Below, in pieces: positions 1 through 64,000 of a stretch of DNA of 64,000 nucleotides; position 1 is the stretch's first letter; each line of letters starts with the position of its first letter. The DNA comes from Parapedobacter lycopersici (lineage in GTDB: Bacteria; Bacteroidota; Bacteroidia; Sphingobacteriales; Sphingobacteriaceae): positions 62,001 to 126,000 of the forward strand of contig NZ_JAMSLW010000004.1 in the NCBI RefSeq assembly GCF_024643285.1. Reading direction: 5' to 3'. A model generated the notes under the pieces. It was not told the origin of the DNA, did no database searches, and worked only from the letters and a program-made list of their open reading frames with translations. Both the position numbers and the translations under genes were made by a program.

Positions 1-1
1 G

Positions 2-1603
2 AAAAAAGCCGGAGATATCACCAACCCCGAGGGATATGAACTGGTCGTGTCGCCAGGCGGGATCGCGCTGCATGGAAAGGGTGCCGGACTGTTTTACGCC
101 ATGCAGACCCTGATACAGCTCCTGCCATCCGATGCTGAAGCAGGTCTGATGGTTCCGGCCGTGACCATCCGGGATGCGCCGCGGTATGCTTACCGCGGAC
201 TGCACCTGGACGTGGGCCGCCACATGTTTCCCATCTCCTTTATCAAGAAATACATCGACTTCATTGCCGCCTATAAACTCAACACGTTCCACTGGCACCT
301 TACGGACGACCAGGGCTGGCGCATCGAGATCAAAAAATACCCCAAACTCGCCGAGGTGGCTGCCTTCCGTGACCAGACACTGATTGGCCGGAACCGCCGG
401 CCGGGCATGTATGACGGCGCCCGTTACGGTGGTTTCTACACCCAGGAAGAGGCAAGGGAGGTTGTAGCTTATGCGGCAGCGCGTTACGTCACGGTTATCC
501 CCGAAATTGAATTACCGGGGCATGCCCAGGCAGCGCTGACGGCATACCCCCACCTGGGGTGCGGTGAAAACCCGGGACCCTACCACGTGGCACAGCACTG
601 GGGTGTATTTGAAGAGGTGTTCTGCGCCGGCAAAGAAGAAACGTTCACCTTTCTGGAGGATGTGCTCGATGAAGTCATTGCTATATTCCCCAGTGCATAC
701 ATCCACATCGGCGGCGACGAATGCCCGAAAGACCGCTGGGAAACCTGCCCCTACTGCCAGAAACGGATCAAGGACGAGGGATTAGCCGACGAGCACGAGT
801 TGCAAAGCTATGTGATCCACCGCATCGAAAAATACGTCAACAGCAAAGGACGCCGCATCATCGGCTGGGATGAGATCCTGGAAGGCGGATTGGCACCTGA
901 TGCCACGGTAATGAGCTGGCGGGGCGAAGCAGGCGGCATTGACGCGGCAAAACTGGGACACGACGTGATCATGACGGCAAACAGCTACGGGCTTTATTTC
1001 GACCACAAACAGGGACCTGATGTCAACCGGGAGCCACTGAACATCGGTGGTCTCTCCACCCTACAAAAGGTGTATTCCGCTGACCCGACTCCCCAGGCCC
1101 TGTCAGCTGCCGAAAAAAAACACATCATCGGCGTACAGGCCAATGTATGGACGGAATATATCGAAACGCCGAATAAGGTGGAATTCACGATTTTTCCGCG
1201 ACTTTTCGCCCTGTCGGAAATCGCATGGACCGACCCCGCAAAGAAAAACTGGCAGGACTTTTCCACCCTCCGGGTGCCCGCGCACCTGGCCAGACTGGAC
1301 CGGACGGAAACGGTATACCGGGTACCTGAAGTACTGGGATTGCAGGATACGGTTATTTACGCATCAGAACACACGTTTAACCAGCTGAGGTCCTCCGTAG
1401 CAGGCGGGAAAATCTATTATACGATCGACAACTTTGATCCGTCCGATACCGACCTGGAATATCGCGAAGCGGTAAAAGTGGTGGTACCCCCGGGTGAAGA
1501 ACGGGTATTTAAAGCCACGGTGATCGCACCCTCCGGCCGCCGGAGCAATTACGTGCGGGCGGTGATCGTCAACTCCAAACGGCCCGATATGGCGATGAAT
1601 TAG
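2..1603 (+). CDS. Beta-N-acetylhexosaminidase, GH20 (5' truncated)
   Basis: Hydrolyses terminal beta-linked N-acetylhexosamine from chitin oligomers or glycans, probably in the periplasm. The frame is open back to base 2, so the N-terminus (signal peptide and most of the GH20b domain) lies outside the window; a GTG at 47 is only an internal codon. Counting from that GTG, the TIM barrel spans about residues 45-400. It carries FHWHLTDDQGW (81-91) and the family's catalytic Asp-Glu pair in HIGGDE (D224, E225), used in substrate-assisted catalysis. The last ~85 residues look like the chitobiase C-terminal beta domain. The gene is convergent with the YjbR gene and ends just before a strong hairpin. 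Confidence 0.95.
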   Translation, partial: KKAGDITNPEGYELVVSPGGIALHGKGAGLFYAMQTLIQLLPSDAEAGLMVPAVTIRDAPRYAYRGLHLDVGRHMFPISFIKKYIDFIAAYKLNTFHWHLTDDQGWRIEIKKYPKLAEVAAFRDQTLIGRNRRPGMYDGARYGGFYTQEEAREVVAYAAARYVTVIPEIELPGHAQAALTAYPHLGCGENPGPYHVAQHWGVFEEVFCAGKEETFTFLEDVLDEVIAIFPSAYIHIGGDECPKDRWETCPYCQKRIKDEGLADEHELQSYVIHRIEKYVNSKGRRIIGWDEILEGGLAPDATVMSWRGEAGGIDAAKLGHDVIMTANSYGLYFDHKQGPDVNREPLNIGGLSTLQKVYSADPTPQALSAAEKKHIIGVQANVWTEYIETPNKVEFTIFPRLFALSEIAWTDPAKKNWQDFSTLRVPAHLARLDRTETVYRVPEVLGLQDTVIYASEHTFNQLRSSVAGGKIYYTIDNFDPSDTDLEYREAVKVVVPPGEERVFKATVIAPSGRRSNYVRAVIVNSKRPDMAMN

Positions 1604-1628
1604 GCGCCTTTAGACCCGATTACCCAAT

Positions 1629-1667
1629 GCTGTCCCCTGTGTTTGTCCGGCAAATACAGGGGACAGC
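1629..1667. terminator. Strong hairpin, bidirectional terminator candidate
   Basis: A 12-bp perfect stem (GCTGTCCCCTGT at 1629-1640 with ACAGGGGACAGC at 1656-1667) extends inward by five more pairs (one G-T) around a TCCGG loop. It sits between the convergent GH20 and YjbR genes, 25 bp past the GH20 stop. There is no good T-run on either side, so the terminator role is inferred from strength and position. Confidence 0.7.
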
Positions 1668-1684
1668 TGCATTATATGATCCGG

Positions 1685-2011
1685 TTATTTTCCCGGGCGG
1701 GCCGTAAACACGTCATTGTAAGCCGTTTCCAGCGCGTCCCGCAGCAATTCATCCGGAATCCGGTGCAGTTCGAAGGTCGTCCACCCCTGCAGCCCCCACT
1801 TGTTGGGAACCGGGTAAATGGCACCGTTGCCAAACGTCGAAAAAACACCCTGATCACGCACCGGCAGCTTTATATTCGCCGAATTGGACACCTCATGCAG
1901 GGTGGCAAATATCCGCCTTTTTTCCACCTTATAGGCCATCCGGTCAAAATGAGGGTTTTCAACCGTGCCCGGAAATGACAGTGCAAATTTCCTGAATACT
2001 TCCGTTGTCAT
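1685..2011 (-). CDS. MmcQ/YjbR family protein
   Basis: A 108-residue protein matching the MmcQ/YjbR family (DUF419), small alpha/beta proteins with a CyaY-like fold. The family is often labelled DNA-binding, but its function is not established. Typical features are the N-terminal helix ending in a FPGTVENPHF segment, a Lys/Arg-rich strand (KVEKRRIFATL) and a GWTTFELHRIPDELL segment near the C-terminus. The length is normal for the family. The gene is monocistronic, converges on the GH20 gene across a hairpin, and has a well-formed Bacteroidota promoter about 30 bases upstream of its ATG. Confidence 0.85.
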   Translation of the reverse strand: MTTEVFRKFALSFPGTVENPHFDRMAYKVEKRRIFATLHEVSNSANIKLPVRDQGVFSTFGNGAIYPVPNKWGLQGWTTFELHRIPDELLRDALETAYNDVFTARPGK

Positions 2012-2040
2012 ACGCTGTTAGGCTATTAATTAAGTTATCC

Positions 2041-2070
2041 CAAATTTACGAAAATTACCGGCTGCTACAA
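2041..2070 (-). promoter_or_regulatory. Promoter of the YjbR-family gene
   Basis: On the minus strand TTG (2068-2070), then 19 bases, then TAAATTTG (2041-2048). This matches the Bacteroidota primary-sigma consensus TTTG-N19-TAnnTTTG. The predicted leader is about 23 nt to the ATG at 2011. Confidence 0.65.
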
Positions 2071-2120
2071 GCAGCACCGGCACGTACATGCCCCGGGGCA
2101 TCACCGGGCTTGCTTCGGAA

Positions 2121-2164
2121 TGCGTCCACGGTGAGTCCACCCTGAGTCCACGTTGAGTCCACGT
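2121..2164. repeat. Four tandem 11-bp repeats (TGAGTCCACGT type)
   Basis: Four head-to-tail 11-mers: TGCGTCCACGG, TGAGTCCACCC, TGAGTCCACGT, TGAGTCCACGT. All share GTCCAC. One helical turn is about 10.5 bp, so an 11-bp period would place each copy on nearly the same DNA face, as for a repeated protein-binding site. It lies between divergent genes, upstream of an ECF sigma factor. Confidence 0.8.
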
Positions 2165-2387
2165 TTTGCCGAACGCAGGTGGACGTATAACGGACACACC
2201 GCGGGCACAGGGTCGATGCATTCCGGAACAGGTATCAGCCGGTCCCGAAGTGGCCCTTACGAATGGCGGCTCCCGCCGCAGCAAATGGCGCCTTCGGAAA
2301 AAAAATGATTTTTTTTTGAAATGTTTCCGGTATCCGTTCGTCTATACTCATAAGCAGCTAATGGAAACGGCAACAAGGACATATCTC

Positions 2388-2936
2388 ATGAGCGATGAAA
2401 AACAGCACCACATCTCGACGGCTGTAAAATCTTATGGAAGGGTGTTACTCGGCTTTATCCGGAAACGCGTGGCCAGCGATGCGGATGCCGAAGATGTGTT
2501 GCAGGATGTCTGGTTCCAGCTGAGCTCCATCATCAACTCACAGCCCGTGGAACAGCTGGGCGCCTGGCTGTACCGCGTTGCCCGGAACAAAATTATCGAC
2601 AGGCACCGAAAAAAAAAGGAGCATACCTGGCCCGCCCGTACGGATGATGATCCCGCATTACTGGAAATCGCGGACGCACCGGCGGCCACGGATGGCAATC
2701 CGGAAACGGAATATCAGGAACGGATGATGTGGCAGCAGCTTTACCTGGCATTGGATGAACTGCCTTCCGAACAGCGGGATGTCTTTATCTGGCATGCCTT
2801 GGACGGTATCCCGTTTGCCGAAATCGCTGAATTAACCGGCGAGCCAATAACGAAACTGGTGATGCGCAAACGGTACGCCGTGCTGCATCTCCGGCAACGG
2901 ATGAAAGTATTTTACGACGAACTGACGGATCATTAA
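2388..2936 (+). CDS. ECF RNA polymerase sigma factor
   Basis: A sigma-70 family ECF factor of 182 residues that would direct RNA polymerase to its own regulon. Region 2 is visible in EDVLQDVWFQLSS and the GAWLYRVARNKIID helix. Region 4 is the C-terminal helix-turn-helix (GIPFAEIAELTGEP, then KRYAVLHLRQRM). I chose the ATG at 2388 because AAGGAC lies 8-9 bases before it and the length then matches the family; an in-frame ATG at 2361 is the alternative. The region-4 recognition helix is unusual, lacking the common GT-KTRxHRA pattern. No FecR-like anti-sigma follows; a small membrane protein gene (3013) comes next. Confidence 0.9.
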   Translation: MSDEKQHHISTAVKSYGRVLLGFIRKRVASDADAEDVLQDVWFQLSSIINSQPVEQLGAWLYRVARNKIIDRHRKKKEHTWPARTDDDPALLEIADAPAATDGNPETEYQERMMWQQLYLALDELPSEQRDVFIWHALDGIPFAEIAELTGEPITKLVMRKRYAVLHLRQRMKVFYDELTDH

Positions 2937-3012
2937 CAACAAGTATTAAACCATGCGGAATAACGCAACAGCATGGATATCAATGGACGAAATATTAATA
3001 ACGAATTAATCA

Positions 3013-3390
3013 ATGAAAAAAATATTTAAAAGCAGGATGCGGTTTGTGGTCATTCCCATCCTGGCAATTGCCTTCCTTTTTCTGGTGAGCTACCTGGTGA
3101 TGGTCCTGTGGAATTACACATTACCGGGGCTCCTGGGCGTAAGTACCATCACGCTATGGCAGTCTACAGCCCTCTTCTTCTTATGTAAAATTCTCTTCGG
3201 CTTCGGAAAAGGCGGTCCCAAGCGGGGAGGTCCGCCCTGGGCGGGCAAATACCGGGGTGCCGGGTTCAGGGATCTCAGTGAAACGGAACGGGAGAAAATG
3301 AAAGCCCGAATGCGCGCCAGGTGGTGCGGATGGGAAGACGCAGACCCTGTACGGGACCGGGAAGAAGATACCCAAAATCATGAAAAATAG
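3013..3390 (+). CDS. Small two-helix membrane protein of unknown function
   Basis: A 125-residue protein with two hydrophobic segments (about residues 11-33 and 42-62), followed by a Gly/Pro-rich linker and a charged, Arg/Lys/Glu-rich cytoplasmic-type tail. I do not recognise a named family. It lies 76 bp after the ECF sigma gene and 5 bp before the HMA-like gene, so the three probably form one transcription unit. Small membrane proteins beside ECF genes sometimes act as anti-sigma factors, but nothing here proves that. Confidence 0.75.
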   Translation: MKKIFKSRMRFVVIPILAIAFLFLVSYLVMVLWNYTLPGLLGVSTITLWQSTALFFLCKILFGFGKGGPKRGGPPWAGKYRGAGFRDLSETEREKMKARMRARWCGWEDADPVRDREEDTQNHEK

Positions 3391-3395
3391 CTACC

Positions 3396-3620
3396 ATGGA
3401 TCAAATACTTATATTTAAAACGGATGTAAACGCACGGGAACATGTACAACGGGCGGAAACTGTCCTTCGGTCAATCACGTTTGTCAAACATTGGAGTTTT
3501 GACCTGGAGGACTGCGACCGGATTTTACGGGTGGTTACTGCCGGTATGCAGCCGGCGCTGATTGAAGGGCTGCTCCGCAACGAAAACATCTACTGCGAGC
3601 ACCTGGAGTACCAGCTGTAG
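3396..3620 (+). CDS. HMA-like small protein lacking metal-binding cysteines
   Basis: A 74-residue protein with the length and beta-alpha-beta-beta-alpha-beta pattern of heavy-metal-associated (ferredoxin-like) domains: ILIFKTDV, a helix, WSFDLEDCDRILRVV, a helix, YCEHLEY. The CxxC metal loop of true copper chaperones is absent; the two cysteines lie elsewhere. A related family of cysteine-poor HMA-like proteins occurs in Bacteroidota with no assigned role. It follows the membrane protein gene by 5 bp and is convergent with the ATP-grasp gene, 10 bp away. Confidence 0.7.
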   Translation: MDQILIFKTDVNAREHVQRAETVLRSITFVKHWSFDLEDCDRILRVVTAGMQPALIEGLLRNENIYCEHLEYQL

Positions 3621-3630
3621 CCCATTCGGG

Positions 3631-4761
3631 TCAGCGCATGAGCTTCAGGTTACGGAAGTGTGTTTTCATCATGCGAAGCCCTTCGGGCATACGCATGAGG
3701 TTCAGTCCGCTGCGGACCGCATTTGCTTTGCTGATCTGATACAGTAACCGCCAATGCCGGCAGACTTCCTTCCAGGCGAAAAATACAGAATGCGCAGGGT
3801 CATAGATATGGGCGGGCTCGCTCGCTGCGCCATTCAGCTCAATAATCGAAAAATTCGTTCCGGCACGGAGGTCGTCCCAGCTTTTGAATTTAACATCCAT
3901 GCGTCCGTAATGAAAACCGGGGATCTGCTGGAATAGCTCATCCATGGTTTGCCGGAGCGCGTGATCGGCCTGATGGCTGGCATCGGTAAACTTGGCTCCC
4001 CGGCAGTGGCTGCCATAAGGCAACGTATACCGCAATCCCTTGGGCAACACCTCATCCAGCCGCGCACCGTAAGTCGTGCGGAGCCGCGGCAGCTGGATAA
4101 AATACCGGTCTTCTTTTTGCAGGAGCTGTTCCATGCTCGATACCCCGTCGCCGGTTACCGTCAGGTAGTTTTTATGGACGATACCGGAAATATGCCCGTG
4201 CGCTTCACCGGGAAAACGGTAATAAAACACACCGGCTTCGTGTTCGTAATCCACAAACTCCTGGATGAGGAAATCCACCTTGCTGCTCCGGCAGTAGGCT
4301 TCCAGGTCGGACACCGTGTGCAGGAGTTTCACCTGTACACCCCTGTCGCCGATATCCGGTTTGGCCATCAGGGGAAAATGCAATCCGTTTTCGTCAAGCG
4401 ATTGCCGGAGTGCATCGCTGGCAATACCGGCAGGGTAAAGCAATGTTTTCGGGTAATAGGCTACGGGAATGAGGCGATAGATTTCGGTCTTTTTGGCCAG
4501 TGTAAATCCGGCGTTCGGCATGCCGGGATTGGCGGCGCTGAAGAAAAACAAGGTGCGTGCACGGAGGCTGAGCCACAACCAGTAGGGAATAACCGGCGCA
4601 TAAAAGACATATACCGGCCAGTATTCCCAATGGCTGGCTCTGATGAAGGTCTCCTTTAACATACCAAACCACCGGTGCCGCAATGGCCGGGCCGGTGGTG
4701 GAGTTACGGTTTCAACGGCTTCTGGCCTTTGAATGCCCGTTATCGTCTCTTTATCGCGCAT
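3631..4761 (-). CDS. ATP-grasp protein, D-alanine--D-alanine ligase-like
   Basis: A 376-residue protein. The core (about residues 95-345) is an ATP-grasp fold: PLMAKPDIGDRGVQV resembles the ATP-binding loop, FLIQEFVDYEHEAGVFYYRF the central strands, and GRMDVKFKSWDD with FSIIELNGAASEP the Mg-binding end. Such enzymes join a carboxylate to an amine through an acyl-phosphate. The N-terminal ~90 residues carry a Trp/Tyr-rich, partly hydrophobic segment (44-72) that ordinary Ddl enzymes lack. Database entries of this type are often named D-Ala--D-Ala ligase, but the real substrate is unknown. It stands alone, convergent with the HMA-like gene. Confidence 0.75.
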   Translation of the reverse strand: MRDKETITGIQRPEAVETVTPPPARPLRHRWFGMLKETFIRASHWEYWPVYVFYAPVIPYWLWLSLRARTLFFFSAANPGMPNAGFTLAKKTEIYRLIPVAYYPKTLLYPAGIASDALRQSLDENGLHFPLMAKPDIGDRGVQVKLLHTVSDLEAYCRSSKVDFLIQEFVDYEHEAGVFYYRFPGEAHGHISGIVHKNYLTVTGDGVSSMEQLLQKEDRYFIQLPRLRTTYGARLDEVLPKGLRYTLPYGSHCRGAKFTDASHQADHALRQTMDELFQQIPGFHYGRMDVKFKSWDDLRAGTNFSIIELNGAASEPAHIYDPAHSVFFAWKEVCRHWRLLYQISKANAVRSGLNLMRMPEGLRMMKTHFRNLKLMR

Positions 4762-4984
4762 ATCGGCGGATATGTTTATGTACCAGTGCCGTGCTTCCGC
4801 AGGCCACTGCTGGAATAAACGCTTTCTTCCCTTAATTATTGCAACAGGTTAACCAGGAAATTATCCGATGATTTTTTCTGCGCCACCACGCGCTTTCAGG
4901 ACAGGCCAACGGTTTGTAAATTGCCCGGTGACGGCAACGGCCGACGCCATGCTGTCACCGGACAAACAGGTGATTACCGCGATA

Positions 4985-5431
4985 TTAGTCAATCATCAGG
5001 AAGTTGCCGTTCCGATCAAATTTCAGCTCCATCCGATTGGAGAGCCGGACTTCCTGTCCGCGGTCATCCAATTCCCAGCTGACGACGAACATATCCGGAT
5101 ATTGGGTTTTTACATAATCGAGAATGGGTGCGGGAACGGTACTGTCCGGCAGCTTTGCAACACCTTCCACACTGCGGATCTCCCCTTTTTTACCGAATTC
5201 CAGCTGGTAGCCTTCGGCCAGGTAAACCTCATACGTGGTCTTCATGTCATCCCGTTCCTTTACCACCTGGGTAACTTCATGTGCCGGAAAATGCTGGGTC
5301 AGGTACATACTGGCTTCTTTCGGCAGTTCATCAGCTCCGACAACGCTGGTCTTATCACAGGAAGTGAAAGCCAGCATCAGGATGCTGCATACGGTCATCA
5401 AACGAGTTGTTTTTTTCATGTTAACTTGCAT
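4985..5431 (-). CDS. PepSY-like domain lipoprotein
   Basis: Starts with a signal peptide ending in a lipobox (LAFTSC), so it is probably exported and lipid-anchored. The mature part (about residues 35-148) resembles the PepSY-like (DUF2874) beta-lactamase-inhibitor-like fold of Bacteroidota: a helix (PKEASMYLTQHFP) followed by repeated strands such as TYEVYLAEGYQLEFGKKGEI and VRLSNRMELKFDRNGNFL. Only about one and a half repeats are present. The role is unknown; binding or inhibiting an envelope protease has been suggested for PepSY domains. It lies 64 bp from the STN-domain gene start-to-end boundary, on the same strand and downstream of the ECF operon, so co-transcription is possible. Confidence 0.8.
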   Translation of the reverse strand: MQVNMKKTTRLMTVCSILMLAFTSCDKTSVVGADELPKEASMYLTQHFPAHEVTQVVKERDDMKTTYEVYLAEGYQLEFGKKGEIRSVEGVAKLPDSTVPAPILDYVKTQYPDMFVVSWELDDRGQEVRLSNRMELKFDRNGNFLMID

Positions 5432-5495
5432 TTTATTACGATTTTTGACCTAAGACAACTGTCCGGCGCTTTACCCCTACTCGTTTTTAAAATAT

Positions 5496-7100
5496 TTACC
5501 AGCTATAGCGAATACCGGCCGTAAAGCCGGCAATCCAGGCTCCTTTTCCATCGTGAAACTTACGTATCGTCCATGGTTGCTCTTCAGCTAATACCTGTCC
5601 GTTTCCGGAAACAATACCAAGCGAAGGTCCGCCGTACAGCTCCAGCCGCGGGGTCAGCCGTACCCGCGGCAGCAACGCCATGTCGTACCGGAACTGCTGT
5701 CGGTGAAAATCGGTGTTTGTGCTGCCCGTTAACTCGGCATCCAGCCCTACCGGTGCCCCGGCAATCAACCGTGCTCCGATACCAGCCTGTACCTGGTATG
5801 GAAGCTGCTGGCCTGCCAGTCCGTACCCGAGTCCGATGATGCCATAAAGTACGCTTCCCCCCGACCGGAAACTGAGCCGGAGATAGCCCTGTTCGTCGCC
5901 TTCCACCGAGAGGCTCCGGTGCCCGTTTTTGATGAGATTGACCAGTCCGATGGGGTAGTCGCTGCTGTCGGCCAGGTTGACCAGTGCGGCCAGCTGGACG
6001 CCGTCCACCTTTCCGGCACGGTTCATGATGCCCGCCAGCTGCATGCCTGTTATGTGTTTTCCCGTAGCGTTGTACAGTCCGGCCACCTGCATGCCCTCGA
6101 ATGAACCTACCACGCGATTGGCGATCCCCGCCGCCTGAATCCCCCGTACGTCGCCGCCGACCAGGTTAAATAGGCCAGCGGCCTGGGCATAGGAAACGTC
6201 CAGCTCGTTGACCGCGAATGCACCGGAGAGCTCCACGCCACTTACCCCGCCGGCATGGCCTCCAATGAGGTTGACCGACACGCGGCTGACCGTCCGGCTA
6301 CTGGAAAGGCCCTGGGTACTGATGCCCGGCAACAGTGAAAACTGGTACGACTGTTCCGCCAAAAATGCACCGATATTAAGCTGCTGCACGCGCTGTTTCG
6401 AATTGGTAAAAAAACGGCCGAAGCGCGTCCGCCAAAGCGGCATGCCACTATCGTGTCCGGGATAATACCGGAAAGTAAGCTGCCGGTTCCTGTGGCGCAC
6501 TTCCACCGGCATCAATATCACGAGCGTGGTATCCCGGTAATCTTCCTTGCTCACCCCCATCCATACCGTTGGGTCGGGTTTCCGGATCTCCAGTTTGAAA
6601 TAGCCCTGCCCGTCGGACAACGCCGATGCGAAGGAATGTTGATCATAGACACTCACATTGGCTACACCCGTTTGCGTCTGCGCGTCGGTGATGCGGCCCT
6701 CCACCACCAGCAGCTGGTCCGTGGCCTCTCCTATTTCGATGGCAGGCTGCAACCGGTTGGGCGAATACCGGATGATTACGTAATCCGACAGTTCTTTAAA
6801 GTCGTATCCCGGCCCCAGCAGGCGCAGCAGAAAGTCGTGCAGCGAGCCGTGAAAAGCAGGCACGGAAATGATGCTGTCCGCCGGCACGCGGTCACTGCTG
6901 TATGAAAAATGGAAATTTCCACCGGCACCCAACGTTTCCAGGATGGCAGCGATGGGCTGCCGCGTGATCTCCCGGACGGCAACCTGCTGCTGCAGGTGTT
7001 GCGCCCGGACTGGGCCAGCTGTCAGAATGGCTAATAGTAAGCTGGCGAGGAAGACAAAGCCCCCGCGGCAGGCGGGTTTGTCCGCTATCGGATCACCCAT
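5496..7100 (-). CDS. STN / carboxypeptidase-regulatory-like / LA_2272-repeat surface protein
   Basis: A 534-residue exported protein: signal peptide (to about 33), STN (secretin/TonB N-terminal) domain (about 40-115), carboxypeptidase regulatory-like beta domain (131-205, starting VEGRITDAQTQTGVANV), then LA_2272-type repeats (about 277-395) with the recurrent GxQxAGxxN motif, and a C-terminal segment with alternating strands that could be an outer-membrane barrel. In Bacteroidota, STN domains of TonB receptors contact FecR anti-sigma factors. Here the gene overlaps the fecR gene by 16 bp and stands where a SusC-type receptor would normally be, but no TonB plug or receptor domain is present. 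Binding partner unknown. Confidence 0.8.
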   Translation of the reverse strand: MGDPIADKPACRGGFVFLASLLLAILTAGPVRAQHLQQQVAVREITRQPIAAILETLGAGGNFHFSYSSDRVPADSIISVPAFHGSLHDFLLRLLGPGYDFKELSDYVIIRYSPNRLQPAIEIGEATDQLLVVEGRITDAQTQTGVANVSVYDQHSFASALSDGQGYFKLEIRKPDPTVWMGVSKEDYRDTTLVILMPVEVRHRNRQLTFRYYPGHDSGMPLWRTRFGRFFTNSKQRVQQLNIGAFLAEQSYQFSLLPGISTQGLSSSRTVSRVSVNLIGGHAGGVSGVELSGAFAVNELDVSYAQAAGLFNLVGGDVRGIQAAGIANRVVGSFEGMQVAGLYNATGKHITGMQLAGIMNRAGKVDGVQLAALVNLADSSDYPIGLVNLIKNGHRSLSVEGDEQGYLRLSFRSGGSVLYGIIGLGYGLAGQQLPYQVQAGIGARLIAGAPVGLDAELTGSTNTDFHRQQFRYDMALLPRVRLTPRLELYGGPSLGIVSGNGQVLAEEQPWTIRKFHDGKGAWIAGFTAGIRYSW

Positions 7101-8050
7101 GTACCCCCCTCGTTTACCACCGTTACCGCCAATGTTTCTGCAACAACATGCAGGATCTGTTCCAGCGAATCGCGTTCATAGGTTGCCGTCAGTGTCAGGT
7201 TTTCCAACTCGGGGCGTTCGATCCGGATGGGCTGTCCATAGGCTTCCGACAGGACTTCGGCAACGCGCCGGAGGGAGGTGTTTTTCAGTACAAACCGGTT
7301 TTCCACGTAGTATTGGTACAGGCTGTCTTCCACGCGGTCTACGACAAATATGTCGTCGTCCGGATTGATGACAGCGCGCTGTCCTGCACCGAGCTGCCGC
7401 ACCCACGTACCGTACTGCACCCTGACCCGGCCGGATGACACGGTGACCGCTACCCGGTCGCCCATTTTCCTGATATTAAATGACGTGCCCAGCACCGTTA
7501 TCCGGGTATCACCCACGGTTACCTCAAAAGGTTTGCTTTCGTTGCGGGCGACATCGAAAAAGACCTCACCGGCACCCATACTGACCAGCCGCCTGCGGGC
7601 CAGTGCCGTGGGGGCAACATGGATGGAACTGCCCTTATTCAGGGTAACTACGGTACCGTCCGGCAATGTATCGCGCAGCACGGCGTGCGTGGAGGCTAGG
7701 TCCTTACCTACAAAACGTTCCGCCGGCGTATACAGCACGCCATAAAGGATCGCGCCCACCGACAGGAAGGCCAGCAGTATCGCCGCAACGCGCATCCATC
7801 GCATTGTGACTGTTGGCCGCAACCGGGTCTGCCGCTGCTGTTCGGCCAGGCGTCCTTTAAACCGCTCCCATGCTGCGTCACTGTCGCGGTGGGCGGGCAT
7901 CGCCGCGTCATGGCTGAGTTTCCATGCTGCCTGCAGCTGCTGGTAGTGCCGCTCATTTTCCGGATTTCCGGCAAGCCAGTCCTGTACCACTTGCTGCGCC
8001 TCGGCGTCGCTTTCGCCCAACATATATTTTACCAGGATTTCGTCGTTCAT
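7085..8050 (-). CDS. FecR-family anti-sigma factor
   Basis: A 321-residue inner-membrane regulator. The N-terminal cytoplasmic part (1-83) would bind the sigma factor, one membrane helix follows (about 86-106, AAILLAFLSVGAILYGV), and the periplasmic FecR domain (about 120-215) shows LPDGTVVTLNKGS and GEVFFDVARNESKPFEV. The C-terminal DUF4974-type domain (about 250-321) resembles the STN fold. It overlaps the sigma gene by 4 bp (ATGA, 8047-8050) and the downstream STN gene by 16 bp, so the three are very likely translated from one message. Confidence 0.95.
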   Translation of the reverse strand: MNDEILVKYMLGESDAEAQQVVQDWLAGNPENERHYQQLQAAWKLSHDAAMPAHRDSDAAWERFKGRLAEQQRQTRLRPTVTMRWMRVAAILLAFLSVGAILYGVLYTPAERFVGKDLASTHAVLRDTLPDGTVVTLNKGSSIHVAPTALARRRLVSMGAGEVFFDVARNESKPFEVTVGDTRITVLGTSFNIRKMGDRVAVTVSSGRVRVQYGTWVRQLGAGQRAVINPDDDIFVVDRVEDSLYQYYVENRFVLKNTSLRRVAEVLSEAYGQPIRIERPELENLTLTATYERDSLEQILHVVAETLAVTVVNEGGTWVIR

Positions 8051-8574
8051 AACTTAAAGAGATTAATCAGCAAAAAAGCCAGGCTTACAAGAAAGTCGGC
8101 CAGTTGCACGCGCAGTACTTTCAGGGCCTTTCCCATGTGCGCTTCCACGGTCTTGATCGATATTTGCAGGCGGTCGGCAATTTCCTGGTATTTCAGTTCC
8201 TCGAAACGGCTCAGTTGGAAAACGGTACGGCATTTTTCCGGCAGTTGCTGCAGTGCCTCTTCGAGGCGGTGCTCCAGCTCCCGGTCATCCGTGCTGTCCG
8301 TCACCACCCCAACGGATTCCCCCTGTCCCTGCACATACCGCTGATGCAAGTGCCACCGTTTCTTACTGTTCAGACTTTCATGATAAATAGCCTTATAGAG
8401 GTAGGCCTTCCAGGAAACCTGGATGGCAATGGCCTCCCGCTTCTCCCAGAGCCTGAGGAAAACCGTCTGCACAATTTCCTCAGCCAGCGCCTCGTCGTGG
8501 ACGATGGTGTAGGCATAGGCAAATAACGGATTGTAGTATTCCTTAAACAACCGCTCAAACTGCCTTTCATCCAT
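8047..8574 (-). CDS. ECF RNA polymerase sigma factor (FecI-like)
   Basis: A 175-residue ECF factor of the Bacteroidota FecI-like group. Region 2 is FKEYYNPLFAYAYTIVHDEALAEEIVQ in pieces, and region 4 is the helix-turn-helix ELKYQEIADRL followed by ISIKTVEAHMGKALKVLR. The ATG at 8574 (MDERQFERLF) is preferred by alignment to the family; an ATG at 8652 in the same frame would add 26 residues. Its stop overlaps the fecR start (ATGA), a sign of translational coupling of sigma and anti-sigma. Confidence 0.92.
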   Translation of the reverse strand: MDERQFERLFKEYYNPLFAYAYTIVHDEALAEEIVQTVFLRLWEKREAIAIQVSWKAYLYKAIYHESLNSKKRWHLHQRYVQGQGESVGVVTDSTDDRELEHRLEEALQQLPEKCRTVFQLSRFEELKYQEIADRLQISIKTVEAHMGKALKVLRVQLADFLVSLAFLLINLFKL

Positions 8575-8920
8575 GCGGGGCACGTCGCCGGTATGTGTTG
8601 CCAATGGCTCTTCTTTCAATCGTTTGTGGTTTTTGTACCTGTGACAATCCATCGCGCGGTTACCCTTACCTGCGCCGGAATTATTTTGCAAATTTAGCCA
8701 AATAACGCCGATTAATAGCCGGCATGCGGCGTGCAGTATTATACAACCGGCAACCGTCATCGGTGTTTCCGCTTGCAGATGGGGCGTAACAATCCTGTAA
8801 CATCGAGCACCTCCGGCGATAAAAAAAAGAAGAATCAATTGGATTGACCGTTAAAAAGTGCAATTTTGTGTTGTATTTATATTGCATTACATCATTCTTT
8901 ACCAATAGAAAACTGCAACT
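8575..8920. other. Divergent intergenic region
   Basis: A 346-bp spacer between the FecI-like sigma gene (minus) and the PQQ-type dehydrogenase gene (plus). It contains a minus-strand promoter element at 8689-8696 and A/T-rich DNA before the plus-strand gene. The sigma frame is open through most of it, so a longer sigma N-terminus is not excluded. No other gene is seen. Confidence 0.5.
8689..8696 (-). promoter_or_regulatory. TAnnTTTG promoter element of the sigma/FecR operon
   Basis: TAAATTTG on the minus strand, 37 bp upstream of the ATG at 8652 and 115 bp upstream of the preferred ATG at 8574. No clear TTG is seen at the usual -33 distance, so support is moderate. Confidence 0.45.
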
Positions 8921-10231
8921 ATGAAAAATCAAACTGAAAAGACAAGCATCGTAAACGGGCGAAGTAACTGGTGCCTTGCGCTGCTTTCAGGACTGGTACT
9001 CGCTTCCTGCAACCCGGCCGGCAGCGGCAAGCTGGCTACAGACACCGACAACGGGGGATTGAAATTACCCGAAGGCTTTGGGGTATTGGTCGTTGCCGAC
9101 AGCCTCGGGGCAGCACGCCACCTGGCCGTAAACGCCAAGGGTGACATCTTTGTCAAACGCCGTAACATCGAAGACGGACGGGGCATCGTGATGCTTTCCG
9201 ACACCGATGGCGACGGCCGGGCGGATAAGCAAACCGGGTTCGGCGATTACAATGGAACCGGTATTTTTCTTGACAGCAATTATTTATACGCGTCGTCCAA
9301 CACCGACATTTTCCGCTATGCGCTGGATGAAAATGGCCACGTCATTGATCCTAATGCGCCGGACACCGTGGTTACGGGACTTATCGATCGTCGTGCGCAT
9401 AATTCCAAGCCATTTACCATTGATGGTGCCGGTAACCTCTACGTAAACATCGGCGCTTATTCAAATGCCTGCCAGGTACAGGACCGGACCAAAGGTTCCC
9501 CGGCTATGCAACCCTGCCCTATTCTCGATTCTGCCGGTGGCATCTGGCAGTTCAGGGCCGACGGCATCAGGCAGACTTATGGCGACGGTGAGCGTTACGC
9601 CACCGGCCTGCGCAATGTGATGGGTATTGACTGGAATAACCAGGCCAACACCCTCTTTGTGACGCAGCATGGACGGGACAACCTGCATGATCTGTTCCCC
9701 GAACTGTACGACACCAAGGCATCGGCGACTTTACCCGCGGAAGCGTTGTTCCGTCTCGACAAGGGAGCTAATGCCGGATGGCCATATACCTATTACGATC
9801 AGGAACAGAAGAAAATCGTCGTAGCCCCCGAATACGGCGGCGACGGCAAGAAAGAAAGTACGGAAGACTACCTTACGCCCGCGGTCGCTTTCCCCGGCCA
9901 CATGGGTCCGAACGACCTCCTGTTCTATACAGGAGATATGTTCCCGGAGAAATATAAAAACGGCGCCTTCGTCGCCTTCCACGGTTCATGGAACCGGGCA
10001 CCGGAGGAACAGGCCGGTTACATGGTTGCTTTCATTCCGTTCAAAGACGGCGCTCCAAGCGGTGAGTGGGAAGTATTTGCGGACGGTTTCGCCGGTGTGG
10101 AAAAAATAGCCGCCCCGGATGATGCAAAACACCGCCCCTGCGGTCTTGCACAGGGGCCGGATGGCTCATTGTACATTTCCGACGATGTTACCGGCAAAAT
10201 TTACCGCGTTATCTATGAAGGTGGTGCATAA
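8921..10231 (+). CDS. PQQ-dependent sugar dehydrogenase-like lipoprotein (sorbosone dehydrogenase type)
   Basis: A 436-residue protein with a signal peptide and lipobox (VLASC), so probably periplasmic and lipid-anchored. The rest is a six-bladed beta-propeller of the glucose/sorbosone dehydrogenase type (GSDH superfamily), with blade-like repeats such as HLAVNAKGDIFV, GNLYVNIGAYS, ATGLRNVMGIDWN and the end strand PDGSLYISDDVTGKIYRV. Enzymes of this group oxidise aldose sugars with PQQ; the substrate here cannot be read from the sequence. Its end overlaps the cytochrome c gene by 17 bp, which suggests the cytochrome takes its electrons. Confidence 0.88.
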   Translation: MKNQTEKTSIVNGRSNWCLALLSGLVLASCNPAGSGKLATDTDNGGLKLPEGFGVLVVADSLGAARHLAVNAKGDIFVKRRNIEDGRGIVMLSDTDGDGRADKQTGFGDYNGTGIFLDSNYLYASSNTDIFRYALDENGHVIDPNAPDTVVTGLIDRRAHNSKPFTIDGAGNLYVNIGAYSNACQVQDRTKGSPAMQPCPILDSAGGIWQFRADGIRQTYGDGERYATGLRNVMGIDWNNQANTLFVTQHGRDNLHDLFPELYDTKASATLPAEALFRLDKGANAGWPYTYYDQEQKKIVVAPEYGGDGKKESTEDYLTPAVAFPGHMGPNDLLFYTGDMFPEKYKNGAFVAFHGSWNRAPEEQAGYMVAFIPFKDGAPSGEWEVFADGFAGVEKIAAPDDAKHRPCGLAQGPDGSLYISDDVTGKIYRVIYEGGA

Positions 10232-10706
10232 CCGCACGCTGTTCAGGGGCCTATTGGTTGCATTGGTAGCCGGTGCCTGCATGGCCTGTGGTGGAAACCA
10301 GTCAAAAGACAGCGGCACTGCCGCCACCGTAACGGATACGCCCGAAACTGTGGAGCAGGAGCCGCCGGTACTCACCGCGGGAATGACAGCAGGGAAAGCC
10401 ATATACGAACAGAATTGCGTGACGTGTCACCAGACCAACGGGAAAGGCGTTTCGGGCCTGAACCCGCCGCTGGCCGGTACAGATTACGTAACGGGAGATA
10501 AAAACCGGCTGATCGGCATCGTTTTGAATGGTTCAAATGTGGGACTGGAAGTGAACGGCGCGGTTTACAGTAATGCCATGCCTGCTCATGCTTTTTTGAG
10601 CGACGAGGAAGTTGCGAATGTACTATCGTACATTCGCAACAGCTTCGGAAACCGGGCGGATACCGTATCGGCGGCACTGGTAAAAGAAGTCAGGGCTTTG
10701 CTTTAA
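10215..10706 (+). CDS. Cytochrome c lipoprotein
   Basis: A 163-residue class I cytochrome c. Signal peptide with lipobox-like MACGG (Cys25), an acidic linker, then the haem domain with CVTCH (C68, C71, H72) and a likely Met122 axial ligand in NAMPAH, followed by the C-terminal helix FLSDEEVANVLSYIRNSFG. The ATG at 10215 lies inside the end of the dehydrogenase gene (17-bp overlap), and is chosen because it gives a proper signal peptide; earlier in-frame codons do not. Probable electron acceptor of the preceding dehydrogenase. Confidence 0.88.
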   Translation: MKVVHNRTLFRGLLVALVAGACMACGGNQSKDSGTAATVTDTPETVEQEPPVLTAGMTAGKAIYEQNCVTCHQTNGKGVSGLNPPLAGTDYVTGDKNRLIGIVLNGSNVGLEVNGAVYSNAMPAHAFLSDEEVANVLSYIRNSFGNRADTVSAALVKEVRALL

Positions 10707-10717
10707 TTGCCCGGCGG

Positions 10718-13252
10718 CTATTCCAGGTTCTTCAGGATTTTTTTCAGGTCAATGCCCTTGCCCAGCACGGGTTTAAAGATGTCTCCGTTTTCGCGGATAC
10801 GGTCCAGCGCATTAGCCAGGTTGAAATCCCGCATGTCCAGGCCCTGCTTTACCTCATCCCAATGCAGTGGCATCGATACGGTGGCACCCGGTTTGGGTCG
10901 CAGGGAGTAAGGAGCCGCTAAGGTGGCGGAAGGCCTGTTCTGTAGAAAGTCGATATAAATTTTTCCTTTCCGCTTGTCTGTCATCCGCGCTACGCTTGTA
11001 AAATCCAGCTGTCCGTTTGCGTGAACCGCTATCCATCGGGCCAGTAACTGGGACTGGTCATATGTATATTTTGCGCCCAATGGAATGTAAATGTGCAGGC
11101 CCGTGGAACCCGATGTTTTGCAGTAACCCGGAATATTCACTTCATCGAGGACGTCTTTGATAACGCGGGCTACCTGGATGACCTGCTCAAATGTATTGCC
11201 TTTATCGGGGTCGAGATCCAGGATACACCAATCCGGATGGTCGGGCTTGCGGATCGTGCTGCTCCAAGGATTCATTTCAATGGCCGCGAGATTAGCCATA
11301 TAAAGCAAGCTGGCTTCGTTATTACCCAGCATAAAGTTTTTCCGCCGGTCTTCATCCTCCGAACGGTACGGGTATTTATCGATCCAGCCGGGCACCTTGC
11401 CGGTGACATCTTTTTGGTAAAAACTCTTACCCCGGATGCCATTGGGAAAACGGTTAAGGGATTGCGGCCGGTCTTTCAAATAAGGTAAAATATACGGAGC
11501 CACCTGATGGTAATAGTTCAGCAGGTCGCGTTTGGTATAGCCTGCATCTGGCCAGAACACCTTATTGAGATTAGTCAATTTCAGTTCGTGTCCGTCTACG
11601 GTCACGACCGCTTCCTTACCCGCGGTATCGAGTAGCGGTTTCCGCTGTCGGGCGGTTGCCGTACGTTTTTTGGGTGTTGTCATCGCTTTGGGTTTTGCCA
11701 GGGTTTCCACCGTATGGCCGGACCGTACGGATTTATTATTTTCCGTGATATCGGTATCGCCGGCATAGCGGTCTTTCAATTTGATGAGCAGCCAGGCATT
11801 TTCCGCCCGGCCTTTTGTTCTGGCCAGCGCATACTCTCCCTTCAGTTTACTGCCGTTGAGTTTAAATTTCATGGCTCCTTTATGCCATTGCCGGCGCATC
11901 TCCCGGTCCTGCTCGGTTTTGGTTCCTGCGTTCCCGACCGGCTGGTAGGTACCCTCGTCCCAGATGATCATCGCACCTGCACCGTAGTTGCCTTTGGGGA
12001 TGACACCTTCAAAATTCCGGTAGTCAAATGGGTGGTCCTCCGTCATCATGGCCAGCCGCTTAACAGCCGGATCGATGGAAGGTCCCTTGGGCACCGCCCA
12101 ACTTTTGAGCACACCTCCCATCTCCAGGCGCAGGTCGTAGTGCAGGCTGGTTGCCCGGTGCTGCTGTACCACAAAGCGGAGCCGGGCATCCGATGGTTTG
12201 CCCCCCGTAGGTTCCGGATTATCGGCAAAGGTCCTTTTTCCATAATATTCGCCCAGCGATGCTGCCCCAGCTTCCGTTTCCGCTTCGATTTCGGTCAGTG
12301 GCTTGGGCAGTTCACGGACAACCTGTGTCGGCTTTTTATCGTCGCGGAATCCTAAAAAAGTAGCAGGTTTGCGGATCCTGCCGGATTTGGTCCATGTAGC
12401 AAACTCAAAATTGGCGATCAGTTTCGGTTCGACCCAGTGGGATATGGCTCCCTTGGTGTCCAGCACACGGTTTACAAACGGGGAGGTATCGCGCTCCAGG
12501 GCTTTCAGCTTATCCAGGATTTCACGCATTTCCTTTTCCTTGTAGCCGCTGCCACTGCGGCCGATCCAGACCAGCCTGCCGTCTTCATAGGCGCCGAACA
12601 GGAGGTTTTTGAATGCGCGGCTTTTGTCGGAATCAGCCCAGCCGCCGATCACAAACTCCTGCCGCTTGCGCGTCGGTACTTTTAGCCAGTCGTTGTTACG
12701 TATTCCCTCCTGGTAGCTACTTTCACGCCGTTTGGCAATAACCCCTTCCCTGTTTTCTTCAAGCACTTTCCGGTATAGCGCAGACCCGTCGTCGACGCTC
12801 TCACTGAATTGGAGTACGCTGTTTTTTTTTACCAGCAAACGCAGCAGCTCTTTTCGCTCGGCAAGTGGCAGCGGCCGCAGGTCATTACCGTCGAGCCAGA
12901 GCAGGTCGAATACGCAATACCGGATTGGCGTTCGCTTGCCGTTATATAATTGCAGCGCATCAAAATCAGCCATGCCGTGTTCGTCGAAGACCACGACCTC
13001 CCCATCGATAATCACCTCATGGCCCAGGTCTTTCAATGCCGCTTCAATCAGCGGATACCGTTTGGTATAATCAAGCCCGTTCCGCGATGCCATCCGTACG
13101 TGCTTTTTTTGTACAAACGATACAATGCGGTAGCCGTCCCACTTAATTTCATACAGGTATTCCGGATTGTTCAGCGGCTGTTTAACCAGTGTACAAAGCA
13201 TAGGTGAAATCCGGTCGGGCATTTCTGTTGTCGTTTGTCGTTTTGCAGCCAT
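10718..13252 (-). CDS. ligD: Multifunctional DNA ligase D (ligase-phosphoesterase-polymerase)
   Basis: The end-processing and ligating enzyme of bacterial non-homologous end joining, 844 residues. Order: ATP-dependent ligase (about 14-310, adenylation Lys37 in EIKWDG), 3'-phosphoesterase (about 358-500, with HRATSLHYDLRLE and HPFDY), and archaeo-eukaryotic-primase-type polymerase (about 548-835, catalytic DLD at 679-681 and SGSTGLHIY). This ligase-first order differs from Pseudomonas LigD, which begins with the phosphoesterase, and is familiar in Bacteroidota. All three active sites appear intact. Ku, its partner, is encoded about 11 kb away (24597-25352). The gene is single, and convergent with the cytochrome gene across 11 bp. 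Confidence 0.97.
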   Translation of the reverse strand: MAAKRQTTTEMPDRISPMLCTLVKQPLNNPEYLYEIKWDGYRIVSFVQKKHVRMASRNGLDYTKRYPLIEAALKDLGHEVIIDGEVVVFDEHGMADFDALQLYNGKRTPIRYCVFDLLWLDGNDLRPLPLAERKELLRLLVKKNSVLQFSESVDDGSALYRKVLEENREGVIAKRRESSYQEGIRNNDWLKVPTRKRQEFVIGGWADSDKSRAFKNLLFGAYEDGRLVWIGRSGSGYKEKEMREILDKLKALERDTSPFVNRVLDTKGAISHWVEPKLIANFEFATWTKSGRIRKPATFLGFRDDKKPTQVVRELPKPLTEIEAETEAGAASLGEYYGKRTFADNPEPTGGKPSDARLRFVVQQHRATSLHYDLRLEMGGVLKSWAVPKGPSIDPAVKRLAMMTEDHPFDYRNFEGVIPKGNYGAGAMIIWDEGTYQPVGNAGTKTEQDREMRRQWHKGAMKFKLNGSKLKGEYALARTKGRAENAWLLIKLKDRYAGDTDITENNKSVRSGHTVETLAKPKAMTTPKKRTATARQRKPLLDTAGKEAVVTVDGHELKLTNLNKVFWPDAGYTKRDLLNYYHQVAPYILPYLKDRPQSLNRFPNGIRGKSFYQKDVTGKVPGWIDKYPYRSEDEDRRKNFMLGNNEASLLYMANLAAIEMNPWSSTIRKPDHPDWCILDLDPDKGNTFEQVIQVARVIKDVLDEVNIPGYCKTSGSTGLHIYIPLGAKYTYDQSQLLARWIAVHANGQLDFTSVARMTDKRKGKIYIDFLQNRPSATLAAPYSLRPKPGATVSMPLHWDEVKQGLDMRDFNLANALDRIRENGDIFKPVLGKGIDLKKILKNLE

Positions 13253-13385
13253 ATTGATGCCCTATTTCGTAGTAGAACAAACGGAAATAGAAATGGTTGA
13301 GCCGCATTACGGTATGGGAACAGTATATTGAAGGTGTCGAAACGGACAAAAGTGCCTATATTTATTCATCGTATAACTATTTCCC

Positions 13386-14492
13386 ATGATGAAAAACGCA
13401 TGTATTTACGGGCTGGTCATGATCGGACTCAGCATCAGCCTTTCTTCCCGGGGGCAGCAGCTTGCGCCCGGTTTTGATAAAGCGGAGTTCCGGGAATTGC
13501 TGTATATTTCGGCAAGGACCGGCGCTTTTGACAGCAGCTATTACAAGGATATTCCCGAGCCAGGTTATCACATGGCCTACCGATCGGCAGTCATGGGGCT
13601 GGATAACCGTTGGGAGCTTTGGTTAAATGACCGTTCCTCGGCAGTCATCAGTATCCGGGGTACTACGGAAAAGGCGGAAAGCTGGCTGGCCAACTTCTAT
13701 GCGGCCATGGTACCGGCAAAGGGACAGCTGCAGATCAGCGAGCGGGACACCTTTACGTATGCACTGGCCGACCATCCCCGGGCTGCGGTGCATGTGGGCT
13801 GGCTGGTTAGTCTGGCTTTTCTGTCGCAGGACATGCTTCCCAAACTTGATTCGTGCTACCGCGCGGGTATAAAAAACGTGATCCTGACCGGCCACAGCCA
13901 GGGCGGGGCGATCACCTTTCTGCTAACGGCGTATCTGTATAACCTGCAAAAGCAGGGAAGATTGCCTGCGGATATCCGCTTCAAAACCTACTGCAGTGCC
14001 AGTCCCAAACCCGGCAACCTGTATTTTGCCTATGCTTATGAGGTGATGACGCAGGGTGGATGGTCGTACAATGTGGTTAACGCGGCAGACTGGGTGCCGG
14101 AGACGCCGATGTCGATCCAGACCCTGGCGGATTTTAATGAAACCAATCCCTTTGTCAATGCGGATATGCTTATCAAAAAACAGCGGTTCTTAAAGCGGCT
14201 TACGCTTCGGTACGTATACAACCGGCTAAACAAACCCACCATACGCGCCCAGCGGAATTATGAAAAATTCCTGGGGAAAATGACTTCCAAGATGGTTAAA
14301 AACACCCTTCCCGGATATGTACCTCCCGATTATTACAGCAGTAACCATTATGTAAGAACCGGAACCACCGTGGTTCTGATGGGCGGTGAAGACTATTACA
14401 AACGGTATCCGGACAATCCGGAAACCCCATTTGTGCATCATGGCCACCACCCGTACCTCTATCTGCTGGCCCAACCCGGCAGCCATCCGTAG
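13386..14492 (+). CDS. Exported lipase-family (class 3) protein
   Basis: A 368-residue alpha/beta hydrolase with a signal peptide ending near SRGQQ. The nucleophile elbow is GHSQGG (Ser171), within the pattern of class 3 (fungal-type) lipases, in which IRGTTEKAESWLAN (about 90-103) forms the region before it. The substrate is unknown; an extracytoplasmic lipid or ester is likely. It stands between ligD and the ligase-associated cluster but on its own, with 72 bp to the next gene, and has no evident link to DNA repair. Confidence 0.85.
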   Translation: MMKNACIYGLVMIGLSISLSSRGQQLAPGFDKAEFRELLYISARTGAFDSSYYKDIPEPGYHMAYRSAVMGLDNRWELWLNDRSSAVISIRGTTEKAESWLANFYAAMVPAKGQLQISERDTFTYALADHPRAAVHVGWLVSLAFLSQDMLPKLDSCYRAGIKNVILTGHSQGGAITFLLTAYLYNLQKQGRLPADIRFKTYCSASPKPGNLYFAYAYEVMTQGGWSYNVVNAADWVPETPMSIQTLADFNETNPFVNADMLIKKQRFLKRLTLRYVYNRLNKPTIRAQRNYEKFLGKMTSKMVKNTLPGYVPPDYYSSNHYVRTGTTVVLMGGEDYYKRYPDNPETPFVHHGHHPYLYLLAQPGSHP

Positions 14493-14564
14493 CCTGTTAT
14501 CCGGCGGCTAAAACAAAATGGTGGCTTTCGCCTTATTATAAGCAACAACCAGGGACAAGCAGCT

Positions 14565-15569
14565 ATGAAACGGTTATTACAGGTAAACGACAGGGGGATT
14601 TATTGCGAGCGGGCCGACGTATATATAGACCCCTGGCAACCGGTACAACGTGCGCTCATCACACATGCCCATAGCGATCATGCCCGGAGGGGTAACGGGC
14701 AGTACCTTTGTCACCATGATACCGCTCCGATCTTAACCCTAAGGCTGGGTACCGATATCCGGATCCAGCGCGTGTCTTACGGTGAACCGATACAAATCAA
14801 CGGGGTGACATTCAGTTTTCACCCGGCCGGGCACATCCTTGGGTCTGCGCAGATCCGGGTAGCCTATAAAGGCGAGATCTGGGTAGTAACGGGCGATTAT
14901 AAATTGCTCAACGACGGGTTAAGCCAACCTTATGAGCCTGTAGTTTGCCATCACCTGATTACGGAATCTACCTTTGGACTGCCGGTTTACGCGTTTAAGT
15001 CCCCTTTTGCTGTCTATAAAGAAATAAAGGACTGGTGGCGGGAAAATCAGCAGGCAGGTGTGAATACGGTATTGCTCTGCTATGCGCTGGGGAAAGCACA
15101 GTCCATTTTAAACCAGCTACGTGAAGAAACAGACGTTCCCATCCTGCTGCATGGTGCCGTCGCCAATGTAAATGGAGCTCTCGCCGCACGGGGCTATCAT
15201 TTCCCGGGGCAGTGGATGGAAACGGAGCCGGTGACCAAGGCACCGAAAGGGGCATTGATTCTCGCTCCTCCATCAGCCCTCGGATCGCCCTGGATGCGGC
15301 GGATGGGCAATTACCGGGTAGCCCTGTGCAGCGGATGGATGCAACTACGCGGCGCGCGGCGAAGACGCGGGGTGGATAAAGGGTTTGTGCTTTCGGACCA
15401 CTGTGATTTCCGGCAGCTTAACGAGGCCATTGATTTAACCGGGGCCGAACACATCTATGTAACGCACGGCTATGAAAGCCAGTTTACCCGCTGGGTGCGT
15501 GAGGAACGGGGATTACCTGCCGAGATCATGAACACCTTGTATGAGGATATGGAACTGGAAGAATTATGA
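14565..15569 (+). CDS. Ligase-associated DNA exonuclease (metallo-beta-lactamase fold)
   Basis: A 334-residue MBL/beta-CASP-type nuclease of the ligase-associated exonuclease family (TIGR04122). The metal site HAHSDH is at residues 34-39, HPAGHILGSAQI and TGDYKLLN follow, and DHCDF plus THGYESQF form the C-terminal part. It is related to the mRNA 3'-end/SNM1 nuclease fold. It is the first gene of a tight four-gene operon: its stop overlaps the ligase start by 4 bp (15566-15569). It probably trims DNA ends for the ligase; this is known for the family by association, not by direct test here. Confidence 0.93.
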   Translation: MKRLLQVNDRGIYCERADVYIDPWQPVQRALITHAHSDHARRGNGQYLCHHDTAPILTLRLGTDIRIQRVSYGEPIQINGVTFSFHPAGHILGSAQIRVAYKGEIWVVTGDYKLLNDGLSQPYEPVVCHHLITESTFGLPVYAFKSPFAVYKEIKDWWRENQQAGVNTVLLCYALGKAQSILNQLREETDVPILLHGAVANVNGALAARGYHFPGQWMETEPVTKAPKGALILAPPSALGSPWMRRMGNYRVALCSGWMQLRGARRRRGVDKGFVLSDHCDFRQLNEAIDLTGAEHIYVTHGYESQFTRWVREERGLPAEIMNTLYEDMELEEL

Positions 15570-17164
15570 GAGTGTTTGCACAGCTTTTTGAAGCCATTGA
15601 CAGCTCGACCAAAACCAGCCGTAAGGTGGCGGCCATGGTCGACTATTTCGACCGCGTATCCGACGAAGAAAAATTGTTTGCCGTTGCGCTGCTGATCGGC
15701 AATAAACCAAAACGCCCGGTAGCGACCACGTCGCTGCGGGAATGGGCTTCCGCACTCGCGGGCATTCCATCGTGGCTCTTTGAGGAAAGCTATTACGCTG
15801 TTGGCGACCTGGGCGAAACGCTGACGCTGCTTATGCCGCAGCAGTCGCGGCCGGAGGAAACGCCTACACTGAAGGCCGTATTTGCGACCATGACCGCACT
15901 GCGGAAATATAGCCCGATGGAACAGCGGGAAACGCTGTATACCTTTTGGACAACGCTCCGGGGTACGGCGTTGTTCCTCTTCAACAAAATGCTAACGGGC
16001 AGCCTGCGTGTCGGCGTTTCGCGTAAGCTCGTGATCAACGCGCTGGCAAGGCACCTGGACCGGGATGAGGCAACGGTAGCCCATCAGCTGATGGGCAAAT
16101 GGGACCCCTTGACTACCCGTTTTACCGACCTGTTTCCCCAACAGGGGACAGCGCTTCCCCATCACATCCCCTATCCTTTTTACCTCGCTTATGCGCTGGA
16201 CCGGGAACCAGCCGATCTGGGCGATATCAACAACTGGCTCCTGGAGAAAAAACTTGACGGTATCCGCGGCCAGCTGATCCGCCGCAACGGGGAGTTATTC
16301 ATCTGGTCGAGGGGCGAGGATTTGCTTACCGATAAGTTTCCTGAGTTTGGACCGCTTACGACCCTTTTGCCGGATGGTACCGTCATTGACGGCGAAATTA
16401 TCCCCTGGAAAGACGGTCATCCATTGCCCTTTGCACGGATGCAGACGCGTATCGGACGCAAAAACCTTTCGGCAAAAATGCTACAGGAAGTTCCCTTGGT
16501 GATGGTTTGCTTTGACCTGCTGGAATACGAGGGCAGGGATATCAGACATGAACCGCTCCTGATCCGGCGGGCGCAGCTTGCGGCACTCATCGATAACCCC
16601 GCACTGCAGCGCATCCTGCTGCGATCGGAAGAAATGGCATTCCCCGACTGGCAGGCGGCAGCCGACTTCCGGGAACGGGCGCGGCAGTTTCATTGCGAAG
16701 GGCTGATGCTCAAACAATGGCAAAGCGCTTATGGCGTGGGGCGAAGGAAAGGCGACTGGTGGAAGTGGAAAGCCGACCCGTTTTCCATCGATGCCGTCAT
16801 GATTTATGCACAAAGCGGCCACGGCCGGCGGGCAAATCTGTATACCGATTATACATTTGCCGTGTGGGACGGCGACACACTGGTTCCCTTTGCTAAAGCC
16901 TATTCCGGCCTGACCGATACGGAGATCAAATCACTTGACCGCTGGATTAAGCAGAACACAGTCGAAAAATTCGGTCCGGTCCGGCGCGTCAAGCCCGTAC
17001 ACGTTTTTGAAATCGGCTTTGAGGGCGTTCAGGCAAGTAACCGCCATAAGTCCGGTGTGGCGCTTCGGTTTCCCCGTATGCTTCGGTGGCGGCTGGATAA
17101 AACGGCGGCCGAAGCCAATACGAAAGACGATTTGCTGGATCTTTTACGTTTATATGGACAATGA
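15566..17164 (+). CDS. ATP-dependent DNA ligase of the ligase-associated cluster
   Basis: A 532-residue ligase (TIGR04120 group, LigB/LigC-like). An N-terminal DNA-binding domain (about 1-200) precedes the adenylation domain with the active-site Lys229 in EKKLDGIR, further nucleotidyl-transferase motifs (IDGEIIPW, FDLLEYEGRDIR, EGLMLK), and an OB-fold C-terminus. It seals nicks or breaks using ATP and is separate from LigD. It overlaps both neighbours by 4 bp (ATGA at 15566 and 17161), so the cluster is one translationally coupled operon. Confidence 0.95.
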   Translation: MRVFAQLFEAIDSSTKTSRKVAAMVDYFDRVSDEEKLFAVALLIGNKPKRPVATTSLREWASALAGIPSWLFEESYYAVGDLGETLTLLMPQQSRPEETPTLKAVFATMTALRKYSPMEQRETLYTFWTTLRGTALFLFNKMLTGSLRVGVSRKLVINALARHLDRDEATVAHQLMGKWDPLTTRFTDLFPQQGTALPHHIPYPFYLAYALDREPADLGDINNWLLEKKLDGIRGQLIRRNGELFIWSRGEDLLTDKFPEFGPLTTLLPDGTVIDGEIIPWKDGHPLPFARMQTRIGRKNLSAKMLQEVPLVMVCFDLLEYEGRDIRHEPLLIRRAQLAALIDNPALQRILLRSEEMAFPDWQAAADFRERARQFHCEGLMLKQWQSAYGVGRRKGDWWKWKADPFSIDAVMIYAQSGHGRRANLYTDYTFAVWDGDTLVPFAKAYSGLTDTEIKSLDRWIKQNTVEKFGPVRRVKPVHVFEIGFEGVQASNRHKSGVALRFPRMLRWRLDKTAAEANTKDDLLDLLRLYGQ

Positions 17165-19572
17165 ACGCTTTTGCCTCCGCATATTTTTTCAATAAACAGT
17201 GGACACCGCACCCTTTTCAGGAAGCCTGCTGGGCCGCCATGGCCCAGGGAAAATCCGGACTGTTGAATGCGCCCACCGGTTACGGTAAAACCTTTGCCAT
17301 GTGGTTCGGCATCCTGGATCATTATTACCGCCAGGACACGGGGGTTGGCCGCCGGGGATTGCATACACTCTGGATCACGCCGCTCCGTGCGTTGTCAAAG
17401 GAGATATTACTGGCTACGCAAGACGTAAGCCGGGAACTGGAACTGGATTACCGCATTGAGCTGCGTACGGGGGATACACCGACCCACGATCGGCAGCGGC
17501 AGCGGCGACATCCGCCCCAGGCGCTGATTACCACGCCGGAAAGCGTACATCTCCTTCTGGCGAGCAAAGGATACCGATCTTTCTTTGAAAACCTGGCTTT
17601 TATTATTGTGGACGAATGGCATGAGTTGCTGGGCAATAAAAGGGGGGTATTGGCCGAGCTGGCTATCCAGCATCTGCGGACCATCCAGCCCGCGCTTATG
17701 ACCTGGGGTATTTCCGCCACCATCGGCAACCTGGCGGAAGCAAAATCCATACTTACGCGTGACGATGGGAGCGCTTTGATACGGGCGGATATCGAAAAAG
17801 CGATCCGCCTGGAGACCCTGTTTCCGGACGAGCTGGATAAATACCCGTGGAGCGGCCACTTAGGCACCAGATTGGCAGCTAAAGCGCTGGACGTCATCCA
17901 CGCAAATCACACCACGCTGCTTTTCACCAATACGCGGTCACAGGCAGAAATCTGGTATCAGAAGTTACTGGAAGCTGATATCCGCCTAGCGGGTCAGCTC
18001 GCGCTGCACCACGGCTCGCTGAGCGAGGAACTCCGGCTGTGGGTGGAGGACATGCTGCGGCAGGGAGAATTGAAGGCGGTTGTATGCACCAGTAGCCTCG
18101 ATTTAGGGGTAGACTTTCCCGCGGTGGACTGCGTGATCCAGATTGGGTCGCCGAAAGGGATCGCCCGGTTTTTACAACGGGCTGGCCGAAGCGGGCATCG
18201 ACCCGGCGCCGTCAGCCAGATTTATTTCCTGCCCACACACTCGCTGGAAATCATGGAGGGGGCCTCGCTCACTTATGCCATCGGGCAGCACATGATTGAG
18301 GAACGGATTCCTTTTATCCGCAGTTTCGACCTGCTCATCCAGTTCATGATGACACTGGCGGTAAGCGACGGCTTCCGGGCCGACGCACTTTTTGACGAAG
18401 TGACCCGGACACATTGTTTCGAAAAGATCACCCGCGACGAGTTTGATCAATGTTTACTGCTGATTACACAGGGGGGCAACACGCTGCACGGCTATGATGA
18501 ATTCCATAAGGTGGTGGTGGAAGAAGGCCTTTATAAAGTGGTATCCCGGAAGGTTGCCATGCAGCACCGCCTAAGCATCGGTGCTATTGTGTCCGATATG
18601 ATGATGCGGGTGGTGTTCAAATCCGGCAAGTACCTGGGCGTGGTGGAAGAATGGTTTATCAGCCGCCTGTCGGTGGGCGATGTATTCTGGTTCGGCGGCC
18701 GATCCCTGGAATTGCTATATATCCGCGAGAATGCCGCTGTGGTAAAGCCATCCCGCGCTACCCGGGCGGCTGTCCCTTCCTGGCTCGGGGGAAGATTTCC
18801 CATATCCGTGGATTATGGAAAATCGCTCCGCCATGTGCTGGACAATCCCCATAGTGCCTATCCCGAACTCGCTTTCCTGCGGCCGCTGTTTGATGAACAG
18901 CAGGCCCGCTCGCATTTGCCCCGGGAAAACGAACTACTGGTCGAATACAATCAATCCAAATACGGGTACCACCTTTTTGTATACCCATTTGAGGGAAAAC
19001 TCGTACATGAGGGAATGGCCGCTATCCTGGCATACCGGATTGGGCAGGCCCACCCCCACAGTTTCAGTATCAGCAGCAACGACTACGGGTTTGAACTCCT
19101 GTCGGCCGAGCCTTTTGAACTGGACCGGCAACAGGTGGTCCAGTTGTTTGATCCGGCGGCCCTGATGCACGACATCAACCACGGCGTCAATGTGGAAGAA
19201 ATGGCAAAGCGGACTTTCCGCGATATTGCATCCATTTCCGGACTGATGTTCAACGGATATCCGGGAAAACGGCAGAAAACGAAACACCTGCAGGCACACG
19301 CTTCGCTTTTTTTTAAGGTTTTTGCCGAATATGAACCGGAAAATCTGCTGTACCAACAGGCATTCGATGAGGTGTACGACCTGCAGTTGCAAATGGCCCG
19401 GATGCACCGGGCTTTCCTTCGGATGCAACAGCAGCAGCTGATTTATATGAAAAATGACCGGTTTTCACCTTTTGCATTCCCTATCTTTACCGAGTCTTTC
19501 CGGACAAGATACAGTAATGAAGACTGGGCAAAACAATTGGAAAAACTGAAAAAGGAATTGCATGTTGGGTAA
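17161..19572 (+). CDS. Ligase-associated DEXH-box helicase (Lhr type)
   Basis: An 803-residue SF2 helicase related to Lhr (TIGR04121). Walker A is APTGYGKT (37-44), motif II is DEWH (151-154), and motif VI is QRAGRSGHR near residue 340. The C-terminal half carries the Lhr-type winged-helix and associated domains. It would unwind or remodel damaged DNA for the exonuclease and ligase. Start ATG overlaps the ligase stop by 4 bp; its end overlaps pdeM by 11 bp. Confidence 0.95.
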   Translation: MNAFASAYFFNKQWTPHPFQEACWAAMAQGKSGLLNAPTGYGKTFAMWFGILDHYYRQDTGVGRRGLHTLWITPLRALSKEILLATQDVSRELELDYRIELRTGDTPTHDRQRQRRHPPQALITTPESVHLLLASKGYRSFFENLAFIIVDEWHELLGNKRGVLAELAIQHLRTIQPALMTWGISATIGNLAEAKSILTRDDGSALIRADIEKAIRLETLFPDELDKYPWSGHLGTRLAAKALDVIHANHTTLLFTNTRSQAEIWYQKLLEADIRLAGQLALHHGSLSEELRLWVEDMLRQGELKAVVCTSSLDLGVDFPAVDCVIQIGSPKGIARFLQRAGRSGHRPGAVSQIYFLPTHSLEIMEGASLTYAIGQHMIEERIPFIRSFDLLIQFMMTLAVSDGFRADALFDEVTRTHCFEKITRDEFDQCLLLITQGGNTLHGYDEFHKVVVEEGLYKVVSRKVAMQHRLSIGAIVSDMMMRVVFKSGKYLGVVEEWFISRLSVGDVFWFGGRSLELLYIRENAAVVKPSRATRAAVPSWLGGRFPISVDYGKSLRHVLDNPHSAYPELAFLRPLFDEQQARSHLPRENELLVEYNQSKYGYHLFVYPFEGKLVHEGMAAILAYRIGQAHPHSFSISSNDYGFELLSAEPFELDRQQVVQLFDPAALMHDINHGVNVEEMAKRTFRDIASISGLMFNGYPGKRQKTKHLQAHASLFFKVFAEYEPENLLYQQAFDEVYDLQLQMARMHRAFLRMQQQQLIYMKNDRFSPFAFPIFTESFRTRYSNEDWAKQLEKLKKELHVG

Positions 19573-20230
19573 CGCACTCCCGATTACCCTGGGCGGGATA
19601 GCGGTATACCTCCTCCCCCAACGGGCCCTGTATATCCCCGCGCACCAGTTACTGGTTATCGCCGATTGGCATCTGGGCAAAATACAGCATTTTCGGAAAA
19701 ACGGGATATTTATCCCTCAGAACACCCTGGCGAATGAGCTTCAGCAGCTTACTGCGTTAACGGCAGTATATCCGACACGGCATGTATTATTTCTGGGCGA
19801 CCTGTTCCATAGCAGCTGGAACCCGGAATGGGATATGCTGCTCACTTACTTAGCGGAGCGTACGTCATTAACGTTCAGCTTGATCATCGGCAATCATGAT
19901 ATCATCGATTTTGAACGCAACGGTTCCGGTCATTTAGCGCTATATGATCAGTGGGAATTGGATAATCAGCTGATCTTTACCCATCAGCCAATGGCGAGTG
20001 TCCCCGAAGGTTTTATCAATGTGACGGGTCATGTACACCCCGGTTATACGATCCGTGCAAAGGGAAAGCAGCGGTACCGGCTGCCGTGTTTTTACCGGGA
20101 ACGGCAGACCTTTATCCTGCCGGCATTTGGCAAATATACGGGATTGCATACAGTATCGCCGTCTGAAGACGCAGCCATTTACCTAATCTTGGGCGATGAG
20201 GTGGTGCATCACCGGCCCCGGTTTAGATAG
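19562..20230 (+). CDS. pdeM: Ligase-associated endonuclease PdeM
   Basis: A 222-residue calcineurin-like phosphoesterase, last gene of the ligase-associated cluster (TIGR04123). Metal-binding motifs are present in order: ADWHLGK (about 36-42), LGDLFHS, GNHD, and a C-terminal GHVHPGY. The family name reflects a predicted DNA endonuclease or phosphodiesterase role in damage response. It overlaps the helicase gene by 11 bp and its last 8 bp overlap the end of the convergent gene at 20223. Confidence 0.92.
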   Translation: MLGNALPITLGGIAVYLLPQRALYIPAHQLLVIADWHLGKIQHFRKNGIFIPQNTLANELQQLTALTAVYPTRHVLFLGDLFHSSWNPEWDMLLTYLAERTSLTFSLIIGNHDIIDFERNGSGHLALYDQWELDNQLIFTHQPMASVPEGFINVTGHVHPGYTIRAKGKQRYRLPCFYRERQTFILPAFGKYTGLHTVSPSEDAAIYLILGDEVVHHRPRFR

Positions 20231-20558
20231 CGTCTACCTCATCGACGGCGACGTCCTTTATAAATGTATCGTAGAAGGGGTTATCCTGATCGGAATAAGT
20301 GCCATAAGCATTGAGCAGGAATCCTTTTTCACCATCAGCCGCCTGTATGGCATAAACAATGGCCATGTCGGCCGGGTCGGACGCCCCCTCAAACCGGTAA
20401 ATTTTGACGATTGTCAGCTGGCTGGCTCCATAGGTCTTCTCCCCGCCTTCCAGCCGGGCACCCGTTTTGGTTATTGTTAATTCCCGTCCGTAGCCTTTTT
20501 CCTTAAGGCGCGTCAATACCACGGAAAGTGGTGTCATGGTTGCGTATGTACTCATCAT
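20223..20558 (-). CDS. Conserved small protein, sometimes misnamed phosphoribosylpyrophosphate synthetase
   Basis: A 111-residue soluble protein with the conserved segments YRFEGASDPADMAIVYAI and FLLNAYGTYSD. I recognise these from a Bacteroidota family often carried in databases as phosphoribosylpyrophosphate synthetase, but it is far too short for that enzyme and lacks its PRPP motif. Function unknown. Its final 8 bp overlap the end of pdeM (convergent). Two adjacent ATG codons (20558 and 20555) are possible starts. Confidence 0.75.
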   Translation of the reverse strand: MMSTYATMTPLSVVLTRLKEKGYGRELTITKTGARLEGGEKTYGASQLTIVKIYRFEGASDPADMAIVYAIQAADGEKGFLLNAYGTYSDQDNPFYDTFIKDVAVDEVDAI

Positions 20559-20623
20559 GTAGTTCTTTACTAAGAGAACAACGTGATGCAGTGAATGTTT
20601 TAGCAGGTCGCCATCAGGCGCCG

Positions 20624-21625
20624 TTAATCCTTCAGAAAACGGAGTAACGGTTCAATGAATCGGCCAAAAGCCTCGATATGGGGCATGTGGCCCACATTTT
20701 CAAGTTCCACTAAGCTGGATCCTGTTATACGTTGCTGCGCGGCCTTACCCAGGTGCTGGTAAAGGCCCATGGTTGCGCGGACAGTTTCGGACACCTGCTG
20801 TTTGCCAATAGCGGTGCGGTCGCGCGTACCGATAATCAGTAAGGTAGGCGCCTTAAGCTGTTCCATTTCATAGTAAACCGGCTGGGTGAAAATCATGTCT
20901 GAGGTAAGCGCATTGTTCCAGGCAACCAGTGGATAGTCCGGGTGATCTACCCACCCGGTCAACAAGTATACCCATTCATCGTATTCCGGGCGCCACTTGC
21001 CGTCGTAATAATTGTCCAGCTGGTATTTCTTGACCGAATTGAAATCGGCATTCAGCTCTTTTTGGTATAACTGATCAATGGCCGTGTATGGCGCTACCAA
21101 TTTCCAGTCTTCTAACCCGATGGGGTTTTCGAGCACCAGTTTTTTAACCACTTCAGGGTACATCAGGGTAAACCGCATGGCCAGCATGCCGCCCATGGAA
21201 TGGCCCAGTAAATAAACCTGGCTGATGTTCAGCGTTTCCAGCAATTTCATTGTATTTTGCGCCAACTGCTGGAAGCTATACTGGTAATGTGCGGGTTTGG
21301 TGGACTTTCCAAATCCGATCTGGTCGGGCACCACCACCCGGTAGCCGGCACGGGTGAGTGCATCGATGGTGGTTCCCCAGTAAGCACCGTTGAAATTCTT
21401 GCCGTGAAACAGCATCACCGTTTCACCGTTGGGCTGTTCGGGGTGTACGTCCATGTAAGCCATCTGCAGCGATTGTTGCTGGTTTTCCAGCGCCAGCAAA
21501 TGCACCTCGTAGGGATAGTTATAATTGGAAAGATCAATATCCAGCACTTCCCGCTGCTGGCCATGGGCCGATATCGATAGGATGACCAGGCCCAGGATGC
21601 AAAAAAAGAATCGCTTCATCGCCAT
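20624..21625 (-). CDS. Exported alpha/beta hydrolase
   Basis: A 333-residue alpha/beta-fold hydrolase with a signal peptide cleaved near SAHGQ. It has the oxyanion HG at 74-75 (FHGKNFNG), the nucleophile Ser143 in GHSMGG, an acidic residue in IIGTRDRTA and a late His (GHMPHIEAF). The type is close to epoxide-hydrolase/haloperoxidase-like esterases; substrate unknown. It lies 14 bp downstream of the SRPBCC gene on the same strand, so the two are probably co-transcribed. Confidence 0.88.
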   Translation of the reverse strand: MAMKRFFFCILGLVILSISAHGQQREVLDIDLSNYNYPYEVHLLALENQQQSLQMAYMDVHPEQPNGETVMLFHGKNFNGAYWGTTIDALTRAGYRVVVPDQIGFGKSTKPAHYQYSFQQLAQNTMKLLETLNISQVYLLGHSMGGMLAMRFTLMYPEVVKKLVLENPIGLEDWKLVAPYTAIDQLYQKELNADFNSVKKYQLDNYYDGKWRPEYDEWVYLLTGWVDHPDYPLVAWNNALTSDMIFTQPVYYEMEQLKAPTLLIIGTRDRTAIGKQQVSETVRATMGLYQHLGKAAQQRITGSSLVELENVGHMPHIEAFGRFIEPLLRFLKD

Positions 21626-21639
21626 TGGATTAAAAGCCG

Positions 21640-22020
21640 TTATTCCAGGTAAAAATCAATCAGCGCGGCGGCATAGGTGTCTTGCCAGCCATCCACAATG
21701 TCATCATAAGCCTCATCGGGTATGTTGGACTGCCGGACTTCCATGGACGTACCCTGCTTGTGTTCATGGAGCTTAATGGTAACGATCGATTGCTCCGTTT
21801 CATTGCCGAAATACCATTCCTGCACTATTTTTTTGTCCGGCTCAAATGCCAGGTTCTTTCCGACAATAGACCCGCCCCACATGGAGAATTCGGTATCGGG
21901 AACCGCCTCCATCTGCGCCTCCTCACCGGTCCACAAATGAATCGTGGTTTCCACCGTTAATGCCAGGTAAACCTGTGACGGGGACGCAGGTATGATAAAG
22001 TATGCTTTATAATCTTTCAT
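21640..22020 (-). CDS. SRPBCC (AHSA1-like) domain protein
   Basis: A 126-residue START/Bet-v1-fold protein of the AHSA1 group: an initial strand (KAYFIIPASPSQVYLALT), a WTGEEA segment, FSMWGGSIVGKNL, IVQEWYFG, and a C-terminal helix DIVDGWQDTYAAALIDFY. Such domains bind small hydrophobic ligands or partner proteins. Full length for the group. It is the first gene before the exported hydrolase. A TAAATTTG promoter lies only 12 bp before its ATG. Confidence 0.85.
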   Translation of the reverse strand: MKDYKAYFIIPASPSQVYLALTVETTIHLWTGEEAQMEAVPDTEFSMWGGSIVGKNLAFEPDKKIVQEWYFGNETEQSIVTIKLHEHKQGTSMEVRQSNIPDEAYDDIVDGWQDTYAAALIDFYLE

Positions 22021-22031
22021 CTGTTTTTAAG

Positions 22032-22039
22032 CAAATTTA
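22032..22039 (-). promoter_or_regulatory. TAnnTTTG promoter element before the SRPBCC gene
   Basis: TAAATTTG on the minus strand, 12 bp upstream of the ATG at 22020. If transcription begins about 7 nt past the element, the leader is only about 5 nt, so the message would be nearly leaderless. Confidence 0.5.
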
Positions 22040-22070
22040 CATTTTTTATCCTACACCGCTGCCTTTGAAG

Positions 22071-23282
22071 TTAGTGACTTCGGTCAAAACCGAAGATCTT
22101 AATTCGTTCATCGTCGTTACCAAGCAAAATGTGTTTTATCACCTGCGCGGCTATCATGCTGAATGTAATGCCATTGCCCCCATAACCCAACGCAAAAAAC
22201 ATACGGTTCTTACCGGACCATGAACCAATATAGGGGAGTCCGTCTTTTGTGGTACTGAACGTACCGCACCATGCCATATCGACTTCAAACGGAATGTCTG
22301 GGTAGATTTTTCCAAATTGCTGTTTCAATTGTTCAACCTTAGCGCGAAGCTGCCTGTCCCTTCTGTCTGCGTCCTTATAGGAAATGTCCGCACCGCCGAT
22401 CATCATACGATTATCGGATGTGGTACGCATATAAAAATATGGTTTCCGGGTTTCCCAGATGAGGCTTCGCTCCGGCCAAAGCTGGTCTTCATCCACAGGC
22501 TGGGAAATCAGGGCGTATGTCGAATTCAGATCCATTACCTTTTTCGGCAAAAAGTACCCTGCTTCGAATCCGGCTGCAATCACGACATATCGGGATTGTA
22601 TCCGGAAACCATCTGCCGTTACCAGGTCGTAGCCTCGCTTCGTTTCCTGGTATCCCCTGATTTCCGTTGGTGAAAACACGCGGAGTCCATGCTGCTGTTC
22701 ATGATAGTGCAATAGATAAGTAGCTGCCCGATAACAATCCATTTGGGCGGCCTCCGTATTTTTCAGGGCAGCGGGTGCTTTAAGCCGGTGTTTCTCCCAA
22801 AGCGCCTCTGCATCAAGCCAGGTAACCGGAAGTCCATATTGCTGCCTTGCGACCAACTCGCTTTCGAGTAACCGCCTTCCTTTTTTATTACTTGCCAGGT
22901 AAATACTCGACACACGACTGAAATCGGGGTTATAGCTCACTTCGTTAAATACGTCTTCGATGTCGGTAATCGCCTGCAAACTTGCCTGATAAGCTTTCAC
23001 CGCCACATCAGTTCCTAATAAACGCTCCATATCCACCAACGGAACATCGATTTCGTATTGCAGTAGGGAAGTACTTGCGGCGGTGCTGCCTGTTGCGACC
23101 ATACGTTTATCAAAGACGGCGCAGTCAATTCCGGCACGACAGAGTTCGTGAGCGGTTAATGCGCCTGTTATGCCGGAGCCGATAATGGCTACATCAACCT
23201 GCATATCGGCCTTTAATGGATTGTAATGATTGACTAATTGGTTTTTTATCAGCCAATAGGGTAACCCGGAATACAGATCCAT
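22071..23282 (-). CDS. FAD-dependent oxidoreductase (DAO type)
   Basis: A 403-residue flavoenzyme of the D-amino-acid oxidase/glycine oxidase group. The dinucleotide site is VAIIGSGITGALTA (31-44), followed by an acidic/ribose-binding VFDKR and GSTAAST. The C-terminal FAD motif is GYGGNGITFSM (about 372-382). It would oxidise the C-N bond of an amine or amino acid; the substrate is not evident. Monocistronic, with 42 bp to the next gene upstream. Confidence 0.9.
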   Translation of the reverse strand: MDLYSGLPYWLIKNQLVNHYNPLKADMQVDVAIIGSGITGALTAHELCRAGIDCAVFDKRMVATGSTAASTSLLQYEIDVPLVDMERLLGTDVAVKAYQASLQAITDIEDVFNEVSYNPDFSRVSSIYLASNKKGRRLLESELVARQQYGLPVTWLDAEALWEKHRLKAPAALKNTEAAQMDCYRAATYLLHYHEQQHGLRVFSPTEIRGYQETKRGYDLVTADGFRIQSRYVVIAAGFEAGYFLPKKVMDLNSTYALISQPVDEDQLWPERSLIWETRKPYFYMRTTSDNRMMIGGADISYKDADRRDRQLRAKVEQLKQQFGKIYPDIPFEVDMAWCGTFSTTKDGLPYIGSWSGKNRMFFALGYGGNGITFSMIAAQVIKHILLGNDDERIKIFGFDRSH

Positions 23283-23324
23283 ATGCTTAAGTAAAAATTA
23301 CGAATGGTTATCAATTGCCTGCCA

Positions 23325-23528
23325 TTATCCCTCCATATCCAAAAACCATTTCTTGGCTCTGCGGATAGCCTCGCGATACAGCAACGGCCCCTCGACACGT
23401 CCGGACGCATACAGCTGGTTCGCGATTTCCACCGCCTTTTCCTGCACATTGGGATTTAGGTTGTCCTCGTCGAATGGAAAGTTATTTACAGTCCACTTTA
23501 CGTTTTCATTCTGCCGGTAAATTTTCAT
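23325..23528 (-). CDS. Small conserved hypothetical protein
   Basis: A 67-residue protein with a helical core LNPNVQEKAVEIANQLYASGRVEGPLLYREAIRRAKKWF in pieces. The pattern (a proline-led helix NPxVxEKAxEIAN and a second helix ending KWF) recurs in short Bacteroidota and proteobacterial proteins of unknown function. I start at ATG 23528 because the residues before it in the longer open frame do not look coding. No neighbour suggests a role. Confidence 0.6.
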   Translation of the reverse strand: MKIYRQNENVKWTVNNFPFDEDNLNPNVQEKAVEIANQLYASGRVEGPLLYREAIRRAKKWFLDMEG

Positions 23529-23754
23529 GCCTGACGTTTTTAAAAGACCATGAAACGCACCGCGGACAATTTCCATTTTTCCCTTCGTTCATGCGTATCA
23601 CGCCCTTTTTCTTACAACCCCTGACCGGGTTAATTGTTTCGGCGATCGTCGTATCCGCCGGATGGCAACTGTGCCAGCGTTATTGCATATTCCTGCCGCT
23701 GCATCATGTGTACCGGAATCCGGCACCCTCAGAATTTTCATGAAAAATACTGTA

Positions 23755-24453
23755 TCAGGTGTTTTCCGCGTCTATTTCCCTCGCCAACCCTGCTTCCTCT
23801 TCCAGTGTTTCAGCGGCCTGATTCCCGTCTTCTTCCTCCAATTCCGTTACCAGCTCCATGATGTCATCGGGCGACAGGTAAAGCTCGGCGATTTTATCCC
23901 GATAGCGGGCCGGCAGTTCCGTATGATCCAGAATGAAATTTTTTGTTGCCACCAGGTGTGGCCCCATGCCGTGATTGGTGGCAAAGGTATCGGCTGTGCG
24001 TTCCGCTTTGCGGATGTATTTCTTCGAGAGCCCGTACGAAATGCCGAACACAGCCATGTCCAACGCGCTCCGGCGTTCGTAATCCATAATGTGACCCAGT
24101 TCGTGCCCGATCCAGCCAATAAGCACGCTGTCCGGTATCTGACGCAGGGGATCCACATGATGCTTCAATTTAAACACAGGGTTAATGAGTACGGAGTAAG
24201 CGCGTTTGCGTTTACGCTTCAGCAGCGATCCCACGACCGGTCGCGCAGCCATGACCGAGCGTTTTAAGCGGCGTGTGAATACAAAACGGATGGTTGTTTC
24301 CTCCAACTCCGGATAATGGGAAAGTGCAGTAAGCACCTGCCGTTCGATTGCATGCGGAATCTGCTTGTTCTTTTTATAAATGGAAAGTTCACGGGTAGTA
24401 TCCGGTTGGGCCGGCAGTTGCGATGTCAATAAAGCAAATAATAAAAACGTCAT
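23755..24453 (-). CDS. Exported M48-like zinc metalloprotease
   Basis: A 232-residue protein with a short signal peptide (to about 16, ending LPAQ). Zinc site HELGH (H117, E118, H121) is followed by ERRSALDMA and a downstream helix AERTADTFA whose Glu151 or Asp155 would be the third ligand, as in M48/gluzincin peptidases. The C-terminus is Glu-rich. A periplasmic protease is likely. It is divergent from the Ku gene across about 143 bp. Confidence 0.8.
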   Translation of the reverse strand: MTFLLFALLTSQLPAQPDTTRELSIYKKNKQIPHAIERQVLTALSHYPELEETTIRFVFTRRLKRSVMAARPVVGSLLKRKRKRAYSVLINPVFKLKHHVDPLRQIPDSVLIGWIGHELGHIMDYERRSALDMAVFGISYGLSKKYIRKAERTADTFATNHGMGPHLVATKNFILDHTELPARYRDKIAELYLSPDDIMELVTELEEEDGNQAAETLEEEAGLAREIDAENT

Positions 24454-24596
24454 ACTTATGTAACGGCGTTTTCCATAAAAGGTTTAATATGGCGCAATCC
24501 GCATCAGCCGGGTATCAGCTGCACATGAAAAGCGAATGCACAACGAAACAGTTTGGCAACCTGGCTGTTAATACCAGTAAATTAACCACAGAAACT

Positions 24597-25352
24597 ATGC
24601 GTGCAATATGGACCGGAGCCATCGGATTTGGTTTGGTAAATATCCCCGTTAAGCTGTTCAGCGCCACAACGGCCAGCCGGCCCGACCTGGACATGCTGGA
24701 CCGTAAGGACCATGCGCGTATCCGGTACAAAAGGGTAAATGAAAATACCGGCAAGGAAGTAGACTGGGATAATATCGTCCGTGGCTTTTACCTGGATGAT
24801 CGGTATATCATCCTGGAAGAGGCCGATTTTGAAGAGGCAAGTCCTGAAAAAAATAAGATTATCAACCTGCAATCCTTTGTCAGGGAAGAAGAGATCGATC
24901 CGATTTATTATGATACGCCGTATTACCTAGAGCCCCAGAAAGGCGGGGAAAAAGCCTATCGGCTATTGCTGAAAGCATTGGAAAAAACAAAAATGGCGGG
25001 CCTGGCTACTTTTGTCATGCGTACTACGGATAACCTGGCGGTTATCCGGCCGCACGACCAGTTACTTCTACTGAATACCTTACGTTTTGAAGAAGAAATC
25101 CGTGAACCGGAAGACCTGAAATTACCGGGTGCCATACGCCTCAACAAGGAAGAGATGAATATGGCCGTTGAATTGATCAAGCGGCATAACCGGACCTTTG
25201 ACATCAGTGGCTACCGGGATGAATACAGCAAGGATCTGATGAAAATCATCCAGGCGAAGGCGAAAGGCAAGCGTCCGGCTATCCGGAAAATACAGGTGAA
25301 AAACACCAAAGCAACCGATCTGCTGGAACAATTGAAAGCAAGCCTGGCTTAA
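24597..25352 (+). CDS. ku: Ku protein, non-homologous end joining
   Basis: A 251-residue bacterial Ku, which forms a homodimer ring around broken DNA ends and recruits LigD. It begins with the family's typical IWTGAIGFGLVNIPVKL and contains LDMLDRKDHARIRYKRVN and the bridge and pillar strands (YYDTPYYLEPQKGGEKAY). The end has the basic helix-rich tail (KAKGKRPAIRKIQVKN, then DLLEQLKASLA). The ATG at 24597 matches the family start; the open frame extends further upstream without coding character. It is separated from ligD by about 11 kb. Confidence 0.96.
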   Translation: MRAIWTGAIGFGLVNIPVKLFSATTASRPDLDMLDRKDHARIRYKRVNENTGKEVDWDNIVRGFYLDDRYIILEEADFEEASPEKNKIINLQSFVREEEIDPIYYDTPYYLEPQKGGEKAYRLLLKALEKTKMAGLATFVMRTTDNLAVIRPHDQLLLLNTLRFEEEIREPEDLKLPGAIRLNKEEMNMAVELIKRHNRTFDISGYRDEYSKDLMKIIQAKAKGKRPAIRKIQVKNTKATDLLEQLKASLA

Positions 25353-25388
25353 CACAGACATCTCGAATAAACGGCGATTATTAATCAT

Positions 25389-26084
25389 ATGGAACCTTTT
25401 GATTGGCAGCAAATTTTCATCAATGAACTAACTGGTCAGTTCGTTCTGGAAATCATCTTTCGAACGGCCTTTATGTTTGTCGTGGTGCTGGTCATTCTGC
25501 GGCTCTCGGGCAAGCGGGGCATCCGACAGCTTTCAATCTTTGAATTGGCTATTATCATCAGTCTGGGTTCGGCAGCCGGGGATCCAATGTTCAATGAAGA
25601 CATTGCCGTGCTGCCTGCCGTCATCGTGTGTATCACTACCATTGGCCTGTATCGCGTTATTACCTGGATCACGCCCAAATCTGAAAAGTTTGAGCGAATA
25701 CTGGAGGGTGAGCCGGTATATATTGTGGAGGAAGGAATTATGGTCTTTAAGGACGACGCCAAGGATACGCTATCAAAGGATGAGTTTTTTGCTGAACTGC
25801 GGGAAAAGGGGGTTGAGCACCTTGGCCAGGTAAAAACAGCCATCTTGGAAACCAATGGGAATATGAGTGTGTTCTACTACCCGAATGAAGAGGTGAAGCC
25901 CGGGCTTCCCATCCTGCCAAAAATATATAGCCAGCGCACGGCAAGGATAGACAAGACAGGGGTATACGCCTGTGCGTACTGCGGCCGGGTGGCCCGGCTG
26001 TCCAGTGGCCAGCACAACTGCGCGAGGTGCCGGCATAACGAATGGATAGAAGCCCAGAAATCAAAACGCACCGATTTACCGTAA
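25389..26084 (+). CDS. DUF421 (YetF-like) membrane protein with C-terminal Cys4 motif
   Basis: A 231-residue membrane protein of the DUF421 family. It has about three N-terminal helices (residues 18-38, 48-66, 72-94), including the RLSGKRGIRQLSIFEL motif, then a cytoplasmic beta domain. Beyond the usual end a tail carries CAYC (195-198) and CARC (211-214), likely a zinc-ribbon-like knuckle. The function of DUF421 is unproven; YetF is spore-associated in Bacillus. It follows Ku by 36 bp on the same strand and may be co-transcribed. Confidence 0.88.
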   Translation: MEPFDWQQIFINELTGQFVLEIIFRTAFMFVVVLVILRLSGKRGIRQLSIFELAIIISLGSAAGDPMFNEDIAVLPAVIVCITTIGLYRVITWITPKSEKFERILEGEPVYIVEEGIMVFKDDAKDTLSKDEFFAELREKGVEHLGQVKTAILETNGNMSVFYYPNEEVKPGLPILPKIYSQRTARIDKTGVYACAYCGRVARLSSGQHNCARCRHNEWIEAQKSKRTDLP

Positions 26085-26338
26085 CCCCTGGATTATTTTA
26101 CTTTTTTTCAAACAAAATAAAGGCAGTTCTGTTTCTTCAATTACAACTAACACTACTAAAATGAAAATATAACGCCATCATCAGTTAAAAATCTTGTTCG
26201 TATGAAAAGAAATTTACCGGGATCATAAAAATCAGTGTGTCAAACAGGTCATGCTACTGGTTAACGTGAATTGCGCAAGGTGATACTGTCGGTTGAACCC
26301 TGCGATTAACGGAATAATGAATAAATAAATTATCGATT

Positions 26339-26854
26339 ATGAATAAGATAGAATTTAACACCTTAGTAGTCAGAGAAGTTGGTTCATTGAATAATTACGC
26401 ATTATATTTTACGCATAACGAGGAAAATGCACACGATCTGGTACAGGACACCATGCTTAAGGCATTTTCCTACTACAATAAATTCAGGGAAGGCACCAAT
26501 TTACAAGCCTGGCTTTACACCATTCTGAAGAATACCTTCATTAATTATTACCGCCGCCAGACCAAGACCAACAGCATCATTCTTAAATCAAACGAAATTT
26601 CATCGGCTGATCTGTTCAAAAGTGCCTGTAATAACAGCGCGGAGGGAAAGTTTATGATGCAGGACATCCAGTCTGCATTATCCAAACTGCCCGAAGAATA
26701 TTACCTGCCATTTTCCATGTATTTTGAAGGATACAAATACCATGAGATTGCCGAACATTTCCGCATACCCATCGGAACGGTAAAAACACGGATCCATGTA
26801 GCCCGTCAGCAGCTGAAGAAAAAACTGAAATGCTATTCACAGGCAGCTGATTAA
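26339..26854 (+). CDS. ECF RNA polymerase sigma factor
   Basis: A 171-residue ECF factor. Region 2 shows [17 protein letters not shown] and the core [19 protein letters not shown]; region 4 shows [20 protein letters not shown] then ARQQLKKKL. It has a complete helix-turn-helix with the GTVKTRIH motif. No anti-sigma gene is visible on either side; the next gene (26903) is a membrane transporter-like gene. It is preceded by 254 bp of A/T-rich DNA without a clear TAnnTTTG element. Confidence 0.95.
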
Positions 26855-26902
26855 TTAGCGTTACCCTTATCCATAACGTGCATGATCTAATCCGGAGACT
26901 GT

Positions 26903-28000
26903 ATGCAGATACATCGCACGACACGTGCTGCCAATATTGTCATTATATCAGCCGTATCCATTATTGCACTTTATATTGCCGCTCCGTTTCTGATTCCACT
27001 GTCGCTCGCTGCGCTGTTAGCTATGCTGTTTTACCGGTTCAGTGAATGGCAGGAGCGGAAAGGTATACCCCGTGGACTATCCGCCCTGTTTTCGGTGCTT
27101 GCACTGCTGGGTACGGTTGTATTAATCGGCGTTATTTTGGCCTGGCAGATCAGCGGCCTGACCGATAATTTCGACAAGATGAAGGAGCAGGTCGTTTCCC
27201 AGTTCCGTGCGCTCCGTGAATGGATAAGCCGGTCGACCGGCATTGATTTCGTACAGCAACAGCAGTTGGTTACCCCGCAGGCACAGGGTGGCGGGTCCCA
27301 GGCCGGTAACCTCTTCCTGAAGTTTATCAACAAATTAACCGGGCTGCTGGTTGATGCCGTACTGGTGGTGGTGTATACCTACCTGCTACTGTATTACCGC
27401 ACACACATTAAACGATTTATCCTGAAAGCGGTTCCCCAGTCAAACCGGAACCATGTCCGCACGATTATCCGCAAATCCGTCGATGTATCGGGCGATTATT
27501 TAATCGGTCTATTTAATATGGTGGCCATTTTATGGGTTATGTATAGCATTGGATTCAGTCTTGTTGGGCTGACGGGCGCAGTGTTTTTTGCCATATTATG
27601 CGGCATTTTTGAGATCGTTCCGTTCATCGGTAATCTCGTCGGCAACCTGGTAGCGGTGCTGGCCGTACTGTCCCAGGGTGGCGACGCCGCGATGGTGCTG
27701 GGCATCCTGGCGGTTTACCTGACCATTCAGTTTCTGCAAAGTTATATCCTGGAGCCGCTTGTCGTCGGACAACGGGTAAACATAAATCCGCTATTTACCA
27801 TCATCGCACTGGTGATCGGCGAATTACTTTGGGGTATTGCCGGTATGGCGATGGCCATTCCCCTGCTGGGAATTGTAAAGATAGTATGCGACAACGTACC
27901 TGAATTACATGCTTACGGGGCCGTGATCGGTCCGATCAGATCACGGGGTGACTCCACATCGGTATTGAACTTCCTGAAACGGCTTTTACCGGGAAAATAG
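26903..28000 (+). CDS. AI-2E family (PF01594) membrane protein
   Basis: A 365-residue integral membrane protein of the AI-2E/PerM family, with about eight helices. Recognisable parts are the N-terminal helix pair IIALYIAAPFLIPLSLAALL, a soluble loop (about 88-142), and the conserved C-terminal block VGQRVNINPLFTIIALVIG and LLWGIAGMAMAIPLLGI. Members have been assigned to quorum-signal export, Na+/H+ antiport or unknown functions, so no specific role is claimed. Its 3' end overlaps a candidate terminator and it is convergent with the topoisomerase gene, 5 bp away. Confidence 0.9.
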   Translation: MQIHRTTRAANIVIISAVSIIALYIAAPFLIPLSLAALLAMLFYRFSEWQERKGIPRGLSALFSVLALLGTVVLIGVILAWQISGLTDNFDKMKEQVVSQFRALREWISRSTGIDFVQQQQLVTPQAQGGGSQAGNLFLKFINKLTGLLVDAVLVVVYTYLLLYYRTHIKRFILKAVPQSNRNHVRTIIRKSVDVSGDYLIGLFNMVAILWVMYSIGFSLVGLTGAVFFAILCGIFEIVPFIGNLVGNLVAVLAVLSQGGDAAMVLGILAVYLTIQFLQSYILEPLVVGQRVNINPLFTIIALVIGELLWGIAGMAMAIPLLGIVKIVCDNVPELHAYGAVIGPIRSRGDSTSVLNFLKRLLPGK

Positions 28001-28016
28001 CCGCTTTACCTTTTTT
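27980..28016 (+). terminator. Candidate terminator of the AI-2E gene
   Basis: CGGCT (27980-27984) pairs with AGCCG (27999-28003), and TTT with AAA continue the stem past one bulged T. It is followed by the T-rich stretch CTTTACCTTTTTTCC. It overlaps the end of the AI-2E gene. The stem is short and bulged, so confidence is limited. Confidence 0.4.
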
Positions 28017-29067
28017 CCATGTGGGTACGCAAAAATGCCAACAAATGGGTTTCTGACTGTTTCAATGTCGGCAACCGGCGGTATTGCCTGCTTTTAAAAA
28101 GATAGGGCAGTAACGTGCCATCTTCATAGGCAGCCAGGAGATTATCCGGCACATAATATTGCCTGCAAACGGAACGTGTATTACCCAGGCGTTCGGAAAC
28201 CGCATCAAGCACCTCAATAATATTGGCTTTGCAAGTTTTGTCATCGGTATATTCGGGGTATCCGGCCAGCAGGCGGAATGTCCAGAGGCCGGCATACCAG
28301 GTCCGGTAGTCCTTCGACGAAAATGCAACAGCCGAATTTCGCTGGAGGTAACTGTTGATATCACGGGCGCGGAGCCGACATGGTTTACCTGCCGCGTCCA
28401 CGTACTGAAAGAAGAACGGCCCGGCCAATTGTTGCACTTCCATTAACCAGGCCGCCAACCGGGAATGCTGAAGCTGTATTTCATGATATACTTTCTTTTT
28501 CCCGCGGAAACAGCACGTAATGATATTGTCCGAAATGTTAATGTGTTTCTTTTTAAGCGTGGTTAATCCATGGCTGCTGTAGCGATGCAGGTATTGATCA
28601 CTGCCCACCCGAATCAGTGTTTCTTCCATCACCCGAAGGGCAATGGCGATGACTTTTTCCCTTATTGGCGTGTGGTACCGGATATCGCGGGCCATCCGCC
28701 GCCTGATACGCGGCAACGCTTCGCCGAAGGCCACCATCCTTCGAATTTTCTTCTGTTGCCTTTCCGCTGTCCACGCGGGATGATAAAGATATTGCTTCCT
28801 GCCCTCCTCATCCAATCCAGTGGCCTGTAAATGTCCTTTTTTACTGGGGCATATCCACACCTCACCCCAGGCGGGCGGAATGGCCAGTGCCTGGAAGCGA
28901 TCCAGTGTCTTTTCATCGGTTATCCGATTGTTTTCGGGGTCTGCATAATAGACACCCCTACCACGTTTGACGCGGGTATAGCCCGGTACGTTATCCGGGA
29001 TGTACCGTAATTTGGTTCGTGGCACAGCAGGCCGGGGTTCATCGTCCCTGCTCGGTTTGTCCATCAT
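28006..29067 (-). CDS. DNA topoisomerase IB
   Basis: A 353-residue type IB topoisomerase of the bacterial/poxvirus-like class, which nicks one strand and relaxes supercoils. Conserved elements are YHPAW (95-99), RVGSDQYLHRYSSHGLTTL (153-171), KKVYHEIQ, the active-site-region SSKDYRTWYAG (250-260), and the C-terminal CRQYYVP with the nucleophilic Tyr (Y304 or Y305). The usual His after the Tyr-Val motif is replaced by PDN, so that substitution is unusual. The gene is in a unit with a winged-helix gene upstream, which it overlaps by 29 bp. Confidence 0.92.
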   Translation of the reverse strand: MMDKPSRDDEPRPAVPRTKLRYIPDNVPGYTRVKRGRGVYYADPENNRITDEKTLDRFQALAIPPAWGEVWICPSKKGHLQATGLDEEGRKQYLYHPAWTAERQQKKIRRMVAFGEALPRIRRRMARDIRYHTPIREKVIAIALRVMEETLIRVGSDQYLHRYSSHGLTTLKKKHINISDNIITCCFRGKKKVYHEIQLQHSRLAAWLMEVQQLAGPFFFQYVDAAGKPCRLRARDINSYLQRNSAVAFSSKDYRTWYAGLWTFRLLAGYPEYTDDKTCKANIIEVLDAVSERLGNTRSVCRQYYVPDNLLAAYEDGTLLPYLFKSRQYRRLPTLKQSETHLLAFLRTHMEKR

Positions 29068-29293
29068 ATGCAGCGATAAAGTCGAGGCCTTCCTGGGTGA
29101 TCTCCAGCATTTTATTACCGGGAAGCTGACTGTCTTTCATGGCATAGGTTACCAGATAGCCCGCTCCGCGCAATTCGGTTACGGCACTAAACAGTTCCGA
29201 AGGGTCGACATGAAGCTCCTCGGCAAATTTTTGTATTGAGCCAACCGACCACCTTCCCAATAGCTGCAACAGCTGTTGCGCAACATAAGTCAT
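29039..29293 (-). CDS. Small winged-helix protein
   Basis: An 84-residue protein with a winged-helix pattern: a helix QQLLQLLGRWSVGSIQKFAEEL, the recognition helix SELFSAVTELRGAGYLVTY, then a wing strand MLEITQEGLDFIAAY. The ATG at 29293 is preceded by GGAGG 10 bases upstream, a stronger ribosome site than most genes here have. Its 3' end overlaps the topoisomerase start by 29 bp. It may regulate or be co-expressed with the topoisomerase; neither is shown. Confidence 0.65.
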   Translation of the reverse strand: MTYVAQQLLQLLGRWSVGSIQKFAEELHVDPSELFSAVTELRGAGYLVTYAMKDSQLPGNKMLEITQEGLDFIAAYDGQTEQGR

Positions 29294-29661
29294 CCTGTAT
29301 TTCCTCCATGTACATATACACGGCCGGGGATGGAATGTTTTAGGTTTTCTATTTTTTTCCGAACTGACCCTGGACCTCATTAAAGAGCAGTGCCATCTTA
29401 AAATTTTCGAGGCTTCGAAAAGACGCATCGTCATTTCTGCCGTCATGTCTATTCCGATCCCTCCGGCCTGAATCGGATAATTGTGCTGAACCCAGGGAAG
29501 AGGCAGCCAGCATAGCGCCTGCCAAATTACGATGTACTTTGTTTGCTTTCATACCAATCTGTGTTGATTCACTGAATTTATTAAACGACTCCTTGGGGTC
29601 AATGCCCCTCAAACATATACATCGATGGATTAAAGTTCAAAAACACTAAAAACTCACCAAA
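29294..29661. other. Intergenic region, possible small CDS
   Basis: A 368-bp gap between the winged-helix and response regulator genes. A minus-strand frame (29349-29612, with ATG at 29552 and TTG at 29612) could encode a 67-residue basic, Asn/Arg-rich protein. It shows no recognisable domain, so I leave it uncalled. Confidence 0.35.
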
Positions 29662-30030
29662 TTAGGAAAGGCTCTTAGGGTAATGTTCATTGATCGCATC
29701 AATCACGTCATATATTTCAAACGGTTTGCGTATGTACGCATTGGCACCACAGCTCGCTGCAATATCCTGAATCTCCCGGACCGCCGAGATCATAATGATC
29801 GGAATCTCTGCCGTGTCTTTATTTGACCTCAATTCCCGGCAAAGATTGCTGCCCCAGCACCAGCTCAGTCCCTCATCCATGAGGATAAGGCCTACCTCCC
29901 CACCTGCCAGGTATTTATACATTGACTTTCCACTATCTGTGATCACTTCATAATGCTCGTATTGTATGATTTCGGAAACGATTTCTGCCATGTCCGGATC
30001 GTCTTCGATGTAAAGAATTTTTTTCTTCAT
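29662..30030 (-). CDS. Single-domain response regulator
   Basis: A 122-residue CheY-like receiver. Acidic pocket D10-D11 (YIEDDPD), phospho-acceptor Asp52 (LMDEG), Thr/Ser in IMISAVR (Ser82) and Lys102 in RKPFE are present. There is no output domain and no kinase gene next to it, so it probably works through a partner phosphorelay or by binding a target protein. Upstream lies 153 bp of A/T-rich DNA up to the next gene (30184). Confidence 0.9.
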   Translation of the reverse strand: MKKKILYIEDDPDMAEIVSEIIQYEHYEVITDSGKSMYKYLAGGEVGLILMDEGLSWCWGSNLCRELRSNKDTAEIPIIMISAVREIQDIAASCGANAYIRKPFEIYDVIDAINEHYPKSLS

Positions 30031-30183
30031 TGAAGTAGTGCGCTGGAAAAATGTAAGAATAATTTAAGTTTATATCCCCTAAAAAACGATTATATACTGC
30101 TCAAATGGTTACTTTGGGAAGTATACAATATATACGTCTTTTTGTTTCAAAAATTTTTACAAGATAAACATATTTATTCAGCA

Positions 30184-30684
30184 TTAAAAATGCCGGATCA
30201 GGTGATTGGCGATCTCCGATATGGTCTGCAACACGATGGTTTCGGGATTTCCTTCGAATGTTTTCCGAAGGCTAACCTCTCCACGGCTGTCCAACAGGTG
30301 GATAAACATGGTACCTACCGGTTTCGCCGCACTCTCGCTGCCACCGGGATGCGTCAGTCCGGTAACAGCGATGTAGATGTCCGCGTCGATGCAGTTTTTT
30401 AATCCGAGGGCCAGCAGGCGGGTCACCTCACTGGACTCAGCGGTGTGGCGTTCAATGGCTGCCATCGGTACCCCGAGTAAGGCATGTTTGATGCAGGCGT
30501 CATAACACACGATAGACCCTTTTAAAAATGCCCCCGCATTCGGCGCAAGCGTAAATTCGGCACACAGGCGCCCCCCTGTCGCACTTTCGGCGAAAGCAAC
30601 TGTCAGCCCCTTATCAGCAAGTAACCGCGCACAACGGACCACCTCGGGCAAATGCACCGGATCGTTTTCGTATACCTTCCGCAT
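30184..30684 (-). CDS. CinA-family nicotinamide-nucleotide amidohydrolase (PncC)
   Basis: A 166-residue stand-alone CinA C-terminal domain. The family hydrolyses nicotinamide mononucleotide to nicotinate mononucleotide, recycling the NAD breakdown product made by NAD-dependent ligases. Typical motifs: AFAESATGGRLCAEFT, GSIVCYD, TAESSEVTRLLALG, and AVTGLTHPGGSE. It lacks the N-terminal MoCF domain of full CinA. It lies 8 bp downstream of the hydrophilic 30693 gene on the same strand. Confidence 0.88.
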   Translation of the reverse strand: MRKVYENDPVHLPEVVRCARLLADKGLTVAFAESATGGRLCAEFTLAPNAGAFLKGSIVCYDACIKHALLGVPMAAIERHTAESSEVTRLLALGLKNCIDADIYIAVTGLTHPGGSESAAKPVGTMFIHLLDSRGEVSLRKTFEGNPETIVLQTISEIANHLIRHF

Positions 30685-30692
30685 GTATCTGG

Positions 30693-30953
30693 TTAATCCC
30701 GGTCTTTATCCGATCCGGCCGGATCACGATGTATGCGGTTTCCGCCCCCCGGTTTGGAATTGCCCTGTTGTGAGCCGGTTCCTTCGGGAAGGGTATTCAA
30801 CTGTTCATCCTGCGGGTCAATGCCCCCTTCGTAATTCTTTTGCTCCTTTTTGTCTTTGAGATCGTGTCGTGCCCGAATCAGGTCGCTCGCCTTTTTATTG
30901 GGCAGTGCTTTTCCTCCGGCGGAGAGTGCCTCACTTTCTTTCTTAATTGCCAT
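30693..30953 (-). CDS. Hydrophilic, probably disordered protein
   Basis: An 86-residue protein rich in Lys, Asp, Glu, Gly and Asn, with almost no hydrophobic core. I do not recognise a family. The composition is like that of small stress hydrophilins, so a protective role is possible but unproven. It precedes the CinA gene by 8 bp and probably shares its transcript. Confidence 0.6.
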   Translation of the reverse strand: MAIKKESEALSAGGKALPNKKASDLIRARHDLKDKKEQKNYEGGIDPQDEQLNTLPEGTGSQQGNSKPGGGNRIHRDPAGSDKDRD

Positions 30954-31127
30954 AAGTAGCTGTGTTATTGTTTTTCCTTAACAGTGCAGGTTGCTTAAAT
31001 GTTTTGAAACGTACTGGCGATAACATCTTTTGGATGGAAAGTGGCCGGTTGCATTAACGGATCCCATTAAATTAAAACTACACATCCGGTAAATTGTTAG
31101 TGGTATACAATTCAGTAATAACTTTCA

Positions 31128-32063
31128 ATGATGACGAATCAAAGCAATTCAGGAGAAGGGAACCATAACACCGGCACAGCAGGGGAACAGGGGAATCCGG
31201 CCGACCGTTACCCCAGTCCGCCTTTCCCAAAACAACCCCAGGAAATCCCCGGAAAGGAAAGCGACCTGGTGCCACGGGCCGACCATGGAGAAAAGACCTA
31301 CCGCGGATCAGGCCGGTTAACGGGCAAAAAAGCCATTATCACCGGTAGCGATTCGGGAATTGGCAAAGCTGTGGCCATTGCATTTGCCCGTGAAGGAGCA
31401 GATGTGCTCATCAGTTACCTGGCCGATATGGAGGATGAGGATGCCGAAGATACCGCGGCTTACATACGGGAAGCCGGACAGCAGGCGGTATTGCTTAAAG
31501 GTGACATCAGCCGGGAGCAACACTGTCAGCACATTATCGAAACAGCGGTAAGCGAATTTGGCACCATTGACATACTGGTCAACAATGCCGCGTTCCAGAT
31601 GTCGCGCAAAACCCTGCAGGACATCTCTGCCGACGAATGGCAAAAAACATTTGCCGTCAATATTCACAGCATGTTCTACCTGTGTAAGGCGGCCGTCCCG
31701 CATATGCGCCCCGGATCAAGTATCATAAATACGACATCTGTCAATGCTTATGAACCAAATGCCACGCTCCTCCCCTACGCTGCAACTAAAGCGGCAATCC
31801 AGAATTTTTCTGCTAATCTCAGTCAGATATTGCTGGAGCAACGGAAGGGAATCCGGGTCAATGCGGTTGCACCCGGACCGATTTGGACACCGCTCATCCC
31901 TTCCACGATACCGGAACATGAACATTTTGGTGAAAATACCCCGTTTAAACGGCCGGGCCAGCCTGCGGAAGTGGCAACCGCGTATGTATTTCTAGCATCA
32001 GACGAAGCCAATTATGTATCCGGAGCAACGTTGCCGGTAACCGGCGGAAGGATTACGATCTGA
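31128..32063 (+). CDS. SDR-family oxidoreductase (YghA-like)
   Basis: A 311-residue short-chain dehydrogenase. A hydrophilic N-terminal extension of about 55 residues precedes the Rossmann motif TGSDSGIGKAVAIAFA (about 70-85); NNAAFQ and a YAATKAAIQ (YxxxK, active site) and a VNAVAPGPIWTPL segment follow. This extended form is that of the YghA/YhdF (general stress protein 39-like) group, NAD(P)-dependent. Substrate unknown. It lies between the CinA unit and the trehalose gene. Confidence 0.9.
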   Translation: MMTNQSNSGEGNHNTGTAGEQGNPADRYPSPPFPKQPQEIPGKESDLVPRADHGEKTYRGSGRLTGKKAIITGSDSGIGKAVAIAFAREGADVLISYLADMEDEDAEDTAAYIREAGQQAVLLKGDISREQHCQHIIETAVSEFGTIDILVNNAAFQMSRKTLQDISADEWQKTFAVNIHSMFYLCKAAVPHMRPGSSIINTTSVNAYEPNATLLPYAATKAAIQNFSANLSQILLEQRKGIRVNAVAPGPIWTPLIPSTIPEHEHFGENTPFKRPGQPAEVATAYVFLASDEANYVSGATLPVTGGRITI

Positions 32064-32157
32064 TTGCGGGTATGGATTAAATTGATTATATTAAGCACCA
32101 AGTAAATATGATTGCGCATGATGGACGCGATGCCCATCAGCGTGAAACCAAAGAAGC

Positions 32158-34332
32158 GTGAGTAAAACCATTATTGTCTCCAACCGGTTACCCGTCAGGA
32201 TTTCTGAAGGCACAGACGGACCGGAACTCCAGCCCAGCGAAGGCGGACTGGCCACAGGGCTGGCATCTATCCATAAACAAGAAGGAAATATCTGGATCGG
32301 GTGGCCCGGATTATACATCGCGGATGCAGACCAACAGGCTTATTTCCGGACGGCACTGAAAAAACAGCAACTGGTGCCGCTGTTTCTGACGGAGGAAGAA
32401 ATCAATGGATTTTACGAAGGTTTTTCCAACGAGGTGCTCTGGCCGATTTTCCATTACATCAGTACGTATGCCAATTACGACATCAATAATTGGGAAACTT
32501 ACCAGCGGGTAAACGAGCGTTTCCGCGATGCCGTGCTGGAGCATGCGGGTGCGAACGACACCATCTGGATCCACGATTACCAGCTGTTGCTGCTGCCGGG
32601 ACTGATTCGCGAGGCATTGCCGGATGCTACCATTGCCTTCTTTCAGCACATTCCATTCCCTTCGCAGGAACTTTTCCGTTTGATCCCATGGCGCAGCGAA
32701 CTGCTGGGCGGCATGCTGGGTGCCGATTTACTGGGTTTTCATACCTTTGATGATGTCCGGCACTTTGTAAGTTCAGCCACCCGGCTCTCGCCGATACACA
32801 GTCGGTTTAACCGCCTGGAAGTGGACGGGCGCGCCGTTTTTGCTGAACCTTATCCCATGGGGATTGACAGTGAAAAATTTGCCCGGCTTTCGATCGACAA
32901 AGGGGTGTTGAAACGGGTCAGGGAGTTGAAACAGAATTTTGACGGGCAAAAAATTATTCTTTGCATTGACCGGCTTGATTACAGTAAGGGCATCATACAG
33001 CGACTCAACGCTTTTGAACTGCTGTTCAGTGAACATCCCGAGTACCTGAAAAAGATTACGCTGTATATGGTGGTGGTTCCCTCGCGGGACACCGTGCCGG
33101 AGTACCGCAGATTAAAGGAGCATATCGACCAGCTGGTTGGTAATATTAATGGGCGGTATGGTACATTCGACTGGTATCCGATCGCTTATTTTTATCACGG
33201 TTACCCCATGGAAGAGATTACCGCGCTGTATAATGCCGCTGATATCTGCCTGGTGACGCCGATGCGCGACGGGATGAATCTCGTCTGTAAGGAGTATGTC
33301 GCCTGTCGGAAGAATCTCGATGGTATTCTGATCCTAAGTGAAATGGCTGGGGCATCCAAGGAGTTGATCGATGCGCTGATCGTAAACCCGAATAACATTC
33401 ACGACATCAGGGATGCGCTGCTGACGGCGTTGGACATGCCCCGCGAAGAAGAACGACGAAGGATGGAAAACATGCGCGCATTGGTGTTTAAATTCACCGT
33501 ACACCATTGGGCCAGATTATTTATGAACCGATTAAAAGAAATCAAATCATTGCAACAATCTACAAAAGCCAGGCTGGTACACGAGGAAATTAATGACCGG
33601 ATTATTTCAGCTTACCGGCAGGCGTCCAGCAGGTTGCTCCTGCTCGACTACGACGGAACGTTGGTCGGGTTTCACGACGACATTGACAAAGCCTCTCCCG
33701 ACGAGGCGCTTTACACGCTTTTGAACGCCCTGGACCGCGATGTGGCCAATCACATGGTGATTATCAGCGGCCGAAAACACCAAACACTGGACAAATGGTT
33801 TAATGGAACCAGGTACAGCCTGGTGGCGGAGCACGGGGTATGGACCAAGGATCCGGAAACACCGTGGCGGCTTAAATCCGGATTGTCCAACCGATGGAAA
33901 GAAGAGGTCGGCGTCTTAATGGAATCGTATGCCGACCGGACGCCGGGCGCTTTTGTAGAGGAGAAGAGCTTTTCGCTTGCGTGGCACTACCGCAAAGTAG
34001 AAACCGGCCTGGGGATCCTCCGAGCCAACGAACTGATTGACAGCCTGAAAAATTTCTCTTCAACCTTTGGCCTTCAACTGCTGGATGGTGACAAAGTGGT
34101 AGAAATAAGGAGTGCCGAGGTAAATAAGGGACGGGCGACACTGGATATCCTGCATGGCAACCATTACGATTTTATACTGGCCATTGGCGACGACCGCACC
34201 GATGAGGACACATTCGAAGTGCTCCCCGATACGGCCATTACCATCAAAGTGGGGGACGTGATGTCCGCTGCCCGCTATTATGTAAAGCGGTGGCAGGATG
34301 TGCGGCATTTGCTCGGATCACTCATTCAATAA
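32158..34332 (+). CDS. Fused trehalose-6-phosphate synthase / trehalose-phosphatase
   Basis: A 724-residue bifunctional enzyme that makes trehalose from UDP-glucose and glucose-6-phosphate, then removes the phosphate. The GT20 synthase part (about 1-470) shows [46 protein letters not shown] and [14 protein letters not shown]. The HAD phosphatase part (about 490-724) shows [13 protein letters not shown] and [12 protein letters not shown]. The start is GTG at 32158, 9 bases after a purine-rich AAGAAG. It is convergent with the GH15 gene across 20 bp and a small hairpin. Confidence 0.95.
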
Positions 34333-34344
34333 CAGACCGGCAGA

Positions 34345-34361
34345 CTTCCGTTTTACGGAAG
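34345..34361. terminator. Short hairpin between convergent trehalose and GH15 genes
   Basis: A 7-bp stem (CTTCCGT at 34345-34351 with ACGGAAG at 34355-34361) with a TTT loop. It contains the GH15 stop codon and lies 12 bp after the trehalose gene. It could end either transcript, but there is no clear T-run. Confidence 0.35.
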
Positions 34362-36155
34362 AAAGATCGGACGATCCAACTTCATGGAAATCCGGTAGGC
34401 TGCGTTCATCAACCCTACGTGGCTGTAGGCTTGTGGAAAATTCCCCCACTGGCTTCCGTCATTTTCATCGACATCTTCACTGAATAGCATCAGGTGGTTG
34501 GAATAACTCAATAGCCGTTCAAATGTCGAAACAGCTTCGTCAATGCGTCCGACACATGCCAGTGCTTCCACATACCAGAAAGCGCAGATTAAAAACGTGG
34601 ACTTCGGCCGGCCAAAATCGTCGGCATGGAGGTAACGGTAAAAAAGGCCCTGGGGGGTCTTCAATTCCTTTTCCAGCGCCCGTAGGTGATGCTGCGCCCG
34701 GTCGGAAGCCGGATCGAGATAATGCATCATGATCAGCTGTAACGTACTGGCGTCCAAGTGCGGGCTATCTACCGCATTGGTATACACCTGTCGTTTTTCA
34801 TCGTAACAACGTTCAACATACTGGGTGGCCCGCTGCCCAAGTGCCTTGGCGCGCTGGATGAGCTCGTCGTCACCGATGGCCACGCCGATTTTCTGGGCTG
34901 CAGCACAGCCGGCCCATTGAAACAAATTGGAATAGCAGTGATGATTAGCGAAATTCCGGAACTCCCATATCCCCGCATCCTGTTCGTCAATGGTCTCTTC
35001 TATTTTTTTAAGGATGTAATCAACCCACCTGGCAGTGTCGGATCGTTCCCTGAATACAAACCGGTGATCGGTATACAACGGCAGTAGGGCAATCATAGCC
35101 TGTCCGTATACGTCATTCTGAATGTGCTCATAAGCCTGGTTGCCTACCCTGACAGGTTTATTCCCCTGATAACCGGCGAGGTGGTCAAGCATTTTTTCGC
35201 TTAGCTTCAGCTGCCCGTTAATTCCATAAAGTGGCTGCAGCCGACCGGTGTCGGCATGTGTGATATCGGTAATGTAATGCGCATATTGTTCCATTTCCTC
35301 AAACTGGCCGATGTGGTTCAGGGCCGAAAGGACATAGTAGCTGTCCCGCAACCAGCAATATCGGTAGTCCCAGTTCCGGCCACTGCCGGGATATTCAGGC
35401 AGACTGGTGGTACTCGCCGCGATAATCGCACCGGTATCTTCGTACTGGTGCAGTTTTAAGGTAAGCGCCGAACGGATCACTTCTTCCTGATAAAAAGTCG
35501 AGATGGTCGCATGCTTAATCCAGGTACGCCAATAGGTAATGGTTTCCCGCAGAAATTCTTCCACGGTCCGCTCAAGTGGAGCTTCCAGGGGATTGCCGTA
35601 CGTGAGTACGAGGTACTTGGTTTCACTTAAAACGATCGGGGTTTCTCCGAAAAAATGACTTACCGGTATATTGGTTGTAAGCCGCAACTGTTCTGTACCA
35701 TTCCGGAACTCCACGTGGTTGCTGCCCCTGTACTTTTCAAAATGCCCGAGACCATGTGCATGCACCGGCCGGCACTTGATATGGATCCGGGGCCGGTCGG
35801 TCGTCAGCGGTTCGATTTTCCGGATCAGCATCAGTGGCTTGAAATATCGCTGGTACTGCCTGAAGCGCGGGGCAAAATCCGTAATCCGGTAAGTGCCGTC
35901 ACCGGTTGTTATTTCGGTGCGGATGATATTGGTGTTTTCGATGTAATACTGTTTGCTGCTGTAATCACCCACGGGAAGTATGGAGAATTCTCCGCCCTTA
36001 TCCTCATCGAGCATGCTTCCAAAAATAAATGAACTGTCAAACGATGGCCAGCATAACCAGGAAATATTAGTGTTCATCTGCACGTGAGCCATAAAGGCGC
36101 AATTTCCGATAATGCCGCTTTGGTAAAGGTGTTTACTCATGTTGTTATCATTCAA
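34353..36155 (-). CDS. Glycoside hydrolase family 15 protein (trehalase/glucoamylase type)
   Basis: A 600-residue GH15 (alpha/alpha)6-barrel protein. A beta-rich N-terminal part (about 1-210) precedes the barrel, with the conserved YRYCWLRDSYYVLSALN in the middle and FLICAFWYVEALACVGR, ENDGSQWGNFPQAYSHVGL near the end. GH15 members of this intracellular type include trehalases and glucan glucosidases, so it may process trehalose or storage glucan beside the fused trehalose synthase. ATG at 36143 is an alternative start. It is the last gene of a minus-strand run. Confidence 0.9.
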   Translation of the reverse strand: MNDNNMSKHLYQSGIIGNCAFMAHVQMNTNISWLCWPSFDSSFIFGSMLDEDKGGEFSILPVGDYSSKQYYIENTNIIRTEITTGDGTYRITDFAPRFRQYQRYFKPLMLIRKIEPLTTDRPRIHIKCRPVHAHGLGHFEKYRGSNHVEFRNGTEQLRLTTNIPVSHFFGETPIVLSETKYLVLTYGNPLEAPLERTVEEFLRETITYWRTWIKHATISTFYQEEVIRSALTLKLHQYEDTGAIIAASTTSLPEYPGSGRNWDYRYCWLRDSYYVLSALNHIGQFEEMEQYAHYITDITHADTGRLQPLYGINGQLKLSEKMLDHLAGYQGNKPVRVGNQAYEHIQNDVYGQAMIALLPLYTDHRFVFRERSDTARWVDYILKKIEETIDEQDAGIWEFRNFANHHCYSNLFQWAGCAAAQKIGVAIGDDELIQRAKALGQRATQYVERCYDEKRQVYTNAVDSPHLDASTLQLIMMHYLDPASDRAQHHLRALEKELKTPQGLFYRYLHADDFGRPKSTFLICAFWYVEALACVGRIDEAVSTFERLLSYSNHLMLFSEDVDENDGSQWGNFPQAYSHVGLMNAAYRISMKLDRPIFLP

Positions 36156-36191
36156 ATTATTATGCTATTCGTCCATTGATATATGGATACC

Positions 36192-36977
36192 CTACTGAAT
36201 ACGTTGTGTTACTTCGTTGTCCATGGCTTCGACCTCCATCAGGTGGAACGGTTGGATTTTACCCTGTCTGGCCAGCACCGGCAGGGATACGTTCCAGACG
36301 TTCGTACCATCCGCAGTCTGCCCTTCGTATTGGCCCATATGTGCATGCCCATGAAAAACTGCGGCCACTTTATTGCGCTGCAACGGCTCCAAAAGGCGCG
36401 AAGATCCCAGGAAAGGATAGATCTCCAATGGTTCCCCCTCAACGGTGGCTGCCAGCGGTGCATAGTGCATGATGGCGATCTTGTTCAGGTGACCATGGTG
36501 CTGCCCCAGGCGGGCCAGGGCACGTTCCAGTTTGAGCGCCTCTTCCACGGCTTCCTGCACGAACGCTTTCATCATACCCTCACCGAATTTAGCGAGCATA
36601 TGGTTGCCAAAACCACCGCCAAAACCCTTTATCCCTGCAAAACCTATCCCCTGTATAATGGCTGATTCTCCATCCAGGACCTGCACACCTGCTTCATTAA
36701 GCACTTGTTTGATTAGTTTTTGACGGTCCTTTTCATAATCATGGTTCCCCAATACCCCCACGACAGACAGGTTACACCCTTTCAGTTCTTCCACCAACAA
36801 TGCCGCCTCATCCTCATCACCCGTATCCGTCAGGTCGCCTGCTAACACCAGGATATCAGCCTCCTGACAGATTGCCTTGAAGTAATCTTTCCATTTTCCG
36901 CGATCGGTTTCACGGACATGCAAATCGGCTGTGGCCGCAATGCGGACCCGCTTTTTTACTGCTTCCATTGTATTCAT
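36192..36977 (-). CDS. Calcineurin-like metallophosphoesterase
   Basis: A 261-residue metallophosphoesterase with a complete metal site: DLH (D18, H20) in ATADLHVRE, LAGDLTD (D48), GNHD (N78-D80), and FHGHAH near residue 210. Substrate unknown (phosphodiester or phosphomonoester). The start overlaps the nucleotidyltransferase stop by 4 bp (ATGA, 36974-36977), so the two are translationally coupled. The next gene, GH15, follows 36 bp downstream. Confidence 0.9.
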   Translation of the reverse strand: MNTMEAVKKRVRIAATADLHVRETDRGKWKDYFKAICQEADILVLAGDLTDTGDEDEAALLVEELKGCNLSVVGVLGNHDYEKDRQKLIKQVLNEAGVQVLDGESAIIQGIGFAGIKGFGGGFGNHMLAKFGEGMMKAFVQEAVEEALKLERALARLGQHHGHLNKIAIMHYAPLAATVEGEPLEIYPFLGSSRLLEPLQRNKVAAVFHGHAHMGQYEGQTADGTNVWNVSLPVLARQGKIQPFHLMEVEAMDNEVTQRIQ

Positions 36978-37708
36978 ACGGTTTTAATGGTGTATGCTTT
37001 ATATCCCCACGATTTGATATCGGTTGCATACTGGGTTTGATCAATTAATGGTCCACGGCATACTTTTTCAACGGGTGGGGGCAGCTCGTATTGTTCCCGG
37101 GCCCGGGCCAGCAAATCGTGGTACAGCCAATCGGGAATGATATCCCGATAATCAGCCGGATAAACGAATTGGAAAATGGTCAGCTGTGAAAGTAGCAGGT
37201 GCCAGTGTGCATCAAGCCGCTGCAACAGGCGCGACCAATCCAGGTTACGTCCGTATTTCAATAAAATATGATTAATGTCGGCGCTGTCATTTCTTTCCCG
37301 GTTCTGAACGTATATCTTGCACCAGATCAATTCTTCCGGGGGAATGAATTTTACATCCAGGCCGCAGAAATCGCCCACCTGCGCATGATCGAACCATACA
37401 TCATCCACCGTGCAGATGTTGTTTACGGTATCAAAAATAATGTCAATAAAATAGTCATTTTTAAAAATCTTGGCAAGCCACCTCACGTCCGTCAGTTCCG
37501 TACGGTATCCGTTGCTGGCAAAACATTTCAGTATCTTTGGATAATCTGCTGCCCTGCAGAATACATCCAGGTCTTTGGTATCCCGAAAAATGCCGGTATA
37601 TTGAACAACCGCGAAACCGCCGCCTACCATAAAGTCGCATCCTGAATCGAGCAATAATTTCAATGCATCCCGATAAATAGTTGTCAGTTCCTGTTTCACT
37701 ACTTTCAT
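36974..37708 (-). CDS. Nucleotidyltransferase-fold protein
   Basis: A 244-residue protein with an N-terminal nucleotidyltransferase fold (about 1-110). The motif is GGG (29-31), then about 15 residues, then DLDVF with the metal-binding D46 and D48, and a third Asp89 in YFIDII. All three predicted catalytic Asp residues are present. The C-terminal half (about 120-244) is helical and unrecognised. It is not close to the classical antitoxin-type MNT proteins in length. It forms an ATGA-overlapping pair with the phosphoesterase gene. Substrate unknown. Confidence 0.8.
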   Translation of the reverse strand: MKVVKQELTTIYRDALKLLLDSGCDFMVGGGFAVVQYTGIFRDTKDLDVFCRAADYPKILKCFASNGYRTELTDVRWLAKIFKNDYFIDIIFDTVNNICTVDDVWFDHAQVGDFCGLDVKFIPPEELIWCKIYVQNRERNDSADINHILLKYGRNLDWSRLLQRLDAHWHLLLSQLTIFQFVYPADYRDIIPDWLYHDLLARAREQYELPPPVEKVCRGPLIDQTQYATDIKSWGYKAYTIKTV

Positions 37709-37722
37709 ATCCGTGATTGCTT

Positions 37723-38184
37723 TTATTCGGGGTTATCCGTTGTTTTCCGGATAAGAAGATGAAGTTTGGTGATGTTATAATCAAGTTCGTCCCGCTGGCT
37801 TTGGAGCATATCGCCGAGCGTTTCGTCCTGCAGGTCAGCCTGGGCCATTTCATAGGCCAGCTGCATCGCCTGCTCAATGTGCATAAGTTGCACCGTGGAC
37901 GGCCGGTCGCGTATGGCCGCCACCTGCCTGCACCAGGTTTCATAGAATGCCGGCCGGTCAGATTCATTCCCAATGTCCGACAGTTCACCATAGCCAGTTA
38001 ATGCCTCAATGAGGGCCTGCTTGAACATGCGCGCTTGGGCAATCAGGTCTTCCAGTGCTGACCGCAATTCGATCGGATTGCCTGGCACATGCCGCACCAG
38101 CTCTTCGTACAGCGCGATGCGTTCTTTATGGATTGCGATCAGTGCAATAAGTATTTTATGCTGACTTTCATTATGATCTGCCAT
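37723..38184 (-). CDS. Predicted four-helix protein, DUF2383-like
   Basis: A 153-residue, mostly helical protein beginning MADHNESQHKILIALIAIHK. Helices such as RIALYEELVRH, LRSALEDLIAQARMFKQALIEAL and MHIEQAMQLAYEMAQADL resemble the PA2169/DUF2383 four-helix-bundle family, which is ferritin-like in fold. The match is by pattern only, and I do not see an obvious di-iron site. ATG at 38184 is chosen over the longer open frame. It precedes the nucleotidyltransferase gene by 14 bp. Confidence 0.6.
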   Translation of the reverse strand: MADHNESQHKILIALIAIHKERIALYEELVRHVPGNPIELRSALEDLIAQARMFKQALIEALTGYGELSDIGNESDRPAFYETWCRQVAAIRDRPSTVQLMHIEQAMQLAYEMAQADLQDETLGDMLQSQRDELDYNITKLHLLIRKTTDNPE

Positions 38185-38321
38185 GTGCGGAACGTCTGTT
38201 TGTCTGTTAGGGTAACAACCGTAGCCCGTTTTTGTTAACATGAATTCGAAATTGGCTGTTTTTTAAAACATCTGGCAGAAGCTGCTGTTGCTTTTAGTAA
38301 ACACACATAATATAGACGACG

Positions 38322-38594
38322 ATGACTTCTTATTTGAACACTTTACAACAAAAAATAGCGATCCTGAAAGCAGGTGCACTAATTCTGCTGATTTCGGTTG
38401 GCCTGATGGCATTATCCTGTGGAAACCGCGGACAAAATGAAGAACGATCGCCTTACCTTGACGGGTCAGCCGGCGATTCCATGTTAACAGATACACTTTC
38501 GGATGACTCCCCGACGTGGGGCGACACCTCGCGTGCCAGGAGCAGAGATTCGTTAAAAACCACAGATTCCATGCAGAGTCCTTCGTTTCCTTAA
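38322..38594 (+). CDS. Small lipoprotein, unknown
   Basis: A 90-residue protein: an N-terminal stretch with a hydrophobic segment (about 14-31) ending in a lipobox-like LSCGN, then a Ser/Thr/Asp-rich, disordered tail. The start is ATG at 38322; no closer alternative. Lipid-anchored to the envelope by prediction, function unknown. It is followed 43 bp later by purB but a separate promoter appears between them. Confidence 0.6.
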   Translation: MTSYLNTLQQKIAILKAGALILLISVGLMALSCGNRGQNEERSPYLDGSAGDSMLTDTLSDDSPTWGDTSRARSRDSLKTTDSMQSPSFP

Positions 38595-38613
38595 GTTTCT
38601 CCCTACATTTTTT

Positions 38614-38621
38614 TACCTTTG
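38614..38621 (+). promoter_or_regulatory. TAnnTTTG promoter element of purB
   Basis: TACCTTTG 16 bp upstream of the purB ATG at 38638. It is the same element, down to TACCTTTG, as before the Nfu gene at 44940. No clear TTG lies at the -33 distance. Confidence 0.55.
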
Positions 38622-38637
38622 CGACAAATCATAATGC

Positions 38638-39981
38638 ATGGACTTATTACCGCTTACGGCTGTTTCTCCTGTTGACGGCCGCTACCATAACGCCACGAAG
38701 GAACTGGCGGACTACTTTTCCGAATATGCACTCATAAAATACCGGGTGTTTGTTGAGGTCGAGTATTTTATTCGTCTTTGCAATAGCGGTATCCCGCAGT
38801 TGCGGCATTTCGACGGTACACTTAATAGCAGATTAAGGGCTATTTACGAGCAGTTTTCACTCGAAGATGCGCAATGGATCAAAACGAAAGAGAAAGAAAC
38901 CAATCACGACGTAAAAGCGGTCGAATATTTCCTGAAAGACCGTTTCGAAGCGATGGGGTTGACCGATTCGCTCGAATTTATCCATTTTGGATTGACTTCA
39001 CAGGACATAAACAACACCGCCATTCCCTACTCCTGGAAGAAAGCCCTTACTGAGGTTTATCTGCCACAGCTGAATGCGCTGATCGATGCGCTGGACCGCC
39101 TGGCTACCGATTGGTCGGAGGTACCTATGCTTGCCCGGACACATGGACAGCCAGCTTCTCCTACGCGGCTGGGAAAGGAAATCCGCGTTTTTACCGAACG
39201 GCTGATCGCGCAGCGCCAGCAACTGGAAGCAATACCCTATGGTGCTAAATTTGGGGGGGCCACCGGCAATTTCAATGCCCATAAGGTCGCCTACCCGGAA
39301 ACGGACTGGGTTGCTTTTGGCAATGCGTTCGTTGAGGACACGCTTGGCCTACACCGTTCAAAAACCACCACCCAGATTGAGCATTACGATTATTTTGCCG
39401 CGCATTGTGATGCGCTGAAACGCATTAATACGATCTTGATTGACCTTTGCAGGGATATTTGGACGTATATCTCCATGGATTATTTCAAGCAGAAAATCAC
39501 CAAAGGCCAGATTGGCTCGTCGGCTATGCCCCATAAGGTGAATCCCATTGATTTTGAGAATGCAGAAGGCAACCTGGGTATCGCCAGTGCGTTGCTGGAA
39601 CACCTGGCAGCTAAATTGCCGATTTCCAGGTTGCAGCGCGACCTGACCGACTCCACCGTACTGCGCAACATCGGCGTTCCGATGGCGCATATATTGATTG
39701 CAATAAAATCGACGGTCCGTGGGCTTCAGAAACTTATTCTGAACGAAAACGCATTAAAGGCCGATCTGGAGCAAAACTGGGCTGTAGTGGCTGAAGCCAT
39801 ACAGACCATACTGCGACGCGAAGGCTATCCGAAACCCTATGAAGCGCTTAAAGAACTGACACGCATCAATGAGGCCGTGACACAAGAGGCAATTGCTGGC
39901 TTTGTTGACGGACTTAATGTCGATGAGCGCGTGAAAACCGAACTTAAGTCCATCACGCCGGCGAATTATACAGGGGTTTAA
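38638..39981 (+). CDS. purB: Adenylosuccinate lyase
   Basis: A 447-residue enzyme of purine synthesis. It cleaves adenylosuccinate to AMP and SAICAR to AICAR, releasing fumarate. It belongs to the fumarase/aspartase superfamily: signature SSAMPHKVNPIDFEN, with TSQDINNTA and ARTHGQPASPTRLGKE as the other conserved active-site loops. Length and motifs are normal. The gene is single, with its own promoter, and ends 8 bp before the convergent thioredoxin-like gene. Confidence 0.97.
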   Translation: MDLLPLTAVSPVDGRYHNATKELADYFSEYALIKYRVFVEVEYFIRLCNSGIPQLRHFDGTLNSRLRAIYEQFSLEDAQWIKTKEKETNHDVKAVEYFLKDRFEAMGLTDSLEFIHFGLTSQDINNTAIPYSWKKALTEVYLPQLNALIDALDRLATDWSEVPMLARTHGQPASPTRLGKEIRVFTERLIAQRQQLEAIPYGAKFGGATGNFNAHKVAYPETDWVAFGNAFVEDTLGLHRSKTTTQIEHYDYFAAHCDALKRINTILIDLCRDIWTYISMDYFKQKITKGQIGSSAMPHKVNPIDFENAEGNLGIASALLEHLAAKLPISRLQRDLTDSTVLRNIGVPMAHILIAIKSTVRGLQKLILNENALKADLEQNWAVVAEAIQTILRREGYPKPYEALKELTRINEAVTQEAIAGFVDGLNVDERVKTELKSITPANYTGV

Positions 39982-39989
39982 ACCGTCCG

Positions 39990-40511
39990 TTACCGGTCTG
40001 CGATATCGTCGATGGCCTGCTGAATAGTCGGGTCATCGGCATTAATTGCATAATAGCTGGCGATATTACCCTCTGGATCAATGACCATGTACCGCGGGAT
40101 CCAGTTCAGGTCGATGTAATTCGTAAATGCATTTTTCCATCCGGTTTTAAACCAGTAATGCTCCCCTTTTAGCTGATATTTTTCAATCCCGCCGGTCCAG
40201 CGTTGCGCTTCACGGTCCAAGGAAAGGAACAAAAAATGAACATCCGGATTAGCCCGCTGGAGCGCATAGAGCGCCGGGAATCCCTTGATACAATCAGGGC
40301 ACCAAGTGGCCCATACGTATAGCAGTACGGTCTTTCCCCGATTGGCAGCCAATACCTGGCCCACGGTAGTCTGCCCGCCGTCCACTGCAAATAAAGGCTG
40401 GGCCAGGGCCGAATCTACTAATACCGTTTTAGACGCTGTGGGTGCTTCCTGACCATTGGCTATGGTAACAGCCATAAATAACCCCACTAAAAATAACTGG
40501 ATCGCTTTCAT
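39990..40511 (-). CDS. Thioredoxin-like TlpA-type thiol-disulfide protein
   Basis: A 173-residue exported thioredoxin-fold protein with a signal peptide (ending near NGQEA) and a CPDC active site at about residues 71-74 (WATWCPDC). The neighbouring YVWATWC and LFLSLDREAQRW strands are TlpA/ResA-like. It would reduce or exchange disulfides in the periplasm. I start at ATG 40511; the TTG at 40514 would add one residue. A TAnnTTTG element (TATCTTTG) lies 29 bp upstream. Confidence 0.88.
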   Translation of the reverse strand: MKAIQLFLVGLFMAVTIANGQEAPTASKTVLVDSALAQPLFAVDGGQTTVGQVLAANRGKTVLLYVWATWCPDCIKGFPALYALQRANPDVHFLFLSLDREAQRWTGGIEKYQLKGEHYWFKTGWKNAFTNYIDLNWIPRYMVIDPEGNIASYYAINADDPTIQQAIDDIADR

Positions 40512-40540
40512 CAAATCAAACCTAATTAACTATATAACAT

Positions 40541-40548
40541 CAAAGATA
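40541..40548 (-). promoter_or_regulatory. TAnnTTTG promoter element of the thioredoxin-like gene
   Basis: TATCTTTG on the minus strand, 29 bp upstream of the ATG at 40511. A second match, TAGGTTTG, lies closer at 40517-40524 but would leave almost no leader. Confidence 0.45.
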
Positions 40549-40641
40549 CAAGTCCTGATTATTCCTATAGACTAATATCACGAAAAATTACCTCCTGACT
40601 ACCATCCTGGATTAAGCATTCGATTAAAGGACAAAGGAAGA

Positions 40642-41394
40642 TTATCTGCTACGTGCCGTTATCCGGGCTACAAAGGCTTCCCGCCTTCTGGTGGACACTT
40701 CAACAGTGGACCCATCGTTCAGGGTCACAAAGCCACTTTTGTGGTACTTATTGACATGGTCCAGATTGATCAGGTGCGCATGGTGAATCCGGAAAAAACC
40801 CCGGTTCTCCAGCAATTGCTCGTACCCTTTTAATGTCCTTGATACCAAGAGTGGTTTCGCTTCCCGTAAAATAAATAACGTATAATTACCCTGGGCCTCG
40901 CATCGAATGATCTTATCGATTGAAATAAAATCCCACCCTTCGGCAGATGGTAATGCAATTTTGGCCTGCATACCAGGCGGATGATCTAAATGCTCAAATA
41001 AAAGTTCATATCGGGCAGCCGTCTCTTTTTTGTTGATATTGTCGGTTACTTTCCGCAGGCTTTCCATCAAATCGTCACCATCAATGGGCTTGAGCAGGTA
41101 GTCCGTCGCGCTGAAGCGGAATGCCTGCACGGCATATTGATCATAGGCTGTAGTGAAAATAACGGCTATCCGGCTAATATCAAGCTGGCGCAGTAGGTCA
41201 AAGCCCGTCTCTCCCTGCAGCTGAACATCCAAAAACAGCAAGTTGGGCTTCAGCTCTTCAATAGCAACCATCCCCTGTTCGATATTCTCAAACGCGCCCA
41301 ATAGCCGCACGCTATCTTGAGCATGGTATTGCAGGAGCCGCTGCAGGTGCTGGATACAGTGCGGCTCGTCGTCTATGATAACGGCATTGATCAT
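40642..41394 (-). CDS. LytTR-family response regulator
   Basis: A 250-residue response regulator: receiver domain (about 1-125, DDEPHC at 8-13, phospho-acceptor Asp56 in LLFLDVQ, Lys in LLKPIDG) and a LytTR DNA-binding domain (about 145-245, with RCEAQGNYTLFIL and FFRIHHAHLINLDHV). It binds promoter DNA when phosphorylated by the sensor kinase. The kinase gene is directly upstream, 10 bp away on the same strand, so they form an operon. Confidence 0.95.
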   Translation of the reverse strand: MINAVIIDDEPHCIQHLQRLLQYHAQDSVRLLGAFENIEQGMVAIEELKPNLLFLDVQLQGETGFDLLRQLDISRIAVIFTTAYDQYAVQAFRFSATDYLLKPIDGDDLMESLRKVTDNINKKETAARYELLFEHLDHPPGMQAKIALPSAEGWDFISIDKIIRCEAQGNYTLFILREAKPLLVSRTLKGYEQLLENRGFFRIHHAHLINLDHVNKYHKSGFVTLNDGSTVEVSTRRREAFVARITARSR

Positions 41395-41404
41395 GTGTAT
41401 TTGA

Positions 41405-43189
41405 TTAAAATTGTAGGGACAACGGCAGTTTCACCGTTACAGCCAGTCCATCGGGCAAATCGTCAAACAAAATAGCCGATGGTTTATTTTGATGCGTGCC
41501 CGCAATTGAAACCCGTGCTTTTGTCAGCGCAATTCCCATGGACCGTTTCGCTGTAGTAGACCGCCCGTTTACATTCGCTCTTCCTATACCATTGTCTTCC
41601 ACGGTATAGCAAAGTGATTCTTCTTCTTTCTGCACCCGGATTTGTATATGCCCCGGACCTTTTTTGGGCAGGATTCCATGCCAGATACTATTTTCGATCA
41701 AGGGTTGCAGGATCAGCGGCGGCACAAGGGTATTTTCGGGATCGATGTCAGCGGCGACGTCTACCCCGTATGTGAATTTTCCCTGTAATCGCATTGATTC
41801 GAGCTGAATGTATCCCGTTAACAGTTCCAAATCTGTGGTTAAGGGAATTTCCTTATGCTCTGAATTTTCCAGAATCTGCCGAATGAGTTTGGCAAATCGG
41901 GTGAGGTAACTTCCCGCGGCATCAAAATCCTGTTCAGCAATACTGTTGCCAATGGCATTCAACGCGTTAAAGATAAAATGCGGGTTCAATTGGGCCCGCA
42001 ACGCTTTCATCTCCGTGTCGGCCACCAATGCTTCAAATTCAGCGATCTTCTTAAGCTCATCGCTGTCGCGTTTACGCTTGTACAAGCGCCAACCAATAGC
42101 AAATGCACCCATGATCACCAAAGCCACGCCAATGACGGCATAGGTGATGCTTCGTTGGCGTATCATCTCAGCAACAGCTGCCGCCTCCTGTTTCTCCAAC
42201 GCAAACTGCATTTCCTTTCGGGTGATCTCCGCTTTTTTTCCATCATTTACAGCACTGTCACGAAGAGTGATGAACTGTTTATAAGCGTGCAACGCCTCAC
42301 CTGGCCTGTGTTGGCGTTCGTGGATGTTACTTAACGTCTGCCAGGCATTAGCTTGCCATTCGAGGGCAGCTACTTTTTCCGCCAGTGCAAGTGCCTCTTT
42401 GCTCCGGTCTTCGGCCTGGGCATATTGGTGCCGATTGAACATGATTTCAGCGATGCTATTGAGCACGTTGGCTTTGATGCCGTCGCTACCCAATTGTTCG
42501 GCGAGCTGTAAACAGCTGTTGAAATGCCCAAGCGCCAACTCGTCGTCACCCTGTTTAGACAGTGCCCTACCCAGGTTATTTTGGATAGCCATTTCAAATC
42601 GCTTATTTTTAATATACTGGGCTAATGGAAGTGCCTGGTTCAGACTAGCGATACCCATCGATAGTTGTTGCTGTTCGATATACACACTGGCCATGTTTAC
42701 TGTGGCAATAATGATCCTCGTCGTGTCCCGGAGTGCTTCGGAAACGGCTAATAAGCGCCTGTAATGGTCAAGCGCCATATCGTATTGTTTAAGATCGCTG
42801 TAGATATTGGCGATGTTGTTATAAATAGAAGCCTCGAAAGATCGGTCCTGCAACGGTTCTGCAGCCTTCAGTGCTTCGTGAAACCGGTCCATCGCACGTA
42901 TTGGATCTGATTGCTCGTAGTATATAACGCCTTCTTGCCGTAAGGCATACGCTTTACCCTTTTGCCATCGGAGATCGTCGGTTAACCGGGCTGCCTGTTT
43001 TACATATGTTAAGGCTTCCTGTGGATCATTCCAGACAAGCGCATCCGCGATATTGAGCAGTAAGGTTACGCGGGTTGTATCGGCTGAGGAAAGGCTGGCC
43101 AATTCATTCTTAAGCGAATCAACGGGCGTTTGCCCCGTAGCAGATAAACAAATCATTGAAACACAGGTAAAGGTTGCCAGTTTCTTCAT
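41405..43189 (-). CDS. TPR-containing sensor histidine kinase (LytS/YehU type)
   Basis: A 594-residue kinase. Signal peptide (SATGQ), an extracytoplasmic tetratricopeptide-repeat region (about 20-340, repeats such as ASIYNNIANIYSDLKQYDMALDHY), one membrane helix (about 350-372, AVIGVALVIMGAFAIGW), then the His_kinase and HATPase_c domains. The phospho-His lies in NPHFIFNALNAIGNS. It pairs with the LytTR regulator 10 bp downstream. The ATG at 43189 gives a proper signal peptide; a longer frame begins upstream but is not coding. Confidence 0.92.
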   Translation of the reverse strand: MKKLATFTCVSMICLSATGQTPVDSLKNELASLSSADTTRVTLLLNIADALVWNDPQEALTYVKQAARLTDDLRWQKGKAYALRQEGVIYYEQSDPIRAMDRFHEALKAAEPLQDRSFEASIYNNIANIYSDLKQYDMALDHYRRLLAVSEALRDTTRIIIATVNMASVYIEQQQLSMGIASLNQALPLAQYIKNKRFEMAIQNNLGRALSKQGDDELALGHFNSCLQLAEQLGSDGIKANVLNSIAEIMFNRHQYAQAEDRSKEALALAEKVAALEWQANAWQTLSNIHERQHRPGEALHAYKQFITLRDSAVNDGKKAEITRKEMQFALEKQEAAAVAEMIRQRSITYAVIGVALVIMGAFAIGWRLYKRKRDSDELKKIAEFEALVADTEMKALRAQLNPHFIFNALNAIGNSIAEQDFDAAGSYLTRFAKLIRQILENSEHKEIPLTTDLELLTGYIQLESMRLQGKFTYGVDVAADIDPENTLVPPLILQPLIENSIWHGILPKKGPGHIQIRVQKEEESLCYTVEDNGIGRANVNGRSTTAKRSMGIALTKARVSIAGTHQNKPSAILFDDLPDGLAVTVKLPLSLQF

Positions 43190-43207
43190 TTGCAGAGATT
43201 TCTGAAT

Positions 43208-43238
43208 CAAACTTACAGAAAGATAAGGGTATATACAA
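43208..43238 (-). promoter_or_regulatory. Promoter of the histidine kinase/LytTR operon
   Basis: TTG (43236-43238), 20 bases, then TAAGTTTG (43208-43215) on the minus strand. It is 18 bp before the ATG at 43189, so the leader would be about 12 nt. Confidence 0.6.
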
Positions 43239-43403
43239 TTTAAAATAGCGCAATGCCATGGGGTGATCAGCCCGCAGCGATCAGGCCCATCACACATATT
43301 CATCCAGCATCAGCAGTTAATCATTATGAAGCGGCAGTTAATCATTGTGTGTTGTTTTTTTCATAGAAGAAGCTTCTATTTGAGAAAAAGAAAAATCACC
43401 ACG

Positions 43404-44009
43404 ATGGACAATTATCCTTTACGTTTTATCGCCATACTGGTTTGCCTGGGACTTTTGGCAAGTGCGTGCAGTAAATCGAATGATGGACCGATTGAAAAAA
43501 CGGATGCTCCCGGGGCGTACTATATTCGATATAAAGCCAACGGAGTGAACCACGAATACACAGATAAGCAACTAGTCTACGCAATATTTCTTACGCTACC
43601 CGATACTGATGCCCGGCAATGCCTTATACAAGGACGTTTGCAGGAAAACGATCAGAATAGGGATGCGATTTTCCTTGCCGTTACGGATGCCGGACCACTC
43701 AAGACAGGCACGGTCTACCAACTTTCGGAACGGCTTGAGTGGCCCGAATACAATCAACGTATTTCGAAGGTCTTCGGTTCGCATTACAGCGCATCGGCTG
43801 AAAAGTACCATGCGCAGCTTTACCAATCACCATCACTTCCATTTGAAGTGAAAGATGTTGCATCTGCCCAGTTTAGCCAGATTAACGATACAACCGTCAA
43901 GGGCACGTTTTCGATGCATGCTTATACAACGTATCCAGACCTGAAAGAAGTGATCATTACCGATGGCGAATTTTATGTACCCATCCTGCTATCCAACCAG
44001 AATCGTTAA
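43404..44009 (+). CDS. Lipoprotein of unknown function
   Basis: A 201-residue exported protein. Signal peptide with lipobox (LLASAC, Cys about 21), then a mature part with strands such as AYYIRYKANGVNHEYTDKQLV and GTFSMHAYTTYPDLKEVIITDGEFYVPIL, a pattern common to Bacteroidota surface lipoproteins of unknown role. No domain is recognised. ATG at 43404 is chosen because the signal peptide begins there. It is followed 13 bp later by a LemA-family gene. Confidence 0.75.
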   Translation: MDNYPLRFIAILVCLGLLASACSKSNDGPIEKTDAPGAYYIRYKANGVNHEYTDKQLVYAIFLTLPDTDARQCLIQGRLQENDQNRDAIFLAVTDAGPLKTGTVYQLSERLEWPEYNQRISKVFGSHYSASAEKYHAQLYQSPSLPFEVKDVASAQFSQINDTTVKGTFSMHAYTTYPDLKEVIITDGEFYVPILLSNQNR

Positions 44010-44022
44010 CACATATCGTATT

Positions 44023-44709
44023 ATGTTATTTTCCTTTATTACTCTGCTCGTACTCTTCCTCATCGTGGCCGCCAGTTCCTACAATGGATTGCAGAAATTG
44101 GCGCAGGATGTACGTGAAAAGGCTTCCAATGCTCAGGTAGCAATCAGCAAAAAGTTAGCATTAATTAACCAGTTGATCGATGTGGTGAAAAATTACCAGG
44201 AAGGTGAACAGCTGATCCAGCTTAAGGTATCGCAGGATACGTCGGCTACCAACCTAGCCAACTCCTATCAGCAATCCGGCACTGTACTGGCCACGGTTCA
44301 GGGAATTGCCGAAAAATTTCCTAACCTAAAAGCCAATGAACAGTATCACCGGTTGGTGGATAGTATACAGCAGTGCGAGCAGAACATCCAGGAAAGCCGC
44401 GAAAAATACAATCACGCCGTTAAGGAATACAACACAAAAAGGTTACGGATTCCAACAGTATTCATTGCCAGGGCAATGGGGTTCCCTGAAGCACCTTATT
44501 TGCAGTTTGATGTATCGGGGATGAATGAGGTCACTTCACTACAGGATTTCAAAACGGACGATGGCGAGCGGTTACAGCAGTTATTTACAGGAGCAGGTAA
44601 TAAGATTGCCGATTTAGCCACACAAGCGGGCAAAACAGGTAGGGAACTCGTTAATAAGGTGAAAGAGCCGCAGCAGGATCCAGCGCCTCCTGCTAATGAC
44701 GCCGACTAG
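44023..44709 (+). CDS. LemA-family protein
   Basis: A 228-residue LemA protein: one N-terminal membrane helix (about 2-20, LFSFITLLVLFLIVAASSY) and long helices (about 20-150) with the family pattern YNGLQKLAQDVREKASNAQVAISKKLALINQLIDVVKNY in pieces and AVKEYNTKRLRIPTVFIARAMGF. The C-terminal tail is Pro/Asp-rich. Function unknown; it usually faces the extracytoplasmic side. It follows the lipoprotein gene by 13 bp and its stop codon overlaps a minus-strand open frame. Confidence 0.9.
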   Translation: MLFSFITLLVLFLIVAASSYNGLQKLAQDVREKASNAQVAISKKLALINQLIDVVKNYQEGEQLIQLKVSQDTSATNLANSYQQSGTVLATVQGIAEKFPNLKANEQYHRLVDSIQQCEQNIQESREKYNHAVKEYNTKRLRIPTVFIARAMGFPEAPYLQFDVSGMNEVTSLQDFKTDDGERLQQLFTGAGNKIADLATQAGKTGRELVNKVKEPQQDPAPPANDAD

Positions 44710-44855
44710 CCTCCCTTATTCATTTCCCGGCGATAAGCGTATAAGCCGGCCCATGTATGCGCTTCCCGCGTTCCAGAACCTACAACCTTGATACCCATTG
44801 CAGCCGTTTGCAGGTCCGGGCGTCTTTTACGTGGCGAATCTGACTGAACTATCAT
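44706..44855 (-). CDS. Possible short protein, unassigned
   Basis: A 49-residue open frame starting ATG 44855 and ending in TAG at 44706-44708, which overlaps the LemA stop (CTAG, 44706-44709). It is Arg/Lys-rich near the start and has a coding-like base use in its last 35 codons. It has no recognised domain. It may be a real small gene or a gene remnant; confidence is low. Confidence 0.3.
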   Translation of the reverse strand: MIVQSDSPRKRRPDLQTAAMGIKVVGSGTREAHTWAGLYAYRREMNKGG

Positions 44856-44939
44856 CACATAAATGTGCTCGTATACGCACGTAACATGTAGAAATCTACC
44901 CTTTGACCTCACGCTGACTGAAATACACATGGAATTTAA

Positions 44940-44947
44940 TACCTTTG
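44940..44947 (+). promoter_or_regulatory. TAnnTTTG promoter element of the Nfu gene
   Basis: TACCTTTG 17 bp upstream of the ATG at 44965. It is identical to the element before purB. Confidence 0.55.
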
Positions 44948-44964
44948 TAAAAACAGTGTATAAA

Positions 44965-45519
44965 ATGGCTACTATTAACGTATATACCGAATATACCCCT
45001 AATCCGGCAACCATGAAGTTCCTGGTCAACAAATTATTGATCAACGGAAGTCTGGATTTTCCGGATCAGGAAAAAGCAAATGCCTCCCCTTTTGCGCGCG
45101 AACTTTTTAAGTTTAATTTCGTGAACGGGGTATTTTTTGCCAGTAATTTCGTAACCATTACCAAAACCGACGATGCGGAGTGGGAAGATATCGAAGCGAT
45201 CCTCAAGGATTTCGTCAAGGGTGCGGTAGAAGCCGAACTTAAGGTGCAGGAAATTGAAAAAGACGAAAACGTAAATTTTGAAGGCACGGAAACGGAGATC
45301 AAAATTCAGCAGATCCTGCACGATTATGTAAGGCCGGCAGTAGAACAGGACGGCGGCGCCATCAGTTACAAATCCTTTGCGGAAGGAACCGTGGTTGTTG
45401 AACTGCGTGGTTCGTGCAGTGGCTGCCCATCATCGACCATTACGCTGAAAGCGGGTATAGAAGGCCTGTTAAAGCGGATGGTACCCGAAGTACAGGAAGT
45501 GGTAGCAGAGGCTATGTAA
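44965..45519 (+). CDS. NifU/Nfu-type iron-sulfur scaffold protein
   Basis: A 184-residue protein with an N-terminal Nfu_N domain (about 1-90, beginning TINVYTEYTPNPATMKFLVNK in pieces) and a C-terminal NifU-like domain (about 110-180) with CSGCPSS (CxxC, cysteines that carry an Fe-S cluster). It delivers clusters to apo-proteins. The ATG at 44965 fits the family and the promoter position; the longer open frame is not likely. An SGNH hydrolase gene follows 13 bp later. Confidence 0.93.
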   Translation: MATINVYTEYTPNPATMKFLVNKLLINGSLDFPDQEKANASPFARELFKFNFVNGVFFASNFVTITKTDDAEWEDIEAILKDFVKGAVEAELKVQEIEKDENVNFEGTETEIKIQQILHDYVRPAVEQDGGAISYKSFAEGTVVVELRGSCSGCPSSTITLKAGIEGLLKRMVPEVQEVVAEAM

Positions 45520-45532
45520 TTCCACCGCCGAT

Positions 45533-46249
45533 ATGAAGTCTGTTGTTTCTCCTTTTCTCTTAAAATATAAGCTACCGGGAGTACTTTTTATGTTGGTTGC
45601 GACTTTTTTCGCTGCCTGCAGCAATTCACCCGGGCAAAAAGAATCTGCCAGCGCAACCGGAACATTACAGGATACTGCAATTCGATCCCAGAAAAAAATC
45701 AAAAACATTCTTTTTTTTGGCAATAGCCTTACTGCCGGATTGGGTCTGGAGCGTCAGGACCTTGCCTTTCCTGGAATTATTCAACAACGGATTGATTCCC
45801 TCGAACTGCCGTACCGGGTAATTAACGGCGGATTAAGCGGTGAAACATCGGCAGGCGGAAACGAACGCATCGATTGGCTGCTCAATGAGGAGATAGCTGT
45901 TTTCGTACTCGAACTGGGGGCTAATGACGGACTCCGGGGCATCCCGACAGATGAGACGCAGAAAAATCTACAAAGTATCATTAACAAGGTAAAAAAGAAG
46001 TATCCGGATTGTCAATTGGTACTGGCTGGCATGATGGTGCCGCCGAGTATGGGAGGCACCTATGTACAGGCCTTCAGAACCATATTTCCGGCACTGGCCA
46101 AGGAAAACAACATGGCGTTTATTCCGTTCCTCCTCGATGGTGTGGCCGGAGAAACAGCGCTGAATCAGCAGGATGGCATCCACCCAACCGCAGAAGGCCA
46201 CCAGATACTGGCAGACAACGTGTGGAAGATATTGGCACCCATGCTATAA
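45533..46249 (+). CDS. SGNH-type arylesterase lipoprotein
   Basis: A 238-residue SGNH (GDSL) hydrolase related to the TesA/arylesterase group. Signal peptide with lipobox (FAACS, Cys29), nucleophile Ser65 in GNSLTAGLGL, GANDGLRG as the second block, and DGIHPTAEGH with the catalytic Asp-His. The block I reads GNSL in place of GDSL, a common variant. It would hydrolyse short esters or lysophospholipids in the periplasm. Confidence 0.9.
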   Translation: MKSVVSPFLLKYKLPGVLFMLVATFFAACSNSPGQKESASATGTLQDTAIRSQKKIKNILFFGNSLTAGLGLERQDLAFPGIIQQRIDSLELPYRVINGGLSGETSAGGNERIDWLLNEEIAVFVLELGANDGLRGIPTDETQKNLQSIINKVKKKYPDCQLVLAGMMVPPSMGGTYVQAFRTIFPALAKENNMAFIPFLLDGVAGETALNQQDGIHPTAEGHQILADNVWKILAPML

Positions 46250-46365
46250 TCGCCACACCATATCCTTCCAGTCGGTGCACCGTGTTACCCAATCTGACAT
46301 CTTGCATCCCATATCTAACCTAAAATAACTAACTTTAGCACCAAAATCTGAAGCAAGTATATAAA

Positions 46366-47211
46366 ATGAGCGAAGACATCACCAAACTGGAAAAAATTGC
46401 ATCGCAGGTCAGGCGCGATATCGTGCGCATGGTACATGCTTGTCAGTCGGGACACCCCGGTGGATCATTAGGCTGCACTGACTTTTTTGTAGCCCTGTAT
46501 TTTAGCATCATGAAGCGGAAACAGGGATTTGAAATGGATGGCATTGGAGAAGATCTTTTTTTCCTCTCCAATGGTCACATATCCCCCGTGTTCTACAGCA
46601 CACTGGCCCGCGCTGGGTATTTCGAAGTCAGTGAACTGGCGACATTCAGAAAAATTGACTCCCGTCTGCAGGGTCACCCCACTACCCACGAGGGGCTTCC
46701 GGGCATCCGTGTAGCATCCGGATCATTGGGACAGGGACTTTCCGTGGCAATCGGCGCAGCACTGGCAAAGAAGCTGAACCACGACGATAACCTGGTTTAT
46801 GCGCTGATGGGAGACGGTGAACAACAGGAGGGACAGATTTGGGAAGCAGCCATGTACGCCCCATACAATAAGGTGGACAATCTGATTGCTACTATCGATT
46901 ATAATGGCCAACAGATCGACGGCGCTACGGAAGACGTTTTATCGCTTGGCAATCTGAAAGCTAAATGGGAATCTTTTGGCTGGGATGTAATGGAAATGAA
47001 TGGCAACGTCATGGCCGAAGTGGTGTCAGGGCTTCAGGAGGCGAAAGCACATACCGGCAAAGGAAAACCGGTATTAATCCTTATGAAAACCGAGATGGGT
47101 AATGGTGTGGACTTCATGATGGGGTCGCACAAATGGCATGGCGTGGCACCGAATGATGAGCAACTCGCCGCTGCACTGGCCCAATTGGAAGAAACCCTGG
47201 GAGACTATTAA
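46366..47211 (+). CDS. Transketolase, N-terminal subunit
   Basis: A 281-residue half transketolase binding thiamine diphosphate: HPGGSLGCTDF, FLSNGHISPVFYSTLA, and the TPP/Mg motif GDGEQQEGQIWEAAMY followed by IDYNGQQIDG. In split transketolases the second half is a separate gene; here it begins 9 bp downstream. The enzyme transfers two-carbon units in the pentose phosphate pathway. A TAACTTTA element at 46330-46337 resembles the TAnnTTTG box. Confidence 0.95.
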   Translation: MSEDITKLEKIASQVRRDIVRMVHACQSGHPGGSLGCTDFFVALYFSIMKRKQGFEMDGIGEDLFFLSNGHISPVFYSTLARAGYFEVSELATFRKIDSRLQGHPTTHEGLPGIRVASGSLGQGLSVAIGAALAKKLNHDDNLVYALMGDGEQQEGQIWEAAMYAPYNKVDNLIATIDYNGQQIDGATEDVLSLGNLKAKWESFGWDVMEMNGNVMAEVVSGLQEAKAHTGKGKPVLILMKTEMGNGVDFMMGSHKWHGVAPNDEQLAAALAQLEETLGDY

Positions 47212-47220
47212 CGGATAACC

Positions 47221-48174
47221 ATGAAAAAATATACATATACTGAAAAGAAAGATACCCGTTCAGGATTCGGGGCAGGATTATTGGAAGCTGGCCGCCGCAA
47301 CGACCGGGTGGTTGCATTGTGTGCTGACTTGATCGGTTCCCTCAAAATGAACGATTTTATCAAAGCGTTTCCCGAGCGGTTTTTCCAGATCGGAATTGCT
47401 GAGGCCAATATGATGGGCATCGCAGCAGGGTTAACGATTGGCGGAAAGATCCCATATACGGGGACGTTTGCCAATTTTTCAACCGGACGCGTTTATGATC
47501 AGATCCGGCAGTCGATCGCCTATTCCGACAAAAATGTAAAAATATGTGCTTCACATGCCGGGCTGACTTTAGGGGAGGACGGCGCCACGCACCAGATTCT
47601 GGAAGATATAGGGCTGATGAAAATGCTACCCGGAATGACGGTAATCAATCCATGCGATTATAATCAGACAAAGGCGGCTACTATGGCCATTGCAGATCAT
47701 CATGGCCCCGTTTACCTACGTTTCGGTCGGCCGGTTGTTCCTGTTTTTACCGATGCCAATCAAAAATTTGAAATAGGCAAGGCATGGATGGTTAACGAAG
47801 GTAAAGACGTAAGCATTTTCGCCACTGGCCACCTGGTGTGGGAAGCGATACAGGCCGGTGAGCAGCTAGCCGATCTCGGTATTGATGCAGAAATTATTAA
47901 TATTCACACCATTAAACCACTCGATGAGGAGGCCGTGCTGCGGTCGGTAGCCAAAACGGGTTGCGTGGTCACTGCCGAAGAACACAACCGGCTCGGTGGG
48001 TTGGGCGACAGTATTGCCCAGGTATTAGCCAAACACCGGCCTACTCCCCAGGAATATGTGGCGGTAAACGACAGCTTTGGCGAGAGCGGTACACCGGCGC
48101 AATTAATGGAAAAGTACGGCTTAAATGCAGCGAACATCGTGACTGCCGTACAACGGGTAATTAAACGAAAGTAA
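47221..48174 (+). CDS. Transketolase, C-terminal subunit
   Basis: A 317-residue pyrimidine-binding and C-terminal domain half of transketolase, matching the N-terminal subunit just upstream. Features: GIAEANMMGIAAGLTIGGK with the catalytic Glu, THQILEDIGLMKMLPGMTVI, and the C-terminal domain (AEEHNRLGGLGDSIAQVL). Together the two genes equal one full-length transketolase of about 600 residues. A 7-bp hairpin (48180-48201) follows the stop. Confidence 0.95.
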   Translation: MKKYTYTEKKDTRSGFGAGLLEAGRRNDRVVALCADLIGSLKMNDFIKAFPERFFQIGIAEANMMGIAAGLTIGGKIPYTGTFANFSTGRVYDQIRQSIAYSDKNVKICASHAGLTLGEDGATHQILEDIGLMKMLPGMTVINPCDYNQTKAATMAIADHHGPVYLRFGRPVVPVFTDANQKFEIGKAWMVNEGKDVSIFATGHLVWEAIQAGEQLADLGIDAEIINIHTIKPLDEEAVLRSVAKTGCVVTAEEHNRLGGLGDSIAQVLAKHRPTPQEYVAVNDSFGESGTPAQLMEKYGLNAANIVTAVQRVIKRK

Positions 48175-48208
48175 TCCCTGCGTGTGTGGCTTTGCGCACG
48201 CCTGAGCT

Positions 48209-48754
48209 ATGGAAGACGCCCAAATACTGGAAAAATTTGCAGATGAGCGTACACGTGACGAGGCGTTTGCCCAGTTATTGAAAAAGTATCAGCAAAAGAT
48301 TTATTGGCATGTGCGCCGGCTGGTCATCGACCACGATGATGCCGATGACCTGGTACAGGATATCTTCGTCAAGGTGTGGAAAAACTTGGGCAACTTCCGG
48401 GAGGATGCGCAACTATACACCTGGCTTTACCGGATTGCCACGAATGAATGTATCACATTTTTGAACAAAAAGAAACAGCGCCAGCAAATTTCCCTGGATG
48501 ATGAGAGTTCAGCATATCTGGTTGATTCACTGGCCGACCATACGTATTTCAATGGAACCCAGGCGCAGCTGAAATTACAGCAGGCATTGCTGACCCTTCC
48601 TGAAAAACAACGACTGGTCTTCAACATGAAATATTTTGACGATTTGAAATACGAAGAAATTTCAGAAATTGTCGGCACCAGTGTCGGGGCGCTGAAAGCC
48701 TCTTACCATTTGGCAGTAAAGAAAATAGCACAGTTTTTTGAGGCGCATGATTAA
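48209..48754 (+). CDS. ECF RNA polymerase sigma factor
   Basis: A 181-residue ECF factor with region 2 (HDDADDLVQDIFVKVWKNL, then LYTWLYRIATNECITFLNKKK) and region 4 (DDLKYEEISEIVGTSVGALKASYHLAVKKI). It opens a three-gene unit with the single-helix membrane protein and the exported helical protein that follow, in a layout common for Bacteroidota ECF regulation. Confidence 0.95.
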   Translation: MEDAQILEKFADERTRDEAFAQLLKKYQQKIYWHVRRLVIDHDDADDLVQDIFVKVWKNLGNFREDAQLYTWLYRIATNECITFLNKKKQRQQISLDDESSAYLVDSLADHTYFNGTQAQLKLQQALLTLPEKQRLVFNMKYFDDLKYEEISEIVGTSVGALKASYHLAVKKIAQFFEAHD

Positions 48755-48787
48755 ACCTTCGGATACCATTTGTATCTAAGCAGTACC

Positions 48788-49408
48788 ATGAAGGAAAAAG
48801 ATACACACCATGATTTGAACGGATTGGAGGAATCAGCCGGTTCCCTGCAGGCCACTCCATTTACCGTGCCGGATCATTATTTTGAAGAATCAAATCGCCG
48901 TATCCTTCAACGGTGTCAGCACATCGTTGCTTCAGAAGCTGCATTCACTCCACATGCGGAGTATTTCGATCAACTGCAGGACCGAATACTGATTAAAGTT
49001 GCAGAGGAAAAATTAAGGGAGAAAGCCGGCGCTTCGGGCTTTACCGTGCCAGCGGGTTATTTTGAAGTCTCCCAAGCCGCTCTACTCAACCGGATAAGCC
49101 AGGATGAACCGGTGCTGGCAGTTCCTCCCGTCAGAAGAATAATCCCCCGGACATGGCTGCGATATGCCGCAGCGGCCTGTGTGGCAGGTGTATTGGGTAT
49201 AATGGGATATCTCGGATTAGTCAACCGCGAAGAGAGCCGTTTAGCAACGGTATCTGATCAGGAAATACTGAGTTACCTCGAGTTTTACGGCGAGCCAGCC
49301 GATATCACATATATTGCGGAGTACCTGGACCGGGACGATGACATTGCCGTCGAATTAAACGAATTAAGTGAAGAGGATATCGAAGCATACCTCAATAATA
49401 CGCTGTAA
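48788..49408 (+). CDS. Membrane protein, probable anti-sigma factor
   Basis: A 206-residue protein: a cytoplasmic N-terminal part (about 1-118) with two copies of a phrase like FTVPDHYFEESNRRIL / FTVPAGYFEVSQAALL, one membrane helix (about 123-147, WLRYAAAACVAGVLGIMGYLGLV), and a short acidic periplasmic tail. Gene position (33 bp after the ECF sigma, 1 bp before the exported gene) and topology suggest an anti-sigma factor. No named family is certain. ATG at 48788 is preferred over the longer open frame. Confidence 0.7.
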   Translation: MKEKDTHHDLNGLEESAGSLQATPFTVPDHYFEESNRRILQRCQHIVASEAAFTPHAEYFDQLQDRILIKVAEEKLREKAGASGFTVPAGYFEVSQAALLNRISQDEPVLAVPPVRRIIPRTWLRYAAAACVAGVLGIMGYLGLVNREESRLATVSDQEILSYLEFYGEPADITYIAEYLDRDDDIAVELNELSEEDIEAYLNNTL

Positions 49409-49409
49409 A

Positions 49410-49889
49410 ATGACCATGGCTAACTATTTCAAGATCGTGATCGCTGTACTGCTGTCATCCATAGCAACCAGTGTATGGGCGCAAGAGAGCCGGGCAGCGC
49501 GTTTTGAGCGGATCGAAATGGAAAAGATTGCGTTTATTACGAAAGAGCTCGACCTCTCACCGGGGGAGGCGGAAAAGTTTTTCCCGATTTATAACCAATA
49601 CCGGGCAGAGTTTTCCAAACTGCGGCAGGAAAAACGGGACAGGCGCCCAGCCGCTCGTACTTACCTGCAAAGCCAGAGCCAATCGCTGCAACCTAACGGA
49701 TTTAATTCCAGCCGTGATGTCCTGGCATTTGACGCCAAGGAACTGGAGCTTAAGAAAATTTACCGCCAACGCTTTTCCAATGTCATTGGTGCGGCACGTG
49801 CTTCGCAGTTTTTTGCCGTGGAAGAAGAATTCCGCAATTACCTGATGCGCGAACTACAGCAACGCAGAAACGGACGGGACCAGGAATAA
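49410..49889 (+). CDS. Exported helical protein, Spy/CpxP-like
   Basis: A 159-residue protein with a signal peptide (about 1-23, ending VWAQE) and a long, charged helical mature part: EKIAFITKELDLSPGEAEKFFPIYNQYRAEF (in pieces) and LELKKIYRQRFSNVIGAARASQFF. The LSPGEAEKFFPIYNQY pattern is typical of periplasmic helical sensors/chaperones (Spy/CpxP-like) found beside ECF units in Bacteroidota. Start ATG 49410 is 1 bp after the previous stop. Likely a periplasmic partner of the sigma/anti-sigma pair (inference). Confidence 0.75.
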   Translation: MTMANYFKIVIAVLLSSIATSVWAQESRAARFERIEMEKIAFITKELDLSPGEAEKFFPIYNQYRAEFSKLRQEKRDRRPAARTYLQSQSQSLQPNGFNSSRDVLAFDAKELELKKIYRQRFSNVIGAARASQFFAVEEEFRNYLMRELQQRRNGRDQE

Positions 49890-49909
49890 CAAGTCCACCA
49901 CGATGAAGT

Positions 49910-51097
49910 ATGCTTAATAATCGCCAGCTTTTCTTATTGAACACTGCCCAGACTTCGGATGCCCCACGACTTATTGAGGTCGACCGGGCCGAGGGAGTCT
50001 ATCTCTTTGGCCCCAACGGCGAGAAATATATCGATCTGGTGTCCGGTTTTGCCGTCAGCAACATCGGTCACCGCCACCCCGAAGTGCTGGAGGCCATATC
50101 TGATCAACTCAACAAATACCTGCACGTAACGGTTTACGGCGAATTTGTCCAGGCACCGCAGGTACAGCTGGCTACCGCGCTACTTGCATTACTTCCCCAG
50201 CAACTCAACAGTGTCTACTTCACCAATTCCGGAACCGAAGCCACGGAAGGGGCAATGAAAATCGCTAAAAAGTTTACTGGCAGGCAAGAGATCATTGCGG
50301 CAGACAAAGCATATCATGGCAGTACTCAAGGCGCGCTGAGCCTCATTGGAAACCCCGAATACCGACGGGCTTATGCTCCCCTGCTACCGGGTATCCGATT
50401 TATCCGATATCACGATTTTGATGACCTCGACCGGATTACCGATGCCACCGCAGCGGTTGTACTTGAAGCAATACAGGGTGAGGCAGGCATTCGGGTGCCA
50501 ACTCCGGCATATATGCAGGCCGTCCGCAAACGCTGTGATGAAGTGGGTGCCATACTTATTTTTGATGAGATACAGACCGGGTTCGGCCGTACAGGCCGGT
50601 TATTCGCTTTTGAACACTATGGAATAGTACCCGACATCCTGCTGCTCGCCAAAGGCATGGGCGGCGGTATGCCCATCGGGGCGTTTATCGCCAATAAACG
50701 GATCATGGACGTCATCAAAGAAAACCCCATATTAGGGCATATTACCACTTTCGGCGGCCATCCCGTCAGCTGTGCAGCGGCGCTGGCATCGCTTCGCGTA
50801 ATCACCGGAGACAGCCTCCTGCAGCATGTGGAGGAAAAAGCGCAGTTGTTCCGGCAACGATTGCAGCATCCGGCAATACACGAAATCCGCGGAAAAGGCC
50901 TGATGTTGTGCTTGCAGCTGGACACCTTCCGCCAGGTGTCCGCCGTCAGTGCCTATTGTGCCTCCCATGGTGTAATGATCGACTGGTTTCTGCATTGCGA
51001 AACCGCCTTGCGCATCGCCCCGCCACTCACCATCAGTGAGACAGAAATCATAGCTGCCTGCGATGTGATTCTGGCCGCACTCTCCCAAAAAGACTGA
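49910..51097 (+). CDS. Class III aminotransferase (ArgD-like)
   Basis: A 395-residue PLP enzyme of aminotransferase class III. PLP-binding Lys248 is in LLAKGMGGGMP; other motifs are NSGTEATEGAMKIAKK (106-121), QGEAG (189-193) and IFDEIQTGFGRTG (217-229). It resembles acetylornithine or other omega-amino acid aminotransferases; the substrate cannot be fixed from motifs. It stands 20 bp after the exported helical gene. Confidence 0.9.
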   Translation: MLNNRQLFLLNTAQTSDAPRLIEVDRAEGVYLFGPNGEKYIDLVSGFAVSNIGHRHPEVLEAISDQLNKYLHVTVYGEFVQAPQVQLATALLALLPQQLNSVYFTNSGTEATEGAMKIAKKFTGRQEIIAADKAYHGSTQGALSLIGNPEYRRAYAPLLPGIRFIRYHDFDDLDRITDATAAVVLEAIQGEAGIRVPTPAYMQAVRKRCDEVGAILIFDEIQTGFGRTGRLFAFEHYGIVPDILLLAKGMGGGMPIGAFIANKRIMDVIKENPILGHITTFGGHPVSCAAALASLRVITGDSLLQHVEEKAQLFRQRLQHPAIHEIRGKGLMLCLQLDTFRQVSAVSAYCASHGVMIDWFLHCETALRIAPPLTISETEIIAACDVILAALSQKD

Positions 51098-51182
51098 CCG
51101 CCTTTTCCCTATATGCAATAAATACATACATATGCGTATTCATCGCACTGCTATAGCTGCGACAAATGCGGTACTTCCGCCC

Positions 51183-52370
51183 TTATACCACCCGGACCAG
51201 TAATCCCTTCAGGTACTCCCCTTCGGGAAACGAAGCCCTTATTGGATGGTCTTCCGGTTGAGAGAACTGATGGATAAACTGAATTTCCTTATCCGCATCC
51301 AACGCCGCCCAGGCGAGCACCTGTTTAAATGTACCCATATCCATGGCCGCCGAGCAGGAGAACGTAGCCATCAAACCGCCGCTTTCCAGCAGCAACAGCC
51401 CCCTTCTGTTTAACTCTTTGTAAGCGCGGGCCGCCTTATCGAGGCTGGAGCGTGAAGGGGCATATTTCGGCGGATCAAGTATCAGGAGATCGAACCGCTC
51501 CCCAGCATCCGCAAAGGCACGTAACTGCTTGTTTACGTCGGCTTGGATCATCCGGTGATTATTGCGGTCAAATGCATTCTGCTCCATGTTTTTTCCCAGT
51601 GCCTCAAGCGCCAACGCCGAGCTGTCAACGCTGATCACTTCACGGGCACCACGGGCTAGCGCATTAAGTGAAAACCCGCCCGAATAACAAAAACAATCGA
51701 GTACCCGTTTATCACGGGCATATCCGGCGGTAATCAACCGATTATCGCGCTGGTCGCAATAGAAACCCGATTTCTGCCCTTCCACAATATTTACACCATA
51801 GTAAATTCCGTGCTCTTTTACCGTTACCCATTCCGGGGGTAATACACCTGCCAACAACCCATTCTCCGTAGTCAGCCCCTCATGTTGCTGTGCCCGGGCA
51901 TCACTGCGCTCATATATCCCATGGGGGTGTAGCAGTGAATTCAGTTCATCAATGATGACCGGTTTCATCCGCTCCACGCCGGAGGCATGAACCTGCAGTG
52001 AAATAAAATCAGCATAACGGTCCACAATTAAACCAGGTAGGTAGTCAGCTTCCCCAAAGATAAGCCGAAAGGTATTGGTATCCGCCGACTGCAGCAGAGC
52101 TGTCCTTGCATGCACGGCACGTCGTATTTTTTGACGCCACCACTGCTCATCAGGAGGGCAGTCAACACGCCACTCAAGCAACCTGATGGCCACCCGCGAT
52201 TGGTCGTTGTAATAACCATAGGCGACAAAATCACCTGCATGATTAATCACCTCTACCAGTTCTCCATTTTCCGTGGCCTCCGGCGACCGCTCTACAGCCC
52301 CCGAAAATATCCACGGATGATACTGAAAAGCCGCCTTGTCTTTTCCCTTTTTGAGTTGTATGGTATGCAT
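51183..52370 (-). CDS. Class I SAM-dependent rRNA methyltransferase, RlmI-like
   Basis: A 395-residue protein of the RlmI/RlmK type: a PUA-like N-terminal domain (KDKAAFQYHPWIFSGAV), a central EEHE-like domain, and a class I Rossmann methyltransferase with VLDCFCYSGGFSLNALA and LILDPPKYAPSRSS (motif IV PP). RlmI methylates 23S rRNA cytosine in E. coli; the exact target here is not known. ATG at 52370 matches the family start. A TATTTTTG element lies 6 bp upstream. Confidence 0.93.
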   Translation of the reverse strand: MHTIQLKKGKDKAAFQYHPWIFSGAVERSPEATENGELVEVINHAGDFVAYGYYNDQSRVAIRLLEWRVDCPPDEQWWRQKIRRAVHARTALLQSADTNTFRLIFGEADYLPGLIVDRYADFISLQVHASGVERMKPVIIDELNSLLHPHGIYERSDARAQQHEGLTTENGLLAGVLPPEWVTVKEHGIYYGVNIVEGQKSGFYCDQRDNRLITAGYARDKRVLDCFCYSGGFSLNALARGAREVISVDSSALALEALGKNMEQNAFDRNNHRMIQADVNKQLRAFADAGERFDLLILDPPKYAPSRSSLDKAARAYKELNRRGLLLLESGGLMATFSCSAAMDMGTFKQVLAWAALDADKEIQFIHQFSQPEDHPIRASFPEGEYLKGLLVRVV

Positions 52371-52376
52371 GAACCG

Positions 52377-52384
52377 CAAAAATA
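52377..52384 (-). promoter_or_regulatory. Candidate TAnnTTTG element before the RlmI-like gene
   Basis: TATTTTTG on the minus strand, 6 bp upstream of the ATG at 52370, with TTG at 52407-52409 (spacing 22, a little long). Weak support; transcription would be nearly leaderless. Confidence 0.3.
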
Positions 52385-52498
52385 ATTTTTTGGAAAACGT
52401 GATAATCAATTTTTTTTCAAAAAGGTGCAACGCCCCATTGATTTCAACGTCTATTGATCAAGTGAATCAGAAGCAGGGGAACCATCAGTGAAATCATG

Positions 52499-52506
52499 TA
52501 TTTTTG
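52499..52506 (+). promoter_or_regulatory. TAnnTTTG promoter element of the TTG-start ECF gene
   Basis: TATTTTTG, 24 bp upstream of the TTG start at 52531. No TTG at the -33 distance. Confidence 0.4.
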
Positions 52507-52530
52507 AATAGTATAGCAAAACACAATTAA

Positions 52531-53067
52531 TTGAAAGCCTCATTCAATGATGAACACTATGAATTGGTATTGGCCTGTAAACGGGGTGATCGCCAATCAC
52601 AATTCAGGTTGTACCATTTATATGCAAAAGCGATGTACAATACGGCGCTTCGCATTGTACAGGACGAAGCGGAAGCAGCAGATGTATTGCAAGAGGCATT
52701 CATCGATGCGTTTTCCCGGCTGGATAATTTTCGGCAGGAAAGCACCTTTGGCCTCTGGATGAAGCAGATCGTGGTCAACAAATCGATCTCCGCATTGCGC
52801 AAACGCAAAGTCACCTGGTGTCCGATTGAAGACGGGGAGCATGTAGCTGAAGAAGATACCGAAGAACAGGATATTACCTTCCGGGTCGAAGCGGTCAAAC
52901 AAGCCATCGACAGACTACCCGAAGGTTACCGACTGGTACTGACACTGTATTTACTCGAAGGTTACGATCACGAGGAGATTGCACATATTTTGCATATCAA
53001 CGAGGCGACCTCCCGGAGTCAGTTTTTACGGGGTAGGCGAAAATTGCTGGATTATCTGGCTAATTAA
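52531..53067 (+). CDS. ECF RNA polymerase sigma factor, TTG start
   Basis: A 178-residue ECF factor: region 2 (EAADVLQEAFIDAFSRLDNFRQE in pieces, GLWMKQIVVNKSISALRKRK) and region 4 (LEGYDHEEIAHILHINEATSRSQFLRGRRKLLDYL). A stop codon (TAA, 52528-52530) lies immediately before the frame, and the first in-frame ATG falls inside region 2. So TTG at 52531 is the only fitting start. The next gene (53108) follows 40 bp later on the same strand. Confidence 0.9.
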   Translation: MKASFNDEHYELVLACKRGDRQSQFRLYHLYAKAMYNTALRIVQDEAEAADVLQEAFIDAFSRLDNFRQESTFGLWMKQIVVNKSISALRKRKVTWCPIEDGEHVAEEDTEEQDITFRVEAVKQAIDRLPEGYRLVLTLYLLEGYDHEEIAHILHINEATSRSQFLRGRRKLLDYLAN

Positions 53068-53107
53068 GATCGAAAGCGAGTTTAGGAAAAAGAATAAAGA
53101 TAAGGAG

Positions 53108-53662
53108 ATGAAACAGCAGCTAAAAAAATTCATACAGCATAACCGGGCAGACTTCGACCATGCCAATCCACCGGACGGGCTTTGGTTATCCATTGCAACG
53201 GCACTTGATGCACAGCAAAAAAATCAACCCCCGGTCCGTAAATTCTGGAAAGGGCGATTGATACGGATAGCCGCCACAATCGTACTGGCAGGGATTGCAG
53301 GTCTAACGATCTATCACTACGGAAGACAACAGGCATATGACGATTACAGCCGCATCAACCCCACGCTTGCAGCAGAGCAGCAGGCTTATGTACGGCTGGT
53401 AACACAAAAGCGGGATTCCATTGCCGATTTTGCAGCCTCGAACCCTGCGCTTTATGGCGAGTTTTCCGAGGTGCTCCGTCAGATGGAGACCAATTATAAT
53501 ACGTTGAAACAGGAACTTTCGCAGAGCCCCAACAAGGAATTAACCCTGGAGGCAATGATCCGCAATCTGCAGGTACAAATTGAAGTACTTGGCCAGCAGA
53601 TGGAAATTATGAACTATGTAAAAAAAGAAAAACATAATACCACCAAAAATGAACAGATTTAA
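53108..53662 (+). CDS. Membrane protein beside ECF sigma, probable anti-sigma
   Basis: A 184-residue protein with a cytoplasmic N-terminus (about 1-53), one membrane helix (about 54-72, IAATIVLAGIAGLTIYHYG), and a periplasmic helical part (about 80-184) including a predicted coiled coil MIRNLQVQIEVLGQQMEIMN. Position after the ECF sigma gene and topology suggest an anti-sigma factor. ATG at 53108 is chosen; AAGGAG abuts it directly, too close for an ideal ribosome site. Overlaps the next gene by 14 bp. Confidence 0.75.
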   Translation: MKQQLKKFIQHNRADFDHANPPDGLWLSIATALDAQQKNQPPVRKFWKGRLIRIAATIVLAGIAGLTIYHYGRQQAYDDYSRINPTLAAEQQAYVRLVTQKRDSIADFAASNPALYGEFSEVLRQMETNYNTLKQELSQSPNKELTLEAMIRNLQVQIEVLGQQMEIMNYVKKEKHNTTKNEQI

Positions 53663-54911
53663 CCCATACCTGTTATTCACACTGCTCCTGTTACCCGCAG
53701 TCCCCGTGTTGGCCCAATCCCACAGCAGTAATAAGGACCGCGATGATGCAATCCGGGATATCAGCGAAAACGCACGCAGGATCGGTATGGAAGCATCAGA
53801 TGCCATCAGGCAGATTGATATTCCGGCATTAGTGAAAGATGCGCAGCAACTGGCCCGGGTATCCGAAGTACAGCGGCAGGAAATCACGGCCCAAATAGAA
53901 AAAATAGATGTTCCGGCACTTGCGGAACAGGCCCGGTCACTGGCCGTTGCGGCAACGGATATGGATTGGCAGCACCTTTGGGAACAGTCCCACGTCACCG
54001 CTGCTTTTGCATTCCAAAAGGAAAAACGCATTGAAAAGAGCTATCCGGTTACCAGCAGCCATTCGCTCCATATCGACAATCGGTACGGCAAGGTGGCCGT
54101 ACACAACTGGGATCGAAACGAGATCAAAGTAACCGTCAGGGTACGTACCGCTGAAAGTTCGGAAAACCGGGCTCAGGAAGCATTGGACCGGGTATCCATT
54201 GACGAATCCAAAACAGGCAACCGCATTGCTTTAAAAACAGTTATTGAGTCGGCTGAATCCGGTAATTGGTGGTCGATGCTGACGTCAGGAGGTAATAGCC
54301 GGGCGTTGAATATTGACTATGAAATTTACATGCCCCGGAAGAATGAGCTTGCCGTTTCCAACAGCTACGGTGCTGTTGAACTGGATGACCGCGATGGCCA
54401 GGCACATATCTCCGTAAGCTACGGCAGCCTGGCAGCTGGCCGGCTGAATGCGCGCGGAAATTCCCTTTCCATTGCCTATTCCCGGGGCGACGTTGCTTAT
54501 GTCAATGAAGGTGAAGTATCGGTGCGGTACGGCGGTTTCACCCTGGGCGAAGCCGAACGGTTGACCTTAGCCCTGAGTTACACCAGCGGGAGTGAAATCG
54601 GTCTGGTTAACCGGGAGGCCGATATTAGCTTAAAATATAGCGGAGGCTTTGAAATGGGATTAGGGAAAAGCATCCAAAAGGCCAATGTCGCTGCCGCTTA
54701 TTCCAGTGTTGACATCAACCCCTCTCCCGACGCAACATTTAATTTCAACGTAGCGGTAAGCTACGGTGGATTCGATTACAACGACCAGCATGCTTATATC
54801 AATAGCCAGTCGGGTGGGAACACCTCAAAGAGCTATACCGGCTACTGGAATAAATCAGGCAGCAATTCGGTCAGCATCAGTTCCCGGTATGGCGGCGTAC
54901 GGCTCGATTAA
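53649..54911 (+). CDS. Exported DUF4097-type beta-repeat protein with coiled-coil N-terminus
   Basis: A 420-residue protein. Signal peptide (VLAQS, about 1-22), then a helical, heptad-like region (about 30-105: [21 protein letters not shown], then [11 protein letters not shown]), then a right-handed beta-type domain (about 130-420) with repeats such as [47 protein letters not shown], typical of DUF4097/putative adhesins. Role unknown; it shares an operon with the ECF unit. Its stop overlaps the convergent acidic-protein gene (TTAA, 54908-54911). Confidence 0.85.
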
Positions 54912-56032
54912 TTGCCAAATCGTTTCCGCATAACGGCGTATAGCTTATCGACGGTCGCCGGTTTTTCGGCCCAGTTATTCTTCTGCGCATAGTTGGTCTG
55001 CAGAAAAGCCTCTGCCGAAGCAAAATCATCGTAGCGATTGAGCAGTTCAATCGCTTCACTGTAAGCCAGGCTATACCCATTGAACAGATCTTTGATAAAC
55101 AGCAGCTTATCATTCAGGCTAATGGCTGATTTCAGATCGGTTATCTTAGCCCCGTCGCCCCGCTGCATACCCAAAACCGGATTGCTTCCGGCCTTGCGCT
55201 GGGCCGACATGATTTCGTTAATGGACAAGGGTCGTTGCGGCTTTTCTTCTACCGGGGCGGGCAGATCCGCTTCCGTCGCGGCAAATGTTTTCTCCTCGAT
55301 AGTCACCTCCTGGGTAGCCTCATTGGCATCCCGTTGATCGTCGGCGATGGGCTGACCGGCTTCCGGCTGAACGGGTTCATCCTCCGCATCATCGGCCACT
55401 GGTACCGATGCCGCAGGGGCAGATTCCTGTTCATCACTATACCCCTGAGTCGCCGCCGACTCCGCGTCGTCCGGTTGGTCCTCCTCCTGTTCAGCAGACA
55501 CTGTTTCCTCCGGACTGTCTTCTTTCGTCTCCGCTGTATCCTCCACAGGCTCGTCTGCCGGATCCTGATCCACTATTTCTTCCACAGGCTCCGCTGCTTC
55601 CAATGGCTCGTCGGGCTCATCTTCTACTTCATTTGACTGCGATTCCGGTGTAAAGATGATTTCATTTTCCTCATCTGCCGGTTCCTCCGTTGCTTCATCC
55701 GATTCCCTGATCCCGTCATCCGCCCCCGGATCAACCTGTTCCTCCGTAGTCGCTTCTTTGCCGTCTCCGGATACCGTTTCATCGTCCGCCGGAAAGACAG
55801 CGGCATCCGCAATATCCCGCTCAGCGGTTTCCGTTTCAGGCGATTGCTTTAATTCTTCTTTCAGCAGCTTATTATAAACACCAACATGTGCTGCAAAATA
55901 GTTTACCGTTGCTTCAAACAAATCCGTTTTCAGCGTATCGCCTTCCGTGCCCGTTCCAAGCGCCTGCATCTGGTCGTTAATATCTTCCAGCAATACACCT
56001 ATCTTCTCAAAAATCTGCTGTTTCGTAGCCAT
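54908..56032 (-). CDS. Acidic protein with conserved C-terminal domain
   Basis: A 374-residue protein: an N-terminal helical segment (about 1-60), a long low-complexity acidic linker (about 65-275, very rich in Glu, Asp, Ala, Pro and Val), and a compact C-terminal domain (about 275-374: [56 protein letters not shown]). I recognise that C-terminal domain as conserved across Bacteroidota, but with no known function. The ATG at 56032 is preferred because a promoter lies just upstream. Convergent with the DUF4097 gene. Confidence 0.8.
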
Positions 56033-56064
56033 ATCATTGATTATGTACACATTTGAATATCCAT

Positions 56065-56095
56065 CAAACTTAGCTAAACTTGCGTTGATATACAA
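56065..56095 (-). promoter_or_regulatory. Promoter of the acidic-protein gene
   Basis: TTG (56093-56095), 20 bases, then TAAGTTTG (56065-56072) on the minus strand. The element is 32 bp before the ATG at 56032, giving a leader of about 26 nt. Among the best promoter matches in the window. Confidence 0.65.
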
Positions 56096-56209
56096 GTCAA
56101 AAGCGGCACCTAAATTGATGAAATTTAATATTAATTTGGATATTAGCGGTTCCGTTTATGCTCCTGCTTCACAGCAAAGGGCTAAGCGGGTTGATAAAAC
56201 CCACACGCC

Positions 56210-56788
56210 ATGTTATTTTCAGAACATCGTTTTATGCATAATGATGCACGCTACGGCAGCATAGAAGTCATCTGTGGATCTATGTTCTCGGGAAAGACCG
56301 AAGAACTTATCCGCCGGATGCGCCGGGCACAACTCGCCCGCCTCGATGTCGCGGTTTTCAAACCCAGGACCGATACGCGGTACCATGCAGCCGATGTCAT
56401 TTCCCACGACAGCAACAGTCTCAGGTCAAAACCGATAAACCATGCATCGGATATTTTATCGCTCGACAGCTCAATCAGGGTTGTTGGCATTGATGAAGCC
56501 CAGTTTTTTGATGATGGGCTACCTGGTGTGTGCAACACCTTGGCTAATCAGGGTATACGCGTGATCGTGGCAGGGTTGGACATGGATTTTAAAGGTCGGC
56601 CCTTTGGCCCGATCCCGGCACTGATGGCAATTGCCGAGCACGTCACCAAAGTGCACGCGGTGTGTATGCAGTGCGGCGCCCCGGCAAATTATTCGTTCCG
56701 GATTGCCGATAATGACGAAAAGTTACTGTTGGGCGAAAGGGAGAGTTATGAACCACGCTGCAGGGTCTGTTTTTATCAACTTGTTTAA
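56210..56788 (+). CDS. tdk: Thymidine kinase
   Basis: A 192-residue type II thymidine kinase. P-loop GSMFSGKTEE (23-32), Walker-B-like DEAQFF, and the lasso/zinc region with CMQC and CRVC (four cysteines). It phosphorylates thymidine from salvage. Length is normal. The next 180 bp hold a candidate small RNA unit. Confidence 0.96.
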   Translation: MLFSEHRFMHNDARYGSIEVICGSMFSGKTEELIRRMRRAQLARLDVAVFKPRTDTRYHAADVISHDSNSLRSKPINHASDILSLDSSIRVVGIDEAQFFDDGLPGVCNTLANQGIRVIVAGLDMDFKGRPFGPIPALMAIAEHVTKVHAVCMQCGAPANYSFRIADNDEKLLLGERESYEPRCRVCFYQLV

Positions 56789-56831
56789 CAAAAATTAACA
56801 TAAAAAATCAGGCTACCCAAAATATTGCGTG

Positions 56832-56839
56832 TATCTTTG
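56832..56839 (+). promoter_or_regulatory. TAnnTTTG element with no coding gene downstream
   Basis: TATCTTTG on the plus strand, in the gap after tdk. The next coding gene is on the other strand, and a hairpin lies about 80 bp downstream. It may drive a short RNA. Confidence 0.45.
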
Positions 56840-56845
56840 TACCAA

Positions 56846-56955
56846 AGGATATCCGGTAACAGACCGACTATCCCCAATAAGAAGACTTTTCATAATTTTA
56901 GGTTTATAATTGGTTAGTTTGAAGCCTCCTGCCCATCAGGAGGCTTCATCATTTT
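56846..56955 (+). ncRNA. Candidate small RNA between tdk and gpx
   Basis: Predicted transcript of about 110 nt between the promoter element (56832-56839) and the hairpin at 56921-56947 with its weak T-stretch. No open frame of note lies inside. It may be an unrelated sRNA or simply a tdk 3' region; the length is near that of Bacteroidota 6S-type RNAs, but I have no structural match. Confidence 0.3.
56921..56947. terminator. Strong terminator hairpin after tdk
   Basis: A perfect 11-bp stem (GAAGCCTCCTG at 56921-56931 with CAGGAGGCTTC at 56937-56947), loop CCCAT, then ATCATTTTG on the plus strand. Probably bidirectional: it follows tdk by 132 bp and ends 22 bp past the gpx stop on the minus strand. 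Confidence 0.75.
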
Positions 56956-56969
56956 GTATGGTGCCTGAA

Positions 56970-57482
56970 CTAAAGTTTGCTGGTCAGCTCCAAGCTCAGA
57001 GGCTCCACGTCGGACCGGAACCGGTGAACCAGATTCCCCTGTTCGTCAATCAGGAATTTCTCAAAATTCCATTTGATTTCACCAGTAAAATCCGGGTTGT
57101 TTGCCGTAGTGAGATACTGGAACAATGGTGAGATATCCGAGCCTTTCACGCTACTCTTTTCCGCCAGCGGAAAAGTTACGCCGAAATTCTTCTGGCAAAA
57201 CCCCAGGATTTCCGCATTACTCCCCGGCTCCTGTCCCCCGAAATTATTTGCCGGGAAGCCAATCACTACCACCTTATCCGCATACTGCTCGGCCAGTTCC
57301 TGTAGTCCCGCATACTGTTTGGTGAAACCACATTCCGAAGCCGTATTAACGATCAAGATTTTCTTGCCCTTATATTGGGACAGTTGAATCGGCTGGCCTT
57401 CTACGGATGTAACCGTAAACTGATGCACATTATCGGCAGATGCCATCACCGACATGCTTAATAATAATGATAACCATTTCAT
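56970..57482 (-). CDS. Glutathione peroxidase family protein
   Basis: A 170-residue thioredoxin-fold peroxidase with a signal peptide (about 1-16). The peroxidatic Cys51 is in NTASECGFT, with Gln in FGGQEPGS and Trp-Asn in KWNFEKFLID as the catalytic tetrad. Cys in place of selenocysteine is usual in bacteria. It detoxifies peroxides, probably with thioredoxin as donor, in the periplasm by prediction. Confidence 0.93.
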   Translation of the reverse strand: MKWLSLLLSMSVMASADNVHQFTVTSVEGQPIQLSQYKGKKILIVNTASECGFTKQYAGLQELAEQYADKVVVIGFPANNFGGQEPGSNAEILGFCQKNFGVTFPLAEKSSVKGSDISPLFQYLTTANNPDFTGEIKWNFEKFLIDEQGNLVHRFRSDVEPLSLELTSKL

Positions 57483-57525
57483 TGCTTTACGTATTTAATT
57501 AATCATGTGTTATTGTTGCTAATCC

Positions 57526-58398
57526 CTATGGATTAGGCTGTGTTTCGTAGTAGTGTTCACGTTCGACGATAAACTTGAACAATTCCTCGATGGGACTCTT
57601 GAGTATTTTCCCGGCCTTAACCCCGTATTGTTCACAGACCTGGCGTAACTGGTCACGGAAATAAAAGGCAATAGCGCCCACAAAATGACATACATAATCG
57701 CGGTAATCCGGAAAAGGTTTGATATCGGTCATCACAAATTCCCGGAACCCGTCCCGTAATATCCCATCGATATAAGGGTGGTCGGCGTGGTCACTCATAA
57801 ATGGAGCGAATGAAGCCAGGTATGCATTAGGAGAGGCCCGTTGGTATACATTTTTTATAACGGCCTCCTTATTCAGGCGGAATCGTGCGTCAAAGCTATC
57901 CCGCAGATCAGCGGGCATGGTCTGATACAGGAACCCCGTAATCAGCTTTTTACCAAACCACACGCCGGAACCTTCATCGCCGAGGACATAACCCACACCC
58001 TGACGGGTAGGTAGCACTTCTTTCCCGTCGAAAAAACTGACATCGGACCCTGTCCCCAGGGTAGCAATGTAGCCTTTCCGGTCGCCACACGTCGCATATG
58101 CCGCACCGATCAGTTCCGTTTCCACAGAAATAAACGCGTTGGCAAACAGCGGTGATAGCGCATTGGACACCAGCTCACGCCGATCCGGGCTGGAGCAACC
58201 GGAGCCAAAAAAATACACCTCCTCAATATGATCCATATAAGGTTGAATATCCGGCACATGCTGGATAATCTTTGCGATTTCCTTTTCATTCACAAAAAAA
58301 GGATTAAGCCCCTTTGTCGTAAACGACAACGTGTTGCCGTCAGGCAGGGTCAGCATCCAATCCGATTGTGAAGAACCACTATCAGCAACTAATATCAT
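57526..58398 (-). CDS. N-acetylglucosamine kinase-like protein (BadF/BadG ATPase)
   Basis: A 290-residue actin-fold ATPase: phosphate-1 motif VADSGSSQSDWML, GLNPFF, phosphate-2 motif IATLGTGSD, and GYVLGDEGSG. The family includes N-acetylglucosamine kinases and the BadF/BcrA ATPases; the size and motifs favour the sugar kinase group. It would phosphorylate GlcNAc taken up or recycled from the cell wall. It is monocistronic with a TAAATTTG element upstream. Confidence 0.85.
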   Translation of the reverse strand: MILVADSGSSQSDWMLTLPDGNTLSFTTKGLNPFFVNEKEIAKIIQHVPDIQPYMDHIEEVYFFGSGCSSPDRRELVSNALSPLFANAFISVETELIGAAYATCGDRKGYIATLGTGSDVSFFDGKEVLPTRQGVGYVLGDEGSGVWFGKKLITGFLYQTMPADLRDSFDARFRLNKEAVIKNVYQRASPNAYLASFAPFMSDHADHPYIDGILRDGFREFVMTDIKPFPDYRDYVCHFVGAIAFYFRDQLRQVCEQYGVKAGKILKSPIEELFKFIVEREHYYETQPNP

Positions 58399-58449
58399 CG
58401 AACCCTCAACTATTTAGCCAGTTAGCTTTACAACGAATAATTGTTAACA

Positions 58450-58457
58450 CAAATTTA
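58450..58457 (-). promoter_or_regulatory. TAnnTTTG promoter element of the GlcNAc-kinase-like gene
   Basis: TAAATTTG on the minus strand, 51 bp before the ATG at 58398. A T-rich minus-strand stretch just upstream (reading TTTTCTTCTTTTTTT) follows a weak hairpin and may end the TolC operon transcript. Confidence 0.45.
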
Positions 58458-58568
58458 CACAAAAAAAGAAGAAAACACAGCGCATGCCCGGGTCTCCGCG
58501 TCCGGAGGAACGGTGTTCCGGTATAGCGTCGGAGGAAAAAGATATTGCCGCGCACAGGTATTGGTATC

Positions 58569-59909
58569 CTACTCCATTTTCAGGGCACCGGCAATCTGGT
58601 GCAGGGATATTTCAGCCAGCTTTGCCTGGTACTGCGCGGTGCTGTACCGTGCACTGGCATCCACGAAATTACGCTGTGCCTCCCGGAATTCAAGTGGCGC
58701 AATACTGCCCAGTTTAAATTTCTCCAGCGTAATATCCATATTCTCCTGGGCAATGGCCCTGTTATTTCCTTCCAGCCGGACGAGATCGAGGTTCATCAGA
58801 TACGTCTGGAATGCGGTAAGCAGTTGTGCTTCAATATTTTTCCTCACCTGATCAACCAGGATAGTGGCCGATTCAATACCCAGCTCGGCATTCTGTTCAT
58901 TCCGTCGCTGTAAAAATCCGTTAAACAGGTTAACGGATGCCGTAATGCCGTAATTAAAATTATTGTTCTTTGACTGGGTGGAAAACCCCAGTTCTGTACG
59001 TGATCGGGACCGGGTGTATGCCGAGGAAACATTGACTACCGGATAGCGGTTGCCCTTTACCAGCTTAAGTTCCAGTTCATTGATTCGCTGGTTAATCTGT
59101 GCTGATTGTAATGTCGGGTTCTGATTATGTGCCGAAAGTAATAAGTTTTCGTAATGCACATCGCGGGAAATGATCACTGTATCCACCACACCGAAATCCG
59201 TGTCAACCGCACGGCCTAGCAGTTCATTAAGCCGGACATGGGTACTGTTGTACAGGTCGCGCTGACGCAGCAGATTCGTGGTATCGGTATTCAGATCGAC
59301 CCGGGCCGCCAGCACTTCCAGCTTGGACGCGCGCCCGATCTGGTACTGGTTCTGTGCCGTCTGTAACCGGAAGGCCGACAGTTCCAATGCGGTCTGCGTG
59401 GCCGCAATCAGCTGTTTCTGCTGCACGAGGTTGAAATAATTACTGACGACCTCATACACCGTATTCAGAATGGAAGCCTGCAGGTTGGCCTCACCCAAGG
59501 TCCTGAGGGCTTTCAGTTGCTCATAACGGGTAAACATCCGCATGCCATCGAATATGGTCCAGTCCAGACTCACCCCATAAGCGTTGGAGTGACTCTCACC
59601 ATTACGCACCGAGCGGGTCTCGCCATCCAGCAGTGTCTGCGTGGTATTCTGGATGCCCGCAGCGGCCGACACATTGGCGCTGACGGTCGGCAGCATCCCC
59701 GCGTTGCCGATATTTACATTATTTTCGGCAACAGCGACATCGGTTGATACCAATTGGATGTCATAATTGCTTTCGAGTGCCAGTGCAATGGCTTCCTTCA
59801 ACGTCATGATCGACTGGCTCTTCCCCAAAAAAGGAAGTACCAGCATGACACAACACAACAATATCTTCATTATCATAAAAGAATCAGGCCGTCTATCCAT
59901 CTCGTTCAA
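58569..59909 (-). CDS. TolC-family outer membrane efflux protein
   Basis: A 446-residue outer membrane channel. Two TolC-type halves are visible, with helical NVNIGNAGMLPTVSANVSAAAG, LKVRRN-like and repeated QIGRASKLEVLAARVDLNTDT, FKLGSIAPLEFREAQRNFVDA. A signal peptide follows at about residues 14-32; an ATG at 59870 (MKILLCC) may be the true start, so the N-terminus is uncertain. It is the last gene of the RND operon, its start abutting the permease stop (59910). Confidence 0.9.
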   Translation of the reverse strand: MNEMDRRPDSFMIMKILLCCVMLVLPFLGKSQSIMTLKEAIALALESNYDIQLVSTDVAVAENNVNIGNAGMLPTVSANVSAAAGIQNTTQTLLDGETRSVRNGESHSNAYGVSLDWTIFDGMRMFTRYEQLKALRTLGEANLQASILNTVYEVVSNYFNLVQQKQLIAATQTALELSAFRLQTAQNQYQIGRASKLEVLAARVDLNTDTTNLLRQRDLYNSTHVRLNELLGRAVDTDFGVVDTVIISRDVHYENLLLSAHNQNPTLQSAQINQRINELELKLVKGNRYPVVNVSSAYTRSRSRTELGFSTQSKNNNFNYGITASVNLFNGFLQRRNEQNAELGIESATILVDQVRKNIEAQLLTAFQTYLMNLDLVRLEGNNRAIAQENMDITLEKFKLGSIAPLEFREAQRNFVDASARYSTAQYQAKLAEISLHQIAGALKME

Positions 59910-62900
59910 CTAGGCGTGAGTCATACTTACCACCTCCTGCTCCACCTTCTCCGCCTCCTGCAGTTCACGGTTTGCTTTGTATTCCCTCGACCACATGGCA
60001 TACACGGCCGGAATAACATACAAGGTAAGGATCAGTGAAAACAGGGTTCCTCCCACAATAACCACCCCCATACCGATGCGGCTTGTGGCCGCGGCACCCA
60101 ACGCCAGTGCAATCGGAAGTGCACCCAGTGCAATGGCCAGACTTGTCATCAAAATGGGTCGTAGCCGTGCCTCAGCGGCTTCCACAATGGCCTGTTTCAA
60201 CGGTACTCCTTTCTCTTTCAGCTGGTTGGCAAACTCCACAATCAATATCCCGTTTTTCGTGACCAGCCCGATTAGCATGATCGTACCGATCTGACTGAAC
60301 ACGTTCCATGACTCTCCGGTAAGCCACAACGAGAGCATGGCGCCGGCAACCGCCATGGGAACGGTCAGGATGATAATGAATGGGTCCAAAAAGCTTTCAA
60401 ACTGCGCTGCCAGGATCAGGTATACCAGCAATAATGCCAGTCCGAACGCAAACGCCGTGTTGGAGCTGCTTTCCGTAAAATCGCGTGATTCACCGCCCAG
60501 ATCCGTTGAAAAGCTATCATCAAGCACTTTGCTGGCGATACTGTCCATGGCGCTTATCCCATCTTCAATCGTATGCCCCCGGGCGAGGGATGCAGAAACG
60601 GTGGCCGACATAAACCGGTTGTTATGATACAGCTGCGGCGGACTACTGTGTTCAGCCAGGCTCACCAGGTTATCCAGCTGCACCAGCTCGCCCGCTGTAT
60701 TACGCACCGATATCGTGGCCAGGTCAAACGGCGAACTCCGGTCCTGGTCCATAAACTGGCCGATGACCTCATACTGTTTGCCATTCATAATAAAATAGGC
60801 AAAACGCTGGCCGCTGAGCGATAGCTGCAACGTTTGTGCGACATCCAGTACGGAAACCCCGAGGCTCTGCGCCTTTTCCCGGTTGATGCTGACATTCAGT
60901 TCCGGCCGGTTGAACTTCAGGTTAACATCCACATTTTCAAATGCCGGATCAACCGTCGCCAATCGCATAAATTCTGGAATTTTTTCTTCCAGTTTTTCAA
61001 AATTGGGCGCCTGGATAATGTATTGGATGGGCATGCCCGCGCGGCGGCTCACCGAAATGGTGGGTTGCTGTGAGATAAATGTACGGGCCTCGGTGAAACG
61101 GTGGGTTTGCCGGCTTAATGCTTCGGCAATTTCATCCTGCGAGCGCACCCGTTCATCCGGTGGCACCAGTACAATGCGCATCCGTCCCGTATTGGGCGAT
61201 CCCGTACCGGAGAAACCGGGCGAGGTATTGACCATATTGACCACTTTTTCCGGCACGGAATCATTCACCAGTGTCATGAGTTTCAGCATGAAACGGTCCA
61301 TATACTCAAACGTACTCCCTTCCGGGGCCGTAATACTGGCATTGATTGCCCCCCGGTCCTCATAAGGTGCCGTTTCCTTCCGCAGGTGTACCCAAAACCA
61401 GGCAATCAGTCCAAAACAGATCGCCAGGATGGGAAAGCTCAGCCATTTGACATGCATGAACCGGCGCAGGGAAGCGGCATATCCCGACGTCATTTTTTCA
61501 AAGTACGGTTCCGTAAAATGATAGAACCTGGAATGTTTCGGCCCTTCGCTCCGAATCAGGTAAGCATTGAGCATGGGTGTAAGGGTCAGCGATACAAATG
61601 CCGATATGAGTACGGCCGAGGCGATGACTACGCCAAACTCCCGGAACAGCCGCCCCACAAAGCCCTCCATAAACATAACCGGCAAAAAGACAGCCGCCAG
61701 CGTAACAGAGATCGAGATGACCGCGAAAAAAATCTCATTGGCCCCTTTGATGGCCGCTTGTATGGGCGACATCCCCTCTTCCACTTTCTTATAAATATTC
61801 TCGGTGACTACGATACCATCATCCACTACCAATCCCGTGGCCAGCACAATGGCCAGCAAAGTCAGCACGTTGATGGAGAAACCACATAAATACATGACAA
61901 AAAATGTGGCAATCAGCGAAACCGGGATATCGATCAGCGGCCGGATCGCAATTCCCCAGTTCCGGAAGAACAGGAAGATAATCAGAATCACCAGCACCAG
62001 GGCAATCAATATCGTTTCGGCGACTTCCAGCACAGATTTTTTGATAAACAGCGTGTTATCCATTGCGATATCCAGCTGCACATCGGCGGGCACCTCGTTT
62101 TTGAGCTGCTCCATGCGTTCATAAAAGGCATCCGCAATATCAATGTAATTCGTACCGGGCTGGGGGATGATTGCCAATGCCACCATCGGGGTGCCCGACT
62201 CCCGGAATTCGCTCTCCAGGTTCTGCGGACCGAGAACGGCACTGCCGACGTCGCTGAACCGGATAATGCGGTCGCCGTCGGATTTGATGATCAGGTCATT
62301 GAATTCCGTTTCCGTGGTAAGGTTACCGATCGTTTTGATGGTCAGCTCCGTATTATCCCCAATGATTTTCCCCGATGGCAGTTCCACATTCTGCCGGTTC
62401 AATGCGTTCCGTACATCCAGTGGCGTCAGGCCATATGCAGCTAACCGCATTGGATCGATCCATAGCCGCATGGAATAACGCTTTTCTCCCCAGATCTGCA
62501 CCGAACTGATTCCCGGCAGGGTCTGTAACCGCTGAGCCAGTACATTGTCGGCAATATCCCCAAGGTCGAGCGGCGAGCGTGATTCGCTCCGGGCCGTCAT
62601 GACAATGATCGGTTCGGAGTCCGCATCCTCCTTGGAAACCACCGGAGGCGCGTCAATGTCCTGCGGCAGGCTCCGCATCGCCTGTGATACCTTATCCCGT
62701 ACGTCATTGGCCGCCTCCTCAAGGTCTTTGCTCAGCAGAAATTCGATATTGATACGGCTTGACCCCTGGCTGCTGGTCGAGGAAATATTACGGATGCCGT
62801 CAATCTGGTTGATGGACCGTTCCAGCGGTTCCGTAATCTGCGATTCGATGATATCGGGGTTCGCCCCTGAATAACTGGTCCGCACGGACACAATCGGGGG

Positions 62901-63023
62901 GTCTATCGACGGGAATTCCCGGACACCCAGAAATGTATAGCCGATAATGCCAAAAAGGATGAGCATCAGACTCATCACAATGGTCAGCACGGGTCTTTTA
63001 ATACTGGTGGAGGATAAACTCAT
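59910..63023 (-). CDS. RND efflux permease
   Basis: A 1037-residue inner membrane drug/proton antiporter. N-terminal helix SIKRPVLTIVMSLMLILFG, central helix block with VLATGLVVDDGIVVTENI (the conserved proton-relay Asp pair), and the second half VTKNGILIVEFANQLK. Length and layout match AcrB/MexB-type hydrophobe-amphiphile exporters. Substrates unknown. It lies between the adaptor gene (6 bp away) and the TolC gene. Confidence 0.95.
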   Translation of the reverse strand: MSLSSTSIKRPVLTIVMSLMLILFGIIGYTFLGVREFPSIDPPIVSVRTSYSGANPDIIESQITEPLERSINQIDGIRNISSTSSQGSSRINIEFLLSKDLEEAANDVRDKVSQAMRSLPQDIDAPPVVSKEDADSEPIIVMTARSESRSPLDLGDIADNVLAQRLQTLPGISSVQIWGEKRYSMRLWIDPMRLAAYGLTPLDVRNALNRQNVELPSGKIIGDNTELTIKTIGNLTTETEFNDLIIKSDGDRIIRFSDVGSAVLGPQNLESEFRESGTPMVALAIIPQPGTNYIDIADAFYERMEQLKNEVPADVQLDIAMDNTLFIKKSVLEVAETILIALVLVILIIFLFFRNWGIAIRPLIDIPVSLIATFFVMYLCGFSINVLTLLAIVLATGLVVDDGIVVTENIYKKVEEGMSPIQAAIKGANEIFFAVISISVTLAAVFLPVMFMEGFVGRLFREFGVVIASAVLISAFVSLTLTPMLNAYLIRSEGPKHSRFYHFTEPYFEKMTSGYAASLRRFMHVKWLSFPILAICFGLIAWFWVHLRKETAPYEDRGAINASITAPEGSTFEYMDRFMLKLMTLVNDSVPEKVVNMVNTSPGFSGTGSPNTGRMRIVLVPPDERVRSQDEIAEALSRQTHRFTEARTFISQQPTISVSRRAGMPIQYIIQAPNFEKLEEKIPEFMRLATVDPAFENVDVNLKFNRPELNVSINREKAQSLGVSVLDVAQTLQLSLSGQRFAYFIMNGKQYEVIGQFMDQDRSSPFDLATISVRNTAGELVQLDNLVSLAEHSSPPQLYHNNRFMSATVSASLARGHTIEDGISAMDSIASKVLDDSFSTDLGGESRDFTESSSNTAFAFGLALLLVYLILAAQFESFLDPFIIILTVPMAVAGAMLSLWLTGESWNVFSQIGTIMLIGLVTKNGILIVEFANQLKEKGVPLKQAIVEAAEARLRPILMTSLAIALGALPIALALGAAATSRIGMGVVIVGGTLFSLILTLYVIPAVYAMWSREYKANRELQEAEKVEQEVVSMTHA

Positions 63024-63029
63024 CGTCGG

Positions 63030-64000
63030 TTAATTATTTGATTCAATTAGATCAACCTGTACCGGTGTACCGTCGGCCAATGACATCAGGCCGGAAACCA
63101 GCACCGTATCGCCAATGGCTATCCCCTCATTAACCAGCACTTCACTGGCCGTGCGGTTCTCCGCTTCCACCGGGGTGGCCTTTGCCTGGCCGTCTTTAAA
63201 CAGGTAAACCTGTTTTCCATTCTGTACGGGGATCACTGCCTGTGTGGGAATCAGCACCGCCGTGTCGATGCGCTCCAGTGGCAATTCAATACGGGCAAAC
63301 GAACCGGGAAATAGCCGTCCCCCCGGATTATTGGCCAGCGCACGGATGCTGATCGTACGCGTTGCCGGATCGACCCCGGGTTCAATTGCGTAAATCTTAG
63401 CATCGTATTTGGTGTCTGAGCCACTGACCGAAAATTTAAGGTCCTGCCCGTCGAGGATCTGCGTACTGTATTTCTCCGGCACGGAGAACAGGATTTTCAC
63501 AGGGTTGATGCTCAAGAGATTGGCCACCACAGTCGTGGGCGTGAGGTATTCTCCCTCAGAGACCGACCGAAGTCCTACCTTGCCGCTGAACGGCGCACGG
63601 ACGGTTGTTTTGGCAATCTGTGCACGGATCAATGCCGTTTGCGCCTTGGCCGATTCAAAATCAGCATGGGCCACATCATATTCCTGCTGGCTGATGGCTT
63701 CCTTTTCCAGCAGCAACCGCGCCCGGTTTTCGTTATCTTCTGCCAGTTTTTCACGGCTTTGGGCCTGAATCAGCTGGGCCTGCAACTCGGAATCATCGAT
63801 GTGCAGCAACAGCTGGCCTTTCTGTACCATGGACCCTTCCTGGAAGCCAAGACTCCGTACAATGCCCGACACTTCACTCCGGATCTGTACTTGTTCATTG
63901 GGCTCAATGGAGCCCGATAGGGTAATGATGTTGGCAAAGGCACGAGGTTCGACAACAAGGGCGTTCACGGTCATGGGACCACCCCGTTGCCCCGCTTCGG
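63030..64000 (-). CDS. RND efflux periplasmic adaptor (5' part outside window)
   Basis: A membrane fusion protein linking the permease to TolC. The frame is open from the window edge (64000), so the N-terminus with signal or lipid anchor is missing; ATG at 63974 is internal. Visible parts are the lipoyl halves (IRSEVSGIVRSLGFQEGSMV), the hairpin helices (LIQAQSREKLAEDNENRARLLLEKEAISQQEYD in pieces), and the beta-barrel GKVGLRSVSEGEYLTP. It is the first gene of the adaptor-permease-TolC operon. Confidence 0.93.
   Translation of the reverse strand, partial: EAGQRGGPMTVNALVVEPRAFANIITLSGSIEPNEQVQIRSEVSGIVRSLGFQEGSMVQKGQLLLHIDDSELQAQLIQAQSREKLAEDNENRARLLLEKEAISQQEYDVAHADFESAKAQTALIRAQIAKTTVRAPFSGKVGLRSVSEGEYLTPTTVVANLLSINPVKILFSVPEKYSTQILDGQDLKFSVSGSDTKYDAKIYAIEPGVDPATRTISIRALANNPGGRLFPGSFARIELPLERIDTAVLIPTQAVIPVQNGKQVYLFKDGQAKATPVEAENRTASEVLVNEGIAIGDTVLVSGLMSLADGTPVQVDLIESNN

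Follow-up and report, generated by a model that had tools for sequence, protein, structure and literature searches.

Cell-surface signalling (CSS) is generally presented as something that TonB-dependent transporters do, and the locus analysed here raises the question of whether a FecR-type anti-sigma factor may be served by a transducer of another kind. The window is a stretch of 64,000 nucleotides from Parapedobacter lycopersici, in which a sigma factor/FecR gene pair is followed by a gene encoding STN, carboxypeptidase-like (CPD) and LA_2272-type (LA) regions, here called STN-LA. Based on our observations, we consider it fairly probable that this is a CSS system with a non-TonB transducer, in which the STN domain is carried by an outer-membrane protein and the sigma factor mostly controls envelope proteins.

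Organization of the operon

The operon (5496-8574) lies entirely on the minus strand and is accompanied by a putative lipoprotein gene and two promoter-like sites:

8047..8574, minus strand: ECF sigma factor gene (175 aa; TIGR02985 family; Sigma70_r2 and r4)
7085..8050, minus strand: FecR-type anti-sigma factor gene (321 aa; FecR and FecR_C domains)
5496..7100, minus strand: third gene, STN-CPD-LA_2272 (534 aa; proposed non-TonB sensor)
4985..5431, minus strand: gene of a PepSY-like (PF11396) putative lipoprotein (148 aa; proposed sigma factor target)
8643..8668, minus strand: promoter-like site TAAGGGTAACCGCGCGATGGATTGTC, 68 nt upstream of the sigma factor ATG
5454..5479, minus strand: promoter-like site TAGGGGTAAAGCGCCGGACAGTTGTC, between the operon and the PepSY-like gene, 22 nt upstream of the ATG of the latter

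The sigma factor scored 162 bits against TIGR02985 (cut-off 126), and the FecR protein matched PF04773 (3e-18) and PF16344 (1e-10). The sigma factor and FecR genes overlap by 4 nt and the FecR and third genes by 16 nt, which confirms the operon, with its positions and overlaps, as given by the first-pass annotation. The same annotation held that FecR is usually paired with SusC-type receptors; this is the case in the genome of the window, where 23 of the 25 FecR genes adjoin SusC-size receptors and the other two are of the STN-LA form. A scan for sigma-70 promoters stayed below the shuffle level, and a terminator scan gave a result about 1 sd over it.

Domain architecture of the third protein

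The following parts were assigned to the third protein:

7002..7100, minus strand: signal peptide, approximately residues 1-33 (by eye; no lipobox seen)
6747..7001, minus strand: STN domain, residues 34-118 (model built without the window protein, E 4.5e-26)
6501..6722, minus strand: CarboxypepD_reg-like domain, residues 127-200 (relatives-only model, E 8e-30)
5976..6245, minus strand: six LA_2272-type repeats of 15/16 aa, residues 286-375
5499..5975, minus strand: tail, residues 376-534, ending in GIRYSW; possible outer-membrane barrel

The models tested on the window protein were built from the 30 other members of a 31-row alignment, and that of the LA region covered residues 231-533 (E 8e-98). 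Searched alone, the protein matched CarbopepD_reg_2 (9e-5, under the Pfam cut-off) and CooC_C (0.05) in Pfam, and gave no match to STN, LA_2272 (NF047436) or VC2662 (NF047437) at E<=1; its domain labels are firm because the models made from its relatives find STN, CPD and LA in it. At E<=0.1, CarbopepD_reg_2 was matched by all 31 members, STN by 20, the LA_2272 surface repeat (NF047436) by 24 and the VC2662 family (NF047437) by 16. No protein of the window's genome exceeded the curated cut-off of the LA_2272 family.

The STN columns of the alignment were compared with SusC-type STN domains (hhalign 98.8%) and with the FecR C-terminus (40.7%). As the domain is homologous to the STN domains of SusC proteins, a sensor role is well supported.

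Plug and TonB barrel were absent from the 16 Pfam families matched by any of the 31 members (E<=0.1), the plug being found in 4/4 SusC proteins of the same genome used as a control, and only about 330 residues remain after the second domain. The view that the receptor has been replaced by an STN-CPD-LA protein is borne out by this family search. A TonB-box regular expression found nothing in the 46 STN-LA proteins, but it recognized just 8 of 23 SusC controls and is therefore too insensitive to count.

Repeats and tail

The number of repeats ranges from 5 to 15, with both parities, in the 45 complete STN-LA proteins, and varies even within one genus (6, 7 and 8). Adjacent repeats couple in register, with a mean Z of 3.65 on the diagonal and 0.36 off it, measured against within-protein shuffles (values computed without this control were stronger but confounded). 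Repeats two apart couple less strongly (2.34), those three or four apart hardly exceed the background, and an antiparallel pattern is not evident. A stacked solenoid would fit these values better than an arrangement in which each repeat forms one membrane strand; as duplications of recent date would look alike, we do not rely on this. AlphaFold, run with a single sequence on residues 205-534 alone, gave no usable fold (mean pLDDT 29.4). Among solved structures, the 31-member profile retrieved SusC carboxypeptidase-like domains followed by weak unrelated chains, with nothing for the LA region, and the profile of LA-only proteins retrieved nothing at E<=1.

The tail matched a profile of five OMP_b-brl_2-type proteins (hhalign 67%, E 5e-5), four other profiles giving 0.1-1.9%. 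This one match, together with the C-terminal aromatic residue, makes it probable that the tail forms a small barrel in the outer membrane. The same resemblance would suit a porin or channel through which a small ligand of the protein diffuses passively, in which case the protein would both transport and signal, as TonB transducers do by active transport; according to parts of PMC11637429, known CSS receptors usually transport. However, the approximately 160 residues after the repeats would leave room for a small barrel only, and we regard such a channel as quite improbable.

Distribution of the STN-LA family

The STN-LA family occurs in numerous genera across the phylum. At least 46 of its proteins were gathered from genome searches, 45 of them in full-length frames and the 46th truncated at the edge of its contig. 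The first-pass annotation had suggested looking for this fusion beside ECF/FecR pairs elsewhere. Among the matches listed, the gene directly follows FecR in 45 of 46 cases and a sigma factor gene precedes FecR in 44, so that it is not found away from sigma/FecR genes in most relatives; one gene stands alone (locus L113). No STN-LA relative was confirmed on viral contigs, and locus L039, picked up in a contig scan, matched none of the STN, CPD, LA, FecR or sigma models.

In a quick FecR tree, 44 STN-LA FecRs and one other were split from 24 SusC-type FecRs with an SH-aLRT of 98. This bears on the idea that the third gene is a decayed SusC receptor which kept its STN and CPD-like domains by chance. 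Its first 180 residues do match the N-termini of SusC-size ORFs, and TIGR04056 (SusC) weakly matches 5/31 members (best 4.7e-5). However, 45 complete frames share the same alternative C-terminus, and the family has its own FecR group and its own promoter site (see below). On these grounds we rejected decay, which seems hardly credible.

A promoter-like site common to the operon and its probable targets

A promoter-like site with the consensus TARGGGTA-N12-GTTGTC, first spotted by eye in one genus, is common to the operon and the probable target genes. Nine genomes of this genus contain 20 exact sites versus 1 for the reversed control, and all 20 lie near five kinds of genes: the sigma operon, an STN-less LA paralogue, the PepSY-like lipoprotein, a lipid A acyltransferase and a small outer-membrane barrel. 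All six PepSY-like orthologues found in the genus carry the site; two genomes (G001 and G007) have the system and no PepSY-like orthologue. In the genome of the window, three of the four exact TRAGGG-N15-TTGTC sites precede the three LA-family units, and the pattern with one mismatch performed no better than its control (12 versus 12). The fourth exact site (L165), inside a SusC-like ORF, was taken as a chance occurrence.

A site matrix trained on this genus was tested on 40 loci elsewhere (threshold 14). It matched LA-only genes in 17/23 cases, sigma factor genes in 15/35, genes of a TonB receptor (TBDR4) in 8/16 and other genes in 5/424, and at the SusC loci of the window's own genome it matched 0/154 genes, including none of 22 sigma factor genes. 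The site precedes 33 of the 46 STN-LA operons at this threshold, plus those of the window and L048, which were falsely missed as their ORF starts had been set too far upstream. The 11 real misses comprise five operons from the same family as the window and six from other families, four of them with scores of 9.5-13.1. When leaders of sigma factor or LA-only genes alone are considered, sites were found for 30/46 operons. Exact sites occur in 18/31 genomes with STN-LA, the other 13 carriers having none, versus 1/49 genomes without it (Fisher 9e-9), and in 10/23 versus 1/48 when the discovery genus is left out (Fisher 2e-5). LA-only genes unlinked to an STN-LA operon had the site in 0/11 cases. 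The sigma factor is predicted from sequence to recognize TARGGGTA-N12-GTTGTC, including the copy before its own operon.

The presence of TBDR4 among the matched genes allows for another suggestion, that the STN-LA protein is a VreA-like adaptor joining FecR to this separate receptor, which would sense the substrate and has no STN of its own. TBDR4-type genes occur in the same gene run at nine of the 46 STN-LA loci, half of the 16 held-out cases have the promoter site, and so do two copies that are not next to the operon, the first on a different contig (G038) and the second about 14 kb away (G037). In Pfam searches, two TBDR4 proteins adjoining STN-LA both had a CPD-like domain, a plug match just under the cut-off and no STN, and those of L110 and L114 gave no match to the STN model. 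On the other hand, the remaining 37 loci, including the window, have no TBDR4 in the run, being a target is not the same as being the sensor, and the label comes from a broad model that may pool several receptors. We consider such an adaptor possible, if unlikely.

As a TonB receptor occurs in the same run at nine loci, the system may include transport, and as the probable regulon contains such a receptor in other clades, this function may have been passed to another protein and not lost. The first-pass proposal of a receptor-like surface sensor without transport holds for the sensor role, given the STN homology; the surface location and the absence of transport we only infer.

Proposed mechanism and its meaning

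Returning to a non-TonB transducer, we suggest that the third protein is exported and that its tail, probably a small outer-membrane barrel, follows an elastic array of LA_2272 repeats, so that the STN domain would hang in the periplasm. There it may touch the STN-like C-terminal domain of FecR, a contact established for related systems. A stimulus perceived at the outer membrane would modify this contact, leading, as CSS biology suggests, to degradation of FecR and release of the sigma factor. The freed factor would then turn on its own operon, the STN-less LA_2272 paralogue and the PepSY-like lipoprotein and, depending on the clade, a small outer-membrane barrel, a lipid A acyltransferase, a DUF2807 protein or a TonB receptor. 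As this predicted output, judged by the family names of the targets, consists mostly of envelope proteins, the most likely role of the system is to safeguard the composition or integrity of the outer membrane and not to signal the presence of a nutrient.

Of the predicted targets, the most consistent one is a version of the repeat domain of the sensor itself that lacks the STN. LA-only outer-membrane proteins might associate with the sensor or compete with it, and their shortage or misassembly would then be read directly and corrected without transport. Although we think this unlikely, it would constitute an outer-membrane titration feedback loop built on a CSS relay, with the sensor and the main output sharing one fold. 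A conserved non-TonB transducer with its own FecR branch and promoter site would in itself extend the CSS relay to general envelope sensing in the phylum, and the system supplies a short list of predicted sigma factor targets.

Comparison with known systems

Among the papers listed on LA_2272, STN/FecR, CSS in Bacteroidota, ECF classification, promoters and envelope stress, no title or opening of an abstract describes this system. The NF047436 and NF047437 models cover the repeats and not the STN domain, unlike STN-LA proteins. An STN protein of 458 aa at L154 likewise directly follows sigma/FecR and lacks a plug, but differs in having no LA repeats, no CPD-like domain and a C-terminus without a Pfam match.

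With the SusC/TonB-dependent transducers of the FecI/FecR type, the STN-LA system shares an STN domain facing FecR, an ECF sigma factor upstream, a CPD-like domain after the STN and an apparent autoregulation, predicted here. Unlike them, the STN-LA protein has no plug, no TonB barrel and no SusD-size gene after it, but has LA_2272 repeats, a short tail and its own promoter site.

The VreA-VreR-VreI system (PUMA3) of Pseudomonas aeruginosa, as presented in parts of PMC2729926, has a CSS transducer that resembles the STN-LA protein in its STN-like domain, the lack of a TonB barrel and targets beyond iron uptake. VreA, according to the same parts, is mostly soluble and ends in a TolA/TonB-like domain (PMC2729926). 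The C-terminus of the STN-LA protein is not such a domain but the LA region, made up of repeats and a probable outer-membrane tail.

Operon and domain architecture of the third gene product

The first-pass annotation had described a sigma/FecR operon with an overlapping third gene, and three overlapping minus-strand genes were indeed found in the window:

4985-8668, minus strand: operon region with both promoter-like sites and a PepSY-like gene (order: site, three overlapping genes, second site, PepSY-like gene)
8047-8574, minus strand: first gene, TIGR02985-family ECF sigma factor
7085-8050, minus strand: second gene, FecR anti-sigma factor
5496-7100, minus strand: third gene, product of 534 aa

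When the 534-aa protein was searched by itself, a CarbopepD_reg_2 match under the curated cut-off was obtained, and neither the STN nor the LA_2272 models matched. Models built from its 30 aligned relatives recovered in it an STN domain (4.5e-26), a carboxypeptidase-like domain (8e-30) and the LA_2272-type repeat region (8e-98). Its STN columns are homologous to SusC-type STN domains, nearly all of them own-genome sequences (hhalign 98.8%). In line with the view that this is not a TonB receptor, no Pfam plug was found at E<=0.1 in any of the 31 aligned members, versus 4/4 SusC controls.

Elsewhere in the window, a further sigma-factor-like ORF was noticed by eye at 2166-2936 (plus strand). At 10718-17164, DNA-ligase-like genes (844 and 532 aa) lie either side of lipase-like and exonuclease-like genes, also judged by eye, in what looks like a repair cluster.

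STN-LA systems in other genomes

We searched 100 relatives and 395 genomes of the phylum, with three candidates per genome scored in the latter, and then fetched the stretches. The matches listed, which are not a full census, contain at least 46 proteins of this architecture (STN-LA), including one truncated by a contig end (L074). The association with ECF/FecR pairs recurs: among these matches, FecR directly precedes 45 of the 46 STN-LA genes and a sigma factor gene lies ahead in 44. In these matches the gene does not mostly lie away from sigma/FecR genes. The exceptions are locus L113 (7112-8875, genome G403), which alone among the 46 has neither FecR nor sigma nearby, and L124 (7108-15774, G256), which has both. 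In L124 the sigma gene is further upstream: a DUF2807 gene, one of receptor size that includes a carboxypeptidase-like domain, and a DUF4249 gene separate it from FecR and STN-LA, all on one strand; it is a distant version of the system.

The same run includes an STN-less (LA-only) paralogue at 17/46 STN-LA loci, a DUF2807 (GIN) protein at 14/46 and a TonB receptor of the TBDR4 type at 9/46. In the stretches fetched, no sigma/FecR genes were found near the LA proteins without STN at L125-L129 and L155-L159; those of L126, L127 and L129 (LA_2272-type, about 490-530 aa) come from another class of the phylum.

Locus L154 (G091 contig 294) is another sigma/FecR operon, with a sigma factor (6759-7343), FecR (5722-6729) and, as third gene product, a 458-aa STN protein (4281-5657). 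This STN protein has no plug and a C-terminus unlike that of STN-LA, and is a second kind of non-TonB transducer.

FecR loci of the own genome and FecR tree

We sampled 25 FecR genes of the own genome (window, L040 and L130-L151). A SusC-size protein (1066-1160 aa) is encoded within the same run at 23 of them, and the STN-LA form at the other two, in the window and at L040 (contig 18). Pfam analysis of four of the 23 SusC-size proteins detected the plug in all four and left STN undetected in two. A third LA protein of this genome, at L041 (contig 19), lacks STN.

In a quick tree, the FecRs of 44 STN-LA systems and the L154 FecR split from 24 SusC-type FecRs (SH-aLRT 98%), the latter being 23 from one genome and one (L153) from another and not a phylum-wide survey. 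A one-clade constraint on the 44 was not rejected (p-AU 0.55). At L153 the receptor is spread over two ORFs (520 and 596 aa).

Several further features of the own genome were noted. SusC-size receptors with no STN detected follow sigma/FecR at L144 (3664-6864) and L147 (2084-5431), and their FecRs cluster in the tree, which was flagged for long-branch attraction. In the SusC proteins of L130-L151, STN stands before the carboxypeptidase-like domain wherever both were detected, contrary to PMC7782687, according to which the N-terminal extension precedes STN in all cases. Locus L152 (contig 19, 3038-3610) encodes an STN protein of 190 aa that lacks a barrel, and no FecR was seen adjoining; by eye, the next two genes resemble a pyridoxal-enzyme-like protein and an amidohydrolase.

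A promoter-like site and its distribution

A common upstream element was first seen by eye in stretches from the genus. TRAGGG-N15-TTGTC occurs four times in the own genome (seven for the reversed control), three times ahead of the three LA-family units and once within a SusC-like ORF. The tighter TARGGGTA-N12-GTTGTC has 20 occurrences in nine genomes of the genus versus 1 for the control. Six of the 20 lie at the sigma operon, six at an LA-only gene, five at a PepSY-like gene and one at a small outer-membrane barrel; the other two stand some 150 nt ahead of a lipid A acyltransferase gene, in one case with a 50-aa ORF intervening. Four of the five PepSY-like sites are on a different contig from the operon or 1 Mb apart. 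The PepSY-like orthologue is present in 6/9 genus genomes, with the site at 6/6, and is absent from G001 and G007, which have the system. No site was found at a distant PepSY-like paralogue (L215) or in G008, the only genus genome without an STN-LA match.

A matrix trained on 20 sites of the genus was applied to 40 loci outside the genus (threshold score 14). It matched ahead of 17/23 LA-only, 15/35 sigma, 8/16 TBDR4, 1/16 DUF2807, 1/36 FecR, 0/37 STN-LA and 5/424 other genes. Two of these five would fit the regulon, namely another DUF2807 gene (L121) and a small outer-membrane barrel (L058, also seen as L208). Neither an epimerase nor a DUF6134 gene (L068) is an obvious fit, and a 76-aa ORF (L118) shares the sigma gene's site. 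At the own-genome SusC loci the scan matched 0/154 genes (sigma 0/22), and at LA-only genes unlinked to an STN-LA operon 0/11, one of which (L122) is in a system-bearing genome. In the strand control, 13/609 other genes matched on forward sequence, several of them proposed targets, versus 2/609 on reversed sequence.

The exact site was sought in 80 of 101 genomes, every STN-LA carrier included, and occurred 35 times versus 8 for the control. It was present in 18/31 STN-LA genomes versus 1/49 without STN-LA (Fisher 9e-9), this one (G061) having an LA-only gene; with the discovery genus removed, the counts were 10/23 versus 1/48 (Fisher 2e-5). Five exact sites lie outside the genus and distant from an STN-LA gene: two ahead of TBDR4-type receptors (one in G038 on another contig, one in G037 at a distance of about 14 kb), the others ahead of a 206-aa Pfam-less protein (G074), a FecR gene (G061) and an unidentified ORF (G045). 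A site precedes some upstream co-directional run gene in 33/46 operons, a count that uses the longest ORF start and so omits the window and L048, both of which do have sites; sigma or LA-only leaders alone give 30/46.

Possible function and relation to known systems

The STN-LA tail matched OMP_b-brl_2-type proteins (hhalign 67%, E 5e-5) versus 0.1-1.9% for STN, DUF2807, FecR and the LA-region head, a modest sequence-based indication of a barrel. A C-terminal F/W is found in 34/45 complete STN-LA members and in 88 of the 578 genes longer than 200 aa at the same loci, a set that includes the LA proteins. The window protein ends in TAGIRYSW, which we take to match the outer-membrane beta-signal.

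The predicted targets, i.e. LA-only proteins, a PF11396 lipoprotein, lipid A acyltransferase and the small barrel, are envelope proteins, and for this reason we prefer envelope sensing over nutrient sensing. The PF11396 fold is related to BLIP and SmpA/OmlA, according to PMC2954215. A nutrient or adaptor model stays alive, sustained by the TBDR4 receptors in other clades. The system probably serves an envelope function, and the STN-LA protein may not transport.

In studied systems, the transducer STN binds the anti-sigma factor at an STN-like domain in the C-terminus of the latter; according to one recent paper (PMC11637429), this binding shields the anti-sigma factor from proteolysis until a signal arrives. 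SusC STN domains also act in anti-sigma signalling (PMC7782687). In the STN-LA system, a non-TonB outer-membrane protein would drive the same STN-FecR relay: STN-LA would lie in the outer membrane and contact FecR, FecR would undergo proteolysis, and the sigma factor would recognize the promoter-like site.

No description of the STN-LA architecture was found in the open-licence literature, searched mostly by title and abstract. The nearest known precedent is VreA of Pseudomonas aeruginosa, a cell-surface signalling transducer without a barrel (PMC2729926).
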